64,000 bases of DNA from an uncultured Archangium sp. (GTDB lineage Bacteria > Myxococcota > Myxococcia > Myxococcales > Myxococcaceae). This document shows, piece by piece, positions 1 to 64,000 of this stretch. The stretch is from the NCBI GenBank assembly GCA_903905455.1, contig CAIVGN010000115.1, positions 1 through 64,000 on the forward strand. The letters are read 5' to 3'. The notes beneath the pieces were generated by a model. The model ran no database searches and was not told where the DNA came from. It saw only the letters and a program-made list of their open reading frames with translations. Every line of letters begins with the position of its first letter. Within the stretch, counting starts at the first letter, position 1. A program made the translations under genes and the position numbers.

Positions 1-66
1 GCAGGGTGGGGGTTTCTTTTTGTCTGCTGTCTGACGTCTCGATGAGCCGCCCTGCGCGACGCGCGG

Positions 67-1527
67 TCAGCTCTTGAACAACCGTCCCACCCCACGAATC
101 AGCCCCGCCAGGTCCCCCTTCTTCAGCGAACCGGCTGCCTGGCACTCGCGCGTGCGGAGTTGCAGCGTCGCCTCGTCGGCCGAGGACCACAGGAAGATGG
201 GGACCGTGAGCCCATGGGTGCGGAGGGTCTGCACGACGAGCGCGCCCTTCATCGTCGACAACTCGGGCTCGAGGATCACGGCGTCCACCGCGTTGCGCCG
301 CAACGCCCGGGCGATCATCAAGGGGTTGTCGAGAGTGATGACCTCGTAGCCGGCGCGCTCGAGCGTCGCGCGTGCGGTCTCGAGGGATCCGGGCTGGTCG
401 TCCACCACCAGGATGAGCTTCCTGTCGCGAGGCACCGCCGGGGCGAGCATCGGAGCGGAGTCGGAGGTCTTCTTCGCCGCGACTGCCGGGCTGTCGAGGC
501 CACCCCGGGCTGCTTGCACCACGAAGGGGCCAATGGTGCCGAGATCGAGCACGTGCTCCGCCGCTCCCAACTCCAGGCCGGCCTTCGGCATGCCGAAGAC
601 GGCGCAGCTCGCCTTGTCCTGCACGATGGTCCGGGCGCCCATGCGTCGCATGCGCAGCAGGCCCTGGGCGCCGTCATCACCCATGCCGGTCAGCAGCACC
701 CCGATGCCGCGTCCCTTGAGGGCGGTGGCCATGGAGAAGAAGAGACTGTCGACCGACGGCGAGATGATCGAGTTCGGCGGCGGCGGGAGCAGCTTCACGG
801 TCAGGTTCTCTTTGACGAACATCTCCTGCCGTGGGGGCGCGACGTAGACCTTCCCGGGCTCGAAGCGCGTCGCCGCGTTGGCCTGTTCAACGGGGAGCCC
901 CGACGCGTCTCGTAGAAAGCGCACGAAGCTGTCGAAGAAGTCCTCCGCCATGTGCTGCACCACTGCGATCGGCAGGGGGAAATCGCGGGGCAGGGCTGAA
1001 AGCACGCGCGCGAGTGCCTTAGGGCCCCCGGTCGAGGCCCCCAGGCCCAGGAGCAGCGGCTTCTCGGTCGAGACGGGGATGGGCGGCGCCGGAGCGATCG
1101 GCGCCTGTGGCTTGTCATCTTCGTCGAGGCCGGTCTCGGCCAGCAGGCGAAGGCGCTCGATGAACCGCCGCACCTCTTCGTCTCCAGCCCCGAAAACAGC
1201 AGACTTGGGTACCAACTCGAGGGCGCCGCGGGATAGGGCTTCGTAGTTGAGGTCGACGCCCGAGGTGGATGATCGTTCGCTGATCACCACGATGGGGGTC
1301 GGGTGCTCCTTCATCAGCACCTCGATGGCCTTGAGCCCACCCATGCCGGGCATGTTCAGATCCATCGTGACCAGGTGCGGCCGGAGCGAGCGCACCAATG
1401 CGACCGCTTCTTCGCCGGTCTTGGCCTCGCCGACGACCACCAGGCGCGGGTCGAGCTCGAGTGTGCGACGCAGCACCTCGCGGCTGAGTGAGGAGTCATC
1501 GACGATGAGGACGCGAGATTTGGCCAT
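67..1527 (-). CDS. cheB: CheB-type protein-glutamate methylesterase, REC-CheB-REC
   Basis: 486 aa. An N-terminal receiver domain (about residues 4-125) has the acidic pair at D10/D11 and a phosphoacceptor at D56 (VTMDLNMPG). The CheB esterase domain (about 157-345) carries the catalytic serine in GASTGG (S165), the histidine in QHM (H192) and the aspartate region in TGMGDDGAQG (284-285), so it should demethylate or deamidate chemoreceptors. A second receiver-like domain fills 368-486, which ordinary CheB lacks. It keeps the VVDD pocket but has Glu419 (VILEPEL) where the phosphoacceptor Asp should be. No other chemotaxis gene is visible, although only 66 bases remain to its left. The ATG start gives a canonical receiver N-terminus. 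Confidence 0.9.
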   Translation of the reverse strand: MAKSRVLIVDDSSLSREVLRRTLELDPRLVVVGEAKTGEEAVALVRSLRPHLVTMDLNMPGMGGLKAIEVLMKEHPTPIVVISERSSTSGVDLNYEALSRGALELVPKSAVFGAGDEEVRRFIERLRLLAETGLDEDDKPQAPIAPAPPIPVSTEKPLLLGLGASTGGPKALARVLSALPRDFPLPIAVVQHMAEDFFDSFVRFLRDASGLPVEQANAATRFEPGKVYVAPPRQEMFVKENLTVKLLPPPPNSIISPSVDSLFFSMATALKGRGIGVLLTGMGDDGAQGLLRMRRMGARTIVQDKASCAVFGMPKAGLELGAAEHVLDLGTIGPFVVQAARGGLDSPAVAAKKTSDSAPMLAPAVPRDRKLILVVDDQPGSLETARATLERAGYEVITLDNPLMIARALRRNAVDAVILEPELSTMKGALVVQTLRTHGLTVPIFLWSSADEATLQLRTRECQAAGSLKKGDLAGLIRGVGRLFKS

Positions 1528-1793
1528 CGGAGCTCAGGAGCGGTTGAAGGGCCGCGGTTGTGCCCCAGCGGTCTTTCGGGGGCCCCGGTTGCGGGACTGT
1601 TCGCCGAGGCCTTCACCCCAGCCAGCGGCTGCCAACGCGATGGCGAGAAGCACGGGCCTGGTCTGCATCGGGCGTGAAGTGTACGCGCTTCGACGGAGAA
1701 TCGGCCCCGAAAGGGGGGATCGCTACAGGCTGCTCCCGGCGCACCGGCCGTTAAATTCCCCTGTCAGTCCCCGCCCGTAAGGTGCGAGCCGAC

Positions 1794-2129
1794 ATGGCCA
1801 AGCGCGACGACCGACAGCTCGAATTCAGCCTGAATGCGGCCCCCAAGTTGAGGGTGATCCAGGGCCTGGGTCAGAAGAAGCAGGAGGCCCTGGCTTCGCG
1901 GGATGCGGTGGCGCGGGTGCTCATCGAAGCGGGCGCCGACATGCTGTTGCGGCGCATCAGCCCCGAGCGGGCCGAGTTGATCGAGCACGAAGTCGACGAG
2001 ATCCTCCGGTTGTTCGACCTCGTGGACGACAACCGGCTCCTGTTCCCCGTGCTCCAGCGCAAGCTGGAAGCCCTCGAAGCACTGATGCGCGAGACCCGCG
2101 AGAAGCGTCGACGCGTCACCCGAAGGTGA
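1794..2129 (+). CDS. Small hypothetical protein, charged and helical
   Basis: 111 aa from ATG 1794; a GTG at 1782 is in frame and would add four residues. I do not recognise the family. The protein begins with a short polar stretch, then is rich in Glu, Arg and Leu with heptad-like spacing (for example EVDEILRLFDLVDD) and ends in a basic tail (RRRVTRR). This suggests a soluble helical or coiled-coil protein. It has no signal peptide or membrane segment. It lies 62 bp upstream of the PEGA kinase on the same strand and could share its transcript, but a possible separate promoter lies in between. Confidence 0.6.
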   Translation: MAKRDDRQLEFSLNAAPKLRVIQGLGQKKQEALASRDAVARVLIEAGADMLLRRISPERAELIEHEVDEILRLFDLVDDNRLLFPVLQRKLEALEALMRETREKRRRVTRR

Positions 2130-2147
2130 CCCCGTCGTTTCGGGCGT

Positions 2148-2176
2148 TTGCGCCCCCCGCCCGGTGGACCTAGCAT
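2148..2176 (+). promoter_or_regulatory. Possible sigma-70-type promoter for the PEGA kinase
   Basis: TTGCGC (2148-2153) and TAGCAT (2171-2176) are separated by 17 bp. The -10 lies only 15 nt before the GTG start at 2192, implying a very short leader. The -35 matches consensus at three positions and the -10 at four, so this is a weak call. Confidence 0.3.
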
Positions 2177-2191
2177 TCACGACTCACACCC

Positions 2192-4288
2192 GTGTCACTC
2201 GAAACCTACGGCCGCTACCAACTGCTGAAGAAGCTCGCCACCGGGGGCATGGCGCAGATCTATCTCGCGCGGCAGTTGGGACCCGAGGGCTTCGAGAAGC
2301 TGCTGGTCGTGAAGCGGATCCTGCCGCACCTCGCGGAGAACGAAGACTTCATCACCATGTTCCTCGACGAGGCGCGCATCGCGGCGCGGCTCAACCACCC
2401 GAACATCGTGCAGATCTTCGATCTCGGCGCGCAAGACGACAGCTACTTCATCGCCATGGAGTTCATCCACGGCGAGGACGTGCGCCGGGTTTGGAAGCAC
2501 TCCGAGAAGATGGGGCGGCCGATCCCGCTCGCGTTGATTTGCCGCATCATCATCGAGGCGTCGGCGGGCCTGGACTACGCGCACAAGAAGCCTGATGCGT
2601 CAGGGCGGCCGCTCAACATCGTGCATCGCGACATTTCTCCTCAGAACATCCTCGTGTCGTTCGAGGGAGGGGTGAAGGTGGTCGACTTCGGCATCGCCAA
2701 GGCGGCCGATCAGGCCACGGTCACGAAGTCGGGGGTGCTCAAGGGCAAGTACTCGTACATGTCGCCCGAGCAGGCGGCCGGGCAGTCGATCGACTGCCGC
2801 ACCGACATCTTCGCGCTCGGCGTGGTGCTCTACGAGCTGCTCACGGGTACGCGGTTGTTCAAGCGGGGCACCGACATCCAGACCCTGAACGCGGTGACGG
2901 AGTGCAAGCTCCAGCCCCCCTCGGCGGTCAATGATCGGGTGCCCGCGGACCTCGACGTGATCGTGATGAGGGCGCTCACCAAGGACCGGGCGGACCGGTT
3001 CCCCGAGGCCCGGCAGCTCGGGGCGGCGCTCGAGAACTGGCTGCTGACCAACGGGCTGCCCTCGGGCTCCGCGGCGCTCGCGGAGTTCATGCAGGACATC
3101 TATGCCGAGCGGCTCGAGCGGGAACGCGAAGAGGGCCGGCTACTCGTCGAGACGGCGGAGCACTCGCGCGGTGAAGAGCCGCTGGCTGACCGGGAGAAGG
3201 CGACCCCTTCGCTCGACGGGCTGCGGCGGCAGACGCGGTCGATGCGCTCCTCCCAGTCGCAGCCGCTCTCGCAGCTCAAGCCCAGGCGGGAGCTGGAGGC
3301 CACCGCGGCCGAGCGTCCGTCGAGCTCGCGGAGCCAGAGCAGTTCGAGGCGGGTGGTCGAGCGCTCGGTGGCGCAGGCTCCGTTGCCGGCGCGGCCGGTG
3401 CCCGTGGTCAGCCACCCCACCGAAGCGAGCATGCCCACCCAGGGAACGGGTGCTCGCCGGTCTGCCCTCCTTCCGCTCGTGGCCCTGGGCCTGCTCGTGC
3501 TGGTCGGCCTGGCCGCATGGTCGTTCTTCGCAGAGCGGCCGGCCGGTTTTTCACTCGAGACCGACCCCCCGGGGGCGAGCGTGTCGAGGGCGGGGGCGCA
3601 GCTGTGCACGACCCCCTGCGACGTGACCGACCTCGTGGCCGGGGAGCTCACCCTCACCATCGAGAAGAGCGGCTTTCGCCCGGAACGGCGCTCGCTGCAG
3701 CTCAAGGCCGGGGTGCACGAGGCCATGGCCCAGGTGCGCTTGGCGTCCCTCGTCGTGGAGCCGCCCCAGGTGAAGACCGTGGCCGCCCTATCGACGGTGC
3801 GCATCGAGTCTGACCCAACGGGTGCTGAGGTCCAGCTCAACGGCGTGCCTGCCGGCACTGCGCCCGCGTCAAAGGCGTTCGCTCCTGGTGCCGTGGTGGA
3901 CGTGCACCTCGAGCTGGCCGGCTACGCCCCGCTCGTGGAGTCGTTCACGGTGGGCTCCGAGCCCGAAGATCTGCATCAGTACGCGCTCAAGGCGCTCTCC
4001 AAGAGCCCGGCGAAACAGCCCGTGGTCAAGAACACCACACTCGTGCCCGAGGTGAAGGCGCCGCTGGCCGCTGGCCGGGGCACGGTGCGCTTCGTGGTGA
4101 AGCCCTGGGCCATGGTGGAGTGCCCCCAGCTGCGCTTCAAGGACACGACCCCGTTTGCCGACCAGGCGTTCCCGGCGGGCGACTACGCCTGCACCTTCAC
4201 CAACCCGGACCACCCCGCGCAGACCAAGAGCTTCCGCGTCGAGCCCAACGCGACGACGAAGGTGGCTGTGAGCTTTCTGCAAGACTGA
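2192..4288 (+). CDS. Membrane serine/threonine protein kinase with PEGA repeats
   Basis: 698 aa. Residues 7-285 form a Hanks-type kinase with a glycine loop (ATGGMAQIYLA), the ATP lysine in VVKRIL, the catalytic HRDISPQNIL and the metal-binding DFG (VVDFGIAKA), so it looks active. A Ser/Arg-rich linker (about 310-420) leads to one transmembrane helix (LLPLVALGLLVLVGLAAW). Beyond it lie two PEGA-type repeats (FSLETDPPGASVSRAG and VRIESDPTGAEVQLNG) and a small C-terminal domain. The kinase would face the cytoplasm and the PEGA part the periplasm or wall. Such kinases are abundant in myxobacteria. The GTG start has no clear ribosome binding site, and no partner gene is adjacent. Confidence 0.92.
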   Translation: MSLETYGRYQLLKKLATGGMAQIYLARQLGPEGFEKLLVVKRILPHLAENEDFITMFLDEARIAARLNHPNIVQIFDLGAQDDSYFIAMEFIHGEDVRRVWKHSEKMGRPIPLALICRIIIEASAGLDYAHKKPDASGRPLNIVHRDISPQNILVSFEGGVKVVDFGIAKAADQATVTKSGVLKGKYSYMSPEQAAGQSIDCRTDIFALGVVLYELLTGTRLFKRGTDIQTLNAVTECKLQPPSAVNDRVPADLDVIVMRALTKDRADRFPEARQLGAALENWLLTNGLPSGSAALAEFMQDIYAERLEREREEGRLLVETAEHSRGEEPLADREKATPSLDGLRRQTRSMRSSQSQPLSQLKPRRELEATAAERPSSSRSQSSSRRVVERSVAQAPLPARPVPVVSHPTEASMPTQGTGARRSALLPLVALGLLVLVGLAAWSFFAERPAGFSLETDPPGASVSRAGAQLCTTPCDVTDLVAGELTLTIEKSGFRPERRSLQLKAGVHEAMAQVRLASLVVEPPQVKTVAALSTVRIESDPTGAEVQLNGVPAGTAPASKAFAPGAVVDVHLELAGYAPLVESFTVGSEPEDLHQYALKALSKSPAKQPVVKNTTLVPEVKAPLAAGRGTVRFVVKPWAMVECPQLRFKDTTPFADQAFPAGDYACTFTNPDHPAQTKSFRVEPNATTKVAVSFLQD

Positions 4289-4307
4289 AAGTGCAGCTGA
4301 AGCTCGC

Positions 4308-4325
4308 TGTCCAATTTATTGGACA
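4308..4325. promoter_or_regulatory. Palindrome TGTCC-N8-GGACA
   Basis: A perfect inverted repeat: TGTCC at 4308-4312, eight bases, then GGACA at 4321-4325. The symmetry extends to CTGTCCAA/TTGGACAG (4307-4326). From memory it matches the TGTYC-N8-GRACA palindrome reported for MrpC, the CRP/FNR-family developmental regulator of Myxococcus xanthus. It sits about 107 bp upstream of the predicted start of transcription from the sigma-54-like promoter. Confidence 0.5.
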
Positions 4326-4339
4326 GCGGTGTCCGCAAA

Positions 4340-4357
4340 AGTCCACTCCAGTGGACA
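4340..4357. promoter_or_regulatory. Second palindrome AGTCC-N8-GGACA
   Basis: AGTCC (4340-4344), eight bases, GGACA (4353-4357), with inner symmetry GTCCACT/AGTGGAC (4341-4347, 4350-4356). It has the same spacing as the first site, with one mismatch to its left half. The two centres are 32 bp apart, about three helical turns, so two dimers could bind the same DNA face. Confidence 0.45.
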
Positions 4358-4397
4358 TCTGAGTGGCCCATCCCCAAGGAGAGCTGAAGTTGTGGCT

Positions 4398-4414
4398 GGG
4401 CACCCCAATTGCAT
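4398..4414 (+). promoter_or_regulatory. Sigma-54-like -24/-12 promoter
   Basis: GGGCAC (4398-4403), five bases, then TTGCAT (4409-4414). The consensus is TGGCAC-N5-TTGCW; only the first base differs. The invariant GG (4399-4400) and GC (4411-4412) keep the exact 12-bp spacing. Transcription would start near 4423-4424, running away from the tandem palindromes, which lie where enhancer sites usually do. Confidence 0.5.
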
Positions 4415-4423
4415 TTGGTTCCG

Positions 4424-4752
4424 CCGGGAACGACTTCGGTCCATTCCAGAGCAGAGGCGGTTGTCCGGGGGGATGGCTGTCGCTCTCGAAATGGGACGAA
4501 GGGGCAGGGCGGGAGACATCACCCCGAGCTCGACGGTCGCTCGTTCGCGGCCGGATCGAGCCGCATTGTGGGGTTGGGCGGCACCGGTGTGACGGGGTGC
4601 AGGGGAGTGTGGCGCAGTGAAGAGGTGGCCTGGTCCCTCGGGCTCGGCGGGTTGGTGGTTGGGTGACGGAGCTCTTCGCGGTGTCGGGGGTGGCGTCTCG
4701 GCAGCATGAAAATGGAACGGCCGTCGCTCGAAGAGAGCGACGGCCGTTTTGT
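4424..4752 (+). ncRNA. Candidate small RNA between sigma-54-like promoter and terminator
   Basis: The predicted transcript runs about 325 nt from the sigma-54-like promoter to the stem-loop at 4716-4748. No open frame within it has both a credible ribosome binding site and protein-like composition; an ATG at 4473 could encode about 39 Arg/Ala-rich residues but has no properly spaced site. A non-coding RNA is therefore the simpler reading. This is inferred only from the layout of signals; expression is unknown. Confidence 0.35.
4716..4752. terminator. Strong, probably bidirectional intrinsic terminator
   Basis: Perfect 14-bp arms at 4716-4729 and 4735-4748 (AACGGCCGTCGCTC and its complement) enclose a 5-nt loop and are followed by TTTT. 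The other side has AAAA at 4709-4712, giving a T-tract on the minus strand. It ends the dsbA-type gene (stop 27 nt away) and the candidate small RNA. Confidence 0.85.
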
Positions 4753-4774
4753 TCTGCGAGAGCTGAGGGGCGGC

Positions 4775-6739
4775 TTACTTCTTCTTCTTCAGCTCGTCGT
4801 CGATGATGGCCTTGAAGGCGTCAATCGGCTGCGCACCGACGACCTGGCGGCCATTGATGAAGAAGGTGGGGGTGCCGTTGGCGCCCACACGCATGCCTTC
4901 GTTCGAGTCGGCCGTGATGTAGGCGTCGAACTTGTTCGAATCGAGGGCGGCCTTGAACTTGCCGACGTCGAGGCCGAGTTCCTGAGCGTAGCGCTCGAGG
5001 TTCGGGCGCTCGAGCGCCTGCTGGTTGGCGAAGAGCTTGTCGTGCATTTCCCAGAACTTGCCCTGCTCGTGCGCGGCCATCGACGCCGCGGCGGCGCCCT
5101 TCGCGTTGTTGTGGAAGGGCAGCGGCTGGTGCTTGAAGACGACCTTGATCTTGCCCTCGTACTGCTTCTCGAGGTCGTGGAGGGTGGGCACCACGCGCGA
5201 GCAGAAGGGGCACTGGAAGTCGGAGAACGCAACGATGGTGACCGGGGCGTTCTTCGGGCCGAGAACGGGGGCGCCGTTGATGTTGAGATCGGTGACGACC
5301 TTGGCGGCTTCCGGAGCGCCGGGAGCGGACGGGGGCGGCGCCTTGCCGGCTTCCTTCTGGAACTCGGCGTAGAGGTCGGCGGGCTTGATGCCCTTGGCGA
5401 TCATCGCGTCTGCCTTCTTGATCTCCTCGTCGATCATGCCCTTGAACGCCTCGAAAGGCTGGGCACCGACGAACTCGCGACCGTTGATGAAGAAGGTCGG
5501 GGTCCCGTTGGCGCCGACGGCCATGCCGGCCGCCGAGTCTTCCTCGACGCGCTTGGTGAACTTGCCGGAGTCGAGGGCGGCCTTGAACTTGCCCACGTCG
5601 AGGCCGATTTCCTGCGCGTAGCGCTCGAGGGAGGCGCGGTCGAGGGCCTGCTGGTTGGCGAACATCTTGTCGTGCATGAGCCAGAACTTGCCCTGCTCAT
5701 TGGCGGCCATCCCGGCCTCGGCGGCGATCTTCGCGTTGTTGTGGAAGGGCAGGGGCTGGTTGCGGAAGACGACCTTCACGTTGTCGCCGTAGGTGTCTTC
5801 GATCTGCTTGAGCGTGGGGACGACGCGGGAGCAGAAGGGGCACTGGAAGTCGGACCAGGTCACGATGGTGACCTTCGCGCCGGTCTTGCCGCCGCGGGCG
5901 GGCGAGTCAGAGGGGAACTCGATCTTGCGGATGGCCGCAGGCGCGGGAGCGGAGGGGGCGTTGGGCTGCTGGGGCGCGGGGGCCGGGGCGGTGACGCCGT
6001 TGGCGATGACCTTCGCGTAGACCTGGTCGGCGGGGGTGCCGCTCTTGACCAGTTCGTTGGCCTTGGCGAGTTCCTCGTCGATGACCTTCTTGAAGTTGTC
6101 GATGGGCTGCGCGCCCGAGATCTTCTTGCCGTTGATGAAGAACGCCGGGGTCCCGGTAGCGCCGAGCTGCATGGCGAGCTGGGTCTCCTTGGCGATCTGC
6201 GCCTGAAACTTCGGCGACTGCATGTCGGTCTTCCACTTCTCGACGTTGAGGCCGAGGTCCTTCGCGTACTGCTCGAAGGTCGCGTCTTCCAACTGCTGCT
6301 GGTTGGCGAAGAGCTTGTTGTGCATCTCCCAGTACTTGCCCTGCTCACCAGCGGCGAGCGCGGCGAGGGCGGCCGGCTTGGCGCGCGGGTGGAAGTCGAG
6401 CGGGTGCTGCTTCATCACCACGCGGATCTTCCCTTCGTACTGCTTCTCGAGCTCGAGGATGGTGTTGTGACCGCGCGAGCAGAAGGGGCACTGGTAGTCG
6501 GAGAACTCGACCACGGTGATCAGGGCCGTGTTCGGGCCCTTGACGGCCGATTCCTCGAGGGGAACCTTGTAGACGCTGGAGTCGCCCGCGGGCGCACCAG
6601 CGGGGCGGGCGGCCGGCGCACCGGGGGACGGCGCGGCAACGGCGGCAGCGCCGCCGTCAGAGGGTCGCTGGAACATGCTGCCGACGGCGAAGCCGACGAC
6701 ACCGCCAACGATGAGGGCGATGATGACTGAAGGTTTCAT
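4775..6739 (-). CDS. Triple-domain DsbA-like thiol:disulfide oxidoreductase
   Basis: 654 aa. A single N-terminal hydrophobic helix (VIIALIVGGVVGFAVG, residues 5-20) anchors or exports it, followed by an Ala/Pro linker. Three DsbA-like thioredoxin-fold domains then follow, each with a CPFC active site (C84/C87, C300/C303, C510/C513), a cis-proline motif (GTPAFFING once, GTPTFFING twice) and an FxNQQ helix. Ala/Pro-rich linkers separate them. Domains 2 and 3 resemble each other most, suggesting stepwise duplication. All three dithiol sites look intact, so it should oxidise or isomerise disulfides in the periplasm. An ATG 24 codons further upstream is open, but ATG 6739 has an AAGGGAG site at good spacing and begins the membrane helix. 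Confidence 0.88.
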   Translation of the reverse strand: MKPSVIIALIVGGVVGFAVGSMFQRPSDGGAAAVAAPSPGAPAARPAGAPAGDSSVYKVPLEESAVKGPNTALITVVEFSDYQCPFCSRGHNTILELEKQYEGKIRVVMKQHPLDFHPRAKPAALAALAAGEQGKYWEMHNKLFANQQQLEDATFEQYAKDLGLNVEKWKTDMQSPKFQAQIAKETQLAMQLGATGTPAFFINGKKISGAQPIDNFKKVIDEELAKANELVKSGTPADQVYAKVIANGVTAPAPAPQQPNAPSAPAPAAIRKIEFPSDSPARGGKTGAKVTIVTWSDFQCPFCSRVVPTLKQIEDTYGDNVKVVFRNQPLPFHNNAKIAAEAGMAANEQGKFWLMHDKMFANQQALDRASLERYAQEIGLDVGKFKAALDSGKFTKRVEEDSAAGMAVGANGTPTFFINGREFVGAQPFEAFKGMIDEEIKKADAMIAKGIKPADLYAEFQKEAGKAPPPSAPGAPEAAKVVTDLNINGAPVLGPKNAPVTIVAFSDFQCPFCSRVVPTLHDLEKQYEGKIKVVFKHQPLPFHNNAKGAAAASMAAHEQGKFWEMHDKLFANQQALERPNLERYAQELGLDVGKFKAALDSNKFDAYITADSNEGMRVGANGTPTFFINGRQVVGAQPIDAFKAIIDDELKKKK

Positions 6740-6805
6740 GAGTGTTTTTACTCCCTTGGGGATGTAAGCCGGGCGGCTCTTAGCAAAGGCGCGGAATGTC
6801 GCGCA

Positions 6806-7063
6806 ATGCACGACATGGATGAACTCGAACGACTTCAGGTTTCAGCCCACCTGGTCGATGCGCGGGGGAAGGCCTGCCCAGCGCCGATCATCGACCTGGC
6901 CAAGGCCCTCAGGACGCAGGAACAGGTCGAGTTGTGGGCGGACGACCCGGCCGCCTGGGGCGACCTCCGGGCGTTCGTCGAGGCGACGGGGCACCGGCTG
7001 GTGACCGGCGCACCTGAGCGGGGTCCTCTGAGAGCCGTGATTCTTCGGAGGGGGTCAGCCTGA
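6806..7063 (+). CDS. TusA/SirA-family sulfur carrier-like protein
   Basis: 85 aa. The signature DARGKACPAPIIDLAKAL (about residues 18-35) contains the conserved Cys-Pro that carries the persulfide in TusA proteins. The rest fits the small alpha/beta fold (FVEATGHRL). It would relay sulfur in the cytoplasm to an unknown acceptor. It is divergent from the triple DsbA gene with 66 bp between, and that short gap must hold both promoters. An ATG at 6815 is an alternative start. A second TusA-like gene lies at 56573. Confidence 0.8.
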   Translation: MHDMDELERLQVSAHLVDARGKACPAPIIDLAKALRTQEQVELWADDPAAWGDLRAFVEATGHRLVTGAPERGPLRAVILRRGSA

Positions 7064-7175
7064 CCCTCATGTAACGTGTCGTACCCGTTGTGCTTTCTTC
7101 ATCCGTCTGGATTCTCGGGCGGTTGGGGCGGTACGCCGGGTGCACACCGCAGGGCGACCCAAGAGGGAGTTCAAC

Positions 7176-8006
7176 GTGGACGTCGAGATGAGCCGGGCCG
7201 AAGCCGAGCTGCAGTCTGAAGAAGCCGCCTTGCACGCCGAGTTGACCCGTCTGGTGTCGGTGCGCGGTGAGCTGGCTGATCGGCTGGGGGCGCTCCAGCA
7301 CAAGGCGACGGAGGCCGGCGCGGCTGCCGTCGCCCAGCGCGCGGGTGTGGAGCCGCCGGTGATCGACGCGGACGCTCCGTTTGCCAAGGCCCTGGCTGCG
7401 CGCGAGGCCGCCTTGCGGGCGCGCCGGGAGACCAACGCGGCGGTTCGGCAGCAGCTGGCGGGGGTGAAGGGCCAGCTGCAGAAGCTGGCGCAGCAGCTCC
7501 TGGTCGACGAGAAGGCCGTGGCGGCGACGCTGGAGCAGGCGCGCCAGGCCCCGCCGCCCCCTGCGCCGGTGGCGCGGCCGGCCGCGCCGCCGCCGGTGCC
7601 GCAGCGGGTGGTTCCGAACGCGGAGGCGGCCTTTGCCGGCGCCGCCGCGCCGAAGCCGCCCAAGCGCCAGAGCCCGCGCGTGAAGATGCAGGCCGCGGTC
7701 GACTTTCACTCGGACAACAACTTCTTCAACGGCTTCTCGGCGAACATCTCGGACGGCGGGTTGTTCGTGGCGACGGTGAACCTGGTGCCGCTGGGCACGG
7801 AGGTGGACCTCTCGTTCACGCTGCCCTCGGGTGAGAAGATTGACGCCAAGGGCGTGGTGCGCTGGGTGCGCGAGGTCAACGACAAGCTCCCCGACGCGTT
7901 CCCGGGCATCGGGGTTCAGTTCTCAGCGCTCAACCCTGCGGCGCAGGACGCGATCGACACCTTCCTCGCACAGCGAGACCCGCTCTTCTATGCCGACGCG
8001 GACTGA
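7176..8006 (+). CDS. PilZ-domain protein with N-terminal coiled coil
   Basis: 276 aa from GTG 7176, chosen because GAGGGAG lies 6 nt upstream; an upstream GTG at 7140 lacks such a site. Residues about 5-125 are Ala/Glu/Leu-rich and likely coiled coil. A Pro/Ala linker (about 130-175) follows, then a PilZ domain (about 175-265) with the core NISDGGLFVATVNLVPLGTE, as in the myxobacterial PilZ paralogues. The N-terminal part of PilZ reads PRVKMQAAV, so the usual RxxxR c-di-GMP motif is only partly present and binding is uncertain. It probably has a regulatory or motility role. Confidence 0.82.
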   Translation: MDVEMSRAEAELQSEEAALHAELTRLVSVRGELADRLGALQHKATEAGAAAVAQRAGVEPPVIDADAPFAKALAAREAALRARRETNAAVRQQLAGVKGQLQKLAQQLLVDEKAVAATLEQARQAPPPPAPVARPAAPPPVPQRVVPNAEAAFAGAAAPKPPKRQSPRVKMQAAVDFHSDNNFFNGFSANISDGGLFVATVNLVPLGTEVDLSFTLPSGEKIDAKGVVRWVREVNDKLPDAFPGIGVQFSALNPAAQDAIDTFLAQRDPLFYADAD

Positions 8007-8014
8007 CTTCGTCT

Positions 8015-8919
<905 letters not shown>

Positions 8920-8923
<4 letters not shown>

Positions 8924-9852
8924 AGGTCCCTCTTGCTCAGGGCGAGCTGGGCGAGGCCCAGGAAGACGAGGCCGAAGCCGAGGTGCACCAGGCCCGAGGT
9001 GAGCCACCGCGACCAGTGCGGGTGCAGCAGGTCGTCGCCGAAGTGCCAGACCGAGGCGTAGCGCAGGTAGGCGAAGACCGACTCGCTCTTGAGCATGGCC
9101 AGGGTGTTGGGCAGCGCCTCTTCGCCGGGGAAGCGGAAGGCCTCCCCGATGAGGGCGATGAACCAGATCACGAAGAGGGCGATGATGTTGAGCACCAGCG
9201 CGACCGCGCCCTGGCGGGTGATGGCGCTGAAGAGGGCGGTGAGCGCGAGGTAGGCGACGGACAGCGTGAAGGACGTGACGATCAGCTTGAAGGTCCACAG
9301 CGCGACGTCGGCGGCGGCGAACTCGGCGTTGAGTACCTTCGAGACCAGCACCATGAGCACGGTGCAGATGACCAGCAGCAGTCCGAAGAGGGTGGCCTGC
9401 GAGAGCAGCTTGCCGAGGATGATCGAGCTGCGCTTGACGCGCACCACGAGGTACCGGACGGACTTGGGGCCCACCTCCCCGGCGAGTTGATCGAAGCCCA
9501 TGAGGGCGATGAACAGCGGCAGGAAGCGCAAGGTGAGCTTGAAGACCACCAGCAGCACCAGCGGCAGTGCCGAGAGCGAGTCGAGCATCGCCTCGTCGTC
9601 GGTGATGAAGGTCGAGAGGAACTGCTTCTTCGCGGCGACCAGTTGTTCCCGGGCCTGTCCGGGGTCACCGCCGGCCATCGCCAGCTGCGAGTCGAACTTC
9701 GCGTTGAGCTGGTGATTGACGCCGCCGACGATGGTCAGCGCCAGGCCGACGAAGAGGAGAAACAGAATGAGGAGCACCAGCACGCGCCCGCTCTTCAGCG
9801 CGCGCCGCGTTTCACCTCGCCAGATGGCCCCGATCTCCTGAATGTCCGCCAT
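8920..9852 (-). CDS. ABC-2-type transporter permease
   Basis: 310 aa from ATG 9852; GTG 9888 is an in-frame alternative. About six membrane helices are visible: an early one (LVLLILFLLFVGLALTIV), then a long extracytoplasmic loop, then clusters such as LPLVLLVVFKLTLRFLPLFIALMG and AVALVLNIIALFVIWFIALIG. The pattern fits ABC-2 permeases with a large first loop. It is the membrane partner of the overlapping ATPase gene. The cargo cannot be predicted. Confidence 0.85.
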
Positions 9853-9969
9853 GCGGGCGCGGACCCTAGTCGCAACCGCCGATGACACGTCACGAATTCA
9901 CTGCGAGCGGCGGGGGAGGGCGGCGGTCGAGCGGGCCTGGCGGTGCACGCGCCTGCGGAGCCGGTACGG

Positions 9970-11103
9970 CTAGAGCATGCGAATCCACTTCTGGCTGAGG
10001 AAGCGGTCGAAGGCCACGAGGGCTTCGAATTCCCGCAAGGGGGCGATGCGCAGGATGTTCTCGATGTCGCGTTTCCCGTCGACGCGCGAGAGCAGGTAGC
10101 GCTCGGGGGCCGAGAGGGTGAGCTTGGCGAGCTGTTCCGGGCCCAGGAGCATGCCGGGCACGCGGCCGGCGTTGACGAAGTCGGCCTTGAGCTGCGGCAG
10201 CCACGCGACCTCGACCTGGCGCATGAGCAGCGTGGCGTCGAGCGTGGGGGTGACCTCGTTGCTGCGCCGGCTCAGCGCCCACGCGTCGCGGAAGTTGCTC
10301 TTCTCGTAGAACGCCCGGCCGTTCTCGAGCAGTTGCTCGGCGGTGGGGCTGTCACCGAGGCCCAGGTCGATGTCGATGGGGATCGGCGGGCCCACCGGCT
10401 CGTGGAGCAGCAGCGCGCCCATGTGGAAGTACGCGTAGAGCCGGTTGTAGATGAAGTAGTCGGTGGCGTGGAGCTTGAGCGCCATCTCGTCGATGGTCTG
10501 CCCGTTCTCGATGCTGCTGAAGATCTTCTCGTCGATGCTGCCGGGCTTCGGCGGTTCGACGAGGTTCTCCCGCAAGAGCGACAACGAGCACGCGCCCGAG
10601 GGGAAGGCCTGGCGAATCAGCTTCCAGGCCTGCACGCGGAAGTCGCTTTCCTTGTGCACCTCGATGAGCGGCACGCCGACCTTGATCGCGTCCTGGTCGG
10701 TGAGCCGCTTGCCGGGCTGGAAACGGAAGGTGCCGTCGACCCAGTTGAAGGCGTCGAGCACCGACTCGCGGAACTTGGTGGAGAGCACGGTCTCGAGGGT
10801 CTCGCGGGAGACGGCGCCGATCATCTCGAGGATGCGGCCCAGGAAGACCTTGGTCTCCTTCTGGGTGGCGTAGGCCTTGGCGAACTGGTCTTCGGTGAGG
10901 TGGCCCAGGTTGATCAGGTACTGGCCGAGGTATTCGCGCGGGAGGTTCGAGGAGGCGTTGTAGATGTGCCCGTTCTCGATCATCACCTCTTTGTGCACGC
11001 CGCGATTTTCGAGCGTGAGCTGGCCGGTGGCTTGTCGGTTCCACAGGTAGACGACGAGGTCCTTGAGAGGCATCGTCGCGAAGTCGCCAGCGAGTCCGCG
11101 CAT
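9970..11103 (-). CDS. DUF4388 domain protein
   Basis: 377 aa. The N-terminal 110 residues (GDFATMPLKDLVVYLWNRQATGQLTLENRG) match the DUF4388/PATAN module found in many myxobacterial and cyanobacterial signalling proteins. The remainder is soluble and helical, with winged-helix-like segments and a possible TPR-like stretch (AEQLLENGRAFYEKSNFRDAWALSRRSNE). There is no enzymatic motif. It is probably a cytoplasmic signalling or protein-interaction factor. The ATG 11103 start leaves only 23 bp to the divergent glutaredoxin-like gene. Confidence 0.8.
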   Translation of the reverse strand: MRGLAGDFATMPLKDLVVYLWNRQATGQLTLENRGVHKEVMIENGHIYNASSNLPREYLGQYLINLGHLTEDQFAKAYATQKETKVFLGRILEMIGAVSRETLETVLSTKFRESVLDAFNWVDGTFRFQPGKRLTDQDAIKVGVPLIEVHKESDFRVQAWKLIRQAFPSGACSLSLLRENLVEPPKPGSIDEKIFSSIENGQTIDEMALKLHATDYFIYNRLYAYFHMGALLLHEPVGPPIPIDIDLGLGDSPTAEQLLENGRAFYEKSNFRDAWALSRRSNEVTPTLDATLLMRQVEVAWLPQLKADFVNAGRVPGMLLGPEQLAKLTLSAPERYLLSRVDGKRDIENILRIAPLREFEALVAFDRFLSQKWIRML

Positions 11104-11126
11104 GTTCCCCCCCAGTGTCCTGCCAA

Positions 11127-11381
11127 ATGGTGATCGACGTCTACGAAAAGCCCGGCTGTCAACTTTGTGACGCGGCGCTGGAGCTGCTGGACGAGGGGCG
11201 GGAGCGGTTCGCGTTCGAGGTCGTGCGACACAACATTCTCGCCGACCGGGGCCTGTTCGAGAAGTACCGGTACCTGGTGCCGGTGGTAGTGATCGGAGGA
11301 ATCGCGCGACTTTCGTTGCGGTTCGACAGCCAGGAGCTCGAGGCCGCACTGCGCGCCTCGCAGGTGCCACAGCGTGAGTGA
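11127..11381 (+). CDS. Glutaredoxin-like (DUF836-type) protein
   Basis: 84 aa. It opens with the thioredoxin-fold strand VIDVYEKPGCQLCDAALELL, with a CxxC pair, and contains VPVVVIGG as the cis-proline strand, so it fits small glutaredoxin-like proteins. It is cytoplasmic. GTG 11115 is an alternative start. The end overlaps the start of the aminotransferase gene by 8 bp, which implies co-translation. The partner substrate is unknown. Confidence 0.8.
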   Translation: MVIDVYEKPGCQLCDAALELLDEGRERFAFEVVRHNILADRGLFEKYRYLVPVVVIGGIARLSLRFDSQELEAALRASQVPQRE

Positions 11382-12639
11382 AGAAGCCCACATTGCAGCG
11401 TTCCGGCAGGTCCCGCGGACAGGTGTCATCTACGTCACGACGGAGGCGACGCGGCTGGGGTTCAGCCCGCGCGACCCCGACTGGTGCAACCTGGGCCAGG
11501 GCCAGCCGGAGACGGGGCCGATCGCGGGTGCGCCGCCGCGCATTCACCACATCGAGATCGACGTCGACGACCAGGAGTACGCGCCGGTGGCCGGCCTGTG
11601 GGAGCTGCGCGAGGCGATCGCCACGCTCTACAACCGGCTCTACCGCAAGGGGAAGAAGTCGCAGTACGGGCCGGAGAACGTCGCGGTGTCCGGTGGTGGC
11701 CGGGCCGCGCTGACGCGGGCCGCCGCCGCCCTGGGCCAGGTGAACCTGGGGCACTTCCTGCCGGACTACACGGCGTATGAAGAGCTGCTCGACATCTTCA
11801 AGGCGTTCACGCCCATCCCCATCTTGCTCGAGGGCGATCGGGGCTACGCGTTCACCCCGGAGGACCTGCGCAAGGAGATCCTCGGGCGTGGCCTGTCGGC
11901 GCTGCTGATGTCGAATCCGTGCAACCCCACCGGCAAGGTGGTGCAGGGGGACGAGCTCGAGAAGTGGGTCTCGATCTGCCGCGAGCTCGAGTGCTCGCTG
12001 CTCGTGGACGAGTTCTATTCGCACTACATCTGGAACTCGCCGCCGGGTCGGCTGCCGGTGGAGAGCGCGGCGCGCTACGTGGAGGACGTCAACCGCGACC
12101 CGATCGTGATCTTCGACGGGCTGACGAAGAACTGGCGGTACCCGGGTTGGCGCACGACCTGGACCATCGGCCCGCGGCAGGTGATCGACGCGGTGGCCTC
12201 GGCGGGCAGCTTCCTGGATGGGGGTGGCGGAAAGCCGATTCAGCGCGCGGCGATCCCGCTCCTCGACGAGGCGCACGTAGTGCAGGAGACGCACGCGATT
12301 CACCAGGTGTTCCGGGCCAAGCGCGACCGGTTGCTGTCGGGCCTGCAGCGGCTGGGGGTGCGGGTCGACCGCGCGCCCGACGGGACGTTCTACGTGTGGG
12401 GCAACGTCTCGCAGCTCCCGGCGCCGCTGAACGACGGCATGGGGTTCTTCCGGGCGGCGCTCGAGAAGAAGGTGATCGTGGTGCCCGGCGAGTTCTTCGA
12501 CGTGAACCCCGGCAAGCGGCGCAGCTCGCGGGCCTCGCGGTTTCGCCAGTACGTGCGCTTCAGCTTCGGGCCGTCGATGGCCACCATGGAGATGGCCCTG
12601 GCCCGGCTCGAGGAGCTCGTCACCGAGCACATGAAGTGA
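11374..12639 (+). CDS. Pyridoxal-phosphate aminotransferase, class I/II
   Basis: 421 aa with the fold-type I layout: glycine-rich VSGGGRAALTRAAAAL, the substrate-loop asparagine in LLMSNPCNPTGKV, the PLP aspartate/tyrosine in LLVDEFYSHYIW, the Schiff-base lysine in FDGLTKNWRYPGWR and a C-terminal arginine in YVRFSFGPS. It should transfer an amino group between an amino acid and a 2-oxo acid; substrate specificity cannot be read. GTG 11374 lies inside the end of the glutaredoxin-like gene. The gene ends one base before the convergent cysQ. Confidence 0.88.
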   Translation: MSEEAHIAAFRQVPRTGVIYVTTEATRLGFSPRDPDWCNLGQGQPETGPIAGAPPRIHHIEIDVDDQEYAPVAGLWELREAIATLYNRLYRKGKKSQYGPENVAVSGGGRAALTRAAAALGQVNLGHFLPDYTAYEELLDIFKAFTPIPILLEGDRGYAFTPEDLRKEILGRGLSALLMSNPCNPTGKVVQGDELEKWVSICRELECSLLVDEFYSHYIWNSPPGRLPVESAARYVEDVNRDPIVIFDGLTKNWRYPGWRTTWTIGPRQVIDAVASAGSFLDGGGGKPIQRAAIPLLDEAHVVQETHAIHQVFRAKRDRLLSGLQRLGVRVDRAPDGTFYVWGNVSQLPAPLNDGMGFFRAALEKKVIVVPGEFFDVNPGKRRSSRASRFRQYVRFSFGPSMATMEMALARLEELVTEHMK

Positions 12640-12640
12640 T

Positions 12641-13465
12641 TCAGGCGGGGAGGATGCCGGTCTCGCGCGCGAGGCGGGAGATGGTCTCGCCCGCGAGCGC
12701 CCAGGTGTCGCGGTGGCAGGCGACGAGGCCTCGGCCGTTGAGGAGCTCGCGGCCGTCGTACCCGTAGGGCTGGCCGGCGAAGTCGACCAGCATGCCGCCG
12801 GCGGCTTCGATCACGGCCTGCGGCGCGCAGGAGTCCCACCGGGAGCTCTGGGGGCTGGGGTGCAGGTAGAGGTCGGCCTCGCCCTGGGCCAACAGCGCGC
12901 ACTTGAGCCCGACGGAGCCCTGCTCGCGCACCTGGGTGATGCCCAGGGCCTGCTTGATGCGCTCGGTCTTCTTCGACTTGTGAGAGCGCGAGACGAGCAG
13001 CCGCAGCTCCGAGGTCTTCGCCACCGGCTTCATCTTCAGTTCGCGGCGCAGCCCGCCTTGCTCGAAGCGGCAGGGCTGCCCGAGGGCGCCGGTCCACAGG
13101 GCCCGGGTGAGGGGGGCGTAGACGACGCCGGCCACCGCCACGCCGTCCAGGGCGAGGCCGATGTGTACCGCGAACATGCCGTTGCGATCGACGAACTCGC
13201 GCGTGCCGTCGAGGGGGTCGACGAACCACACCCGGCGCGTCCTGGGGGCGAGGTGGGTCGACTCCTCGGCGACGACGTCGTCGGCGGGGAACGCGGCGCG
13301 CAGGCCGGCGACGATCAGCTCGTTGGCGCGTTGATCGGCCTCGGTGACGGGCCCCGCGCCGCCGGCCTTCTGCACCACGGCGAAGGACGTCTCGTAGACC
13401 TGGCGGATGACCTCAGCGGCCTCGCGCGCCAGCTGGGATGCGACCACGAGTTCGCCCTGGTACAC
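12641..13465 (-). CDS. cysQ: 3'(2'),5'-bisphosphate nucleotidase / inositol-phosphatase family
   Basis: 274 aa of the inositol monophosphatase fold. Metal-binding motifs are VVAEEST (Glu), VDPLDGTREFVDRN (Asp-Pro-Leu-Asp-Gly-Thr) and WDSCAPQAVIEAAGG (second Asp). The GTREF form is typical of CysQ, which removes the 3'-phosphate from PAP or PAPS after sulfate activation. It may therefore work with the APS kinase at 57775, far away in the same window. The close family member inositol monophosphatase cannot be fully excluded. It lies 12 bp after an unknown gene on the same strand. Confidence 0.82.
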   Translation of the reverse strand: MYQGELVVASQLAREAAEVIRQVYETSFAVVQKAGGAGPVTEADQRANELIVAGLRAAFPADDVVAEESTHLAPRTRRVWFVDPLDGTREFVDRNGMFAVHIGLALDGVAVAGVVYAPLTRALWTGALGQPCRFEQGGLRRELKMKPVAKTSELRLLVSRSHKSKKTERIKQALGITQVREQGSVGLKCALLAQGEADLYLHPSPQSSRWDSCAPQAVIEAAGGMLVDFAGQPYGYDGRELLNGRGLVACHRDTWALAGETISRLARETGILPA

Positions 13466-13477
13466 GCGGGCCCGGAG

Positions 13478-14065
13478 TCAGGCGACGGCGGAGAAGAACT
13501 CGGCGTCTTTCCACACGCTGACCACAGGCCCGTCGACGAGGGCGCGGTAGCCGTGGGGCACGTTGGCGCCGACGCGGGCGGCGGTGGCCTGGGCCGAGGT
13601 GCCGCCGGTCAGCCGCAGGGTCACGCGGCGCGAGTCGCACAGCACGGTCACCAGGCAGTCGTCCCCGACGCCGCCGAGGAACTCGAGCTTGTTGTCGTCG
13701 AGCTGGCGCACGCGCAGCTGGGCGTCGGTGGAGAAGATGCGGAAGCGGGGCGTCTTCGCCGCGGGCACGAGGGCCTCGAGGAAGACGATCTCCACGCCGT
13801 CCTGCTGCAGCGTGTGGCGCATGCTGATCGAGCGGGGCAGGGCGCGGCGGAGCGCGGCGACCGCGTGTTCCGGGGTGCTGCGGCGGGCCAGGGAGATCTC
13901 CACCAGGTCGTCCGGCGTCGAGACGTCGAGCTCGGCCGAGGGGTCGATGCTCACTTCGCCTGAGAGCACGAACCGCGCGCCGCCACGCCACTGCACGTGG
14001 AAAGACGGGTCTTCGGAGTGGACCCGAAAGCGCGTGACGGAGAGGGGCGTGGGCTCGTTGTGCAT
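13478..14065 (-). CDS. Hypothetical protein
   Basis: 195 aa; I do not recognise the family. There is no signal peptide, membrane helix or repeated motif. The composition suggests alternating strands (for example FRIFSTDAQLRVRQLDD and VTLRLTGGTS), so it is probably a soluble beta-rich protein. It is followed after 12 bp by cysQ and preceded by a 74-bp gap after the TPR gene that ends the ccm operon. It could belong to the end of that transcript. Confidence 0.6.
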   Translation of the reverse strand: MHNEPTPLSVTRFRVHSEDPSFHVQWRGGARFVLSGEVSIDPSAELDVSTPDDLVEISLARRSTPEHAVAALRRALPRSISMRHTLQQDGVEIVFLEALVPAAKTPRFRIFSTDAQLRVRQLDDNKLEFLGGVGDDCLVTVLCDSRRVTLRLTGGTSAQATAARVGANVPHGYRALVDGPVVSVWKDAEFFSAVA

Positions 14066-14139
14066 GGCGCGGCCAAGGCAGTACCGCCGATGCGCAGGTG
14101 GGACAAGGGGCCCCCCGGAAGTGCCCGGAATCCAGGCGA

Positions 14140-14550
14140 TTATGGGCGTGGCGCGCGCGTGGCTGGCTTGACGAGGGCCTTGAAGCGGCGCGCGGCCCAG
14201 AAGGCGGCGAAGAAGGGGCTCCGGGCGAACTCGTCATGGAGCTTCGCGTCGAGGCGCAGCGCGGTCTCGATGGCCTCGAACATCGAGGCCCGGTCTCCGC
14301 GGCGGGCGTGGAGCGCGGCCCGGTAGAACCACGGCCAGGCGGCGAGGCCCTTCGACCACTTCACCGCGGCGTCGAGGTGCACCTGGGCGTCGTCGAGCTG
14401 CCCCAGCGAGAGCAACGCCTTGGCCCTCTGGAGGTGGAGCGCGTAGTCCCTGGGGCGCTTGGCGAGGTAGCGGCTGGACGCGGCGAGCGCTTCGTCAAAG
14501 CGCCCGGCTTCGTTCAGGGCGTAGAGGCGGGTGAACCAGGCGACGCTCAC
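14140..14550 (-). CDS. TPR-repeat protein at the end of the ccm operon
   Basis: 136 aa. It has two tetratricopeptide-like helical pairs (AGRFDEALAASSRYLAKRP and LGQLDDAQVHLDAAVKW) and a basic C-terminus, with no signal peptide. Its GTG start overlaps the stop of the ccmI-like gene (GTGA), so it is translated with the cytochrome c maturation genes. A role as an accessory to CcmI is an inference from position only. Confidence 0.7.
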   Translation of the reverse strand: MSVAWFTRLYALNEAGRFDEALAASSRYLAKRPRDYALHLQRAKALLSLGQLDDAQVHLDAAVKWSKGLAAWPWFYRAALHARRGDRASMFEAIETALRLDAKLHDEFARSPFFAAFWAARRFKALVKPATRAPRP

Positions 14551-15500
14551 GGCCCTTTGGGCGCGGCGATCTGCTGCTTCAACTGCACCACGGCCATGCG
14601 CATCATCGGCGGCTGTTCGTCCTGAGGGGCCAGGGTGACGTAGGCCTCGAGGTTCATCAACGCGCGGCGCTGATCGTTGTCTTCCATGGCCATCAGGCCG
14701 GCGAACATGTGGGCGTCGTAGGCCTCGGGGTACCGGGCCGCGAGCTTCTCGAGATCGCCGATGGCGCCCTTGAGATCGCCCTCGAGGGCGCGCACCACGG
14801 CGCGGCCGACGCGGATCTTGGGGTGGAAGGGGTCGACCAGCAGGCCGCGCTCGACGATGGGGCGGGCGTCGTCGAAGGCCTGCTTGCGGATGAGGAACAC
14901 GCCCAGGTCGGCGAGGGCGTCGACGTCCTGGGGGTTGGCCTGGACGCGGGCCGCGAGGGCCTCGAGCTTCGGGTCCTGCTGCGGCTCCTCGGCCTCCTGC
15001 ATCGGGCCGCGGGTGCCGCCGGGGGGCGTCATGCCCGTGGCCGACATGCCCTCGGCACGCTCGGTGGCGGTGTTGCTCAACTGGAAGCCGAGCACCGCGA
15101 AGAAGGCGACCACGCCGCCTCCGATGAGGGCACCCATCAGCCCCTGGTTCTTGGAGGCGAAGGTGGGGGCGGCGGCGGCGACCTTCTCGGCGCGGGCCTG
15201 CTGCTTGACCACCTCGTGGCGCTTGCCGTCACGGGCCCGGAGGATGTCGGCGGCGGCGCCCTCGAGGCGGGCCTTCTCGCGCGCGAACTCGTCGGCGGGC
15301 ACGAGGTGCTTGTTGGCCACGTGCTGGCGCAGTTCGCCCAGCAGCGCCTGGTAGCGCGCCTCGATGTCGTCGAGGGTCTCGGGCTTGGGGGCGTCCGCCT
15401 TCAGCTTCTTGGAGCCGAAGAGATAGAACAGGGCGACGACGAGGCCCGCGGCCAGCATCATCAGGCCCGGGAGCCAATCGGTTTGGTGAGGTTGGTTCAT
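14547..15500 (-). CDS. ccmI: CcmI-like cytochrome c biogenesis protein with TPR domain
   Basis: 317 aa. A first membrane helix (LMMLAAGLVVALFYLFG) is followed by a cytoplasmic coiled region like the CcmI N-terminal part (RYQALLGELRQHVANKHLVPADEF). A second helix (LMGALIGGGVVAFFAVLGFQL, about 115-137) leads to a periplasmic TPR domain (about 175-310). This is the layout of CcmI/CycH, which binds apocytochrome c and hands it to CcmF/CcmH. It overlaps ccmH (ATGA), supporting the assignment. Confidence 0.8.
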   Translation of the reverse strand: MNQPHQTDWLPGLMMLAAGLVVALFYLFGSKKLKADAPKPETLDDIEARYQALLGELRQHVANKHLVPADEFAREKARLEGAAADILRARDGKRHEVVKQQARAEKVAAAAPTFASKNQGLMGALIGGGVVAFFAVLGFQLSNTATERAEGMSATGMTPPGGTRGPMQEAEEPQQDPKLEALAARVQANPQDVDALADLGVFLIRKQAFDDARPIVERGLLVDPFHPKIRVGRAVVRALEGDLKGAIGDLEKLAARYPEAYDAHMFAGLMAMEDNDQRRALMNLEAYVTLAPQDEQPPMMRMAVVQLKQQIAAPKGP

Positions 15501-15955
15501 TTGTCGAGATCTGCCCTGACCTTCGCGAGGTAGTCGTCTTCTGCCGGGGGCGCTTCAGCCGCGGGCGCGGGGGCCGCCGGGTCCTTCTTCTTCGTGGACG
15601 AGAGGATGGAGATCACCCCGATGACCAGCAGCAGCAGCGGGGCGAGCCACAGGCCGAGCGTGACGCCCGACTTCTTGGGTTCCATCAGGGCCCACTCGCC
15701 GTAGCGGTCGACGAAGTAGTCGTAGATCTCCTGGTCCGACTTTCCTTCCATCACCAGCTCGCGCACCTTGTCGAGCTGGGCGCGGGCCATGGAGGCCGGG
15801 GAGTCGGCGATGGACACGCCCTGGCACACGGCGCAGCGCAGCTGCTTGCCCAACAGCTGCACGCGGGCCTCGTGGACCTGGTCGAGGGGGTCCTGGCCCT
15901 GTCGGGGCGGGGCGTAGCCCTGGGTGAGCACCAGCGAGAGGACGAGGGCGATCAC
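15497..15955 (-). CDS. ccmH: Cytochrome c maturation protein CcmH
   Basis: 152 aa. A signal-like helix precedes the invariant thiol motif LRCAVCQ (C41/C44) that reduces apocytochrome c before heme ligation. The following ARAQLDKVRELVMEGKSDQEIYDYFVDRYGEW is highly typical. A C-terminal helix (LGLWLAPLLLLVIGVISIL) anchors the domain in the inner membrane, facing the periplasm. It is coupled to ccmG upstream and ccmI downstream by 4-bp overlaps. Confidence 0.93.
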   Translation of the reverse strand: MIALVLSLVLTQGYAPPRQGQDPLDQVHEARVQLLGKQLRCAVCQGVSIADSPASMARAQLDKVRELVMEGKSDQEIYDYFVDRYGEWALMEPKKSGVTLGLWLAPLLLLVIGVISILSSTKKKDPAAPAPAAEAPPAEDDYLAKVRADLDK

Positions 15956-16466
15956 AGGATCTCCCTGACCTGCTCGGCGAACTCGGTCGGGTCGTTGAAG
16001 GGGAAGATGTGCTTCTTCACGATGATGCCCTGGCGGTTGATGAAGTACGTCTCAGGCACGCCGGAGACGCCGTAGTCGACGGCCACGGTCGACTTGGGAT
16101 CGTAGAGATGGATGTACGGCGTCCCGGTGTCTTGCAGGTACTTGCGGGTGTTGGCCTCGGTGTCTTCGAAGACGATGCCGATGAAGACCACGTCCTTGAA
16201 CTGCCGCGAGGCGAGGTCGAGCACCGGCTGCTCGTACTTGCAGGGCCCGCACCAGGTCGCCCAGAAGTTGATGACCACGGGCTTGCCGGCGAAGTCCTTG
16301 AGGGAGATCTCGCCCTCGCGGTCGAGGCGCTTGATGGTGAACGCCGGGGCCGGCTTGCCCGCCATGAGGAAGGGCACGGCGTGGGGGTCGGTGCCGAAGC
16401 CCTTGGCCATCACGAAGACGACGAAGCCGACGACGGACAACGCGATGATCGCTCCGACGACGCGGT

Positions 16467-16470
<4 letters not shown>
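15952..16470 (-). CDS. ccmG: CcmG/DsbE-type thioredoxin
   Basis: 172 aa. An N-terminal membrane helix (VVGAIIALSVVGFVVFVMA) is followed by a periplasmic thioredoxin domain with WCGPC (C74/C77) in FWATWCGPCKYEQPV. A cis-proline strand SGVPETYFIN near the end is also present. It supplies reductant for the CcmH/apocytochrome step. It is coupled to ccmF and ccmH by 4-bp overlaps. Confidence 0.93.
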
Positions 16471-18476
<2,006 letters not shown>

Positions 18477-18517
18477 GCGGACCTCTTAACCACAAAGAGG
18501 CCCCGCGACGAAGGCTC

Positions 18518-18991
18518 TCAGGTCTTCTGCGGGTCGGCCTGTGACAGGGACTTCATCACGTCATCAGGCATGCCCCCGTCGGTGGGGGCCCGGTACTCGT
18601 TGCTGTGGTTCACCATGAGCCGGTTGGTGCGGAAGACCTGGTCCGACTGGAAGCTGCCTTCCACGACGACGCCGATGCCTTCGCGGAACATCTGGGGCGG
18701 GGTCTGCTCGCTCTTGACGGTGACGCGCACCGCGGTCGGCGCGTGGGTATCAGCTACCTGAAAGGAGAGGGAGGTGTGCTCGGGGTTCCACACCACGCTG
18801 CCGGGGACGACCACGCCACCCAGGCGCACCGTCGCGCCGTAGGCCTTCTCACCCTGGGCGACCATCTCGGAGGGCTTCCAGTAATAGACGAGGTTGTCGC
18901 CGATGTTGCCGAAGGCGATCCATGCCAGCGCGGCGCCGGCGACGAGAATGGCTCCGACGGCGATGAGGCGGTTGCGGGTTTCAGGCTTCAT
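18518..18991 (-). CDS. ccmE: Heme chaperone CcmE
   Basis: 157 aa from ATG 18991. One N-terminal membrane helix (LIAVGAILVAGAALAWIAFG) and a periplasmic OB-fold carry the heme-binding HxxxY motif (H129 to Y133, in NHSNEYRAP). This histidine forms the covalent heme bond. A longer open frame upstream exists, but the start used overlaps ccmD by ATGA like its neighbours and begins the helix properly. Confidence 0.92.
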   Translation of the reverse strand: MKPETRNRLIAVGAILVAGAALAWIAFGNIGDNLVYYWKPSEMVAQGEKAYGATVRLGGVVVPGSVVWNPEHTSLSFQVADTHAPTAVRVTVKSEQTPPQMFREGIGVVVEGSFQSDQVFRTNRLMVNHSNEYRAPTDGGMPDDVMKSLSQADPQKT

Positions 18992-19302
18992 GACTGTGCT
19001 CCAGGAAGGGGGCCCGTCGGCCGGCGGAGGAAGAGGCTTAACCCGTAGAAGAAAGTTCCACCAATCGCGAGGAAGTAGCAGGCGTACACGTAGGCCCAAC
19101 CCCCATCGATGACGCCCATGGAGGGCATGGCCTTTTCGATGCCCTGCGGGTGCAGCGGCGCGGGGGAAGGGGTGGGGGTGACGGCCGGGACTTCAGGGGC
19201 GGCGACGACCGGGGCGACGAACGGCTCGGGCTTCGGAACGGCGATGTCGGCGAGGGCGAAGGACGCGAAGCTCAGCGTCGCGAGGAGCGCAAACCACTTC
19301 AT
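18988..19302 (-). CDS. ccmD: CcmD-like small membrane protein
   Basis: 104 aa, longer than the usual 40-70. It starts with a signal peptide (FALLATLSFASFALADI), then a Pro/Ala/Val-rich segment. It ends with one membrane helix (YVYACYFLAIGGTFFYGLSLFL) followed by basic residues, which is the part that resembles CcmD. CcmD helps release holo-CcmE from CcmABC. The identification rests mainly on position between ccmC and ccmE, with 4-bp overlaps on both sides. Confidence 0.7.
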   Translation of the reverse strand: MKWFALLATLSFASFALADIAVPKPEPFVAPVVAAPEVPAVTPTPSPAPLHPQGIEKAMPSMGVIDGGWAYVYACYFLAIGGTFFYGLSLFLRRPTGPLPGAQS

Positions 19303-20063
19303 GTCGTCACCTGGCCTTTCGGGGCCTCGAGCGGGGGCAGTTCGAGCGCACCGGTCTGGCGCGCCCGGGCGATCTCGTAGCGCTTGACGATGAACACGAA
19401 GAGGAAGGTCAGGAAGCTCACGGCGCCCCAGAAGTAGACGACGCGAATGGGCTTATCCATGGTGCCCGAACCCGACTGGCGCTGGTGGAGGCTGTTCCAC
19501 CACTGCACCGAGAACCAGGTGATGGGCAGCGAGACGTAGCCCAGGATGGCGGCGGCGGCGCTCCAGGCGGCGCGGCGCTCGGGGTCTTCGGTGAACGATC
19601 GGAAGGCGAGGTAGCCGACGTACACCAGCAGCATCACGGTGGTGCTGATGAGGCGCGGGTCCCAGTCCCACCAGACGCCCCAGGTCGGCCGGGCCCAGAT
19701 GCTACCCATGAGCACGCCGGTGGCTCCGAAGAACACGCCGACCTCCGCGGAGGACTCGGCGAGGGCGTCGGTGCGCCAGGACTTCTTGAAGAGGTAGGCC
19801 AGGGCCGCGCCCACGTTCACCGTGAAGGCGAGCATGCACATCCACACGAAGGGGACGTGGACGTAGATGATGCGGCCCACGTCGCTCATGAACGCCTCGG
19901 GCGGCGCCCAGAAGAGCCCGAAGTACACGAGCGCCACGAGCATCAACGAGCCGAGCCCGGTGAGCACCTTCCACACCCAGGTGCGCGTCGAACGCACCGC
20001 GAGGTGCAGGACGATCAAGCCCACGACGACTACGAGCGCTGCCAATGGAGCCCAGGACGGCAT
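19299..20063 (-). CDS. ccmC: Heme export protein CcmC
   Basis: 254 aa with six membrane helices. The WWD-type heme motif reads WGVWWDWDPRLISTTVMLL, and conserved histidine regions (YVHVPFVWM and LPITWFSVQWWNSLHQ) flank it. CcmC loads heme onto CcmE in the periplasm. The start shares one base with the ccmB stop (TGATG). Confidence 0.94.
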   Translation of the reverse strand: MPSWAPLAALVVVVGLIVLHLAVRSTRTWVWKVLTGLGSLMLVALVYFGLFWAPPEAFMSDVGRIIYVHVPFVWMCMLAFTVNVGAALAYLFKKSWRTDALAESSAEVGVFFGATGVLMGSIWARPTWGVWWDWDPRLISTTVMLLVYVGYLAFRSFTEDPERRAAWSAAAAILGYVSLPITWFSVQWWNSLHQRQSGSGTMDKPIRVVYFWGAVSFLTFLFVFIVKRYEIARARQTGALELPPLEAPKGQVTT

Positions 20064-20761
20064 CAGTCTTCCTCAGCGACCTTCGGGAACAGGAGGAACC
20101 CGACGGAGAGATAAATGAGATCGAACGCGGTCAACAACTTGAGCCACGACGGCAGCTGGTTCTGGGCATCAGGGCCCAGGCAGAAGCGCGTGGCGTTCAC
20201 AGACGCCAGCAACAGCGGAACGAGCACGGGAAACAGCAACAACGGCAGCATGACGTCGCGGGCCCGGGCGTTGGCGGAGATGGCCGAATAGACGATGCCC
20301 GGGGCGCTGATGCCGATGCTCCCCAGCAACAGCACCAGCAGCAGCGAGCCCGGCGCCTTCGAGAGCTCGATGTCGTACAGCGCCACGGCCACCGGCAGCA
20401 GCAGCAGCGAGAGGCCGAAGAGCAGCGAGGCGTTGCCGAAGACCTTGCCCAGGAAGATGGCGCGCGGCTCGACGGGGTTGAGGATCAGGCCCAGCAGCGC
20501 CTGGTTCTCGCTCTCGATGCGGAACGATTCGCCCAGGGACAGCACGCTGGCGAAGAACAGCGCCAGCCAGAGGTAGCCGGGCGCGTGGCGCCGCAGCGCG
20601 TCGGTGTCGGGCCCCATGGCGAATGAGAAGAGCAGCAGCGTGGAGAGCGCGAAGAAGATGAGCGCGGTGAGGCGGGCGCGGGTGCGCCACTCGATCTGCC
20701 AATCTTTGAGCAGCACCAGCCAGGCGGCCTTCAGCAGGGGCACTCGGGGGCCGACGCTCAT
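20063..20761 (-). CDS. ccmB: Heme exporter permease CcmB
   Basis: 232 aa with six membrane helices and family features (LKDWQIEWRTRARLTALIFF at the start, AIFLGKVFGNASLLFGLSLLLLP in the middle). It pairs with the CcmA ATPase to release holo-CcmE. It overlaps ccmA by ATGA and ccmC by TGATG. Confidence 0.92.
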   Translation of the reverse strand: MSVGPRVPLLKAAWLVLLKDWQIEWRTRARLTALIFFALSTLLLFSFAMGPDTDALRRHAPGYLWLALFFASVLSLGESFRIESENQALLGLILNPVEPRAIFLGKVFGNASLLFGLSLLLLPVAVALYDIELSKAPGSLLLVLLLGSIGISAPGIVYSAISANARARDVMLPLLLFPVLVPLLLASVNATRFCLGPDAQNQLPSWLKLLTAFDLIYLSVGFLLFPKVAEED

Positions 20762-21411
20762 GGCGTCTCCTTACGACCCTGATCGAGGTGGAGCCGCTCT
20801 TGCGTCAGCGACTGGCCCTGCTCAATCAGGTGCGTGGCGAGCACGATGGTGACGCCCTTGCCCTGGAGCTCCTTGAGGAGGTTCTCCATCTGCAGGATGC
20901 CGGCGGGGTCGAGCTCACCGAAGGGCTCGTCGAAGAGCGCGAGCTTGGGTGCCTTCATCAGCAGGCGGGCGATCGACAGGCGCTTGCGCATGCCGGCCGA
21001 GAACTGGCGCACGGGGCTGTCGGCGCGCTCGGTCAGGCCGATGCGCTCCAGGAGTTCGGCGACCTGCTTCTTCGAGTCGTCGACGCCGAGGAAGCGGGCG
21101 AGCAGCGTGAGGTTCTGGGCGGCGGTGAGATCCTCGTAGAGGTACGAGGCGTGCGAGAGCAGGGCGACGTCGTGGCGCAGCAGCTCGCGCTTCTCGCGGG
21201 TCTCGTGGCCGAAGATGCTGATCTTCCCGGCGGTGGGGAAGGTCGCGGTGGCGATCATGCGCAGCAGCGTCGTCTTGCCCGAACCGTTGTGGCCGGTGAG
21301 CAGCAACGAGCGGCCGGCGGGCAGGGTGAACGAGAGGCGCGAGACGGCCCACCTCGAGCCGAAGCGTTTGCTGATGTCGTCGATTTCGATGGCGGGCGGC
21401 TGTGACTGCAA
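20758..21411 (-). CDS. ccmA: Heme exporter ATP-binding protein CcmA
   Basis: 217 aa. Walker A GHNGSGKTTLL, signature-like FSAGMRKRLSIARLL, Walker B LALFDEPFGELDP and switch histidine VLATHLIEQ are present. The frame stays open far upstream, but those residues are out-of-frame products of neighbouring genes. The best start is TTG 21411, preceded by GAGGG about 10 nt away, giving the usual CcmA length. It heads the ccm operon. The promoter must lie in the 81 bp before the divergent gene at 21493. Confidence 0.9.
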   Translation of the reverse strand: MQSQPPAIEIDDISKRFGSRWAVSRLSFTLPAGRSLLLTGHNGSGKTTLLRMIATATFPTAGKISIFGHETREKRELLRHDVALLSHASYLYEDLTAAQNLTLLARFLGVDDSKKQVAELLERIGLTERADSPVRQFSAGMRKRLSIARLLMKAPKLALFDEPFGELDPAGILQMENLLKELQGKGVTIVLATHLIEQGQSLTQERLHLDQGRKETP

Positions 21412-21492
21412 GGCGCTTCGCCCTCTATTCGCAGCCGCCCTGACAGTCGAGCGGAGTCGTTTCGCCCCGCGGCTGCGGTACAGTCCCCGCCC

Positions 21493-22269
21493 GTGCAGCG
21501 GAACGTCATCGTCAGCCTCGTCTTGCTGGGGATGGGGGCCGTCGCGGTCCTGGGCGTGCTCACCTCCCCGTACTTCATGGGGGAGGGAACGCTGTCCGGG
21601 ACCTGCGAGGGCTACCTCGCGCAGCCCATGGCCCGCTGGGTCTCGCTGCGCGAGTGCGCCCTGGACATGGACCAGCTGGTGCTCGAGAGCGAGGCGGGAG
21701 ACTTCGAGACGCTCGAGAACCGGCGCCAGGGGCTCTCGCAGAAGCCCTTCGCCAGCCCCCCGCGGTGGGTCGCGGCCTGGGCGCCGATGCGGGCCGAGTT
21801 CGGGCGCGTGGGCGTGGTGAAGGCGGTCTACCGGATCGACTCGGTCGACCTGCTCAAGTGGGTCAACGCCTTCGATCGCGCCGACGAGCGGGACAAGGAG
21901 CGCCTGTGGGCCGACCCGGTGCCGTTGCGGCGCATGTCGCACCCCTCGCTGTTGTTGGGGCACGCGCAGAAGGCGGGGCTGGGCACGGTGCAGCGCGCCC
22001 TGGGCACGACGGCCTCGGCGAACCTGCTGGCGGTCGTGCCGGGTACGCCTCCGCAGCAATCGCTCCTGGGGCCCCTGGTGTCGGTGGGCCTGCTGCTGGT
22101 GCTGGGGGTGGTGTTGTTGCGGGTGGCCCGCGGCGGGAAGTCGCAGCACGACCCGCTCGCCGAGCAGGAGCTGCGGCAGCTGGGGGTGACCGACATGAAG
22201 GTCGAGCTGGGGGCCCTCGATCAGTTGCGCGAGGAAGAGCGGGCTTCGCGGCGCGGTCAGGACCCGTGA
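21493..22269 (+). CDS. Hypothetical membrane protein with two helices
   Basis: 258 aa; family not recognised. One N-terminal helix (VIVSLVLLGMGAVAVLGVL), a periplasmic region of about 165 residues with helical character, and a second helix (LVSVGLLLVLGVVLLRVA, about 193-213) before a charged cytoplasmic tail. The GTG start has no ribosome binding site, but TACAGT lies 8 nt upstream, so the message may be leaderless. It is divergent from ccmA and overlaps the convergent DUF4350 gene by 13 bp. Confidence 0.65.
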   Translation: MQRNVIVSLVLLGMGAVAVLGVLTSPYFMGEGTLSGTCEGYLAQPMARWVSLRECALDMDQLVLESEAGDFETLENRRQGLSQKPFASPPRWVAAWAPMRAEFGRVGVVKAVYRIDSVDLLKWVNAFDRADERDKERLWADPVPLRRMSHPSLLLGHAQKAGLGTVQRALGTTASANLLAVVPGTPPQQSLLGPLVSVGLLLVLGVVLLRVARGGKSQHDPLAEQELRQLGVTDMKVELGALDQLREEERASRRGQDP

Positions 22270-23354
22270 AGGGCCTGCTCGAGCTTCGCCAGCGCGCGTG
22301 ACAGCGGCACGAAGTCCGGCTCCGCGGCGGCGGCGAGCACGGACTGCCGGTCGACCCCGGTGCGCCGGGCCAGCTCGGTGGCGGCGTCGTCCCAGCTCCA
22401 GGCGGCGGGGATGGCGAGCTCTTCCTGCAGTCGCCTGCGGAAGTCGTGCTTGAGGGCGACGACCAGCTCGCCTTCCACGCCCGCGTTCGCCGTCAGCGCG
22501 GCGAGGGCGCGCACGTACTCGAGGGCCGACCGGTGCTGGGTGACGGGCTCGTCGCGCGGGGGGCCCAGCCGGGAGCCGCGGGCCCACCAGAAGAGGCCCG
22601 CGAGAAAGCCGAGCTGGAGCAGGGACGCGAGGAGGTTCACCGGCATCTTCGTGGCGCCGCCGTGGTGGTGAAACTCGTCGAAGAGCACCGGGCCGCGCGC
22701 GCCGAGGTGGCTCCAGAAGAGGGCGTTGTCGCCGAGCTCGAGGCGAGCGTTCTCGAGGAGATCGGGGCCGCCGCCGACCCACACCTCGCCGCGGCCTTCG
22801 GGGAACCACCACAGGGCGCCGTTCTCGACCACGGAGACTGCGTCCTCGCGACGCAGCTCGATCATGCGGTCGGCCGAGAGGCGCAGGGCCGCGGCGCCGG
22901 CGAGCAGGCCTGACGAGAACAGCACCTTCGCGGTGGTGCCGCCGACGTCCTCGAGGCCGGGCTGGGTCACCAGCGGGCTCACCTCGCCGTGGTGCAGCGC
23001 GAGCCAGCGGTGCAGCGCGGGCTGGGCCCGGGTTCTCGACGCGAGGTAGACGAGGGTGCCGCCGCCCTCGACGAAGGCGCGCAGCGCCGCGACCTCTTCG
23101 GCCCGCAGCTCTTCGACGGCCGGGGCCGCGAGCACCACCGCGCCGGTGCCGCCGGGGACGGAGGTGAGCGGAGCGTCGTGGGCGATGACCGGCACCCCGG
23201 CCTCGCGCAACCACGTGGCCACGACCGCGGCGCCGCGGGGCCCCCGGTTCTCGATGCTGGGGATGGGCGACTCGGATCCCGGGTCGTGGGTGAGGTAGCT
23301 CGCGAGCATCGAGAGCAGCATCAGCGCGGCGATGACCAGGGCTCCGCGTTTCAC
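22257..23354 (-). CDS. DUF4350 domain membrane protein
   Basis: 365 aa. An N-terminal helix (ALVIAALMLLSMLASYL) precedes a Rossmann-like domain (about 35-230) typical of DUF4350 (NRGPRGAAVVATWLREAGV, VEGGGTLVYLAS). A second helix (LLASLLQLGFLAGLFWWA) and a cytoplasmic helical tail follow. In other bacteria DUF4350 genes sit beside DUF4129, MoxR ATPase and DUF58 genes; here the DUF4129 gene is directly upstream and overlaps by 4 bp. Function is unknown, probably envelope-related. Confidence 0.8.
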   Translation of the reverse strand: MKRGALVIAALMLLSMLASYLTHDPGSESPIPSIENRGPRGAAVVATWLREAGVPVIAHDAPLTSVPGGTGAVVLAAPAVEELRAEEVAALRAFVEGGGTLVYLASRTRAQPALHRWLALHHGEVSPLVTQPGLEDVGGTTAKVLFSSGLLAGAAALRLSADRMIELRREDAVSVVENGALWWFPEGRGEVWVGGGPDLLENARLELGDNALFWSHLGARGPVLFDEFHHHGGATKMPVNLLASLLQLGFLAGLFWWARGSRLGPPRDEPVTQHRSALEYVRALAALTANAGVEGELVVALKHDFRRRLQEELAIPAAWSWDDAATELARRTGVDRQSVLAAAAEPDFVPLSRALAKLEQALHGS

Positions 23355-24079
23355 GAGGGCTGCTCCGTCAGCTTGCGCACGTCGTCGAGGAACCGGCGCG
23401 CGTCGTCGGGGCGCACCGCGTCGAGCGAATAGAAGGCGCGGTCGAACCAGGAGAAGAGCGGGGCGACGGCGGCGACGAGCTCCGGGGGGGCGCCGCGGGT
23501 GGGCAGCTCGGCGGCGAGCTCCCGGTTGGTCTTCACGCGATCGGGGCGGGCGAAGCGTCGCCGCTCGAGGGACGAGAGGAGCGAGAGCAGCGCCTCGCGG
23601 ATGGCGGCCCGGGGATCGGTGGTGAGCAGGTGCTCGGCGCGGGCGCAGTGCACCCCGGGGTCATCGAGCTGGAGCGAGCTGGCCGTTCGCTGTGTCGTCG
23701 GCGCGGCCTGCACCCGGCGCCGCCGCGCGAGCACCCGCAAGGTCACCGTGGCGCCGGTGGCGAGGGCCACGGCGAGCACCAGCACGCGGGTCACGTTCGA
23801 GTAGGTCTCGGCGCCCGAAGATCCGAAGAGCGACTCGAACCACACGCGCAGCTGGGCGAGGAAGGCCTGCAGCGCGCCGGTGTTCCGCTGGGCGGCCGTC
23901 TCGAAGCCGCGGCGCGCGTAGATCGCAGGCAGCGCGGCGCGTTCGAGGCGCTCGGCCGGGGCCTGGCTGGCGAGCAGCTGGCAGGCGGCGACCTGCTGCG
24001 CGGGCTGGAGCGACGAGAGCCCCGGGTGTTCGCACGGAGGTTCAGCGCCCAGCAGCGCCGCGACGAGGAGCGCGATCAC
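23351..24079 (-). CDS. DUF4129 domain protein
   Basis: 242 aa from GTG 24079, which overlaps the preceding gene's stop (GTGA). A signal-like N-terminus is followed by a periplasmic helical part, one membrane helix (VTRVLVLAVALATGATVTLRVL) and a cytoplasmic DUF4129-type domain. The latter is helical and ends in the typical FSWFDRAFYSLDAVRPDDARRF. It is coupled to the DUF4350 gene downstream. Function is unknown. Confidence 0.78.
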   Translation of the reverse strand: MIALLVAALLGAEPPCEHPGLSSLQPAQQVAACQLLASQAPAERLERAALPAIYARRGFETAAQRNTGALQAFLAQLRVWFESLFGSSGAETYSNVTRVLVLAVALATGATVTLRVLARRRRVQAAPTTQRTASSLQLDDPGVHCARAEHLLTTDPRAAIREALLSLLSSLERRRFARPDRVKTNRELAAELPTRGAPPELVAAVAPLFSWFDRAFYSLDAVRPDDARRFLDDVRKLTEQPS

Positions 24080-25071
24080 TGCGCCGGGGCTCCCAGGGCG
24101 AGCTCGAGGTCGAGCGCTTCGCGGCGCATGCGCATGTCGGCGTAGAAGAAGGTCTGGAAGATCACGTACAGCGGGGCGACCAGGGCGCCGAGCAGGGTCT
24201 GCACCAGCTGGAGCGGCATCAGCAGCAGCACCGGCACCACGTCGTCGATGGCCTTGCCCGGGGTGAAGCCGGCGCCGAAGGCCGCCCCGGTCAGCAGCAG
24301 CGGCAGCGAGGTGACCATGCTCACCACCAGCAGGATGCCGCCGATGACCGTCACCAACACCGTGAGCCGCAGCTTCACGAGGCCCATCACCCCGGCGGTG
24401 ACCCGGCCCGACGACAGCGCGTTGGCGCGGCGGAAGGTGTCCTTCACCCCCAGCGCTTCGACGGCGATGATCTGCGAGACGAGGATGAAGCGGATGATGA
24501 ACCACAGCACCAGCACCACGAGGCCCACGGCAAGGAGGATCGCCGCGAGGACGAGGAGCACGACGCCCGCGGTCCGCGAGTCCCGGGTCGCGAGCACGCC
24601 GCCGGCGAGGCCGAGCAGCGCGCCGGGCAACAGCAGCAGCACCATCACCACCGCGCTCCACAGCATGCTCAAGGCGAAGGTGCCGACGGTGGTGCCCAGG
24701 CGGGCGGCCGCGTGACGAAAGGCGTCTCCCGGCGTGGGCTGCCCGGTGCCCAGCACGCGCGAGTACGAGTACCAGGTGGTCGCCACCCCGGCGATCTGCG
24801 CCACCAGCAGCGAGAGCAGCACCGCGACGCTCAGCAGGGCCATTGAGCCCAGCAGGTGCGGTAGGGCCCGGGCCGGTTCGCTCTGGAGCGCCGAGGGGTC
24901 GCGGGCGAGGGGGAAGAGCCAGCGCGACAGGCTCTGGGTCAGCGCGATGGCGAGGTATTCGACGAGCTGGAACCCGACCATGAGCCGGAACAGGGGCTTC
25001 CAGTTCGCGCGCCAGAAGCCCACGGCCTCGTCGAGCAGCTCTCCGAGACCTGAGGGGCGCAGCAAGTTCAC
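24076..25071 (-). CDS. Multi-pass membrane protein
   Basis: 331 aa from GTG 25071 (a TTG at 25080 is an alternative). About six hydrophobic segments are present, such as VAVLLSLLVAQIAGVATTWY, VVMVLLLLPGALLGLAGGVL and VVLLVLAAILLAVGLVVLVL. The start (LGELLDEAVGFWRANWKPLF) resembles the amphipathic entry of glycerophosphodiester-phosphodiesterase-type membrane domains. No catalytic motif is visible. It begins just after thiE and overlaps the DUF4129 gene, so it links the thiamine genes to the DUF4129/DUF4350 pair. Confidence 0.75.
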   Translation of the reverse strand: MNLLRPSGLGELLDEAVGFWRANWKPLFRLMVGFQLVEYLAIALTQSLSRWLFPLARDPSALQSEPARALPHLLGSMALLSVAVLLSLLVAQIAGVATTWYSYSRVLGTGQPTPGDAFRHAAARLGTTVGTFALSMLWSAVVMVLLLLPGALLGLAGGVLATRDSRTAGVVLLVLAAILLAVGLVVLVLWFIIRFILVSQIIAVEALGVKDTFRRANALSSGRVTAGVMGLVKLRLTVLVTVIGGILLVVSMVTSLPLLLTGAAFGAGFTPGKAIDDVVPVLLLMPLQLVQTLLGALVAPLYVIFQTFFYADMRMRREALDLELALGAPAQ

Positions 25072-25081
25072 GGCGCGCAAG

Positions 25082-25663
25082 CTACAGCGAATCGAGCAGG
25101 GCCGCTGCCGCGCGCGCGGGGGACGCGGCGTGCAGCACTTCCCCCACCACCGCCACGCCGGCGAGGGGTTTCAAGAGCGGCACGCGCGCGGCGGTGAGGC
25201 CGCCGAGGGCGAAGACCGGCACCGGGGCGGTGGCCGCGAAGGCCTGGAACGCGGCGGCTCCCAGGGGCGGGCGATCGACGGGCTTGCTGCTGGGGGCGAA
25301 GACCGGGCTGAGCAGCAGCAGGTCGACGCCCGGGCGGGGGGCTCCCGGCGGGTGCCAGCTCGCGCTCAGCAGCCGGCCCTTCGGCAGCCACGGCCGGACG
25401 TCGGCGGGGCTCAACGAGCCTTCGGTGAGGTGAAGGTGCGCGTCCAGTGCGAGGGCCACGTCGAGGCGCCCGTTGACGAAGAGCGGGGCGTCGCCGAGCA
25501 CGGCGCGCAGCGCGAGGCCCTCGGCGTAGAAGGCGCGGTCGGAGGCGCCGGGGTGGCGGTGCTGCACGGCGATGCCGGGGCCGGCGGTGAGCGCGTCACG
25601 AACGCGCTCCACGCAGTCGGGCAGCGACCAGTCGGTGATCAGCAGGAGCCGAAAAGGGCTCAC
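25082..25663 (-). CDS. thiE: Thiamine phosphate synthase, divergent
   Basis: 193 aa, a TIM-barrel of about normal ThiE length. It joins the pyrimidine diphosphate and thiazole phosphate to form thiamine phosphate. Recognisable parts are LLLITDWS, the phosphate-binding [13 protein letters not shown] and [24 protein letters not shown]. The usual QLREK motif reads QHRHPG, so the Arg is kept but the Lys is lost. GTG 25663 overlaps the thiG stop (GTGA). The protein may instead be TenI-like, but gene context favours ThiE. Confidence 0.78.
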
Positions 25664-26433
25664 TTCCCCACGAGGCCGGTCAGCGGGCTGGAGGCCGAGG
25701 CATAGGCCTTCATGGGGATGCGCCCGGCGAGGAAGGCCTCGCGGCCGGCGTCGACGGCGAGTTTCATGGCCCGGGCCATGCGCACCGGCTCGCGGGCCTG
25801 GGCGATGGCGGTGTTCATCAGCAGGCCGGCGATGCCCAGCTCCATGGCGAGGGCCGCGTCGCTGGCGGTGCCCACGCCGGCGTCGACGATCACCGGCACC
25901 TGCACGGTCTCGAGGATGAGGCGGATGTTGTGCGGGTTCAGGATGCCGAGGCCCGAGCCGATGGGCGAGGCGAGCGGCATCACCGCGGCGCACCCGATGT
26001 CGGCCAGCTTGCGCGCGGTGATCACGTCGTCGCTGGTGTAGGGCAGCACGGTGAAGCCTTCCTTCACCAGCACGCGGGCGGCCTTCAGGGTCTCTTCGAC
26101 GTCGGGGAAGAGGGTCTTCTCGTCCCCCAGGACCTCGAGCTTGACCCACTTCGAGAGCCCGAGCTCCTCGGCGAGGCGGCAGGTGCGCACCGCGTCGTCG
26201 GCGGTGTAGCAGCCGGCGGTGTTGGGCAGCAGGGTCATGCCCTTGCCGATCCAGTGCAGCAGCGAGTCTTCGCCCTTCGCCTTGAGGTCGAGGCGGCGCA
26301 CGGCCACGGTCACCATCTCGGCGCCGGAGGCCTCGTGGCACTCCTTCATGATGGCGTGGGTGGGGTACTTGCCGGTGCCGACGATGAGCCGGCTCTGGAA
26401 GGTCTTGTTGGCAATGGTGAAGGGCTGGTTCAT
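25660..26433 (-). CDS. thiG: Thiazole synthase ThiG
   Basis: 257 aa, very typical. The N-terminal [20 protein letters not shown], the imine-forming lysine in [10 protein letters not shown], the ligand loop in [13 protein letters not shown] and the phosphate site in [22 protein letters not shown] are intact. It forms the thiazole phosphate from deoxyxylulose phosphate, dehydroglycine and ThiS thiocarboxylate. It follows thiS after one base and overlaps thiE. Confidence 0.96.
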
Positions 26434-26434
26434 C

Positions 26435-26635
26435 TCATCCGCCTCCGACGAAGGTGACGATCTCGACCTGGTCTCCGGGGCGGAGCGAGGCCTCGGCGTG
26501 GCGTGACTTCACGACCACCTCGGCGTTGACTTCGACGGCGACGCGGGGGGCCTTGAGGTCGAGGTGCACGAGGAGCGTGGCGACCGTCAGGCCGTCGGGG
26601 ACTTCTCGTGACTGGCCGTTGATCTGCAGGTGCAT
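26435..26635 (-). CDS. thiS: Sulfur carrier protein ThiS
   Basis: 66 aa from ATG 26635; an upstream in-frame start would add eight residues. It has the ubiquitin-like fold pattern and ends in the required Gly-Gly (VTFVGGG), whose terminal carboxylate becomes a thiocarboxylate. It heads the thiS-thiG-thiE operon. No thiF is adjacent; the E1-like gene at 55884 is a possible adenylating enzyme. Only 41 bp separate it from the divergent dipeptidase gene, too little for a TPP riboswitch. Confidence 0.92.
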
Positions 26636-26676
26636 GGCTTGAACGAACTCGCCGGGCACCCTACACGAGATGTCCC

Positions 26677-27696
26677 GTGAGTGGACCCGTCGACATCGCA
26701 GCGATGCACCGCCGTATTGCCGTGGCTGATGGGCACGCTGATTCCCTGATGTGGAACCGCGATCTCAACCTCGCCTCCGAGTCGGGCCACGTCGACTTTC
26801 CCCGGCTGAAACAGGCAGGGGTGAAGATCCAGTGCTTCACCATCGTGACCCGCGGCCTGCCGCTCATCGACGGCTTCTCGCTGTTCGCCATGAAGCAGGG
26901 CTGGCCCCGCCAGGCGCGCGCCACCGAGTGGAGCCGCTGCACCTTCCAGATCGACCGGCTCGCCGCGTACTGCCGCGACTCGAAGGGCGGGGCGTCGATC
27001 GCCGCCAGCGCCAGCCAGTTGACGGACAACCTGTCCGCCGGGCGCCTCTCGGCGGTGATCGGCATCGAGGGGGGTCACGCGATCCAGGGCGACGTCTCGC
27101 GGATCAAGGAGCTCTACACGCGGGGCGTGCGCTTCATGTCGTTGAGCCACCTGAGCAACAACGAGCTGGGCGGCACCTCCACGCCGTGGTTCGGCAACAA
27201 GCCGCTGACCCCCCACGGCCGGGACGTGCTCGATGCCATGGGCGAGGTGGGCATGATGCTCGACGTGGCCCATGCGTCCCCGGCGATGTTGCCGGAGTTG
27301 CTGGCGCACCCGAAGGCGCGCCCGTTCTGCAGCCACGCCGGGGTGCAGGGGGCGACGAAGCTGTGGCGCAACCTGTCGGACGAGGTGTGCAAGGCCATCG
27401 CCGACAAGGGTGGGGTGGTGGGCATCATCTTCGCCCCCCAGTTCATCGGCGGCAGGACCCTGGGGCACCTGGTCAACCACGTGGAGCACGCGGTGAAGGT
27501 GATGGGCGAAGACGGGGTGGCCTTCGGGAGCGACTTCGACGGCATGATCCCCCTCCCGAAGGGCATGCGCGACGTGCGTGACCTGCCGAAGCTCACCCAG
27601 GCGTTGATCGACCGGGGCATGCCGACCCGCATCGTCGAGAAGGTGCTCGGGGAGAACTACCGGCGCTACTTCGGCGAAACCCTCGGGGCGCAGTGA
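26677..27696 (+). CDS. Membrane dipeptidase, peptidase family M19
   Basis: 339 aa. Zinc-ligand motifs of renal-dipeptidase-type enzymes are present: HxD in VADGHADSL, the bridging glutamate in GIEGGHAIQGD, histidines in LDVAHASP and FCSHAGV, and GSDFDGM. It should hydrolyse dipeptides, possibly including D-amino acid or L-D dipeptides. There is no signal peptide, so it is probably cytoplasmic. The GTG start is divergent from thiS with 41 bp between. Confidence 0.92.
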   Translation: MSGPVDIAAMHRRIAVADGHADSLMWNRDLNLASESGHVDFPRLKQAGVKIQCFTIVTRGLPLIDGFSLFAMKQGWPRQARATEWSRCTFQIDRLAAYCRDSKGGASIAASASQLTDNLSAGRLSAVIGIEGGHAIQGDVSRIKELYTRGVRFMSLSHLSNNELGGTSTPWFGNKPLTPHGRDVLDAMGEVGMMLDVAHASPAMLPELLAHPKARPFCSHAGVQGATKLWRNLSDEVCKAIADKGGVVGIIFAPQFIGGRTLGHLVNHVEHAVKVMGEDGVAFGSDFDGMIPLPKGMRDVRDLPKLTQALIDRGMPTRIVEKVLGENYRRYFGETLGAQ

Positions 27697-27704
27697 GCTT
27701 TCGT

Positions 27705-27734
27705 TTGACTTAGGATCAGCGCGGGGCAGATAGT
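27705..27734 (+). promoter_or_regulatory. Possible promoter for the small Cys-rich lipoprotein
   Basis: TTGACT (27705-27710) and GATAGT (27729-27734) with an 18-bp spacer. This predicts transcription from about 27741, giving a leader of about 30 nt before ATG 27771. Confidence 0.4.
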
Positions 27735-27770
27735 GCTTTCTCCCGGCCGCCCGCCGTGAAGCCCATACAC

Positions 27771-28151
27771 ATGCGCCTTTCTCTTCAGCTCGCCCTCGTC
27801 ACTGTCTTCTCCGTCTTCTCCTTCGCGTGCGGTACTCCCGCGGCGGGCGAGACCTGCAACACCACGGGGTTCCTCTGCGAATCTGGGACGAGCGCGCTCG
27901 AGTGCAAGCTCGGCACGTGGACGTCGCTGCCGTGCAAGGGCACCAACGGCTGCAAGCGTGAAGGCGACGTCGTGAAGTGCGACATGACCGGCAACGCCGA
28001 GAACGACGCGTGCGCCTCGTCGGCCGAAGGCAAGGGCCTGTGCACCCTGGACCTCACCGCCACCCTCGAGTGCCGCGACGGCAAGCTGATCAAGACGAAC
28101 ACCTGCCGCACCTGTTCGGTGAGCGGCGACCTCGTCACCTGCCAGCCGTAA
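27771..28151 (+). CDS. Small Cys-rich lipoprotein
   Basis: 126 aa from ATG 27771; GTG 27756 is possible. A lipoprotein signal peptide ends at the lipobox FSFAC. The mature part is acidic and polar and contains evenly spaced cysteines (for example ETCNTTGFLCES and KTNTCRTCSVSGDLVTC) that probably form disulfides. It is exported and lipid-anchored; its function is unknown. Its 3' end overlaps the convergent hydrolase gene by 17 bp. Confidence 0.75.
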   Translation: MRLSLQLALVTVFSVFSFACGTPAAGETCNTTGFLCESGTSALECKLGTWTSLPCKGTNGCKREGDVVKCDMTGNAENDACASSAEGKGLCTLDLTATLECRDGKLIKTNTCRTCSVSGDLVTCQP

Positions 28152-28917
28152 AGCGCGCCACCAGCGCGTTGAACTGCGCTGGCTGCTCGAGGTTCGTGAG
28201 GTGCCCTGCGCCCGCGATGATCTCGAGCGACGATCCCGCCACCAGCTCCTGCATCACCTTCGCCTTCTCGGCCGGGGTGATCACGTCTTCGGCGCCGACG
28301 ATGATCAGGCACGGGCCGGCGTAGCGGCTCAAGATGTCCTTCCCGTCGGTGCGGCTCGCCATGCCCCGGGACGCGGCGGCGACGCCCTTCGCTGACTGGG
28401 CGCGCATCAGCTTCTCGACGCGGGCTTTGACCTCCGGGGCCACGGTGCTCGCCATGAGCCTGGGGAGCATGCCGTCGGCCAGGGCGCCGACGCCGTGCTG
28501 TTCCACGTCCTGGGCCGCGGCCTCGCGGCGGGCGCGACCGGCCTCGTCATCGGGCAGGGACTGGGTGTCGATGAGCAGCAGCCCGCGCACCCGGCTGGGG
28601 TCGAGCCGCGTCAGCGCGATGGCCACGTAGCCGCCCATGGAGAGTCCGCCCACGAAGGCGCTGGGGATCTTGAGGGCGTCGAGCAGGGCGAGCGCGTCGT
28701 CGGCCATGGCCTCCATGGTGGCCACCTCTTCGCCCGGGGCGCTGCGCCCGAAGCCGCGGTGATCGGGCACCAGCAACCGCACGCCCCGCGGAGGCGACTC
28801 GAGCTGCGGCCAGAAGCCCTCCGACGAAAAGGGGAACCCGTGGAAGAGGAGGAGCGGAACGCCCTCGCCGCGGTCTTCGTAGAAATAGGGACGGCCGGAG
28901 ATCGAGATCGAAGGCAT
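28135..28917 (-). CDS. Alpha/beta-fold hydrolase
   Basis: 260 aa. The oxyanion region LLLFHGFPFSSEGFW, nucleophile elbow GGLSMGGYVA, acid in LIIVGAEDVITP and histidine in AGAGHLTNLEQP form an intact catalytic triad. The closest functional types are esterases and 3-oxoadipate enol-lactonase-like enzymes; the substrate is not predictable. It is cytoplasmic. The ATG 28917 start shares a base with the stop of the CorA-type gene (TGATG). Confidence 0.87.
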   Translation of the reverse strand: MPSISISGRPYFYEDRGEGVPLLLFHGFPFSSEGFWPQLESPPRGVRLLVPDHRGFGRSAPGEEVATMEAMADDALALLDALKIPSAFVGGLSMGGYVAIALTRLDPSRVRGLLLIDTQSLPDDEAGRARREAAAQDVEQHGVGALADGMLPRLMASTVAPEVKARVEKLMRAQSAKGVAAASRGMASRTDGKDILSRYAGPCLIIVGAEDVITPAEKAKVMQELVAGSSLEIIAGAGHLTNLEQPAQFNALVARFTAGR

Positions 28918-29864
28918 CAGAGCCACCCCTTGTGACGGAACCACAGCAGCATCGAGACCGGCAGCACGACCATGGTGGCGAGCATGAGCCCGAAGAGCGC
29001 CGGGTGGTTGAGGGAATCGAAGTTCTGCCCGAAGAAGCCCACGATGAACGACAGGGGCATGAAGATCGACGCGAAGATCGTCAACTGCTTGCTGATGTCG
29101 CTGGTGCGGTTGGCGACCTGCGAGAGATAGGCGTCGACCACGTTGCCCACGAGGTCTCGGGCGGCGTCGATCTGCTCGTAGATCCGCACGAGGTGATCGA
29201 ACACGTCGCGGAAGTAGATGGTGGTGCGCTCCTGCACCTGGGGGATGCCGCGGCGCGCCAGCAGGCCCACCACGTCGCGCTGGGGGGAGAGCACGCGGCG
29301 CACCAGCACCAGGGCGCGCTTGAGCTCGAAGGTCTCCTGGAGCATCGAGCGCGGGGGGAACTCGGCGAAGATGCGCTCCTCGAGGTCTTCGAGCGCCTCG
29401 TTGAACGAGTCGAGCAGCGGGAAGTTCCGGTCCACCAGGGCGTCGGCCAGCAGGTACACCACGAAGTCGACGCCCCGCCCGATCGTGCCGGTGGGGTCGG
29501 CGTCGAGGCGCTTGTGGGTCTGCTCGATGGCTCCGTGCCCCTTGTCGTGCACGGTGATCAGCCAGTCGGGCCCGATGAAGAAGTGCAATTCGTGCATCGA
29601 CAGGTCGGCCCACTTGTCGGTGGTGGTGGAGAAGCCCTGGAGCACCAGGAACTGGTGGGTGCCGTAATCTTCGAGCTTGGGGCGTTGATCGAGGTGCAGG
29701 CAGTCTTCGATGGCCAGCTTGTGCAGCCCGAAGCGCGTGCCCAGCTTGTTGAGCACTGCTTCATCCGGCTCGATGACGTCGACCCACTTGAGACCGGCGT
29801 GGTCCAGCAGCGTCTCGTCTCCGTCGAGGAGTCGCCCGTTGTCGTACACGCGCACACGAAGCAT
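28917..29864 (-). CDS. corA: CorA-family divalent cation channel, GQN variant
   Basis: 315 aa from ATG 29864. A large cytoplasmic domain with the typical WVDVIEPDEAVLNKLGTRFGLH start and long helices is followed by two C-terminal membrane helices (ASIFMPLSFIVGFFGQNF and LFGLMLATMVVLPVSMLLWF). The usual YGMN selectivity motif between them reads FGQN. It probably conducts Mg2+ or related ions inward as a pentamer. It is coupled to the hydrolase downstream. Confidence 0.88.
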   Translation of the reverse strand: MLRVRVYDNGRLLDGDETLLDHAGLKWVDVIEPDEAVLNKLGTRFGLHKLAIEDCLHLDQRPKLEDYGTHQFLVLQGFSTTTDKWADLSMHELHFFIGPDWLITVHDKGHGAIEQTHKRLDADPTGTIGRGVDFVVYLLADALVDRNFPLLDSFNEALEDLEERIFAEFPPRSMLQETFELKRALVLVRRVLSPQRDVVGLLARRGIPQVQERTTIYFRDVFDHLVRIYEQIDAARDLVGNVVDAYLSQVANRTSDISKQLTIFASIFMPLSFIVGFFGQNFDSLNHPALFGLMLATMVVLPVSMLLWFRHKGWL

Positions 29865-29923
29865 GACCCGGTTGGTAGCAGATCTTTTCGTGCGCAGCGC
29901 TCGCAGTATCGTATTGGTTACTC

Positions 29924-31018
29924 GTGGAGTCGTTGCCCCCGAAACTCGAAGCGCTCTTTGCCACTGAGGCAGATCAGGACTTCGCCCCGCGAGCACGCAT
30001 GGTGTGCTTCGCCGCGGCGCGAACCATCAGCCAGCTCGGCGAGCTCGATCTCGTGCAGTACGAAGAGCCCGACGTCGACGGCACGGCCGATCTCTCGATG
30101 TGGGAAACGGTGGCGCCGATCATCGGGAGCACCATTTCCGAGGTGAACACCCTGAGCGCGCAGATCGAGGCCAGCTTCCCGGTGGGCGAGCGGCTGACCG
30201 ACCCGCGGCACCTCGAGGTCGAGACGGTGGTGCAGACCGCCTCCATGGAGCTCAAAGCCGAGGTGATGAACTTCGGCATGCGGGTGCGCGACCCCTCGGT
30301 CGTCGGCGATCGCTGGAACCTCATCACCGAGCTGCAGATCTTCCGGTTCCGCTTCCGCGATCGCATCGGGAAGATGGTGTGGGAAGTGGCCAACGTGTTC
30401 GGCGAGCTGAAGCGCCGCGAGGTCGAGCCCGGCTACGACCAGGCGCTCGGTGCGACGCTGGTGGTGCGCGCCATGACCGCGGACCTGCGCCGGCTGATGC
30501 GGGTGCGCATTCACAAGGTCGGCGACGCCCAGCCCGGCGACATGCTCGCCCAGGCCCAGCAGATGGCAAAGGAGCTCAACGCCTTCGGTCGCACCGCGGC
30601 GTGGCGCGCGCTCCGGGCGCAAGACAAGAAGGGCATCCTGGAGTTCCGCGGCAAGGTGCGCGAGCTGATCGCCTCGGGGGCGCCCAGCAAGATCGACCTG
30701 CTGCAGCTGATCGAGCCCTTCGTGGAGTTCGTCGACGGGTTCGGCGGCATCAACCAGCGGGAGATCCTCGTGCAGCACGACCAGGAGGTGCTCGCGTCGG
30801 TGGGCGTGGCCCTGGAGCGCGCCATGAGCATCGACTCGCCAGGTGAGCGCCTCGCGGCCTTCAAGGAGGCGGTGGACAGCGGCCAGGCGCTCTACGGCCG
30901 GTCGCACGACTTCGACACCTTCCTGCGCCACCTGCGCAAGGGCCTGCCGTCCCCGGAAGCGGTCAGCGAGCAGCTCGAGCAGTTCCTCGTACAGATCGCC
31001 GGGCTCTCGCAGTATTGA
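29924..31018 (+). CDS. Hypothetical protein, helical
   Basis: 364 aa; I do not recognise the family. It is soluble, strongly helical and charged, without signal peptide, membrane segment or catalytic motif. Stretches such as LITELQIFRFRFRDRIGKMVWEV suggest long amphipathic helices and a scaffold or regulatory role. The GTG start lies 59 bp from the divergent corA gene. The next gene begins 11 bp downstream, so they may share an operon with the HAD and methyltransferase genes. Confidence 0.65.
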   Translation: MESLPPKLEALFATEADQDFAPRARMVCFAAARTISQLGELDLVQYEEPDVDGTADLSMWETVAPIIGSTISEVNTLSAQIEASFPVGERLTDPRHLEVETVVQTASMELKAEVMNFGMRVRDPSVVGDRWNLITELQIFRFRFRDRIGKMVWEVANVFGELKRREVEPGYDQALGATLVVRAMTADLRRLMRVRIHKVGDAQPGDMLAQAQQMAKELNAFGRTAAWRALRAQDKKGILEFRGKVRELIASGAPSKIDLLQLIEPFVEFVDGFGGINQREILVQHDQEVLASVGVALERAMSIDSPGERLAAFKEAVDSGQALYGRSHDFDTFLRHLRKGLPSPEAVSEQLEQFLVQIAGLSQY

Positions 31019-31029
31019 CCTCCCGCACG

Positions 31030-31848
31030 ATGCCGACCGGGAAGTCTGATGCGCTGGCGCCGCTGCACGAGGCCGATCTCTCGCGCGTCGAAGCCGTCTT
31101 CACCGACGTCGACGGCACGCTGACCACGAACGGCAAGCTGACCTCGGCCACCTTGCGCGCCATGGAGTGGCTGCAGTCGCACCGGGTGCCCGTGGTGCTG
31201 GTCAGCGGCCGGCCCGCGGGGTGGGGCGAGGCCTGGGTGCGGCAGTGGCCGGTGGCCGGCGCGATCATGGAGAACGGCGGGCTGCACTTCGCCTGGCGTG
31301 GCGAGCGGCTGGTGAAGACCTACGCCCAGGCGCCCAGGGCGCGCCTCGCCGCCCGCAAGGCGCTGGTGGGCCACGTGCAGGCGGCGCTGAAGCACGTGAA
31401 GGGCGCGCGGCTGTCGAGCGACTCGTCGTCGACCGAGGTCGACCTGGCCATCGACTACGCCGAAGACGTGAAGCTGGGCAGCGCTTCGGCCGATGCGCTC
31501 GAGGCGTTCCTCGGCAAGCGCGGGGTGACGGCGGTGCGCAGCTCGGTGCACGTCAATTGCTGGATCGGCGCCTTCGACAAGTGCTCGGCGGTGCGCCGCT
31601 TCGCGAAGCTCGAGTGGAAGCAGGCCCTCACCGCCGACGAGCGCCGCTACGTCTACGTCGGTGACTCGTTCAACGACGCGCCGATGTTCGGCGCGTTCCC
31701 CCTGTCGATCGGCGTCGCCAACGTGCGCGACGTGCTCGACCGTCTCGAAGCCAAACCCCGTTTCATCACCCGCGCCCGCGAGGGGAAGGGGTTCGGCGAA
31801 GTCGCCGACGCCATCGTCCGCGCTCGGCGCAGCCGGAGAAACCGATGA
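31030..31848 (+). CDS. HAD-superfamily (Cof/IIB-like) phosphatase
   Basis: 272 aa from ATG 31030; TTG 31015 is an alternative. Motif I FTDVDGTLTTNG holds the nucleophilic and acid aspartates, motif II is LVSGRPAGW, and motif IV is YVGDSFNDAPMF. The C2-type cap between them (about residues 90-180) fits subclass IIB enzymes that dephosphorylate sugars or phospholipid-like compounds. Its end overlaps the methyltransferase start (ATGA). Confidence 0.85.
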   Translation: MPTGKSDALAPLHEADLSRVEAVFTDVDGTLTTNGKLTSATLRAMEWLQSHRVPVVLVSGRPAGWGEAWVRQWPVAGAIMENGGLHFAWRGERLVKTYAQAPRARLAARKALVGHVQAALKHVKGARLSSDSSSTEVDLAIDYAEDVKLGSASADALEAFLGKRGVTAVRSSVHVNCWIGAFDKCSAVRRFAKLEWKQALTADERRYVYVGDSFNDAPMFGAFPLSIGVANVRDVLDRLEAKPRFITRAREGKGFGEVADAIVRARRSRRNR

Positions 31849-33044
31849 GCCACCTCGTGAAGGTCCCCGTCAAACCAGGTCTTGGCCGCCACATTCGCGC
31901 CGGTCACCCCTGGGTGTTCAAGAAGGCCATCGAGATCACCCCGCGCGTGCCGGCGGGCAGCGTGGTCGACCTCACCGACGAGGGGCGCTTCGCGGGGCGC
32001 GGCTACTTCGACCCGTTCTCGGCGATCGCCGTGCGCGTGCTCACCACCGACCCGCGCGAGACCATCGACGCGGCGTTCTTCGAGCGCAAGGTGCGCCAGG
32101 CCCTCGAGTCGCGGCAGCAGCTCATCGACTTCGAGGGCACCAACGCCTTCCGCCTGATCCACGGCGAAGGTGACGGGCTGCCGGGCGTGGTGGTCGATCT
32201 CTACGCGGGCTTCGCGGTGATGAAGCTGTACTCGGCGGGGCTGACGCCGCACCGGCCGCTGATCGTCGAGGCGCTGCGACGCGCGGTGCCCGGCCTCAAG
32301 GGCGTGGTGGGCCGCGACGAGGTGGGCCGCGACGACGCCGACGTCGACGACGAGAAGGGCAACGGCAAGGTGCTGTGGGGCGCCGAGGCTCCCCAGCCGC
32401 TGGAGATCCTCGAGCGGGGCGCGAAGTTCCTGGTCGACGTGTACGCCGGCCAGAAGACGGGCTTCTTCCTCGACCAGCGCGAGAACCGGCACCTGCTGCG
32501 CCGCATCTCGAAGGACCTCGACGTCCTCAACTGCTTCTGTTTCTCGGGTGGCTTCTCGGTGAACGCGGCCTTAGGTGGCGCGCGCAGCGTGTTCTCGGTC
32601 GACCAGGACGCCGACGCCATCGCGCTCGCCCGCGAGAACTTCACCCTCAACGGGCTGCCCGCGGCCAAGCACGACTTCCTCGCCGCCGACGCCTTCGAGC
32701 TGCTCGAGTCGTTCAAGCAGGAAGGGCGCAAGTTCGACCTGATCATCCTCGACCCTCCGGCGTTCGCGAAGAGCCAGAAGGCCGTGGAGAACGCGGTGGC
32801 CGGCTATGCCTCGCTCAACCGCCAGGCGCTCGCGGTGCTCAAGCCCGGGGGCCTGCTGTGCACGGCCAGTTGCTCGGCCCGCGTGTCCTCGGAGGCCTTC
32901 TTCGAGGCGGTCAAGGAAGGGGCCTACAACGCGGGCGTCGACCTGACGCTCGTGGAGGAGCGGTTCCAGCCGCCGGATCACCCCGTGCGGCTCCAGTTCC
33001 GCGAGGGCAAGTACCTCAAGTTCTTCGTGCTCCGCGGGCGCTGA
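31845..33044 (+). CDS. PUA-domain class I rRNA (cytosine) methyltransferase, RlmI-like
   Basis: 399 aa. An N-terminal PUA-like domain (HIRAGHPWVFKKAIE) precedes the EEHEE part (FHLIHGEGDGLPGVVVD-type sequence) and a Rossmann methyltransferase domain. The SAM motif I is VLNCFCFSGGFSVNAALGGA, motif IV is LIILDPPAFAKSQ, and the later LLCTASCSARVSSEAF contains a cysteine pair region. A hydrophilic insertion (EVGRDDADVDDEKGNGK) is unusual. It probably methylates 23S rRNA cytosine, but family members vary. It is coupled to the HAD gene. Confidence 0.87.
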   Translation: MSHLVKVPVKPGLGRHIRAGHPWVFKKAIEITPRVPAGSVVDLTDEGRFAGRGYFDPFSAIAVRVLTTDPRETIDAAFFERKVRQALESRQQLIDFEGTNAFRLIHGEGDGLPGVVVDLYAGFAVMKLYSAGLTPHRPLIVEALRRAVPGLKGVVGRDEVGRDDADVDDEKGNGKVLWGAEAPQPLEILERGAKFLVDVYAGQKTGFFLDQRENRHLLRRISKDLDVLNCFCFSGGFSVNAALGGARSVFSVDQDADAIALARENFTLNGLPAAKHDFLAADAFELLESFKQEGRKFDLIILDPPAFAKSQKAVENAVAGYASLNRQALAVLKPGGLLCTASCSARVSSEAFFEAVKEGAYNAGVDLTLVEERFQPPDHPVRLQFREGKYLKFFVLRGR

Positions 33045-33166
33045 AGATTCTCTGCACACCGCGAGGGGCTGCCGTGTCTGGTCCCCCGAAGCGGATTGAC
33101 TTCAAACAGGGGCTGCGCCAAACGCCGCGAGGCCTCAGGCAGCTCTCACAAAACAAAGGGAAAACC

Positions 33167-33793
33167 ATGCGTTCCATGAAGCTCGTTGCTCTCGGTGCTC
33201 TGTCGTTGCTGGCCCTCGTTGGCTGCAGCGCGGGCCAGCCCCGCATCTACCGGGTGGCTGTCGACGACAGCAACCTGCGCCTCATCTCGACCTCCAGCTG
33301 CTTCCGCAACAACCAGCTGCCCACCGGTCGCAGCAACAGCACCGAGACCGGGTTCCGCGCGGAAGACGAGTGGGTGATCTGGAACGGCATCAGCAACGAC
33401 AAGGGCGAGCAGATTGAATACCTCGACCTCGGCGCCCAGAGCTTCAAGGTCGGCGACGCCCCGACCATCACGGTCGGCAACCTGATCGAAGGCACGCAGA
33501 AGACCTTCTCGGCGCTCCGCGGCGTGCAGGAGCCCATCTCGGACTCGTACACCCACGCGCGCCAGACGCAGATCACCGTGAAGTTCGACGACTACTCGGC
33601 CTCGCCGGTCGGCACGATCGCGCTCAACGCGCAGTACGCCTGCATCAAGAACCGCGTCGGCTGCCCCGGTGGTCCGGAAGGCACCCCGTCGGACCTCGCG
33701 CCGCCGGACGCCGCGTCGTGCACCACCAGCCTCAGCTTCGTCGCGCGCCGCATCGAGGTGCAGCAGATGACGGCGTACAACAACAACCCGTAA
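33167..33793 (+). CDS. Lipoprotein of unknown function
   Basis: 208 aa from ATG 33167, preceded by AAAGGGA at good spacing. The signal peptide ends at the lipobox ALVGC. The mature protein is polar with few cysteines, and the sequence suggests beta structure (QITVKFDDYSASPVGTIALNAQYAC). I do not recognise the family. A clear terminator follows 28 bp after the stop, so it is probably a single-gene unit with its own promoter in the 122 bp upstream. Confidence 0.72.
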   Translation: MRSMKLVALGALSLLALVGCSAGQPRIYRVAVDDSNLRLISTSSCFRNNQLPTGRSNSTETGFRAEDEWVIWNGISNDKGEQIEYLDLGAQSFKVGDAPTITVGNLIEGTQKTFSALRGVQEPISDSYTHARQTQITVKFDDYSASPVGTIALNAQYACIKNRVGCPGGPEGTPSDLAPPDAASCTTSLSFVARRIEVQQMTAYNNNP

Positions 33794-33820
33794 TTTCCGG
33801 TCGGTTGCTGTCATCGTGAG

Positions 33821-33848
33821 CGGGGGCCTGGAGACGGGCCCCCGTTTT
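33821..33848 (+). terminator. Intrinsic terminator after the lipoprotein gene
   Basis: CGGGGGCC (33821-33828) pairs with GGCCCCCG (33837-33844) around an 8-nt loop, followed by TTTT (33845-33848). Confidence 0.75.
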
Positions 33849-33866
33849 CGTTTGTGAAGGTGCGCC

Positions 33867-34526
33867 ATGGTGATGAAGGGCCAGTATCTCGAGCGGCCGA
33901 CGCTCATTCCGTTGCAGGGGGGCCTGGTGCTCGAGGGCGTCTCGCACCGGGGTGCGTTGCGGCCGGGGCTGTTGGTGCTGCCGCCTCCGTCGATCGAAGG
34001 CAGCGGCATGGATCACGTGGTGGGGGCCGAGCTGGCGTTTGCCGTCTCGCACCTGGGTCACCCCACGCTGCGCTTCAACTACCGGGGCATCGGCGGCAGC
34101 CAGGGGTCACCGTCGCGCAGCCCGGCCGAGTGGCTCGAAGACGCGCGCGAGGCGCTGCGCCTGGCCATGGACAACACCGAGGGGCAACGCGTGGTGGTGG
34201 CGTCGATCGGCGCGTCGGACGCGGTGGCCCTCAAGCTCGCCGAGCTCGAGCCGCTGGCCGGGGTGGTCCTGATCAACCCTTCGCTCGCCAGGCCGGACGA
34301 CTTCGAGTCGCGCCCCGCGCTCGCCTGGCCGCTGGCCGTGGTGGTGGCCGAGCAGGACGAGACCCAGGATCGCGCTCGCTGGGCCGCGGTGCTCGCCCGG
34401 CTCGAGGCCGACTTCGTGGTCATCCCGGGTGCGACACGGGCCTACCAACGGAACCTGCCGATGGTGGGCAAGGCCGCCGCCTCCCTCGTTGGGCGGGCAG
34501 GGGGTCGACTCCGAGAAGGTGTTTGA
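33867..34526 (+). CDS. Alpha/beta-hydrolase-fold protein, probably inactive
   Basis: 219 aa with the fold of small dienelactone-hydrolase-like proteins: FNYRGIGGSQGSPS and LAGVVLINPSLA are typical. The nucleophile region reads VVASIGASDAV; the serine remains but the first glycine of GxSxG is replaced. Where the catalytic histidine is expected near the C-terminus (usually GADH), the sequence is GATR. A binding or regulatory role is possible. GAAGG lies a few bases before the start. Confidence 0.7.
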   Translation: MVMKGQYLERPTLIPLQGGLVLEGVSHRGALRPGLLVLPPPSIEGSGMDHVVGAELAFAVSHLGHPTLRFNYRGIGGSQGSPSRSPAEWLEDAREALRLAMDNTEGQRVVVASIGASDAVALKLAELEPLAGVVLINPSLARPDDFESRPALAWPLAVVVAEQDETQDRARWAAVLARLEADFVVIPGATRAYQRNLPMVGKAAASLVGRAGGRLREGV

Positions 34527-34603
34527 CCCACACTGCTGGGAACTTTCGGGAAGATCCAATCGTTGTGTCAGTCGTACGTACCGGCCCGATGCGAGGACCT
34601 CCC

Positions 34604-36493
34604 ATGAGAAACCTGCTGACCCTGACGTTCGCGGTGACGATGTGCCTGAGCGCGTGCACCCGCGGCGCCGGTGAGCCCGCGGTGGATCTGAGCCGCCCGT
34701 CGTACGTCACCGCCGAGCTCCCCGACGACCTGTCGGCCCACGTGCCCGGTCGCGTGGTCGTGGACTTCGTCGATGGCACCACCAAGGCGGAGTTCGACGC
34801 GCTGGAGCAGGACTGGGGCCTGGACCTCGAGTTCAACTCGGCCGAAGAGGGGCCCAGCTCGGCGATCACCACGGGCGCCTACGAGGGCGATCTCGACGCG
34901 CTGCTCGCGAAGATCCGCAGCAACCCGAAGGTGGAGTCGGCCGAGGCGCTGATGACGGTGCAGGCCAGCTACGTGCCCAACGACCCGATGTACGCCCGGC
35001 AGTGGAACCTGAAGCAGATCAACATGGAGCAGGCCTGGGACGTGTCGCGAGGCAAGGGCGTGGTCGTGGCGGTGCTCGACACCGGCATCGCCTGGGAAGA
35101 CCACGACGACTTCGCGGTGGTGCCCGATCTCGCCGCGCAGCGCTTCGCCGGGGGCTGGGACTTCGTGAACGACGACGCGCACGCCAACGACGATCACGGC
35201 CACGGCACGCACGTCGCGGGCACCATCGCCCAGGCGACGAACAACGGTGAAGGCGTCGCCGGCGTGGCCTTCGAGGCGACGCTGATGCCGGTCAAGGTGC
35301 TCGACCACTTCGGCAGCGGCAACACGGCCGACATCGCCGACGCCATTCACTGGGCGGCGGATCACGGCGCGAAGGTCATCAACATGTCGCTGGGCGGCGG
35401 CGGTCGCTCCGACGTGATGGAGCACGCCGTCACCTACGCGCGCGCCAAGGGCGTGGTCGTGGTGTGCGCGGCCGGCAACGGGGGTCGCGGCGTCGTCGAG
35501 TACCCCGCGGCGTACCCCGGCTCGTTCGCCGTGGCGGCGGTGGGGCCTTTGGGCACGAAGGCGCCGTACTCGTCGTGGGGCAAGGAGCTCGACATTGCCG
35601 CGCCGGGTGGCGACAAGTCGCAGGGCGAGGCCGCGGGCATCATGCAGAACACCATCGACCCGCAGGACGTGGGCCAGGCGGTCTACGCGTCGTACCAGGG
35701 CACCTCCATGGCCACGCCGCACGTGGCGGGCGTCGCGGCGCTGCTCTACGCGGCGGGCGCGAAGAACCCCGACCAGGTCGAGAAGGCGATGATCCTCGGG
35801 GCGAAGGCGGCCCCCGGCGCGAAGGGGTGGACGGACCAGTACGGTCACGGCCTGCTCGACGCGAAGGGCGCGCTCGACGCGCTCAAGAAGCTGCGCGCGG
35901 CCGACGCGAGCGAGCTGCTCCCCGACGAGGTGCAGCTGGCCCAGCAGGCCCCCGTGGCCGAGGCCCGCCAGGCCGTCGGCGTGTACTCGTACAGCGCGAC
36001 CAACTGGAAGGTGTTCGGGTGGGGCGCGGCGATGCTGGCCTTCGTGCTGCTCACGCTGGGGGGCAAGGAACGCCCCGGCTACCTCAACGTGCTGATCACC
36101 CCCGGCTTCCTCGTGCCGATGGTGCTCACCACCATGGGCGTCTTCTTCGTGCAGCGCTTCGTCGAGCCCAGCGCGCTGACCACCGCCGTCACCCTGCCGA
36201 TTCCCGACTGGCTCAACCGCATCATCTTCGGGCGCGGGGCGCTGGCGAACCCCATCATCTACAGCGCGGCGATCCCCATCGTGGTCTCGCTCTTCGCGAT
36301 CAAGTTCAAGGGCCTGCGTGCCCCGGTGGGTGGCCTGGCGATCGGCTTCGCGGGCATCCTCGGCTACTCCGCCTGGGCGAACGCGCCGGCGCTGGCGTGG
36401 ATGCCGTTCACCTTCCTCGCCATCCCCTGGCTCGCGGTCAACGCGATCGTCTGCCTCTTCATTGCCCGCGCGATGCTCAAGAAGGAGGCGTGA
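34604..36493 (+). CDS. Subtilisin-like serine protease lipoprotein with membrane tail
   Basis: 629 aa. The signal peptide ends at lipobox CLSAC (Cys18). A propeptide-like domain (about 45-125) precedes an S8 peptidase domain (about 130-430) with Asp159 (AVLDTGIAWEDH), His200 (DHGHGTHVAGT), Asn292 (AAGNGG) and Ser368 (GTSMATPHVAG), all intact. Residues about 455-629 contain around five hydrophobic segments (for example VFGWGAAMLAFVLLTLGG, LAIPWLAVNAIVCLFIA). The protease domain should thus face the periplasm and be tethered at both ends. ATG 34604 is preceded by GAGGA. The gene after it starts within its stop codon (TGATG). Confidence 0.88.
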   Translation: MRNLLTLTFAVTMCLSACTRGAGEPAVDLSRPSYVTAELPDDLSAHVPGRVVVDFVDGTTKAEFDALEQDWGLDLEFNSAEEGPSSAITTGAYEGDLDALLAKIRSNPKVESAEALMTVQASYVPNDPMYARQWNLKQINMEQAWDVSRGKGVVVAVLDTGIAWEDHDDFAVVPDLAAQRFAGGWDFVNDDAHANDDHGHGTHVAGTIAQATNNGEGVAGVAFEATLMPVKVLDHFGSGNTADIADAIHWAADHGAKVINMSLGGGGRSDVMEHAVTYARAKGVVVVCAAGNGGRGVVEYPAAYPGSFAVAAVGPLGTKAPYSSWGKELDIAAPGGDKSQGEAAGIMQNTIDPQDVGQAVYASYQGTSMATPHVAGVAALLYAAGAKNPDQVEKAMILGAKAAPGAKGWTDQYGHGLLDAKGALDALKKLRAADASELLPDEVQLAQQAPVAEARQAVGVYSYSATNWKVFGWGAAMLAFVLLTLGGKERPGYLNVLITPGFLVPMVLTTMGVFFVQRFVEPSALTTAVTLPIPDWLNRIIFGRGALANPIIYSAAIPIVVSLFAIKFKGLRAPVGGLAIGFAGILGYSAWANAPALAWMPFTFLAIPWLAVNAIVCLFIARAMLKKEA

Positions 36494-36708
36494 TGAAGCT
36501 CACCGGGAAAGTGGCCTTTCGGGATCTCGAGACCGGCGTGTGGGTGCTCGAGGGCGACGACGGCAAGACCTACCTGCTCGCTGGCGGTGATCGGAAGATC
36601 AAGAAGAGCGGGGCGCGCATCGAGGTCGAGGGTGACGTCGACGCCGACTCCGCCACCATCGCCATGGTCGGGCCGCGGTTGGTGGTGAAGCAATACCGTT
36701 TCACTTGA
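36493..36708 (+). CDS. Small DUF5818-like protein
   Basis: 71 aa. The sequence MKLTGKVAFRDLETGVWVLE with DGKTYLLAGGD looks like a small OB-like beta barrel similar to DUF5818 proteins, though I name the family from memory. It has no signal peptide. Its ATG shares a base with the protease stop, so it is made together with the membrane protease. Its last 8 bp overlap the convergent CPBP gene. Confidence 0.65.
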   Translation: MKLTGKVAFRDLETGVWVLEGDDGKTYLLAGGDRKIKKSGARIEVEGDVDADSATIAMVGPRLVVKQYRFT

Positions 36709-37747
36709 GCGAGCGGACCAGGGCTTCGTAGTCCTCCAGCGAGGCGTCTCCGCGGCGGGCCTTCGCGCGGAGTTCCTTCACGGCGTCCTGCTTGCGCAGC
36801 TCCTTCGAGGGTCGCAGCTGCGCGTCGAGCACGTTGAGCTGCACCCCGCGCAGGTCCACGGCCAGCAGGAGCGCGACGGCGGTCGCCAACGCCAGCAGCC
36901 AGGGCGCGAAGAGTCTCCCGGGCGGTGCCGCGGCCATGGGCTCGAGCGACATCGGCCGGGGCGACTCGAGGCGGCCGCTGGCGAAGCGCACCAGGGCGAG
37001 CAGCGCCACGTTCCCCACGATGAACAGGGTCAGCGGCACCCACCACACGAGGTCGGCTTCCTTCGTCTCTCCGGCAGCGAGGAACAGGCCCGAGGAGAGG
37101 GCGTTGTTCGCCGCGTGGGCCGCGATGGCCGGCCACAGCGAGCCCGCGCGCCATGCGAGCAGCCCGAAGAGCACGCCCAGCTCGAAGCGCGCCGCGAAGC
37201 CCACCGGGTCGAGGTGGAACGCGCTGAAGATGATCGCCGTGACCACGATCGCCCGGGGCGCGCCGCGGTGCTCCTGCACGCCGCGCTGGAGGAACCCGCG
37301 GAAGAAGAGCTCTTCCCCGATGGGCGCCGCGAGGGAGACCCCCAGCAGCACCAGGGCCAGCTCGATCGTCGAGTGCCGCTCGAAGATCTGCGCGCTGTCG
37401 AAGCGCTCCACCATCGACCGGGGAAAAATCGCCTGGGCCAGCGCCATCAACGGTACCGCCCACGCGACGTAATTGACCAGCCCGAAGGCGAGCCCCAGGC
37501 CGAAACTCCGGGGGGCAAACGGATCGAGCCCCATGGCGCGCAGCGGGGCGAAGCGCAGCAACTGCCACCCGAGCACGGCCAGGCCGGCGAAGACGAGCAG
37601 CTCCGAGACCCACAGGCCCCAGGCCAACTGCAGGAACTGCGCGGTGCCACCGGCGAGCATGAAGGCGCCGAGGGCGAAGCCGGTCCACCCGATCACCCAG
37701 GCTGGTGGAATCCGTGACGGGGGTGGCTCTGGGGGCAGCTCAATCAC
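36701..37747 (-). CDS. CPBP-family intramembrane metalloprotease
   Basis: 348 aa with eight or so membrane helices. The three CPBP motifs are present: EELFFRGFLQ (E145, E146, R150), FSAFHLDP (H178) and HAANN (H211, N215). This is the Abi/CAAX-protease-like family that cleaves within membranes. A cytoplasmic Arg/Lys-rich tail ends it. GTG 37747 is 40 bp from the divergent MoxR gene. Confidence 0.87.
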   Translation of the reverse strand: MIELPPEPPPSRIPPAWVIGWTGFALGAFMLAGGTAQFLQLAWGLWVSELLVFAGLAVLGWQLLRFAPLRAMGLDPFAPRSFGLGLAFGLVNYVAWAVPLMALAQAIFPRSMVERFDSAQIFERHSTIELALVLLGVSLAAPIGEELFFRGFLQRGVQEHRGAPRAIVVTAIIFSAFHLDPVGFAARFELGVLFGLLAWRAGSLWPAIAAHAANNALSSGLFLAAGETKEADLVWWVPLTLFIVGNVALLALVRFASGRLESPRPMSLEPMAAAPPGRLFAPWLLALATAVALLLAVDLRGVQLNVLDAQLRPSKELRKQDAVKELRAKARRGDASLEDYEALVRSLK

Positions 37748-37772
37748 GGGAACGGGCTCGGGAGACGGTCGT

Positions 37773-37778
37773 TATACT
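37773..37778 (+). promoter_or_regulatory. Possible -10 element with near-leaderless start
   Basis: TATACT at 37773-37778 matches five of six consensus bases and ends 9 nt before GTG 37788. Transcription would begin within about 3 nt of the start codon. No convincing -35 is visible in the 40-bp divergent gap. Confidence 0.35.
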
Positions 37779-37787
37779 CGGCGCCCT

Positions 37788-40319
37788 GTGAATGCACCGA
37801 CCCATTGGGCTGACGAGGCTCGCTTCACCGACTCCTCCGCTTCGTTTCGCAGCTTCTTCACCGAGCTGAAGGAAGCCTTCGTCGAGCGCGAGTCGCTCTT
37901 CACGCAGATCGAGCTCGCGCTGCTGTGCAAGGAGCACGTGTTGATGATCGGCCCGCCGGGCACCGCCAAGAGCGCCATCGCCGGCGCGGTGCTGGGCCGC
38001 ATCGTCGACGAGAAGACGGGCAAGCCCTCGCTCTTCAGCAAGCAGCTGGCCGAGAACACGGTGCAGACCGATCTCATCGGCCCGGTGGACTTCAAGGTGC
38101 TCACCGAGACCGGGCGCACCGAGCACCTCACCGAGGAGGGCATGCTCGGCGCCGTGCACGCGTTCCTCGACGAGGTCTTCGACGGGCGCGACATGCTGCT
38201 GCGTTCGATCCTGAACGTGCTGCACGAGCGCGAGCTCAAGCATGGGCGCAAGGTGACCCCGGGCCGCTGCGAGTGCGCGCTGATGACCTCGAACCGGTAC
38301 CTCTCGGAGGTGCTGCAGCGTTCGCCCGAGACGCTCCAGGCCTTCGCCGATCGCATCTCGTTCATCTCCTTCGCGCCCAAGAGCTTCGCGCGCCGCTCGA
38401 GCCGCGGGCAGATGCTCAACCGCGCGCAGACCGGCCAGCGCCCGGCGCTCCACGTGAAGCTCACCTTGCAGCAGCTCGACGTGCTCCAGGAGGCGGTGGA
38501 GGCCGTCGAGGTGCCCGCGCTGGTGGCGGAGGGCATGGAGGAGCTGTCGGACATGCTCGAGCGGGATCTCCTCTCGCAGGTCGCCAAGCTGCCGGACTAC
38601 GTGCCCACCAAGTACTTCTCCCAGCGCTCGATGGTGAAGGCGCTGTGGGCGCTCAAGGCCATCGTGGTGCGCGACCGCATGTACCGCCGCCCCGAGCGCC
38701 GCCTCGTCGCGGAGCCCGGCGATCTCGAGATGCTCAAGCACTTCTTCCTGCTGGGCGGCCCGGTGGAAGGGGAACTCGACGCGCTGATCAAGCTCTCGGC
38801 CGACCCGCGGGAGCGCGCGCAGCTGGAGATCATCCGCGTCGAGCACAAGACCTTCACCCAGGCCTACGCGAAGCTCGCGCCCTCGCTGCAGCTGTCGCTG
38901 GAGCGCGAAGGGGCCGACCTCAAGGTCAACGACGACGTCGACGCGGCCGAAGGGCAGACCCGGGCCTGGACCGCGGCCGTCGCCAGCACCACCGCGCGCT
39001 CGCTGCGAGACAAGCTGGTGCCCGGGCCGCGGCACCCCGAGAACCGCAAGCCGTTGCTGCGCGCCGCCGAGCTGCTGGTGCAGGCCATGGACCAGCGCGT
39101 GACCCGTGGCATGGCGGGGCAGGGTGAAGGGCGCGGTGGGGTGGCGATGCTGGGCAGCTTCGGCGACGTGCTCGAGCTGGCCCGGCGCGTGCCCGAGCTG
39201 CAGCCGCGGTTGCCGAACGTCGCACGGGGCGTCGCGGAGTTCGGTCGCCAGGCGGCGCTGATGATCGCGCTCGCGGCCGAGGGCAGCGAGTTCGACGAGA
39301 ACCTGCGCCTCGACGGCGTCTCGGGGCTGGCGGCGAACCTGGCCGAAGAGCTCGAGCGCATCGCCGAGTTGGTGCAGGTCGCCGGCGCCATCACCCCCGA
39401 CGTCGTCGAGCCGATGCGCGCGCACCTGGCGACCATTCGGGAACGCACCGCGCTCGCGCTCCGGCGCCGTGCCACGCGCATGTTCACCCACGGCCAGGCG
39501 GGCCGAAAGGGCGAGCCCCTCGAGCTGCTCATCGCGGACAGCCGTCGGCTGCGCGAGCTGGAGCGCGGCCTCGTCGAGCTGTCCACGGTGCACGTCGGCC
39601 TGCGCGTCGAGCTGCTCGCCCCGCTCGCCGAGCAGTACGCGCGCGACGTGGTGGCGGTGCAGCCGTTCCAGAAGCTGGAGCAGCTCCACCGGCTGATGCA
39701 GGGGGTGATCGACAACCTGCGGCGTGAAGGCGCGGCGCCCGAGGCGGCCCTGCGCGTGTCGCGCGACGACATCGAGCGGCGGGTGCGGCTCTACGCCCAG
39801 GGCCTGGCCTCGCCCAAGCTGGTCGCGCCCGAGAGCCCGCGGGTGCTCACCGGCGAGGCGTACACCTTCTACCGCACGCAGCTCGCGGCCCTGGGCATCG
39901 AGGGTGAGCTCACGGCCCTGGCCTCGATCGACGCGTCGCTGCGAGAGGTCGGGGCGATGCCCTTGCCGCCGGAGCTGCGCGAGCTGATCGCCAACGCAGA
40001 GGTGGGCTCGATCGGCGTCCGGGTGCGCTACCTGTGGAGCTGGTGGTCGCTCGTCGAGCGGAACCTCCCCGAGCCGCAGAAGCTGCAGGCCGGCGCCGAG
40101 GCCGACAAGTCGTTCGATGCGCTGGTGAAGAGCCGCTTCCCCCTGCTGGTGACCCGCGAGGGCGAATTCGTTCGCCTGGGCGCGGCGCTCAACCGACTGG
40201 GGCACGAGCCGGGCCAGCGCGGTGACGTGGTGCGCTCGCTGCGCGACGAGGTGGCGCAGTGCGAAGACGCCTTCAGCAGCTTCTCGCGGGCGCTGGTCGA
40301 CGCGCGCACCCGGAAGTGA
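37788..40319 (+). CDS. MoxR/RavA-like AAA+ ATPase with long helical tail
   Basis: 843 aa from GTG 37788. The AAA+ module (about residues 15-300) has Walker A GPPGTAKS (55-62), Walker B AFLDEVFDG (around 125-133) and sensor-1 Asn in LMTSNR (N169), as in RavA of the MoxR group. The following 540 residues are mostly helical and Arg/Glu/Leu-rich, longer than the RavA tail. MoxR ATPases remodel protein complexes with a VWA partner; the next gene, 3 bp away, encodes that partner. Earlier in-frame starts upstream are overridden by the divergent CPBP gene. Confidence 0.86.
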   Translation: MNAPTHWADEARFTDSSASFRSFFTELKEAFVERESLFTQIELALLCKEHVLMIGPPGTAKSAIAGAVLGRIVDEKTGKPSLFSKQLAENTVQTDLIGPVDFKVLTETGRTEHLTEEGMLGAVHAFLDEVFDGRDMLLRSILNVLHERELKHGRKVTPGRCECALMTSNRYLSEVLQRSPETLQAFADRISFISFAPKSFARRSSRGQMLNRAQTGQRPALHVKLTLQQLDVLQEAVEAVEVPALVAEGMEELSDMLERDLLSQVAKLPDYVPTKYFSQRSMVKALWALKAIVVRDRMYRRPERRLVAEPGDLEMLKHFFLLGGPVEGELDALIKLSADPRERAQLEIIRVEHKTFTQAYAKLAPSLQLSLEREGADLKVNDDVDAAEGQTRAWTAAVASTTARSLRDKLVPGPRHPENRKPLLRAAELLVQAMDQRVTRGMAGQGEGRGGVAMLGSFGDVLELARRVPELQPRLPNVARGVAEFGRQAALMIALAAEGSEFDENLRLDGVSGLAANLAEELERIAELVQVAGAITPDVVEPMRAHLATIRERTALALRRRATRMFTHGQAGRKGEPLELLIADSRRLRELERGLVELSTVHVGLRVELLAPLAEQYARDVVAVQPFQKLEQLHRLMQGVIDNLRREGAAPEAALRVSRDDIERRVRLYAQGLASPKLVAPESPRVLTGEAYTFYRTQLAALGIEGELTALASIDASLREVGAMPLPPELRELIANAEVGSIGVRVRYLWSWWSLVERNLPEPQKLQAGAEADKSFDALVKSRFPLLVTREGEFVRLGAALNRLGHEPGQRGDVVRSLRDEVAQCEDAFSSFSRALVDARTRK

Positions 40320-40322
40320 GCC

Positions 40323-42578
40323 ATGTCGGTCGATCACTTCAACCAGCTGAAGGATCGACTCGAGGCCCTGCGCGCCGGCAGGCCTCCCGCGCTGGGCGTG
40401 CTGGAGCGCGCGCGCATGCTCTTCGTGCGGGACGACGGCCTGGTGTCGCTCGAGGCCCTGAGGGCGTTGGACGTGGATCTCGAACGCTCCGGAGTGCACA
40501 CCGTCGCCGACGCGCGGCTGCTGCGTGAGCTGGGCGCCGCGAAGGGCAAGCTGGGAGAGCTGAACAAGGGGCTCGAGGTGCGCGCCCGGGCGTCGCTGCG
40601 CGAGTTCGACCTGGCGCTCGCCGAGGCGGAGCGGCTGGCCGCGCTCGAGAAGCTGCCCCCGGCGCTGCGGGGCTCGCTGGACCAGGACTTTCGCCGGCTC
40701 GCGCGCGTGGTGAAGGTGGCCGCGGTGTTCACTGGGCTGCCCCAGGAGCAGTTCGAGATCTACAGCCGGCCCCGCTTCGGTGATCGCCAGGCGCCCGGGA
40801 GCGCCCGCCTGGCCCTGGCCGAGTTCCTCGCCGGGCGAGCGCAGGCGACGCTGGGGGACACCACCCAGAAGCGGCGCGACCTCGACCTCGCCTACGAGAT
40901 CATCTTGCGCATGGGCGTCGACTCGAAGGCCGACCGGGACCGCGCGCGGCGGCTCCGGCTCGAGCTGGGGGCGGCCCGCGAGCGGGTGCGCTCTTCGCCC
41001 GCGGTGCGCTCGCTCGACGACCTGCTGCGGCACGTGCGTCACGCGGCCCGGCGAGACCCGACGACGGCGTGGCGCAGCCTGCGGGCGCTGTACGACCGGG
41101 CCGTCGAGGCCGGTGACGCCGAGCTCGCCCAGGCCTCGCACGCGGCCGTACTTTCCATGGCGCAGCAGGGCTCCCTGGCCGCGGCGGTCGATCGGGCCGA
41201 GACCATGCGCTCGGTGGGCTGGCGCGATGCCCCCCGGCACGAGTTCGTCGAGCGCCTCGCGCCGGGTGGTCGCCAGGGAATCGAGGACCAGCTCGCCGCC
41301 GATCTCGCGCAGTTGGCCTTCGATCTCGACGACGACCAGCGCCGCGCCCTGGAACTGGCCACGGGCTGTGCCCGCTACTTCGACGTCGAAGACGCGCTGT
41401 CCGAGGAGATCATCGAGGCCGAGACCGCCGCCACCCGCCCGGTGCAGCGCCGCGTGCCGTACCCCACGCAGCTGATGACCTACGAGCCGACCAACTCGCT
41501 CGACCAGCTGAGCCACTTCGTGCTCGATCACCCCGGTTCGCTGGTGCTCGACCTCGCCTCGGGGCGCCAGATGGTCCGCGCCTACCTCGAGGAAGAGCCG
41601 CCCCCGAAGCCCAAGCGCCAGCAGAAGACGGCGGTGCGGGTCTACGTGCTCGACGCGTCGGGCTCGATGCACGGCGCGCGGTCCCGGTTCCGCGACGCGA
41701 TCCTCATCTCCGAGCTCAACGCCATTCGCGTGAAGGCGAAGGCCGGGCTGGCCTTCGATCCGCTCTACTTCTCGTACTTCAACGATGCGCCGACCGAGTT
41801 GGTGCGGGTGGACACCGGCGACGAGGCGAACCGGCAGATCGAGAAGCTCTTCCACAAGTCACCGGCCGAGGGGCAGACCGACATCTCGCTGGCGTTGGTG
41901 TCGGCCTTCGACTCCATCGGCCGGGCGCGCGGTGAAGATCCCTACCTCGCGCGCGCCACCGTGGTGCTGGTCACCGACGGCGAAGACGGCGTGGATCTCG
42001 AGCTCATCAAGAAGACCCGCAGCCCCTACGACGGGTTGGAGATCGACCTCTCGTTCATCTCGCTGGGGGAAGAGAACCCCGACCTGCGTTCCCTGGTCAT
42101 CGAGCAGCGCGACGCCGGTGGGCGCGCCTTCTACCACCACGTGTCCGACGCCGAGATCCAGCTGGCGCGCACCGACTTCGACTCGGCCTGGCGCACGCTG
42201 TTGCCTGCCGACGTGGCGATCACCTCCGACGTCCTGGAGCGCCTGGTGCCGCACCTCGAGGCGCTGGAGACCATCGCCCAGGGCCGCGAGGTCAAGAAGC
42301 CCGAGTCGGCCGACGCCCAGTTCGACTCGCTGTTCCCCGAGCGCGCGCGCGGCCAGGCGCCGGCCTTCACCCAGCTCCCCCGGGTCATCGACATTCTCGA
42401 GGCCGTGGGTGAGGCCGTGAGCCTGGCGCCGGCCGAGGGCCGAAGGGGCGAGGCGGTGACCCTGCTCAGTCACCTCCTGCAGGTCTACGGGCTGCCGTTG
42501 CCCAGGTACCTCGAGGTGGTGCAGGTGCCCGAGGCGCGCGTCGAGAAGGCCATCGCGCGGCTTCGTCTCGTGTGCTGA
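40323..42578 (+). CDS. VWA-domain protein, ViaA-like partner of the MoxR ATPase
   Basis: 751 aa. The first 430 residues are helical and charged. A von Willebrand factor A domain follows (about 436-630) with an intact metal-ion site: DASGS (444-448), TDISLAL and the aspartate in LVTDGEDGVD. It should bind metal and protein ligands and act with the preceding ATPase, as ViaA does with RavA. The gap to the ATPase gene is 3 bp and to the coiled-coil gene 12 bp. It is longer than E. coli ViaA. Confidence 0.85.
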   Translation: MSVDHFNQLKDRLEALRAGRPPALGVLERARMLFVRDDGLVSLEALRALDVDLERSGVHTVADARLLRELGAAKGKLGELNKGLEVRARASLREFDLALAEAERLAALEKLPPALRGSLDQDFRRLARVVKVAAVFTGLPQEQFEIYSRPRFGDRQAPGSARLALAEFLAGRAQATLGDTTQKRRDLDLAYEIILRMGVDSKADRDRARRLRLELGAARERVRSSPAVRSLDDLLRHVRHAARRDPTTAWRSLRALYDRAVEAGDAELAQASHAAVLSMAQQGSLAAAVDRAETMRSVGWRDAPRHEFVERLAPGGRQGIEDQLAADLAQLAFDLDDDQRRALELATGCARYFDVEDALSEEIIEAETAATRPVQRRVPYPTQLMTYEPTNSLDQLSHFVLDHPGSLVLDLASGRQMVRAYLEEEPPPKPKRQQKTAVRVYVLDASGSMHGARSRFRDAILISELNAIRVKAKAGLAFDPLYFSYFNDAPTELVRVDTGDEANRQIEKLFHKSPAEGQTDISLALVSAFDSIGRARGEDPYLARATVVLVTDGEDGVDLELIKKTRSPYDGLEIDLSFISLGEENPDLRSLVIEQRDAGGRAFYHHVSDAEIQLARTDFDSAWRTLLPADVAITSDVLERLVPHLEALETIAQGREVKKPESADAQFDSLFPERARGQAPAFTQLPRVIDILEAVGEAVSLAPAEGRRGEAVTLLSHLLQVYGLPLPRYLEVVQVPEARVEKAIARLRLVC

Positions 42579-42590
42579 CGTGGGCTGGCG

Positions 42591-43136
42591 ATGGTGTTCG
42601 GGTTCCTCAAGAAGAAGGCGGCGATCTCGAAGAAGGCCACCGATCCCCTCGCGGTGTTTGACGCGGTGATCAGCTCGGTCGAGCGGCAGGGGGGGGAGGT
42701 GCGCAAGTCGGCGGCCACGTTGCTGGCCCTGCGCGCCGAGCTGACGCGCGACCTCGACAAGTACGGCAAGCGCATCGCCGGCACCGAGGCCCGGTTGCCG
42801 AAGGCCGAGGGCGACGTCTCGGTTGAGAAGACGCTGCGCCGCGACCTGGCCGAGGCGCGGGGGCTGCTGGAGAAGACGCAGGAGGCGCTGGCCCAGGCCG
42901 AGACCAACGCGCGCCTGTTGATGGACGCCGCGGAGGACCTCGGCAAGCAACTCGCGGAGCTCCAGGAAGAGCGGCAGAGCGCACGGGCCCGGCTCTCGGC
43001 GGGCACCATGGTGTCCGAGGCGCTCAAGACGCAGGTGGCGAACTTCGATCGGTTGATGAAGCTCGACGCCGCCCGAGACGAGGTCGAGAAGGCCCACGCC
43101 CTGGCCGAGCTGTACCGCGAAGACACCGGGAGGTGA
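42591..43136 (+). CDS. Coiled-coil protein, possibly PspA-like
   Basis: 181 aa. Almost the entire sequence is predicted coiled coil (for example EARGLLEKTQEALAQAETNA), following a short basic head (FGFLKKKAAISKKATDP). The layout resembles PspA/IM30 membrane-stress proteins, but I cannot confirm homology by eye. It is third in an operon with the MoxR and VWA genes. Its stop abuts the convergent gamma-carbonic anhydrase gene. Confidence 0.68.
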   Translation: MVFGFLKKKAAISKKATDPLAVFDAVISSVERQGGEVRKSAATLLALRAELTRDLDKYGKRIAGTEARLPKAEGDVSVEKTLRRDLAEARGLLEKTQEALAQAETNARLLMDAAEDLGKQLAELQEERQSARARLSAGTMVSEALKTQVANFDRLMKLDAARDEVEKAHALAELYREDTGR

Positions 43137-43643
43137 TCAGCGGTAGCTGCGCGCCAGCTCGAGGTACGTGCGCCAGGACTGATCGATCATCTGGAGGTCG
43201 CGGTCGGTCACCTCGCGCACCTTCCTGGCGGGGGAGCCCACGAGGAAGCTGCGCGCCTCGAACTTCTTGCCCGGGGTGATCAACGAGCCGGCGGCCACGA
43301 AGCAGTGCTCTCCGAGCTCCGCGCCGTCGAGGAGGATGCTGCCCATGCCGATGAGGCAGTGCGCGCCGACGGTGCACCCGTGGAGGATGACCCGGTGGCC
43401 GATGGTGCACTCTTCACCGATGGTGGTCTGGCTGTGGCCGCGCGTGGCGTGGGCGATGGTGCCGTCCTGCACGTTGGTGCGCGCCCCGATGCGGATCGTC
43501 CCGCAGTCGCCGCGCAACACAGCGGTGGGCCACACCGAGACGTCCTCGGCGAGCTGCACGTCGCCCAGCAACTGCGCCGAGGCGTGAACCCATGCGGTGG
43601 AATGAATGAGCGGCTTCAAACCCTGGAACGCTTCACTCGACAT
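43137..43643 (-). CDS. Gamma-class carbonic anhydrase-like protein
   Basis: 168 aa from ATG 43643. Left-handed beta-helix hexapeptides (VSVWPTAVLRGDCGTIRIGA, VGAHCLIGMGSILLDGAELG) are obvious. The metal-site histidines appear in TIAHATRGHSQTTIG and IGHRVILHGC, as in the gamma-carbonic anhydrase/YrdA family. It may hydrate CO2 or bind metal without activity, as many members do. It is cytoplasmic. A 25-bp gap separates it from the divergent membrane protein gene. Confidence 0.9.
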   Translation of the reverse strand: MSSEAFQGLKPLIHSTAWVHASAQLLGDVQLAEDVSVWPTAVLRGDCGTIRIGARTNVQDGTIAHATRGHSQTTIGEECTIGHRVILHGCTVGAHCLIGMGSILLDGAELGEHCFVAAGSLITPGKKFEARSFLVGSPARKVREVTDRDLQMIDQSWRTYLELARSYR

Positions 43644-43668
43644 GGTGGGGAGGTACCTGAACCAAGGT

Positions 43669-44988
43669 ATGTTGAAAACCACCATGCTGCGGATCTTCGT
43701 ATTGGGAACGGTGTTGTCGGCGACGTGGACCCTCGCCCAGGGCACCCCAGACATTCCGTCGGAGAAGGTCGTCATCGTGCAGTTGAGCGAGCCTGCCGAC
43801 GCCGGCATCGCCCAGGCCGCGCCGCCTCCGCAGCCGACGCCCGAGCCGGTGGCCCCCGCGTACATCCCGCCCTCCCGGCAGGACGCTCCCACCGCGCCGC
43901 CCGCCGACCGCACGTTGGAGGCGCTGCCTCCGCCGCTGCCGCTCCCCGAGCAGCTCGACCCGAATCCGCCGCAGATCGTGCCCGAAGGTCCGGGCGCGAT
44001 GCTCGACGGTCACCCGCGTGAGGGCGCGTTCCTGTCGGGCCCCGGCAGCGTCACCTTCCTGATGCACCACACGCTGATGACCGGCCTCGGGGTGCTCGCC
44101 ACGCAGATGGTGCCCCGGGCCATCGACGCGGCGCCGGCGTTCCCTGCTTCGCTGGACCGGAACATGAAGATCGACGTGCCCGGCGGCGGGTGCACCGTCG
44201 ATGCCTCGGGCAAGCCCACCAACATGATGTACAAGACCAGTGGCGCCGACGGTAAGGCGGTCGAGACTTGTTCGGAGATCGTGACGGGGGAGGGCGCGCG
44301 GCTCGCCTACCTCACTGGCACGCTGGTCGGCGCCGCCGTCGGCTTCACCTCGGCGGCCATCTGGCAGTTCTACAACTGGACCGGCCACCGCTCGGCCAAC
44401 TTCGGGATCATCACCTCGTTCTTCGGCGGCATGCTGCTGGGCGGCTTCACCGACCTGGTCACCGGTCACGGCGACGCCTACGCGACCACGTGGATGACCC
44501 TGGCCGGCAGCTCCGCGGGTGCCTGGCTCGCGACCATCGTCGGTGGCGGTGACATCGCCTTCAACAAGGCGGCCCTCATCGTCTCCGGCGGCGCCTGGGC
44601 GGCCATCTACGCGGCGCTGATCGTCGCCATCGTGGCCACGACAGGCGGCGGCATCACCGCGCGCAACGGCATCGACGGGGTGATGATCATGCCTGCCATC
44701 GGCGCCGGGCTGATGGCGTTGGCGACGCTCAAGTTCAACCCCAGCGTGGGGCAGATCATGCGCGCCAACCTCTTCGGCACGGCGGTCGGTGGCGTGGTGC
44801 TGTTGCTCTCGGGGCTGCTGCTCGGGCCGACGACGGGCTTCACCAAGTCCCCGGTGCCCTACATCCTCGCGGGTGTCGGAGCGATCGGCGCCAAGACCCT
44901 CGTCAGCCTGCTGTGGGCGGACGCTGCCGACACCAGCTCGGCCGGTGGCTCAGCCAGTGATGGCAAGTACCGCAACGTCTGGTGGTAG
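43669..44988 (+). CDS. Membrane protein with Pro-rich periplasmic segment
   Basis: 439 aa from ATG 43669; ATG 43684 is also possible. A signal peptide ending near TLAQG is followed by a Pro/Ala-rich stretch (about 45-125). The C-terminal half has six to eight hydrophobic segments (such as AAIYAALIVAIVATTGGGI and FGTAVGGVVLLLSGLLLGP). I do not recognise it. It lies 14 bp upstream of the gene at 45003 and may start the operon that contains the tandem ATP-grasp protein. Confidence 0.68.
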   Translation: MLKTTMLRIFVLGTVLSATWTLAQGTPDIPSEKVVIVQLSEPADAGIAQAAPPPQPTPEPVAPAYIPPSRQDAPTAPPADRTLEALPPPLPLPEQLDPNPPQIVPEGPGAMLDGHPREGAFLSGPGSVTFLMHHTLMTGLGVLATQMVPRAIDAAPAFPASLDRNMKIDVPGGGCTVDASGKPTNMMYKTSGADGKAVETCSEIVTGEGARLAYLTGTLVGAAVGFTSAAIWQFYNWTGHRSANFGIITSFFGGMLLGGFTDLVTGHGDAYATTWMTLAGSSAGAWLATIVGGGDIAFNKAALIVSGGAWAAIYAALIVAIVATTGGGITARNGIDGVMIMPAIGAGLMALATLKFNPSVGQIMRANLFGTAVGGVVLLLSGLLLGPTTGFTKSPVPYILAGVGAIGAKTLVSLLWADAADTSSAGGSASDGKYRNVWW

Positions 44989-45002
44989 CTTCCACACCCG
45001 CC

Positions 45003-45419
45003 ATGGCTCGCACGCGCTCCAAGAAGCGCGCACCTCGCACTCCGAAGAAGACGCTGCCTCCGCCGACGACGCGGGCGCTCCACTACAAGGTGGTGGAGCT
45101 CTCGAACGTCGACGAGGCCTCGCTCGAGCGCACCCTCAACGAGTGGTGTGCCCGCGGCTGGACCTACGACGGGGTGCAGTTCGCGATGCGTGAGTCTTCG
45201 AAGCGGCCGTCCATGGGCTTCGTGTTCTTCACCCGGGAAGGCGACGCGCTGCCGGCGCCGGTGGAGTACGCGGTCGATTCCTTCCGGGGCGACGACGAGG
45301 CCTCGGCGCACCTGAAGCGGCTGGCGCATGCCGGTCCCAGCGCGCCCTCCAGCTCCGACGCCTGGTCCCGGCTGCAGGCGCTGGCCCTGGGCAACGACGA
45401 CGAAGGCGGTGACGTCTGA
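45003..45419 (+). CDS. DUF4177-like small protein
   Basis: 138 aa. After a basic tail (ARTRSKKRAPRTPKK) comes a domain like DUF4177: YKVVELSNVDEASLERTLNE, GWTYDGVQFA and GFVFFTR form the short alpha/beta pattern. It has no signal peptide. It probably shares a transcript with the RDD protein, 14 bp downstream. Function is unknown. Confidence 0.68.
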   Translation: MARTRSKKRAPRTPKKTLPPPTTRALHYKVVELSNVDEASLERTLNEWCARGWTYDGVQFAMRESSKRPSMGFVFFTREGDALPAPVEYAVDSFRGDDEASAHLKRLAHAGPSAPSSSDAWSRLQALALGNDDEGGDV

Positions 45420-45433
45420 AGAAGCTGCGCATC

Positions 45434-45964
45434 GTGCGGGAGGGCGAGGCCTCGGGGTACCCCAAGGCGTCGCTCCTGCTCCGTGCGGGCGCGCGGCTGG
45501 TGGACGTGGCCATCGCCTGGGCGGTGTACCGGACGGCGGGCCCCGCGGGCGTGGTGATCGCGCTGCTCTACATCCTCTTCGCCGACGGCATGCTGCAGGG
45601 CCAGAGCCCGGGCAAGAAGCTCTTCGGGGTGAAGGTCGTCTTCGTGCCCACCCGCAGCGGCGCGCGTCACCGCGACAGCGTGCTGCGCAACGCGCCGTTC
45701 GGGCTGATCATCATCCTCTCCATGATGCCGGAGCTGGGACCCCGGGCGTTCCTCGCCGGGCTCGCGGTCATCGGCGGCATCGAGGCGCTGTTGTGCGTGC
45801 GTGACCCCGAGGGGCTGCGCCTGGGCGACGGCTGGGCGCAGACGCAAGTCATCGACGGCAAGGTGCAGGCCGACCAGCCGCAGAGAAGCACCGATCAAGA
45901 AGGTGCGAGGGCGCCCGCGCGTCTTCGCCAGCAAACCGAAGCCCGACGTGAAATAGAGGAATGA
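45434..45964 (+). CDS. RDD-family membrane protein
   Basis: 176 aa from GTG 45434. The RDD pattern is visible: Arg-Asp in LRAGARLVDVAIAWAVY, then LLYILFADGMLQGQSPGKKLFGVKVV with the typical GxSxGK turn, and later membrane helices (FGLIIILSMMPELG, AFLAGLAVIGGIEAL). RDD proteins have transport or envelope functions, mostly unproven. Its stop codon is immediately followed by the ATG of the tandem ATP-grasp gene. Confidence 0.8.
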   Translation: MREGEASGYPKASLLLRAGARLVDVAIAWAVYRTAGPAGVVIALLYILFADGMLQGQSPGKKLFGVKVVFVPTRSGARHRDSVLRNAPFGLIIILSMMPELGPRAFLAGLAVIGGIEALLCVRDPEGLRLGDGWAQTQVIDGKVQADQPQRSTDQEGARAPARLRQQTEARREIEE

Positions 45965-48022
45965 ATGCGCATCGCGTTGACCCACAACCTGCGGCTGTCT
46001 GACTCGGAAGAAGAAGCGGAGTTCGACACGGAAGAGACGGTCAACGCCATCGCGGCGGCGATCGAGCGTCTTGGCCACCGCGTCGAGAAGATGGAGGTCT
46101 CGGGGCCCGCCTCGCGCACCGTCGCCCGCCTCGAGGCCTTCTCCCCCGACCTGATCTTCAACACGGCCGAGGGCCGCCGCGGCCGTTTCCGAGAGGCCTT
46201 CTTCCCCGCGCTCTTCGAGGAGCTCGGCTTCCCCTACACGGGCAGCGACGCCTACGCGCTCGCCATCACCCTGGACAAGCAGCTCACCAAGCTCATCCTG
46301 CGCGAAGAGAACGTGCGCACGCCCGGCTGGCAGTTCGTCGAGAAACCGTCCGAGCTCAAGCCGGACGATCTGCACTTCCCGGTGATCGTGAAGCCGAACT
46401 TCGAAGGCAGCTCGAAGGGCATCAGCCAGGACTCGGTGGCGGAGAACGTCGACGAGCTGAAGAAGAAGGTCATCCAGGCGCTCGAGAAGTACCCCTCGGG
46501 CGTGCTGGTCGAGGAATACATCTCGGGTCGCGACCTGACGGTGCCGTTCCTCGAGTCGGTGGACAACGACTTCGACGGCGTGCTCTCGCCGGTGGAATAC
46601 GTGATCGACCCGGCGCGCGCCAAGGAGCGCCGCTACGCGATCTACGACTACGAGCTGAAGACCCGCGAGGACAAGTCGGTCACCGTGCACGCGCCGGCGC
46701 AGCTCGACGAGACGATGAGCGAGCGCATCCGCAAGATGGCGCGCGAGGTGATCAAGCGCCTGGACTGCAAGGACCTGGGCCGCGTGGACTTCCGCCTCTC
46801 CGACGCCGGGGTGCCGTACTTCCTGGAGATCAACGCGCTGCCTTCGCTGCAGCCGGGCGCGGGCATCTACGCCGCCGCCGAGCTCGAGGGGCTGCACTTC
46901 GACGGGGTGATCGACGCGGTGATCCAGAACGCCGCGCGGCGCTACAAGATCAAGGACAAGCCCCGAGGGCTGTCCCGGCCCACGCGCCGCGGCCCGCTCA
47001 AGGTCGGCTTCACCTTCAACGTCAAGCGCATCAAGCCCACCGCCGAGGGCGAGGATCGCGAGGCCGAGTACGACTCGCCCACCACCCTGCAGGCCATTCG
47101 CGAGGCGATCGCCAGCCACGGTCACGAGGTGGTCGATCTCGAGGCCACCGCCGAGCTGCCCATGGTGCTCGCCAGCACCCCGGTCGACGTGGTGTTCAAC
47201 ATCGCCGAGGGCTTCCGCGGCCGCAACCGCGAGAGCCAGGTGCCCGCGCTGCTCGAGCTGCTCGACATCCCGTACACCGGCTCCGACCCGGCGACGCTGT
47301 CGCTGGCACTCGACAAGGCGCTGGCCAAGCGCGTGGTGCGCGCCGCGGGCATCGACACCCCGAACTTCCAGCTGATGACCTCGGGCCGCGAGCGCCTCGA
47401 CAAGCAGTTCACCCGCTGGCCGTTGATGGTCAAGCCGGTGGCCGAGGGCTCGAGCAAGGGCGTGATCAGCAAGAGCGTGTGCCACTCCGAGGCGGAGCTG
47501 CGTGACGTGGTCAAGGAGATGGTCGAGCGCTACCAGCAGCCGGCGCTGATCGAGGAGTACATCGGCGGCCGCGAGTTCACCGTCGGCCTGCTCGGCGAGC
47601 GGCGCCCCGAGGTGCTGCCCCCGATGGAGATCGTCTTCACCGACAAGACCGACAAGACGCCCATCTACAAGTTCGAGGACAAGCTCGAGGTCAACGATCG
47701 CATCCGCTACGAGGTGCCGGCGAAGGTGGAGCCGGCGCAGCTCGAGCGCCTGCGCGCGTCGGCCCGCACCGCGTTCATGTCCCTGGGCTGCCGCGACGTG
47801 GCCCGCATCGACTTCCGCATGGATGAGAACGGGCGCATCTACTTCATCGAGTGCAACCCGCTGCCGGGCCTGACCCCGGGGTGGAGCGATCTCGTGCTCA
47901 TCGCCCAGGGCGACGGCATGGACTACCGCACGCTCATCGGGGAGATCCTCAGCGGTGCCATCCGCCGCTACAAGGAACGTGGCTCGCGGCGCCGGGATCG
48001 CGCCGACGCGGACGCAGCATGA
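45965..48022 (+). CDS. Tandem D-Ala-D-Ala-ligase-like ATP-grasp protein
   Basis: 685 aa made of two consecutive Ddl-like modules (about 1-330 and 343-670). Each has the ATP lysine region (FPVIVKPNFEGSSKGI; WPLMVKPVAEGSSKGV), the adenine loop (VEEYISGRDLTV; IEEYIGGREFTV) and the metal ligands (VDFRLSDAGVPYFLEINALP; IDFRMDENGRIYFIECNPLP), so both sites look active. The N-terminal Ddl substrate motif is replaced by a form such as THNLRLSDSEEE. It therefore should ligate amino acids or related carboxylates into a dipeptide-like bond, but probably is not the housekeeping Ddl. AGAGGA precedes the start. It overlaps the DmpA-type gene (ATGA). Confidence 0.88.
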   Translation: MRIALTHNLRLSDSEEEAEFDTEETVNAIAAAIERLGHRVEKMEVSGPASRTVARLEAFSPDLIFNTAEGRRGRFREAFFPALFEELGFPYTGSDAYALAITLDKQLTKLILREENVRTPGWQFVEKPSELKPDDLHFPVIVKPNFEGSSKGISQDSVAENVDELKKKVIQALEKYPSGVLVEEYISGRDLTVPFLESVDNDFDGVLSPVEYVIDPARAKERRYAIYDYELKTREDKSVTVHAPAQLDETMSERIRKMAREVIKRLDCKDLGRVDFRLSDAGVPYFLEINALPSLQPGAGIYAAAELEGLHFDGVIDAVIQNAARRYKIKDKPRGLSRPTRRGPLKVGFTFNVKRIKPTAEGEDREAEYDSPTTLQAIREAIASHGHEVVDLEATAELPMVLASTPVDVVFNIAEGFRGRNRESQVPALLELLDIPYTGSDPATLSLALDKALAKRVVRAAGIDTPNFQLMTSGRERLDKQFTRWPLMVKPVAEGSSKGVISKSVCHSEAELRDVVKEMVERYQQPALIEEYIGGREFTVGLLGERRPEVLPPMEIVFTDKTDKTPIYKFEDKLEVNDRIRYEVPAKVEPAQLERLRASARTAFMSLGCRDVARIDFRMDENGRIYFIECNPLPGLTPGWSDLVLIAQGDGMDYRTLIGEILSGAIRRYKERGSRRRDRADADAA

Positions 48023-49311
48023 CCTCGTCGTCCACGCGCGTACGGGCGCGGGAGCTCGACCTCCCGCTCGGCCGCTTCCGCCCCGGCAAGTTCAACTCGA
48101 TCACCGACGTCGAGGGCGTGCTGGTCGGCCACTCGACGATCATCGAGGGGGAACCCGGCCCGCTGGTGGTGGGCAAGGGCCCGGTGCGCACCGGCGTCAC
48201 GGCGATCATCCCCAACGACGGCAACATCTTCATGGACCGGCTCGCCGGCGGCGCCTTCGTGCTCAACGGCGCGGGCGAGGTCAGCGGCCTGACCCAGGTG
48301 ATGGAATGGGGCCTGCTCGAGACGCCCATCCTGCTGACCAACACCATGGCCGTGGGCGCGGTGTCCGACGCGCTCGCGCGCACCATGGTCGAGAACTACC
48401 CGGGCATCGGCGACGAGCACGACGTGATCATCCCCGTCGTCGGCGAGTGCGACGACAGCTACTTGAACGACATCGCCGGGCGCCACGTGAAGGAAGAGCA
48501 CGTGCGCCAGGCCCTGCGCAGCGCGCGCGGTGGGGTGGTGCAGGAAGGCGCGGTCGGCGGCGGCACGGGGATGATCACCTGTGACTTCAAGGCCGGCATC
48601 GGCACCAGCTCACGCAAGCTCCCCCCGGTGCACGGCGGCTACACGCTGGGCGTCCTGGTGATGAGCAACTTCGGCAAGATGCACAACCTCCGCGTGGCCG
48701 GCATGCCCGTGGGCGAAGTGCTGGCGCAGAAGTTCCAGGGCATGCCCCGGCGCGTGCAGAGCTACGGCTCGATCATCGCCGTGGTGGCCACCGACGCCCC
48801 GCTCCTGCCGCACCAGCTGAACCGCCTGTGCAAGCGCGTCTCGCTGGGCATCGGCCGGGTCGGGAGCTACGCGGCTCACGGCTCAGGCGAGATCATCGTC
48901 GGCTTCTCGACGGCCAACGTGGTGCCGCGGCGCACGCGCAAGATGGTCTACAAGATGAAGATCCTCCTCGATGCGCGCTTAGACCCGCTCTACGAGGCGG
49001 TGATGGAGGCCACCGAGGAGGCGATCCTCAACTCCATGTGCATGGCCACCGAGATGGCCGGCGCCCACGGGCACCTGGTGCCGGCGCTGCCGCTCGACGA
49101 GGTGCGCCGCTTCGTCGACGCCACCCGGCCCATCTTCGCCTCGGTGAAGCTGACCCCCGACCAGCCGGCGGTGCCGGCCACCCAGGACGTGGTGCTCGAC
49201 CCCCAGCTGGGCCTCAACCTCGACGAAGGGCGCGCCACGGCGGTCCGCAGCGCGGTGGGCATGCCGTACCCGACCCGCCCCCCCCCAGACCCCGAAGACG
49301 AAGTCGAGTGA
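48019..49311 (+). CDS. DmpA/P1-family aminopeptidase-like hydrolase
   Basis: 430 aa. The P1 family (L-aminopeptidase, D-esterase, beta-peptidyl aminopeptidase) is self-cleaved before a serine. Here the site is likely in SYGSIIAVVATDAPLLPHQL, with the Ser as the new N-terminal nucleophile. The conserved ITDVEGVLVGHSTI, PVVGECDDSYLND and GAVGGGTGM parts fit. It would hydrolyse peptides or amides with unusual N-terminal residues. It overlaps the tandem ATP-grasp gene, so a make/break pair is implied. A Pro-rich tail ends it. Confidence 0.87.
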   Translation: MTSSSTRVRARELDLPLGRFRPGKFNSITDVEGVLVGHSTIIEGEPGPLVVGKGPVRTGVTAIIPNDGNIFMDRLAGGAFVLNGAGEVSGLTQVMEWGLLETPILLTNTMAVGAVSDALARTMVENYPGIGDEHDVIIPVVGECDDSYLNDIAGRHVKEEHVRQALRSARGGVVQEGAVGGGTGMITCDFKAGIGTSSRKLPPVHGGYTLGVLVMSNFGKMHNLRVAGMPVGEVLAQKFQGMPRRVQSYGSIIAVVATDAPLLPHQLNRLCKRVSLGIGRVGSYAAHGSGEIIVGFSTANVVPRRTRKMVYKMKILLDARLDPLYEAVMEATEEAILNSMCMATEMAGAHGHLVPALPLDEVRRFVDATRPIFASVKLTPDQPAVPATQDVVLDPQLGLNLDEGRATAVRSAVGMPYPTRPPPDPEDEVE

Positions 49312-49367
49312 TCGACGCGCGGTCTTCTGTTACGCACCCGGGACCATCGTTTTCAAGGAGCGCCGCC

Positions 49368-49499
49368 ATGGCCAACAGCAAGTCGAAGCACCGCCGAGTC
49401 CGCAGCAAGATCCGCCTCAAGTGGAAGAAGCAGGCTGAGCGCAAGAAGGTTGCCGCCAAGGCCGCCGCCGCCGGCAGCAAGAAGAAGACGACGAAGTAA
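49368..49499 (+). CDS. 43-residue Lys/Arg-rich protein
   Basis: 43 aa from ATG 49368, with AAGGAG ideally placed upstream. About half of the residues are Lys or Arg (MANSKSKHRRVRSKIRLKWK, then KKQAERKK), ending in Ala/Lys repeats. It resembles small ribosome- or nucleic-acid-binding proteins but no family is recognised. A stem-loop follows three bases after the stop. It is 56 bp downstream of the DmpA-type gene and could share the transcript. Confidence 0.72.
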   Translation: MANSKSKHRRVRSKIRLKWKKQAERKKVAAKAAAAGSKKKTTK

Positions 49500-49501
49500 A
49501 C

Positions 49502-49520
49502 CGTTGTCGTTTCGGCAACG
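49502..49520 (+). terminator. Stem-loop after the Lys-rich protein gene, possible terminator
   Basis: CGTTGTCG (49502-49509) pairs with CGGCAACG (49513-49520) around TTT, with one G-U pair. No T-tract follows, so termination is uncertain. Confidence 0.35.
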
Positions 49521-49535
49521 CGCAATTCACACGGC

Positions 49536-49952
49536 TCAGCGCGAAGTGCGCTGGGCCGTGAACGTTTCCACCGACTCGCACGCTTCGCCGCCGGAGGGAG
49601 TGACGCGGCTGGTGAGCGTGCCCTGGAGGCGGACGCCCGCATCGGTCGACGTGCCCTCGGGAATGACGAGCGCGCGCAGCCGGTAGGTGAGCCCCACCTC
49701 GCCGCCCGTCAACAGCAGGTCGTACGAGTCGTAGAGCGTTCCCCCGAGGGGAATGTCGTTGAGGGTGGTGGTGACCTGCGGCGCCTTCTCGGTCAGCTTC
49801 CACGTGGGCACGCGCGGCCCGGGGCAGCCCTCGTTCCCCCCGTCGACCCAGCTCACCGCGTAGGTCCCGTCCACCGGCGGGCACGAGGTGCAGGGGAGCG
49901 CGCTGCTGCACGCGGTGAAGGCCAGGCACACGGTGAGCACGGGGAGCCGCAT
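49536..49952 (-). CDS. Small lipoprotein
   Basis: 138 aa from ATG 49952. A lipoprotein signal peptide ends at the lipobox FTAC, followed by SSALPCTSCPP. The mature part is probably beta-rich (LLTGGEVGLTYRLRALVIPE) and carries four further cysteines. Family not recognised. It is exported and lipid-anchored. It is divergent from the HAD gene with 37 bp between. Confidence 0.7.
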   Translation of the reverse strand: MRLPVLTVCLAFTACSSALPCTSCPPVDGTYAVSWVDGGNEGCPGPRVPTWKLTEKAPQVTTTLNDIPLGGTLYDSYDLLLTGGEVGLTYRLRALVIPEGTSTDAGVRLQGTLTSRVTPSGGEACESVETFTAQRTSR

Positions 49953-49989
49953 GGCCTGTCGTTCTAGCACCCCGTGGTAGAAGGCACCC

Positions 49990-50667
49990 ATGCCCGCCCC
50001 CGCGGTGAAGGAAGTGCTGGAGATCGTCACGCGCGATCACCCGGGCGCGCCGGTGGTCTTCGACGCCGACGGCACGCTGTGGCGCGGCGACGTGGGCGAA
50101 GACTTCCTGCGCCACGCACTCCACCGGGGCCTCTTCCCGGGCACCTATGCGCGCTACGAGGCGCTGCTCGAGGTCTCGCCGGCGCGCGCCTACGCGTACT
50201 GCGTCGAGGCCATGGCGGGCCTCGAGCAGGCCGAACTCCAGCAGGCCTGTGACGCCTTCTTCGAGGCCCGCTACCGGGGCCGCGTCTTCCCCTGGGTGCG
50301 CCCGTTTCTCGCCGCGCTGCGGGCCGCGGGGTGCACGCCGTGGATCTGCAGCGCCTCGCCCCGGTGGACGGTGCTCCCCGGCGCGGTGGCCCTGGGCATC
50401 GACCCGGCGCACGTCATCGGCGTCACCTGCGCGCTCGAGGGCTCGCGGCTCTCGGGGGTCGTCGACCTGCCGGTGCCCGTCGGCGGGGGCAAGGTCACCT
50501 GGCTGCGACGGCGCGGCGTGACTCCCGCGCTGGCCGTCGGCAACGGCGACTTCGACCTGGACATGCTCGTCTTCGCCGCGCGCGCCCTGGTCATCTCGCC
50601 GCCGGACTCCGAGAACCAACTGGTGCGAGAAGCGCGGGCGCGGGGCTGGCCCATTCTCAGTGCTTGA
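49990..50667 (+). CDS. HAD-IB-type phosphatase, SerB-like
   Basis: 225 aa. Motif I VVFDADGTLWRGD holds the catalytic aspartates, motif II is the serine in WICSASPRW, and motif IV VGNGDFDLDML supplies metal ligands. A helical cap (about 35-90) lies after motif I, as in phosphoserine phosphatase relatives. It is cytoplasmic; the substrate is unknown. It lies 62 bp upstream of the outer-membrane-type gene. Confidence 0.85.
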   Translation: MPAPAVKEVLEIVTRDHPGAPVVFDADGTLWRGDVGEDFLRHALHRGLFPGTYARYEALLEVSPARAYAYCVEAMAGLEQAELQQACDAFFEARYRGRVFPWVRPFLAALRAAGCTPWICSASPRWTVLPGAVALGIDPAHVIGVTCALEGSRLSGVVDLPVPVGGGKVTWLRRRGVTPALAVGNGDFDLDMLVFAARALVISPPDSENQLVREARARGWPILSA

Positions 50668-50729
50668 GAAAACTGAACGTGTCGGAGGGTTGAACACCCG
50701 CTCGGAATGACGGCATAAGGGCGCGGTCC

Positions 50730-52199
50730 ATGCGCCTCCTTTCAGTCACCGCGCTCGTCGTTCTGTTCGCCCTGCCAGCGGCTGCCCAGAAGGTGGTGGT
50801 CCTGGAGATCGACGGTGACCCTCAGGGCAAGCTGCGCACGCAGATCGAGAGCGCGGTGAAGACGGCCGGCACGGTCGAGCTGATCTCGCTCAAGACCTTC
50901 AAGGACGCGGCGGCGAAGAAGAAGCTCAAGGGCGCGGCGGCGATGACCCCGGTGGGCGTGGCCCGGGCCTCGCGGGTGATGCGCCTCGACGCGGCGGTCG
51001 GCGGCGAGGTGAGCGCCACCACCTACAAGGTGCTCATCTACGATCGCGCCGGCGAGCAGCTGTGGACCAAGGAACTTCCGGTCAAGAAGGGCCTGCTCAG
51101 CGACGACTTCGCCGGCAAGCTCGCCCGCGCCATCACCGCCGCCGCGGAACAGGGCGCGGCCCGCGTGACCACCCCGCCGCCCACGGGCGGGGGCGAAGAG
51201 GGTGGCGGCGAAGAGAGCCCCGGCCTCGATCTCACGCAGACCGACGGGGCCGGCGAGCGCGGGGTGATCACCGGTACCGGCTCGAGCGCGAACCCCGACG
51301 AGCGCGACGCCGATCTCGAAGACCCGAACCGCAAGAAGCAGCGCGCCCACGTGCCGGTGCCGCTGTTCCGCGTGTGGGTCGCCGGCGCGACGACCTGGCG
51401 CACCCAGTGCCTGCGCCCCGGGGTGACCACCTGCAAGGAGTACGACCTGGCGCAGACGCCGCCCACCGGCATCTCCATCGACTTCACCGCGACCGTGCCC
51501 TACCTCGGGCTGTCGCTGAACGCCGACGTGTTCCCCCTGGCCCGCATGGACTCCATCGTGCTGCAGGGCTTTGGGGCGCTGATCGGCTTCCAGTACGGCC
51601 AGTCGCAGACCCGCATTCGTGAAGACACCACGCAGGGGCAGGGCACCGAGAAGATCGTCAAGAGCGACGACATCGCGTTCTCGGCCGCGCTCGCGTGGCG
51701 GTACCACTTCCAGATGGGCTACGGCGATCCCCAGCCGGTGGCCTACGTCGGCCTGCGCGGTGGGCTCCAGTCGCGCAGCTTCATCATCGACCCCATGGCC
51801 GGCACGTCGCTGCCCTCGAGCGATCGCACCTTCCCCACGGGTATCGGCTTCTTCAGCGCCGGCATCGACGCGTCGATCCCCATCAACCAGTACCTGCGGG
51901 TCGAAGCGGGCGTCTCGCTGTTCGTCAACCCGCGCCCGGCCGCCGAGCAGATCATCGGCTACGGCAACCAGAACGACGACACAGGCGGTGCGATCTCGAA
52001 GGGCTTCGGCGTCGAGGCCGGCCTGGCGGGCCAGATCTGGGGCCCCGTCGGCTACGTGGTGCGCTGGCGCTACATGGGCTTCGCCGATCGCTATTACGGC
52101 CAGGGCCAGAAGTGGACCGTCTGTAATGATCTGCAGTGCGGCGGGGTCGGCGAGGAGTCGTTTCACTCGATCATCTGGGGCATCACCGCCTCGTATTGA
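50730..52199 (+). CDS. Outer-membrane beta-barrel-like protein
   Basis: 489 aa. A signal peptide (MRLLSVTALVVLFALPAAAQ) is followed by a periplasmic domain (about 20-130) and a Gly/Glu-rich low-complexity linker (GGGEEGGGEESPG). The C-terminal region (about 210-489) alternates strands and turns and ends in an aromatic residue (ITASY), as barrels do. Possible roles are transport or adhesion; the family is not recognised. TTGAAC (50690) and CATAAG (50714) upstream may be promoter elements, though they would leave almost no leader. Confidence 0.72.
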   Translation: MRLLSVTALVVLFALPAAAQKVVVLEIDGDPQGKLRTQIESAVKTAGTVELISLKTFKDAAAKKKLKGAAAMTPVGVARASRVMRLDAAVGGEVSATTYKVLIYDRAGEQLWTKELPVKKGLLSDDFAGKLARAITAAAEQGAARVTTPPPTGGGEEGGGEESPGLDLTQTDGAGERGVITGTGSSANPDERDADLEDPNRKKQRAHVPVPLFRVWVAGATTWRTQCLRPGVTTCKEYDLAQTPPTGISIDFTATVPYLGLSLNADVFPLARMDSIVLQGFGALIGFQYGQSQTRIREDTTQGQGTEKIVKSDDIAFSAALAWRYHFQMGYGDPQPVAYVGLRGGLQSRSFIIDPMAGTSLPSSDRTFPTGIGFFSAGIDASIPINQYLRVEAGVSLFVNPRPAAEQIIGYGNQNDDTGGAISKGFGVEAGLAGQIWGPVGYVVRWRYMGFADRYYGQGQKWTVCNDLQCGGVGEESFHSIIWGITASY

Positions 52200-52226
52200 T
52201 CACCCTGATCAGCCCACCTGGGTGTG

Positions 52227-52255
52227 TTGACAGGTCGTACCTGAATCCCTACGGT
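52227..52255 (+). promoter_or_regulatory. Promoter for the Cys-rich lipoprotein
   Basis: A perfect -35 TTGACA (52227-52232), a 17-bp spacer and TACGGT (52250-52255), three of six -10 matches. Transcription from about 52262 would leave a leader of about 38 nt with AAGGAA before ATG 52300. Confidence 0.55.
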
Positions 52256-52299
52256 GCGCGGCCTTTCGCGAACCGGCCGCATCTCTTCAAGGAATCTTC

Positions 52300-53778
52300 A
52301 TGAATCTCCGCAGCTTGAGCGTCCTCTCCGTCGCCGCGCTCTCCCTGGTTTTGACCGCGTGTCCGGCCCCGACCCCGACCCCCGACGCCAGCGTCGCCTC
52401 ATTCGACGGAGGCAACCCCCCGGCGCAGGCCTCGTGCGCGGGTGGCTGCGCCGCGAACCAGGTCTGTGACACCGCGCGCCGCACCTGCGTCGACGCGTGT
52501 GGCGGCTGCGACGCCGGCCTCTGCGTGAAGGTCAGCGAAGGCGTCTTCCAGTGTCGGGAGCGCGCGGTGACCTGCGGCGCCGACCTGTGCGAGCCCGGGC
52601 AGATCGCCTGCCTCGGTGGTTCGTGCGCGTGCCTCTCGAGCCTCTCCGGCGCCCTCGACACCTGCGAAGTCGCGGGCAAGTGGTGCAACGGCGGCACCTG
52701 CGTCAGCCCCAAGGCGCTCCAGCAGTGCCGGCCCGGCGACGCGACCGCCCCCTGTCCGAGCGGCTTCACCTGCAACACGCAGCTGTTCGCCGACGACATC
52801 GGCACCTGCAACAAGAACTGCGACCAGGCCAACAACAACAACGACTGTCCGCGCGGTGAGCTCTGCTCGCAGATCGGCTGTCTCCCGGCCGGCCTCTTCA
52901 GCAACCAGGAGTGCAACCAGGGTCGCCCGGCCCCCGACGGTGGCTGGCTGACCGACGACGCGGGCGTGCCGCTGCGCCTGACCGTGCCGGTGGGCAACAC
53001 CTGCCTGCTCAAGGACGCCAACGGCGCCGTGACCGAGGCCAACGGCAAGGGCACCGGCAACTGCTCGTACTCCATCTTCCAGCTCTGGAAGGACGGCGTG
53101 TACCCCTTCGAGACCTGCCGCCCGCCGGGCAACGCGACCGAGGGCCAGCCCTGCCGTGACGACTACAGCCAGGGCACGCTCGCCACCCAGTGCGGCACCG
53201 GCCTGCAGTGCGCCAAGACCAGGGGCGGCGACGACGGCGTGTGCCTGCGCATGTGCAACGCGCAGCCGGCCGCGCTGGGCTTCAACCCCAGCCCCGAGTG
53301 CAACACCGACGAGTCCTGCGTCAACCAGCTGCGCTACACCGACCCCAACTCGAACTCGGTGCTCGGCGTGTGCATGAAGAAGTGCAACGTCTTCGACGCC
53401 ACCAGGAACACCTGCGCCAACGTCGGCTCGTCGGCCTCGAGCTGCGTGCCCACCGAGGCCAGCGGCGCGCTGGTGGTGACCACCAACGGTGACGGCATCT
53501 GCGTGCCCCAGCGCACGAACATCGCGGCCCTCAACGGCGAGTGCCCCGAGACCGACGCCTTCCGCGGCGCCGCCTGTGCCTCGGCGCAGATGTGCAGCTC
53601 GCTGTCGGCCGACGTCAAGGCCAGCTGCACCGGCGTGTGCGACCTCGAGTGCAACGCGGTCGACGGTGGCACGGGCCCCGCGCGCTGCGCCACCGAGCCC
53701 AGCGCGCGCTGCGCCGCGGGCAAGCGCTGCACGCGCGTCACGAGCACCACCGGGGCGCGCGTCGGCTTCTGCCTCTGA
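52300..53778 (+). CDS. Large Cys-rich lipoprotein
   Basis: 492 aa. A signal peptide ends at the lipobox VLTAC, then a Pro/Thr spacer (PAPTPTPDAS). The mature chain carries cysteines every five to fifteen residues throughout, grouped like EGF-type or Dickkopf-like modules (for example SCAGGCAANQVCDTARRTC and CGGCDAGLCVKV), presumably all disulfide-bonded. Such proteins are common on myxobacterial surfaces. AAGGAA lies 9 nt before the start. A terminator follows. Folding would demand the periplasmic thiol oxidases found elsewhere in this window. Confidence 0.8.
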   Translation: MNLRSLSVLSVAALSLVLTACPAPTPTPDASVASFDGGNPPAQASCAGGCAANQVCDTARRTCVDACGGCDAGLCVKVSEGVFQCRERAVTCGADLCEPGQIACLGGSCACLSSLSGALDTCEVAGKWCNGGTCVSPKALQQCRPGDATAPCPSGFTCNTQLFADDIGTCNKNCDQANNNNDCPRGELCSQIGCLPAGLFSNQECNQGRPAPDGGWLTDDAGVPLRLTVPVGNTCLLKDANGAVTEANGKGTGNCSYSIFQLWKDGVYPFETCRPPGNATEGQPCRDDYSQGTLATQCGTGLQCAKTRGGDDGVCLRMCNAQPAALGFNPSPECNTDESCVNQLRYTDPNSNSVLGVCMKKCNVFDATRNTCANVGSSASSCVPTEASGALVVTTNGDGICVPQRTNIAALNGECPETDAFRGAACASAQMCSSLSADVKASCTGVCDLECNAVDGGTGPARCATEPSARCAAGKRCTRVTSTTGARVGFCL

Positions 53779-53810
53779 AGCCTGCCGCGCTGGCCGTGAA
53801 GTAGACGAGG

Positions 53811-53845
53811 GCCGCCTCCGGGAAACCGGGGCGGCTCTTTCGTTT
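53811..53845. terminator. Intrinsic terminator between convergent genes
   Basis: GCCGCC-T-CCGG (53811-53821) pairs with CCGGGGCGGC (53826-53835) with one bulged base and a GAAA-type loop, followed by a T-rich run. It serves the Cys-rich lipoprotein gene and may also insulate the response-regulator gene ending at 53845. Confidence 0.65.
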
Positions 53846-54549
53846 CAGACCTGGATGAGGCCCTTGCGCAGGCCCTCGGTGACGGCCTCGACCCGGTTGG
53901 TCACCTCGAGCTTGCGGTAGATGTGCTCGAGGTGGGTGCGGATGGTGGCCTTCGAGAGGGTCAACATCGCCGCCGCTTCGCTGTTGGACACGCCCTTGGC
54001 GATGAGCTGGAGGATCTCCGTCTCGCGGGCCGAGAGCTTCTTCCCCTCGGGCTCACCGACGGCCAGCTGGCTGTGCTGCCCGGGCGCGGGGGGCGCCTCG
54101 CCCACGCGGAAGTGCTTGAGGAGCCGCCGCGCGAGGCTCGGCTGGATCACCGTGCCGCCGGCGCGCACCTCCTTGATGGCCTCGATCATCTTGTCGGCAG
54201 GCGTGCCCTTGAGCAGGTAGCCCGACGCGCCGGCCTTCACCGCCTCGAGCACCTTCTCCTCCTCGTCGAAGATGGTGAAGATCAGGATCTCGATCTCCGG
54301 CAGCTCGGCCTTGATGACGCGGGTGACGTCGATGCCGCTCATGCGCGGCAGGCCCAGGTCGAGCAGCAGCACGTCGGGCTTGAGCCGGCGCACCTCTTCG
54401 ACGCCGGTCTCGCCGGACAGCGCGGTGCCGATGATGGTGATCTCCGTGCTCGCCTCGAGCAGCTTGAGCTGGTTCTTGAGGATCTTCGTCTGGTCTTCGA
54501 CCACGAAGACCCGGATCGGGCTCGGGGGCGCTGCGTCGGGGGTTTCCAC
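53845..54549 (-). CDS. NarL/FixJ-type response regulator
   Basis: 234 aa. The receiver domain (about 12-135) has acidic residues in VVEDQ, phosphoacceptor D64 (VLLLDLGLPRMSG), the switch Thr in ILIFTIFDEEE and Lys in GYLLKGTP. A linker leads to a LuxR-type helix-turn-helix (about 170-234; LSARETEILQLIAKGVSNSE, ATIRTHLEHIYRKLEV). It binds DNA on phosphorylation. It lies 39 bp downstream of the histidine kinase gene, its likely partner. Confidence 0.93.
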   Translation of the reverse strand: METPDAAPPSPIRVFVVEDQTKILKNQLKLLEASTEITIIGTALSGETGVEEVRRLKPDVLLLDLGLPRMSGIDVTRVIKAELPEIEILIFTIFDEEEKVLEAVKAGASGYLLKGTPADKMIEAIKEVRAGGTVIQPSLARRLLKHFRVGEAPPAPGQHSQLAVGEPEGKKLSARETEILQLIAKGVSNSEAAAMLTLSKATIRTHLEHIYRKLEVTNRVEAVTEGLRKGLIQV

Positions 54550-54588
54550 GCCAACTCCTTCAAGGTGCTGCGTACGGGTGAAGAGTTC

Positions 54589-55842
54589 CTACGTGCCGAG
54601 GGGCACGGTGAACGTGATGAGGGTGCCGGCGCCGGGCTTCGCTTCGATGGCGACCTCGCCCCCGGCCTTGAGGGCGCGCTCGCGGAGGTTGATGAGGCCG
54701 TAGTGCCCGGGCCGGGGCGCCGCGGTGTCGAAGCCCTTGCCGTCGTCCTTCACGGTCAGCTCCACTCCCTGGGCGCCGAAGTAGAGCTTCACGTCGACGC
54801 GCGTGGGTGCGGCGTGCTTGGCGGCGTTCGCCAGCAGCTCCTGCAACACGCGGAACAGCGCCAGCGAGGTCTCGGGCGCCAGGCGGGTGAGCAAGGTGCC
54901 GCTCTTCTCGAAGTGCACCGGCAGCTGGGTGCGATCGCCGAAGGTCTTCACGTAGTCCTCGAAGCCATGGGCGAGGTCGAAGTCTTCGCGCATCATCTGC
55001 AGGCTGCGGCGCAGCTCCTCGATGGCCTCTTCCGCCGTCTGCTTCAGCTCGGCGACCTCCTTCTGCACCACCTCGTCCTTGACCAGCTGGGCGACGTACT
55101 CGGACTGGATGATGAGCGACGAGAGGCTCGCCCCCAGCCCGTCGTGGATCTCGCGGGCCAGGCGGTTGCGCTCCTCGACGACCGCCAGCTCCTTCAGGTC
55201 GCCCTGGAGCTCCACCACCTCGCGGTGCGCCGTGAGCTCGCGCTCGTTCAGGTACACCAGCACGTAGATGATGATGAAGTTGAGCCCGAGGTACCACAGC
55301 AGGGTGAGCACCTCGACGGCGGTGGGGCTGCGGTCGAGCAGCTGATCGAGGCGCGCGGTGATGGGCAGCGCCAGCAGCGGCGGGAGGATCGCCAGCGGCT
55401 TGGGGTAGAGCAGGGCGAAGAGCGTGGTGAAGAGCAGCTGGGTGGCCAGCAGCGGGTTGGCGAGGCCGCCGCCTTCGTGCGGCTTGACCACCACCACCAC
55501 CATCACCACCAGGTCGAGGCAGAGGGTGACGTAGGTGACGAGCTTCCCGGCGCGGGCGTGGCCGAGCACCAGGTAGTTGGCCACGCTGTAGAGCAGCATG
55601 AAGAAGTAGCCACCGAAGGCGAGCGCGGTGAAGTCGAAGTAGTAGCGCCACACCGGCACCGCGAGGATGCACAGGCCCAGGGTGAGGAACATCATGCGCG
55701 CGTAGAACAGGGCGCGCGCCCGCGTCTGGAAGCGCTCCTCGGTCCACGAGCGGGCCGCCTCTTCGGGCGAGACCTGCTGGGTCAGCCCCCGCTTCTCGAG
55801 CACCACCGCGACACGCGCCCGACGATCTTCAGTGAGCTGCAA
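54589..55842 (-). CDS. Sensor histidine kinase, NarX/LiaS type
   Basis: 417 aa. The N-terminal half has about six membrane helices (for example LTLGLCILAVPVWRYYFDF, LVTYVTLCLDLVVMVVVVV) and no large periplasmic loop. It probably senses a signal in the membrane. A coiled stretch leads to the HisKA_3 phosphoacceptor H233 (RLAREIHDGLGASLSSLI) and the ATPase domain (VLQELLANAAKHA, VKDDGKGFD, GHYGLINLRERA). It is in an operon with the NarL-type regulator. Only 41 bp separate it from the E1-like gene on the other strand. Confidence 0.92.
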   Translation of the reverse strand: MQLTEDRRARVAVVLEKRGLTQQVSPEEAARSWTEERFQTRARALFYARMMFLTLGLCILAVPVWRYYFDFTALAFGGYFFMLLYSVANYLVLGHARAGKLVTYVTLCLDLVVMVVVVVKPHEGGGLANPLLATQLLFTTLFALLYPKPLAILPPLLALPITARLDQLLDRSPTAVEVLTLLWYLGLNFIIIYVLVYLNERELTAHREVVELQGDLKELAVVEERNRLAREIHDGLGASLSSLIIQSEYVAQLVKDEVVQKEVAELKQTAEEAIEELRRSLQMMREDFDLAHGFEDYVKTFGDRTQLPVHFEKSGTLLTRLAPETSLALFRVLQELLANAAKHAAPTRVDVKLYFGAQGVELTVKDDGKGFDTAAPRPGHYGLINLRERALKAGGEVAIEAKPGAGTLITFTVPLGT

Positions 55843-55883
55843 GGTGCTGGCGAGTGTACCCCCATGTCGTGCATGAAGGCGCG

Positions 55884-56615
55884 GTGAGCGAGCGGCCTTC
55901 GCGGGTGTTGATCGTCGGACTGGGCGGCCTGGGGTGCCCCGCGTCCCTGGCCCTGGCCCGCGCCGGGGTGGCGCACCTCACCTTGCTCGACGACGACGTG
56001 GTCGACGTCACCAACCTCCACCGGCAGCCCTGGCACCACCTCGCCGACGTGGGGCGACCCAAGGTCGAGTCGGCGGCCCACAAGCTGCGCGCCTCGTTCC
56101 CGGGGCTGGGGCTCGACGTGCGCCGCGAGCGCCTGACCGCCGCCAACGCCGAGGCCCTCTTCCGCGCCCACGACCTGGTGGTCGACGCCACCGACGGGGT
56201 GGACACCAAGTTCCTGCTCTCCGACGCGGCCGTGCTCACCGGCACGCCGCTCATCTACGGCGGGGTGCTGCGCTTCGAGGGGCTGGCGATGCGCATCGAG
56301 CCGGGAGGCCCGTGCCTGCGCTGCCTCTTCGAGACGCCCCCCGACGACGCGCCGACCTGCGCCCAGGCCGGCGTGCTGGGGTCCATGGCCGGGCTCATCG
56401 GCGGGCTGCAGGCCGAGCTGGCCCTTTCGCACGGCGAGCCGGGCCTCGCGCTGCTGCGCGTGGTCGACGGCGCCAGCCTGCACTTTCGAACCGTGCGCGT
56501 TCGTCGTCGCGCCGACTGCGCCGCGTGCGGTGAGGGCGCGAAGCCGCTATTGACCGACGCCAGAGCCCCCGCATGTCAGAGCGCATCGACGTCACCCACG
56601 AGATCTGCCCCATGA
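55884..56615 (+). CDS. E1-like MoeB/ThiF-family adenylyltransferase lacking the N-terminal helix
   Basis: 243 aa from GTG 55884, preceded by GAAGG. The nucleotide-binding GLGGLGCPA (12-20), LLDDDVVDVTNLHRQ, the aspartate in VDATDGVDTKF, the Zn cysteine pairs C144/C147 and C212/C215 and the catalytic-region cysteine C159 (TCAQAGVLGS) are all present. It should adenylate the C-terminal Gly of a ubiquitin-like sulfur carrier. Unlike normal MoeB or ThiF it lacks the leading RYxRQ helix; a gene three positions on has just that part. Its 3' end overlaps the TusA-like gene by 43 bp. Confidence 0.85.
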   Translation: MSERPSRVLIVGLGGLGCPASLALARAGVAHLTLLDDDVVDVTNLHRQPWHHLADVGRPKVESAAHKLRASFPGLGLDVRRERLTAANAEALFRAHDLVVDATDGVDTKFLLSDAAVLTGTPLIYGGVLRFEGLAMRIEPGGPCLRCLFETPPDDAPTCAQAGVLGSMAGLIGGLQAELALSHGEPGLALLRVVDGASLHFRTVRVRRRADCAACGEGAKPLLTDARAPACQSASTSPTRSAP

Positions 56616-56806
56616 CGTACGTGCGGGTGAAGCTGGCCCTGGAGTCGCTCGACGAGGGCGCGCTCCTCGAGGTGCTGTTGCGTGGGGCCGAGCCGCTCAA
56701 GAACGTGCCCCGCTCGCTGAAGGAAGACGGGCACGAGGTCCTCTCGCTGGCGCCCGAGGGCGAGGTGCACCTGCTGACCCTGCGCGTGCACCACGGGGCG
56801 CGGTGA
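56573..56806 (+). CDS. TusA-like sulfur-transfer protein
   Basis: 77 aa. DVTHEICPMTYVRVKLALES carries the conserved CPM motif of TusA/SirA proteins, followed by the small alpha/beta pattern (DGHEVLSLAPEGEVHLLTLRV). It would hold a persulfide and pass sulfur on. The start lies 43 bp inside the upstream E1-like gene, and the stop shares a base with the CysO/ThiS-like start (TGATG). It is thus embedded in a sulfur-carrier operon. Confidence 0.85.
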   Translation: MSERIDVTHEICPMTYVRVKLALESLDEGALLEVLLRGAEPLKNVPRSLKEDGHEVLSLAPEGEVHLLTLRVHHGAR

Positions 56807-57078
56807 TGGCGATCATCGAACTCCCGTCCGCGTTGCGGGTGCACGCCAACCGGCAGGCCCGGGTGGTGGTCGAGGCGGCCACCGTGGCCCAGGCCCTCGA
56901 GGCGCTCTGCGTGGCCCACCCCGCGCTGCGCCCCCAGGTGTGGATGGCGACGGGCACCCTGCGCCGGACCATCGGGGTCTTCCTTCGCGAAGACGACATG
57001 CGCTCGCCCGAGGGCCTCGCCCACCCGCTCGGCGCCCAGGACGTGCTGGTGCTGATCACCGCGATGGCCGGCGGCTGA
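56806..57078 (+). CDS. CysO/MoaD/ThiS-like ubiquitin-fold sulfur carrier
   Basis: 90 aa ending in Gly-Gly (ITAMAGG), as carrier proteins of this fold do. The C-terminal half (RTIGVFLREDDMRSPEGLAH) aligns well by eye with CysO, the carrier for thiocarboxylate-dependent cysteine synthesis in actinobacteria. The E1-like gene two genes upstream could adenylate it. Neither cysM nor the JAMM protease partner Mec+ is visible in the window. GTG 56803 is an alternative start. Confidence 0.8.
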   Translation: MAIIELPSALRVHANRQARVVVEAATVAQALEALCVAHPALRPQVWMATGTLRRTIGVFLREDDMRSPEGLAHPLGAQDVLVLITAMAGG

Positions 57079-57079
57079 C

Positions 57080-57652
57080 GTGGCGCTGCGCGAAGACCAG
57101 GTCCAGCGCTACGGCCGGCAGATCCTCCTGCGCGAGGTGGGTGGGGTCGGTCAGCGCAAGCTGCTCGCCGCGCCGGTGCGGGTCTTGGGGTCGAGCCCGG
57201 CCATGGACGTCGCCGTGGCTTACCTCGTCGCCGGCGGCACGCCGGTCGAGCTGGCTCCGGGCGTCGAGGTCCACGGGTTCCTCGAAGGTCAGCCGCTGGA
57301 GGCCTTGAGCGCCGACGCGGTCCCCGTGACGGCCCCGGCGCTGGACCTGCTGCCCGCGGGCCTGGCGTCCACGGCGCCGGCCCAGGTGGTGCTGGGGGGC
57401 GGGGTGGCCTTCAAGACCGCCGCGGCGTGCCCGGAGTGCTGGGCCCTGACCTGGGCGGCGCTCCCCGGGGGCGGCCCGGACGTCGGCTGCGGCAGCCTGG
57501 CCGCCCTGGTGGTGCAGCGAATCACCCTGGGGTGGGGGCCGGAGCTGGGCCTGATCTGCTGGAAAACCGACCATTTCGCCGAAGTCGCGACCGCGCGCTG
57601 CCCCCGACACGCGATTTCTGAAGGAAATAGCCCAGTGATCACGAGTACCTGA
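57080..57652 (+). CDS. Degenerate E1-like (MoeB/ThiF) protein without the nucleotide loop
   Basis: 190 aa from GTG 57080. It starts like MoeB/ThiF proteins (QVQRYGRQILLREVGGVGQR), but where GxGGxG should follow it reads VRVLGSSPAMDVAVAYLVAGG. One Zn-type pair is kept (C117/C120 in CPEC), and GCGSLAALVVQRITLG matches the IGSLQALEALK part. The adenylation core is missing, so it is probably inactive alone. It supplies exactly the N-terminal helix that the E1-like gene at 55884 lacks, so the two may form a heterodimer. A truncated relic is the alternative. Confidence 0.75.
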   Translation: MALREDQVQRYGRQILLREVGGVGQRKLLAAPVRVLGSSPAMDVAVAYLVAGGTPVELAPGVEVHGFLEGQPLEALSADAVPVTAPALDLLPAGLASTAPAQVVLGGGVAFKTAAACPECWALTWAALPGGGPDVGCGSLAALVVQRITLGWGPELGLICWKTDHFAEVATARCPRHAISEGNSPVITST

Positions 57653-57695
57653 AGGTCGATGAGGTCTTTCCTGTTCAGAATCGGGTGCTTTGAAC

Positions 57696-57701
57696 TATAA
57701 G
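57696..57701 (+). promoter_or_regulatory. Possible -10 element of the cysC promoter
   Basis: TATAAG at 57696-57701, five of six bases of consensus, lies in the 122-bp gap before cysC. No strong -35 is seen (GTTCAG at 57673 is a poor match). This would leave a leader of about 66 nt. Confidence 0.35.
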
Positions 57702-57774
57702 GCCGGGTCTTTTTCTGTCCGCAGCGGCATTCTCCTCGTGCTGCGGTGATCTTCTGCATCGGAGCTGACACGCA

Positions 57775-58488
57775 ATGGCGCAAGAGACTGGCTTCACGGT
57801 CTGGCTGACGGGCATGTTGGGCGCAGGAAAGAGCACGCTGGCGAACTACATCGAGGCGCGCATGCGCCAGGTGGGGCGCAAGGTCGAAGTCCTCGACGAA
57901 GATGACCTCCAGGAAGATCTCTGGAAGGAAGTCGAAGGCGGCACCAAGGAAGAGCGCATGATCATCGCGCGCCGCCTCGGCTTCGTGGCGGACTCGCTCA
58001 CGCGCAACGGCGTGGCGACCCTCGTGGCCTGTGCCAGCCCGGACAAGCAGTCGCGCGACGACAACCGCCGCCGCATCCAGCGCTACATCGAGGTCTACGT
58101 CGACTGTCCGACCGACGAGCTCATCAAGCGCGACACCACCGGCAAGTACAAGAAGGCGCTCGCCGGCGAGATCCCCAACTTCGTGGGCATCACCGAGCCC
58201 TACCAGCCGCCGAACTCGGCTGAGGTGACGGTGCACACCAACCTCGAGGACATCGAGGCGGGCGGCCTGAAGATCTTCCAGTCGCTCCTCGACCTCTCGT
58301 ACATGACGGCCGAAGAGTTGAAGATCATCACCGGCACGAAGATGAAGGTGACCCCGAAGGTCAAGCCGGGCAAGGCAGGCAAGCCCGTCAAGCCGGGCAA
58401 GCCCGCGAAGGAAGAGAAGGCGCCCAAGGCGGTGAAGGTGAAGAAGGCCGCGCCGGCGCCCGCTCCGAAGAAGAAGGGCAAGAAGTAA
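57775..58488 (+). CDS. cysC: Adenylylsulfate kinase with Lys/Pro-rich C-terminal tail
   Basis: 237 aa. The APS kinase fold (1-188) has P-loop GMLGAGKST (13-21), the aspartate-rich EVLDEDDLQEDL, and GEIPNFVGITEPYQPPNSAE, which matches the APS-binding GEIxxFTGI region. It phosphorylates APS to PAPS. A tail of about 48 residues (190-237) is Lys/Pro/Ala-rich with repeated KPGKP-like units, similar in composition to histone H1 tails and absent from normal CysC. No ATP sulfurylase is adjacent; it follows the sulfur-carrier genes after 122 bp. Confidence 0.85.
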   Translation: MAQETGFTVWLTGMLGAGKSTLANYIEARMRQVGRKVEVLDEDDLQEDLWKEVEGGTKEERMIIARRLGFVADSLTRNGVATLVACASPDKQSRDDNRRRIQRYIEVYVDCPTDELIKRDTTGKYKKALAGEIPNFVGITEPYQPPNSAEVTVHTNLEDIEAGGLKIFQSLLDLSYMTAEELKIITGTKMKVTPKVKPGKAGKPVKPGKPAKEEKAPKAVKVKKAAPAPAPKKKGKK

Positions 58489-58544
58489 GAAGCCTGCCCG
58501 GAGGGAGGCTCGACTCGAAAGCGCGGCTCCGTTATGGCCCGCCC

Positions 58545-59444
58545 ATGTCGTCGACCTCCTCCGTTCAGCAGCCAGTCCTCACCGACGCGCAGATCGACGC
58601 GCTCTGCGCGCAGTCGGCCGAGCGCGTCGAAGCCCTGAAGTCGGCCCTGCGCGCCCATGGTTCGGCGCTGGTGGCCTTCTCGGGCGGCGTCGATTCGGCG
58701 CTGGTGCTCAAGCTCGCCGTGGATGCGCTGGGAGCTCGGGCCGTCGCCCTGACTGCCATCTCGGCGTCGGTGGCGCCTGACGAGGCCGACGAGGCGCGCG
58801 CGCTGGCCACGAAGATCGGCGCCCGCCACGTGCTGGTCGACTCGAAGGAGCTCGAGGACCCGCGCTACGCCGCCAACCCCTCCAACCGCTGCTACTACTG
58901 CAAGACCGAGCTGTACTCGATCACCGACAAGTACCGCGCCGAGCTGGGCCTCGCGGTGGTGCTCGACGGCTTCAACGCCGACGACAAGAAGGATCACCGG
59001 CCCGGTCACCAGGCCGCCCGCGAGCACGAGGTTCGCTCGCCGCTGGCCGAGGCGCAGCTCACCAAGGCCGAGGTCCGCGCCTGGTCGCACCGCCTCGGGC
59101 TCCCCACGTGGGACAAGCCGCAGATGGCCTGCCTCGCCTCGCGCCTTCCCTACGGCACCCAGGTCACCGTGGAGCGCCTCAAGCAGGTCGGCGGCGCCGA
59201 GAAGGCGGTGCGGGCCTTGGGCTTCGTGAACTTCCGCGTGCGCCACCACCAGGACATCGCGCGCCTCGAGCTCGCCGCCGAGGAGCTGCCGCGCATGCTC
59301 GACCCGCAGACCCGCGTCGCGGTCAACGCGGCCCTCAAGGCCCACGGCTTCACCTTCGTCGCCCTCGACCTCGAGCCCTTCCGCTCGGGCCGCCTCAACG
59401 ACGCGCTCCCGGCCGGGGCCTTCGCGCTCCCCGTGGTGAGCTGA
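58545..59444 (+). CDS. larE: ATP-dependent sacrificial sulfur transferase LarE
   Basis: 299 aa, normal LarE length. The PP-loop SGGVDSAL (46-53), the SNRCYYCKTELY motif (C116/C119) and the sacrificial cysteine C196 (KPQMACLASRLPYG) are all intact. LarE gives sulfur, by destroying its own Cys, to the nickel-pincer nucleotide of lactate racemase-type enzymes. LarB and LarC are not in the window. It lies 56 bp downstream of cysC. A TTATGG-like element occurs just before ATG 58545. Confidence 0.93.
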   Translation: MSSTSSVQQPVLTDAQIDALCAQSAERVEALKSALRAHGSALVAFSGGVDSALVLKLAVDALGARAVALTAISASVAPDEADEARALATKIGARHVLVDSKELEDPRYAANPSNRCYYCKTELYSITDKYRAELGLAVVLDGFNADDKKDHRPGHQAAREHEVRSPLAEAQLTKAEVRAWSHRLGLPTWDKPQMACLASRLPYGTQVTVERLKQVGGAEKAVRALGFVNFRVRHHQDIARLELAAEELPRMLDPQTRVAVNAALKAHGFTFVALDLEPFRSGRLNDALPAGAFALPVVS

Positions 59445-59476
59445 AGAGTTCAACGCGCCGAGTCACGGGTTCGACG

Positions 59477-59493
59477 GGGGCGGGTGCCCCTTT
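59477..59493 (+). terminator. Weak terminator after larE
   Basis: GGGGC (59477-59481), loop GGGT, GCCCC (59486-59490), then TTT. The stem is short but GC-only. Confidence 0.3.
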
Positions 59494-59556
59494 GCGCGGG
59501 CCGTGCTGCTAGAGTCGACAGACTCGTTTTTCGCCCGGCCGATGGGAGCCTCCTTC

Positions 59557-62148
59557 ATGCATTCGTCTGTCCCCGCGTCGCGCTCGACGCGATCGCAGTT
59601 CCTGACGTTGAGCCTCGCGCTGTTCGTCGGCCTGGGGTGTTCGGGCACCGGCGCCGGTTGCTCCACGCTGACGCCGTTCCCCGCGGGCACGCGCTACACG
59701 GGCCCCAAGAGCGACAACGCGGTCAACATTCGCCTGTCGGCCGGGGGCATCAACTTCCTCAACTCGAAGTGGGACGTGCTCATCGACATGTTCGCGCCGG
59801 GGCGCACGCTGAACCTGCCCTTCGCCTGCGCGAAGCAGACGGTGTCGGTGCTCGGCGACGTGTACATCGCCGACCAGGGCAACGCGGCGGGCAACGGCCG
59901 CAACGACGCCAACTGCACCGGTGACGTGCCGGCCAACGTGGTGGTGACGGTGACCGGCTTCGGCCTGCGCCCGGCGGCGCCCGACAAGCTGGAAGCCACC
60001 ATCCAGCTGAACATCGACACCGGCAAGATCTACCTCACCAACCCGCACTCCCTGTGCGACCTGAAGTGCAGCGTGCGCTTCAACTCGGGCGCGGCCCAGC
60101 CGCCCGACAACCGCGTCACCGCGACGGTGAAGTTCACCATCGACAACAAGTGGGACAAGCTCCTCTCGTTCAGCGTCGAGGGCGTCAACGGCACGCAGGT
60201 CTGTGGCGCAAGCGGCGCCGGCATGCCTCCTTCGTGCTTCGACGCCAACGACCTCACGCTCGCCTCCGAAGGCGGCTTCTGCAGCTCCGTCTGCGCGGGC
60301 GCCGACTGGGAGCCGATCAAGACCTTCGTGCTGCAGCAGATCAGCCCGCTGCTCCAGGACCAGATCACCGCGCAGATCGGCAAGCAGACCTGCCAGGCGT
60401 GCACGACCAACGCCGACTGCCCGGTGAGCACCGACGGCACCAACACCCAGTCGACCTGCGACTCGGCCGACAAGGTGTGCAAGGCGGGCGGCACCTGCGT
60501 GCCCCGCTTCCTCGGCGTCGAGGGCACGGCGAACCTGGGCGGCCTGCTCGGCTCGTTCGGCGCGCCGGCCAACGCGGCGCTGCAGCTCTCGGTGGCCGCC
60601 GGCGCGAGCGTGATCGTCGACCAGGGCCTGAGCTTCGGCACCCGGGTAGGCATCCAGCCGACGGCCGTCTCGGCGTGCGTGCCCCCGCAGGCGGCGCCGC
60701 CCATGACCATGGTGGCCTTCCCCGACTTCGACGGCGAGGCGACGCCGAACTCCGGGTACCACGTGGGCCTCGGCGTCTCGTCGAACTTCCTCAACAACAC
60801 CTTCTGGGCCGCGCAGCAGTCGGGCGCCCTCTGTCTCAACCTCTCGTCGGACAACGTGGGGCTGATCAACACCGGCCTCTTCAAGACCTTCCTCCCGTCG
60901 CTGGGCAAGCTGTCGACCCGCGACGGCAAGGACGCGCCGATGATGGTGGTGCTGCGCCCCGCGCGCCCGCCGGCCGTGGTGGTCGGTGAAGGCACCTACG
61001 ACCCGGTCACCAAGAAGCCGATCAAGCCGCTGCTGCTGGTCACGCTGCCCGACCTGAGCATCGACTTCTACGCGATGATCGATGACCGCCAGGTTCGGCT
61101 CTTCACGCTGACCGCCGACATCTCGCTGCCGCTGTCGTTGATCTTCGAGGGCTGCGACAAGGTCACGCCGGCGCTGGGTGATCTGAAGATGCTCATCGGC
61201 AACATCCGCACGGCCAACAGCGAGATCCTCGCCGAAGACCCGCAGGTGCTCGCCGACCTGGTGCCCGCGGTCATCGGCCTCGCCGAGCCCGCGCTGGCCG
61301 GGGCGCTGTCGGGCTTCGCGCTGCCGTCGCTGGGCGGCTTCAAGCTCAAGGTCAACGAGGTCAAGGGCGTGGGGCGCATCACCGGCACCGAGGCCTTCAA
61401 CCACCTGGGCATCTACGCCACGCTGATCCTCGCCGGCACCTCGTGCGCCATCTCCGCCCCGGGCCTCTCGGTGGCCATGAAGTCGGCCCACATGCCCGCG
61501 GCCGCCGACATGCGGCTGACCGGCAACCACAAGCTGCCCTGGCCCGAGGCGGTGCTCGACGTGCGCACCCTGGGCAAGTCGGGCAGCCCCGAGTTCTCGT
61601 TCAAGATCGATGACGGCCTGTGGACCGAGTTCCAGCCGGTGGCCAACGACGAGCTGGTGGTCTCGCACCCGCGCTTCCTGCTCCAGGGTCACCACGTGAT
61701 CCACGTGCGCGCGCGCGTCTCCGAAGACCCGCACGCGGTCTCGCAGGTCAAGGACCTGGGCTTCTTCGTCGACTGGGAGGCCCCCGAGGTGTCGTTGGCC
61801 GCCGACGTGGCGACTGATCGCCTCGTGGTCAGCGCCCGTGACGTGCTCTCGGCCGATCGCCTGGGCTTCGCGTACCAGGTGGGCGAGGGCGCCCGCACGG
61901 AGTTCGGCCCGGCCCGCGAGATCTCGCTGTCGGCCATCGAGCAGCAGGGCGGGGTGACCGTCTTCGTCCGCGACGAGTACGGCAACGTTGGCCAGGCGAC
62001 GTACCACCCGGCGCAGGTTGCGCTTCGCCCCGAGGGCGCGGGCGCGGTGACCGGCGTCGCTGACCCGCAGGCCGCGGGCTGCTCCACGGCCGGTGGTCTC
62101 GAGCTGCTGGCGCTCGGCGTGCTCGCGCTCGTTCGTCGCCGTCGCTGA
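59557..62148 (+). CDS. Lipoprotein-like surface protein with MYXO-CTERM-like tail
   Basis: 863 aa from ATG 59557, preceded by GGGAG (ATG 59542 is possible). The signal peptide ends at a lipobox (FVGLGC), and a second Cys lies near it. The long middle has Cys-containing modules and large beta-rich domains. The C-terminus has a Cys-hydrophobic helix-Arg cluster (GCSTAGGLELLALGVLALVR then RRR), matching the MYXO-CTERM sorting signal. Having both lipobox and MYXO-CTERM in one protein is unusual, since both would handle anchoring. Function is unknown, probably cell-surface. Confidence 0.82.
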   Translation: MHSSVPASRSTRSQFLTLSLALFVGLGCSGTGAGCSTLTPFPAGTRYTGPKSDNAVNIRLSAGGINFLNSKWDVLIDMFAPGRTLNLPFACAKQTVSVLGDVYIADQGNAAGNGRNDANCTGDVPANVVVTVTGFGLRPAAPDKLEATIQLNIDTGKIYLTNPHSLCDLKCSVRFNSGAAQPPDNRVTATVKFTIDNKWDKLLSFSVEGVNGTQVCGASGAGMPPSCFDANDLTLASEGGFCSSVCAGADWEPIKTFVLQQISPLLQDQITAQIGKQTCQACTTNADCPVSTDGTNTQSTCDSADKVCKAGGTCVPRFLGVEGTANLGGLLGSFGAPANAALQLSVAAGASVIVDQGLSFGTRVGIQPTAVSACVPPQAAPPMTMVAFPDFDGEATPNSGYHVGLGVSSNFLNNTFWAAQQSGALCLNLSSDNVGLINTGLFKTFLPSLGKLSTRDGKDAPMMVVLRPARPPAVVVGEGTYDPVTKKPIKPLLLVTLPDLSIDFYAMIDDRQVRLFTLTADISLPLSLIFEGCDKVTPALGDLKMLIGNIRTANSEILAEDPQVLADLVPAVIGLAEPALAGALSGFALPSLGGFKLKVNEVKGVGRITGTEAFNHLGIYATLILAGTSCAISAPGLSVAMKSAHMPAAADMRLTGNHKLPWPEAVLDVRTLGKSGSPEFSFKIDDGLWTEFQPVANDELVVSHPRFLLQGHHVIHVRARVSEDPHAVSQVKDLGFFVDWEAPEVSLAADVATDRLVVSARDVLSADRLGFAYQVGEGARTEFGPAREISLSAIEQQGGVTVFVRDEYGNVGQATYHPAQVALRPEGAGAVTGVADPQAAGCSTAGGLELLALGVLALVRRRR

Positions 62149-62153
62149 AGTCG

Positions 62154-62660
62154 ATGCGCAACTTCCTCGTCGTCGCCGTGGTCGCGTCAGCCGCGGCGGC
62201 CTTCGCCAATGATCACCACGGCTCGCTGGGCCTCACCGTCGCCACCGGCGGTGACGTGGTCACGGCCGTGGGCGCCACGGGCGCCTCCGATCGCGGGGTG
62301 CGCATCCCCATCGAGATCGGCGCCACGCTCGGGTTGTTCAACCGCACCGAGCTGCGCCTCGCCGGTCGCTTCGCGCCGGGCGTTCCCCCGCTCACCGGCT
62401 TCGGCGGGGCGATCTTCGGCGGCATCCGCAACAGCCTGGGCTTCGACCAGTGGAAGACGTTCTTCGATCTCGATCTCGCGGTGCACGTCGCGCCGCTGAT
62501 CTCCGTGGGCGTTCGCGCCGCCTTCGGGGCCCAGTACGACTTCCTCCCGGTGATGGGCGTCTACGCCACGCTCGGAGCCCAGCTCGGCGGCGCCACGTCG
62601 CTGCGCCTCTCGTTCGAGCTGATCATCGGCATCCAATTCCGCACGTATCTCTTCGACTGA
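62154..62660 (+). CDS. Small outer-membrane-type protein
   Basis: 168 aa. A signal peptide (MRNFLVVAVVASAAAAFAND) is followed by alternating beta strands and Gly-rich turns (IPIEIGATLGLFNRTELRLA, DLDLAVHVAPLISVGVRAAF), as in a small outer-membrane barrel. It starts 5 bp after the MYXO-CTERM-like gene and is probably co-transcribed. A poor T-run follows the stop. Confidence 0.7.
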   Translation: MRNFLVVAVVASAAAAFANDHHGSLGLTVATGGDVVTAVGATGASDRGVRIPIEIGATLGLFNRTELRLAGRFAPGVPPLTGFGGAIFGGIRNSLGFDQWKTFFDLDLAVHVAPLISVGVRAAFGAQYDFLPVMGVYATLGAQLGGATSLRLSFELIIGIQFRTYLFD

Positions 62661-62703
62661 TCAGCGCGTTTTTTTGACGCCTGAGAATCGTGTGAGACCA
62701 TGT

Positions 62704-62874
62704 ATGCCCATGAACGACAACGCGCGTCTCACCTCGGTGGTTTTCCGGCTCAACCGTGATCGCCTCGAGCAGCTGAAGGATCTCTCGAAGGAGACCCGCA
62801 TCCGCCAGAGCGAGTACCTCCGCGAGGCGATCAGCGACCTCCTCGAGAAGTACGAAGAGAAGCTCAACGATTGA
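62704..62874 (+). CDS. Ribbon-helix-helix protein
   Basis: 56 aa from ATG 62704 (ATG 62710 is possible). LTSVVFRLNRDRLEQLKDLS and RIRQSEYLREAISDLLEKYE fit the strand-helix-helix of CopG/Arc-type DNA-binding proteins, which bind as dimers through the paired strands. No toxin gene lies next to it, so an antitoxin role is unlikely. It is probably a small transcription regulator. Confidence 0.8.
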   Translation: MPMNDNARLTSVVFRLNRDRLEQLKDLSKETRIRQSEYLREAISDLLEKYEEKLND

Positions 62875-62966
62875 GCGTTGCGTACCGTGCCCCGGTAGCC
62901 CCCTGATGCATCGCCGTGGTACCTAGCCCCGGCGCGACGCATTTTTTCAAGGAGGGCACGCCGCAC

Positions 62967-63821
62967 ATGGGGCCGAACGAACCGGGCTGGCTGTTTCGCG
63001 ATGGTGATCTGATTTTGGGTCCCGTTCCCGCGCAGCAGATCATCGACAGGCTCTACGCGGGTGACCTGCTCCCGCAGAGCGAAGTGCAGTTGATGGGGTC
63101 GGGCCGTTTTCAGAAGGTCATCGAGATCCCCGAGTTCAAGCTGCACGTGGCCAAGGCCGAAGCGAAGAAGCGCGTCGACGGGCACGAGCGGGAACACCAC
63201 TCCGAGCAGAAGAAGAAGACCACGCGCGGGCTGGCCATCGGCGTGGGCGTGCTGGTGACGCTGGGCCTGGTGGTCGCGGCCATCGGCAGCTACCTGGCGG
63301 TGCACCCCCTCAACGGCAAGTCGGCCGAGGAGCTGGCCTGGGGCGACATCACCATCGACGCGCCGACCATCTCCAAGGCCAAGCGCAGCAGCTCCGACGA
63401 GTTCGTCGACTACCAGGGCAGCGGCAAGAAGCCGCCCTCGGGCACCGCGCCCATCGCCCGGCTGCCCACGGGCACCAAGCCGCCGACCGGTACCAAGCCG
63501 CCGCTGGGCAACTCCGACCCCGACGGCCTGTCCATGGGCGAGGTCGACGAGGCGGGCATCAACCAGGTGGTGGCCAAGAACAAGGCCTCGCTGATCCCCT
63601 GCATCAAGACGGTCGCCAAGCCCGGGGTCTTCCTGAAGATCCCCATCGAGTTCTCGATCGCCGAGGCGGGCAAGGTCTCCAAGGTGTGGGTCGACAACTC
63701 CGATCTCAAGGGTTCGGGGCTGGAAGAGTGCCTCCTCAAGGAGCTCCAGAAGTGGCCGTTCAAGGCGGCGCACTCGGGGAACTCGGTCAACCTCTCGTTC
63801 AACGTGGGCAAGAAGGGCTGA
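62967..63821 (+). CDS. AgmX/PglI-like protein with GYF-type head
   Basis: 284 aa from ATG 62967; AAGGAGG lies 11 nt upstream, outweighing an upstream in-frame start. The N-terminus (GWLFRDGDLILGPVPAQQII) resembles GYF_2/DUF4339 domains, then a charged stretch and one membrane helix (AIGVGVLVTLGLVVAAIGSYL). A Pro/Thr/Lys spacer with KPPTGT-like repeats precedes the TonB-like AgmX/PglI C-terminal domain (about 188-284; IPCIKTVAKPGVFLKIPIEF). AgmX-like proteins function in myxobacterial gliding. No other motility genes are next to it. Confidence 0.82.
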   Translation: MGPNEPGWLFRDGDLILGPVPAQQIIDRLYAGDLLPQSEVQLMGSGRFQKVIEIPEFKLHVAKAEAKKRVDGHEREHHSEQKKKTTRGLAIGVGVLVTLGLVVAAIGSYLAVHPLNGKSAEELAWGDITIDAPTISKAKRSSSDEFVDYQGSGKKPPSGTAPIARLPTGTKPPTGTKPPLGNSDPDGLSMGEVDEAGINQVVAKNKASLIPCIKTVAKPGVFLKIPIEFSIAEAGKVSKVWVDNSDLKGSGLEECLLKELQKWPFKAAHSGNSVNLSFNVGKKG

Positions 63822-63876
63822 AGTCACCCTTCAAGGCAGTTGCACTGGCGGCTTCACGCTGAGAGAAGCGCCCGCC

Positions 63877-64000
63877 ATGGCCACCGACGAAGAGCAACTC
63901 ACCCGCAAGGCGTCCGAGGTGCCGCCGGGCAGCTTCCGTCACACGGTGCTGCTCGCGGCGAAGCGTTTCAAGTCGTCCTGGGTCGAGCTGGGCAAGCTGC
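63877..64000 (+). CDS. Start of an unidentified gene, cut by the window end
   Basis: About 41 codons are visible from ATG 63877, beginning MATDEEQLTRKASEVPPGS and continuing with a basic segment (LLAAKRFKSSWVELGKL). GAGAGAA lies shortly upstream. It is probably a soluble or membrane-edge protein, but too little is visible to identify it. Confidence 0.6.
   Translation, partial: MATDEEQLTRKASEVPPGSFRHTVLLAAKRFKSSWVELGKL

Follow-up and report, generated by a model that had tools for sequence, protein, structure and literature searches.

Few sRNAs are known in myxobacteria. The nearest known case to the locus described here is Pxr of Myxococcus, an sRNA with a sigma-54 promoter and an enhancer region that is encoded beside the gene for a sigma-54 activator (bEBP), pxrR/nla19 (PMC5568312, PMC5684412). 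Pxr, a controller of multicellular development, is ~108 nt long with three stem-loops, and its gene follows that of an NtrC-like response regulator and borders a NADH dehydrogenase gene (PMC5568312, PMC5684412). In Enterobacteriaceae, the sRNA GlmY also has a sigma-54 promoter, preceded by several QseF/GlrR sites with the consensus TGTCN10GACA (PMC8745638). A third point of comparison is the promoter of mrpC, which is sigma-54-dependent and has two upstream sites for the bEBP MrpB; MrpC competes at these MrpB sites (PMC10701913).

Here, we analyzed an intergenic region of a 64-kb stretch of DNA (the whole of which is called the window). We consider the region probably to be a gene for a structured sRNA that is sigma-54-dependent, bEBP-controlled, and restricted to one genus. 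This new probable sRNA is Pxr/GlmY-like in layout. It shares with Pxr a sigma-54 promoter and the link to a bEBP gene, a likeness judged by description, but its predicted length is ~325 nt rather than ~108 nt and its structure differs. Moreover, Pxr lies downstream of an NtrC-like regulator, whereas the locus described here is, in relatives of the window genome, divergent from a GAF-type activator, and its neighbors in the window are a kinase gene and dsbA, not nla19/pxrR and a NADH dehydrogenase gene. GlmY/QseF can be regarded as the enterobacterial analogue, and the perfect palindrome at 4308–4325 of the window fits TGTCN10GACA exactly; QseF, however, is a two-component response regulator, whereas the activator here has a GAF domain. 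The mrpC promoter resembles the window locus in combining a bEBP and two upstream sites with a sigma-54 promoter, but it serves a protein gene and is subject to competition by MrpC, while the window locus is without an MrpC motif. A second probable sigma-54/bEBP-controlled RNA, together with a named candidate activator, makes a directly testable regulator–RNA pair. The relatives, in which one promoter architecture has different outputs, bear on the origin of regulatory RNAs.

A predicted sigma-54 promoter with paired upstream sites

The region is flanked by a gene for a PEGA-domain Ser/Thr protein kinase (2192–4288, + strand) and by a gene for a protein with three DsbA-like thioredoxin domains (dsbA; 4775–6736, − strand), both identified with Pfam. 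The first-pass annotation had described two palindromes 32 bp apart, a −24/−12 element with a start near 4424, a stem-loop terminator, and flanking genes that converge on the region, and direct reading of the sequence bore out all of these. The first predicted upstream activator site, TGTCCAATTTATTGGACA (4308–4325, no strand assigned), is a perfect TGTCC-N8-GGACA centered near −107. The second, AGTCCACTCCAGTGGACA (4340–4357, also unstranded), has one mismatch to the same pattern, begins 32 bp after the start of the first, and is centered near −75. The sigma-54 −24/−12 element, GGGCACCCCAATTGCA (4398–4413, + strand), has GG at 4399–4400 and GC at 4411–4412, and the position of this GG-N10-GC places the predicted +1 at ~4424. 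The predicted intrinsic terminator (4716–4748, unstranded) is a perfect 14-bp stem (4716–4729/4735–4748) with a short + strand T-run after it, and is common to the 3′ end of dsbA on the − strand. A similar stem-loop is present at the same spot in G002, a genome without the promoter and the RNA. We also noted a + strand T-tract past the dsbA-side stem-loop (window 4716–4755) in the RNA carriers G000, G003, G004, and G005; the tract is weak in G002.

The single elements are not rare: 2.05 palindromes with one mismatch are expected per 64-kb window, and the window holds 11 loose GG-N9-TTGCW matches to the −24/−12 pattern alone. None of 150 simulated windows contained two sites within 60 bp whose mismatches summed to one or fewer, and in the 8.6-Mb genome of the window (G000) the exact palindrome is present just four times. 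The question is settled by conservation in related genomes, because of which we regard the locus as real and not a product of chance. In G001, G003, G004, and G005, which belong to the same genus as G000, the promoter element is at the same place, and a matching layout is found in other genera; site 2 lies 58–59 bp ahead of the promoter element in these four genomes and in G022. Both the −24/−12 element and the palindromes are therefore kept in relatives, and the loss of conservation that the first-pass annotation had named as evidence against its reading was not seen. Overall, GG-N10-GC, paired upstream sites, helical phasing, and an adjacent bEBP gene in relatives are all present, as in a sigma-54/bEBP promoter, and the earlier proposal of a sigma-54 promoter with upstream sites that drives a probable small non-coding RNA gains support from the sequence comparisons.

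The locus and its candidate activator gene in related genomes

In G003, G004, G005, and G001, the region lies between the same dsbA gene and a bEBP gene transcribed divergently from it, and the palindromic sites, GG-N10-GC, and terminator occur in the same order. The encoded bEBP has GAF, AAA+ (Sigma54_activat), and Fis-type HTH domains. In G003, ~6.2 kb separates the kinase gene from dsbA and contains, in order, the terminator, the conserved region, the divergent bEBP, a DUF4347 protein, a 139-aa protein, and a kinase-nSTAND1-FGE protein. G005 has the same beginning of this arrangement, spread over two contigs, G004 has it up to a contig end, and G001 has the order dsbA, intergenic region, bEBP. 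In G002, G022, G007, G026, and G023, the kinase gene and dsbA converge with a short gap between them.

In G000, the 6-kb stretch is missing from the window site, and the orthologous bEBP is on another contig (C216:10739–12184), where its neighbor is a gene for what we take to be a SulP-type transporter. This bEBP retains GAFTGA, GAF, Sigma54_activat, and HTH_8; it falls into one clade with the dsbA-adjacent bEBPs of G001, G003, and G005, and its recognition helix, LTRSHVYNL, is identical to theirs. Because activator and promoter are unlinked in G000, their pairing in this genome is by orthology only. The first-pass annotation needs the correction that the promoter is split off in G000 from its usual neighbor, the activator gene. 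A search of G000 for a DUF4347 homologue found none, and, since this genome is 97.8% complete and in 251 contigs, its absence is not proven.

The bEBP is patchy across the family. In G003, the stretch L070:2677–8319 comprises the bEBP, the DUF4347 protein, the 139-aa protein, and the kinase-nSTAND1-FGE protein, and the kinase part of the last matches PADLOC defense kinases. PADLOC also found that the AAA-HTH part of the bEBP resembles RtcR-type regulators; we rejected an RtcR-type identity, given a GAF domain instead of CARF, and PADLOC gave no named defense system. Among the bEBP relatives, L088, L090, and L098–L104 (from G017, G019, G103, G100, G093, G068, G084, G097, and G095) have GAFPGA where sigma-54 activators have GAFTGA; most of them still carry paired sites, and several a −24/−12 element. 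The bEBPs of G082b and G070 have GAFSGA.

Putative enhancer sites across the family

The divergent upstream regions of 25 family bEBP loci were scanned for sites together with the window region, that is, 26 sequences. Pairs of TGTCCA-N6-TGGACA-like (TGTC-N10-GACA-like) sites with a spacing of 31–33 bp were present in 18 of the 26, usually with a GG-N10-GC promoter downstream. The best site scored 12.2–13.4 (maximum possible 13.4) in 17 of the 26, compared with a maximum of 10.4 in the control set, which consisted of the upstream regions of 56 unrelated, distant bEBPs among the matches listed. Between the second site and the promoter, distances cluster at 48–49, 58–59, 69–71, and 82 bp, that is, in helical-turn steps; G084 (62 bp) and G085 (89 bp) are off this series. 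Phasing of site and promoter at 10.5 bp gave R = 0.76 over 14 loci, with each close group represented once, and none of 20,000 simulations reached this value; the figure is only a guide, since common descent still links the 14 loci.

G022 has altered sites, TTCC-N8-GGAA (ATTCCAC...GTGGAAT), together with an altered recognition helix (VARSHVYNL vs. LTRSHVYNL), and these paired changes fit a co-evolution of protein and site. G018, from another genus, has the same dsbA–bEBP order, yet is without a clear site pair.

A predicted structured RNA with covarying helices

A predicted structured non-coding RNA of ~325 nt spans 4424–4750 (+ strand), its start taken from the −12 element and its end from the terminator. 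Hairpin HP1 (4456–4481, + strand) has an invariant GUCC-GGGG-GGAU apex and folds alike in G000, G003, G005, and G004; changes in its stem are consistent among the four, with one extra C-G pair in G004. A conserved island, CACCGGTGTGACGGGGTGCAGGGG (4582–4605, + strand), is fully conserved in G003 and mostly conserved in G005, and contains CGGGGTGCAGGGG, which is one of three identical runs of 17, 13, and 11 columns; such clustering was seen in 0 of 2000 column shuffles. Further downstream (4620–4676, + strand), helices P1 and P2, with the invariant loop GUCCCU, covary over four genomes. The P2 pairs are GACCCG/CGGGUC in G005, GAUCUG/CAGAUC in G001, and GCCUG/CGGGC in G000 and G003, and they always flank GUCCCU. 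The outer stems are CGGAGU/ACUCCG, UGGAGU/ACUCCA, and GAGAGU/ACUCUC, and in G000 AAGAG/CUCUU, one alignment column off. In P1/P2, 97.9% of cells pair, four pairs are changed on both sides, and 1 of 500 shuffles reaches the covariation score, with the qualification that the alignment has four sequences only, which also served to derive the helices. All slid versions of P1/P2 gave a far lower covariation score.

Among 96 family genomes, P1/P2 matches to the covariance model R1 with E ~2e-11 or lower were confined to G000, G001, G003, and G005; because the model was built from those four sequences, the informative part of the search is the absence elsewhere. Two weaker R1 matches, from G064 and G032, fall within coding sequence and were dismissed as chance. 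The version in G004 is 136 nt long and has only HP1 and the terminator, without P1/P2. Outside the terminator, transcript identity is 64% for G000–G003, 61% for G000–G005, and 71% for G003–G005, which is no higher than at the four-fold sites of dsbA in the same genome pairs (70%, 70%, and 76%); the transcript is therefore not uniformly conserved, with the islands and helices as the exceptions. An Rfam search returned no match at gathering score and, by E-value, only chance-level scores, and a search for tRNA and tmRNA found none. As judged from sequence, the region has the attributes of an sRNA gene, being non-coding and structured, with its own promoter and terminator.

Proposed mode of action and alternative explanations

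For bEBP binding, transcription, the transcript ends, the mode of action, and the target, we infer the following sequence of events. The GAF-AAA+-Fis HTH bEBP (encoded on C216 in G000, and adjacent and divergent in relatives) would bind the two sites at ~−107 and −75 and reach sigma-54 polymerase at 4398–4413 through DNA looping. A non-coding RNA of ~325 nt would then begin near 4424 and stop at the terminator at 4716–4748. This RNA might act in trans, and the part likeliest to pair is the C-rich GUCCCU loop of P2, for which G-rich ribosome-binding sites would be the partners. Taken by itself, pairing in trans is a tentative proposal, to which we would give clearly less than an even chance. 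The loop complement, in the form GAGGGACC-N4-10-ATG, was not clearly enriched over a reversed control pattern in six genomes. An SRPBCC-like gene with orthologues in G000 and G003 retains GAGGGACCCACACATG in both, and this may be merely a conserved ribosome-binding site.

We weighed four other explanations against a bEBP-controlled sRNA gene. The promoter might be an orphan that once drove a protein gene, as it does in sister genera, with the remainder being a decaying, functionless leader that ends at the dsbA terminator. Such an origin would suit the presence of the same promoter in front of protein genes in other genera, the near-neutral identity of the transcript overall, and the confinement of the RNA model to one genus. 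We nevertheless think it unlikely: P1/P2 covary, the identical islands are non-randomly clustered, and G000 retains the promoter, both sites, and the RNA although its activator gene is on another contig and the search for DUF4347 came up empty.

Antisense regulation of dsbA in cis, by a transcript that passes the terminator and runs into the convergent triple-DsbA gene at its 3′ end, seems a good deal less probable. Wherever the locus adjoins dsbA, the predicted transcript is aimed at the 3′ end of that gene, also in G018 from another genus, but a strong stem-loop lies in between in these genomes, and + strand T-tracts are present in G000, G003, G004, and G005.

The first-pass annotation had matched the palindrome to the site of MrpC and suggested a developmental sRNA. 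The TGTCC/GGACA half-sites do resemble CRP/FNR-family sites, and the gene mrpC is itself transcribed from a sigma-54 promoter preceded by activator sites (PMC10701913). The motif from MrpC ChIP-seq, however, is TGTYN8RAC (PMC4320627), which has no match in 4289–4430 on either strand; the geometry of the palindromes is TGTC-N10-GACA. In addition, the exact site occurs four times in G000, as against 1608 putative MrpC sites in M. xanthus (PMC4320627). Because neither palindrome fits TGTYN8RAC and the sites track a specific bEBP gene, the window palindromes are best read as enhancer sites of that bEBP and not as MrpC sites, and an MrpC-regulated developmental sRNA is highly improbable.

A small peptide or short protein encoded by the transcript, also raised in the first-pass annotation, has hardly any likelihood: short ORFs occur in single genomes (for example, a 91-aa GTG frame in G003), but no ORF is shared across G000, G003, G005, and G001 (nor is there one behind the promoter of G004), and indels in the transcript alignment are out of frame, not multiples of three.

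Output of the promoter in other genera

In several genera other than this one, a protein gene follows the same promoter at a distance of ~20–120 bp. By eye, the downstream proteins in G083, G020, G082, G085, G100, G002, and G070 have signal-peptide or lipoprotein-like starts, while those in G084, G019, and G095 are unassigned proteins of 485–493 aa. These differing outputs suggest that the gene behind the cassette promoter turns over rapidly. A modular activator cassette of the family might have swapped its output, the same bEBP and paired sites serving protein genes (often secreted) in several genera and a structured regulatory RNA in this one. Since activator and RNA gene are separated in G000 and both are kept, the RNA would be a trans-controlled regulator under selection. 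We consider this reading of the cassette possible, at somewhat short of even chances.

Across L198–L208, the protein after the promoter differs from genus to genus. Upstream of the bEBP in L087 (G022) and L089 (G018), there is no obvious protein gene close behind the promoter. The hairpins of the putative short transcripts at these two loci are HP1-like, at a divergence too great for a homology call; they have G-rich loops (e.g., GGUGUUCCGGGGGGAAACACC in G018), and the transcripts would end at T-runs.
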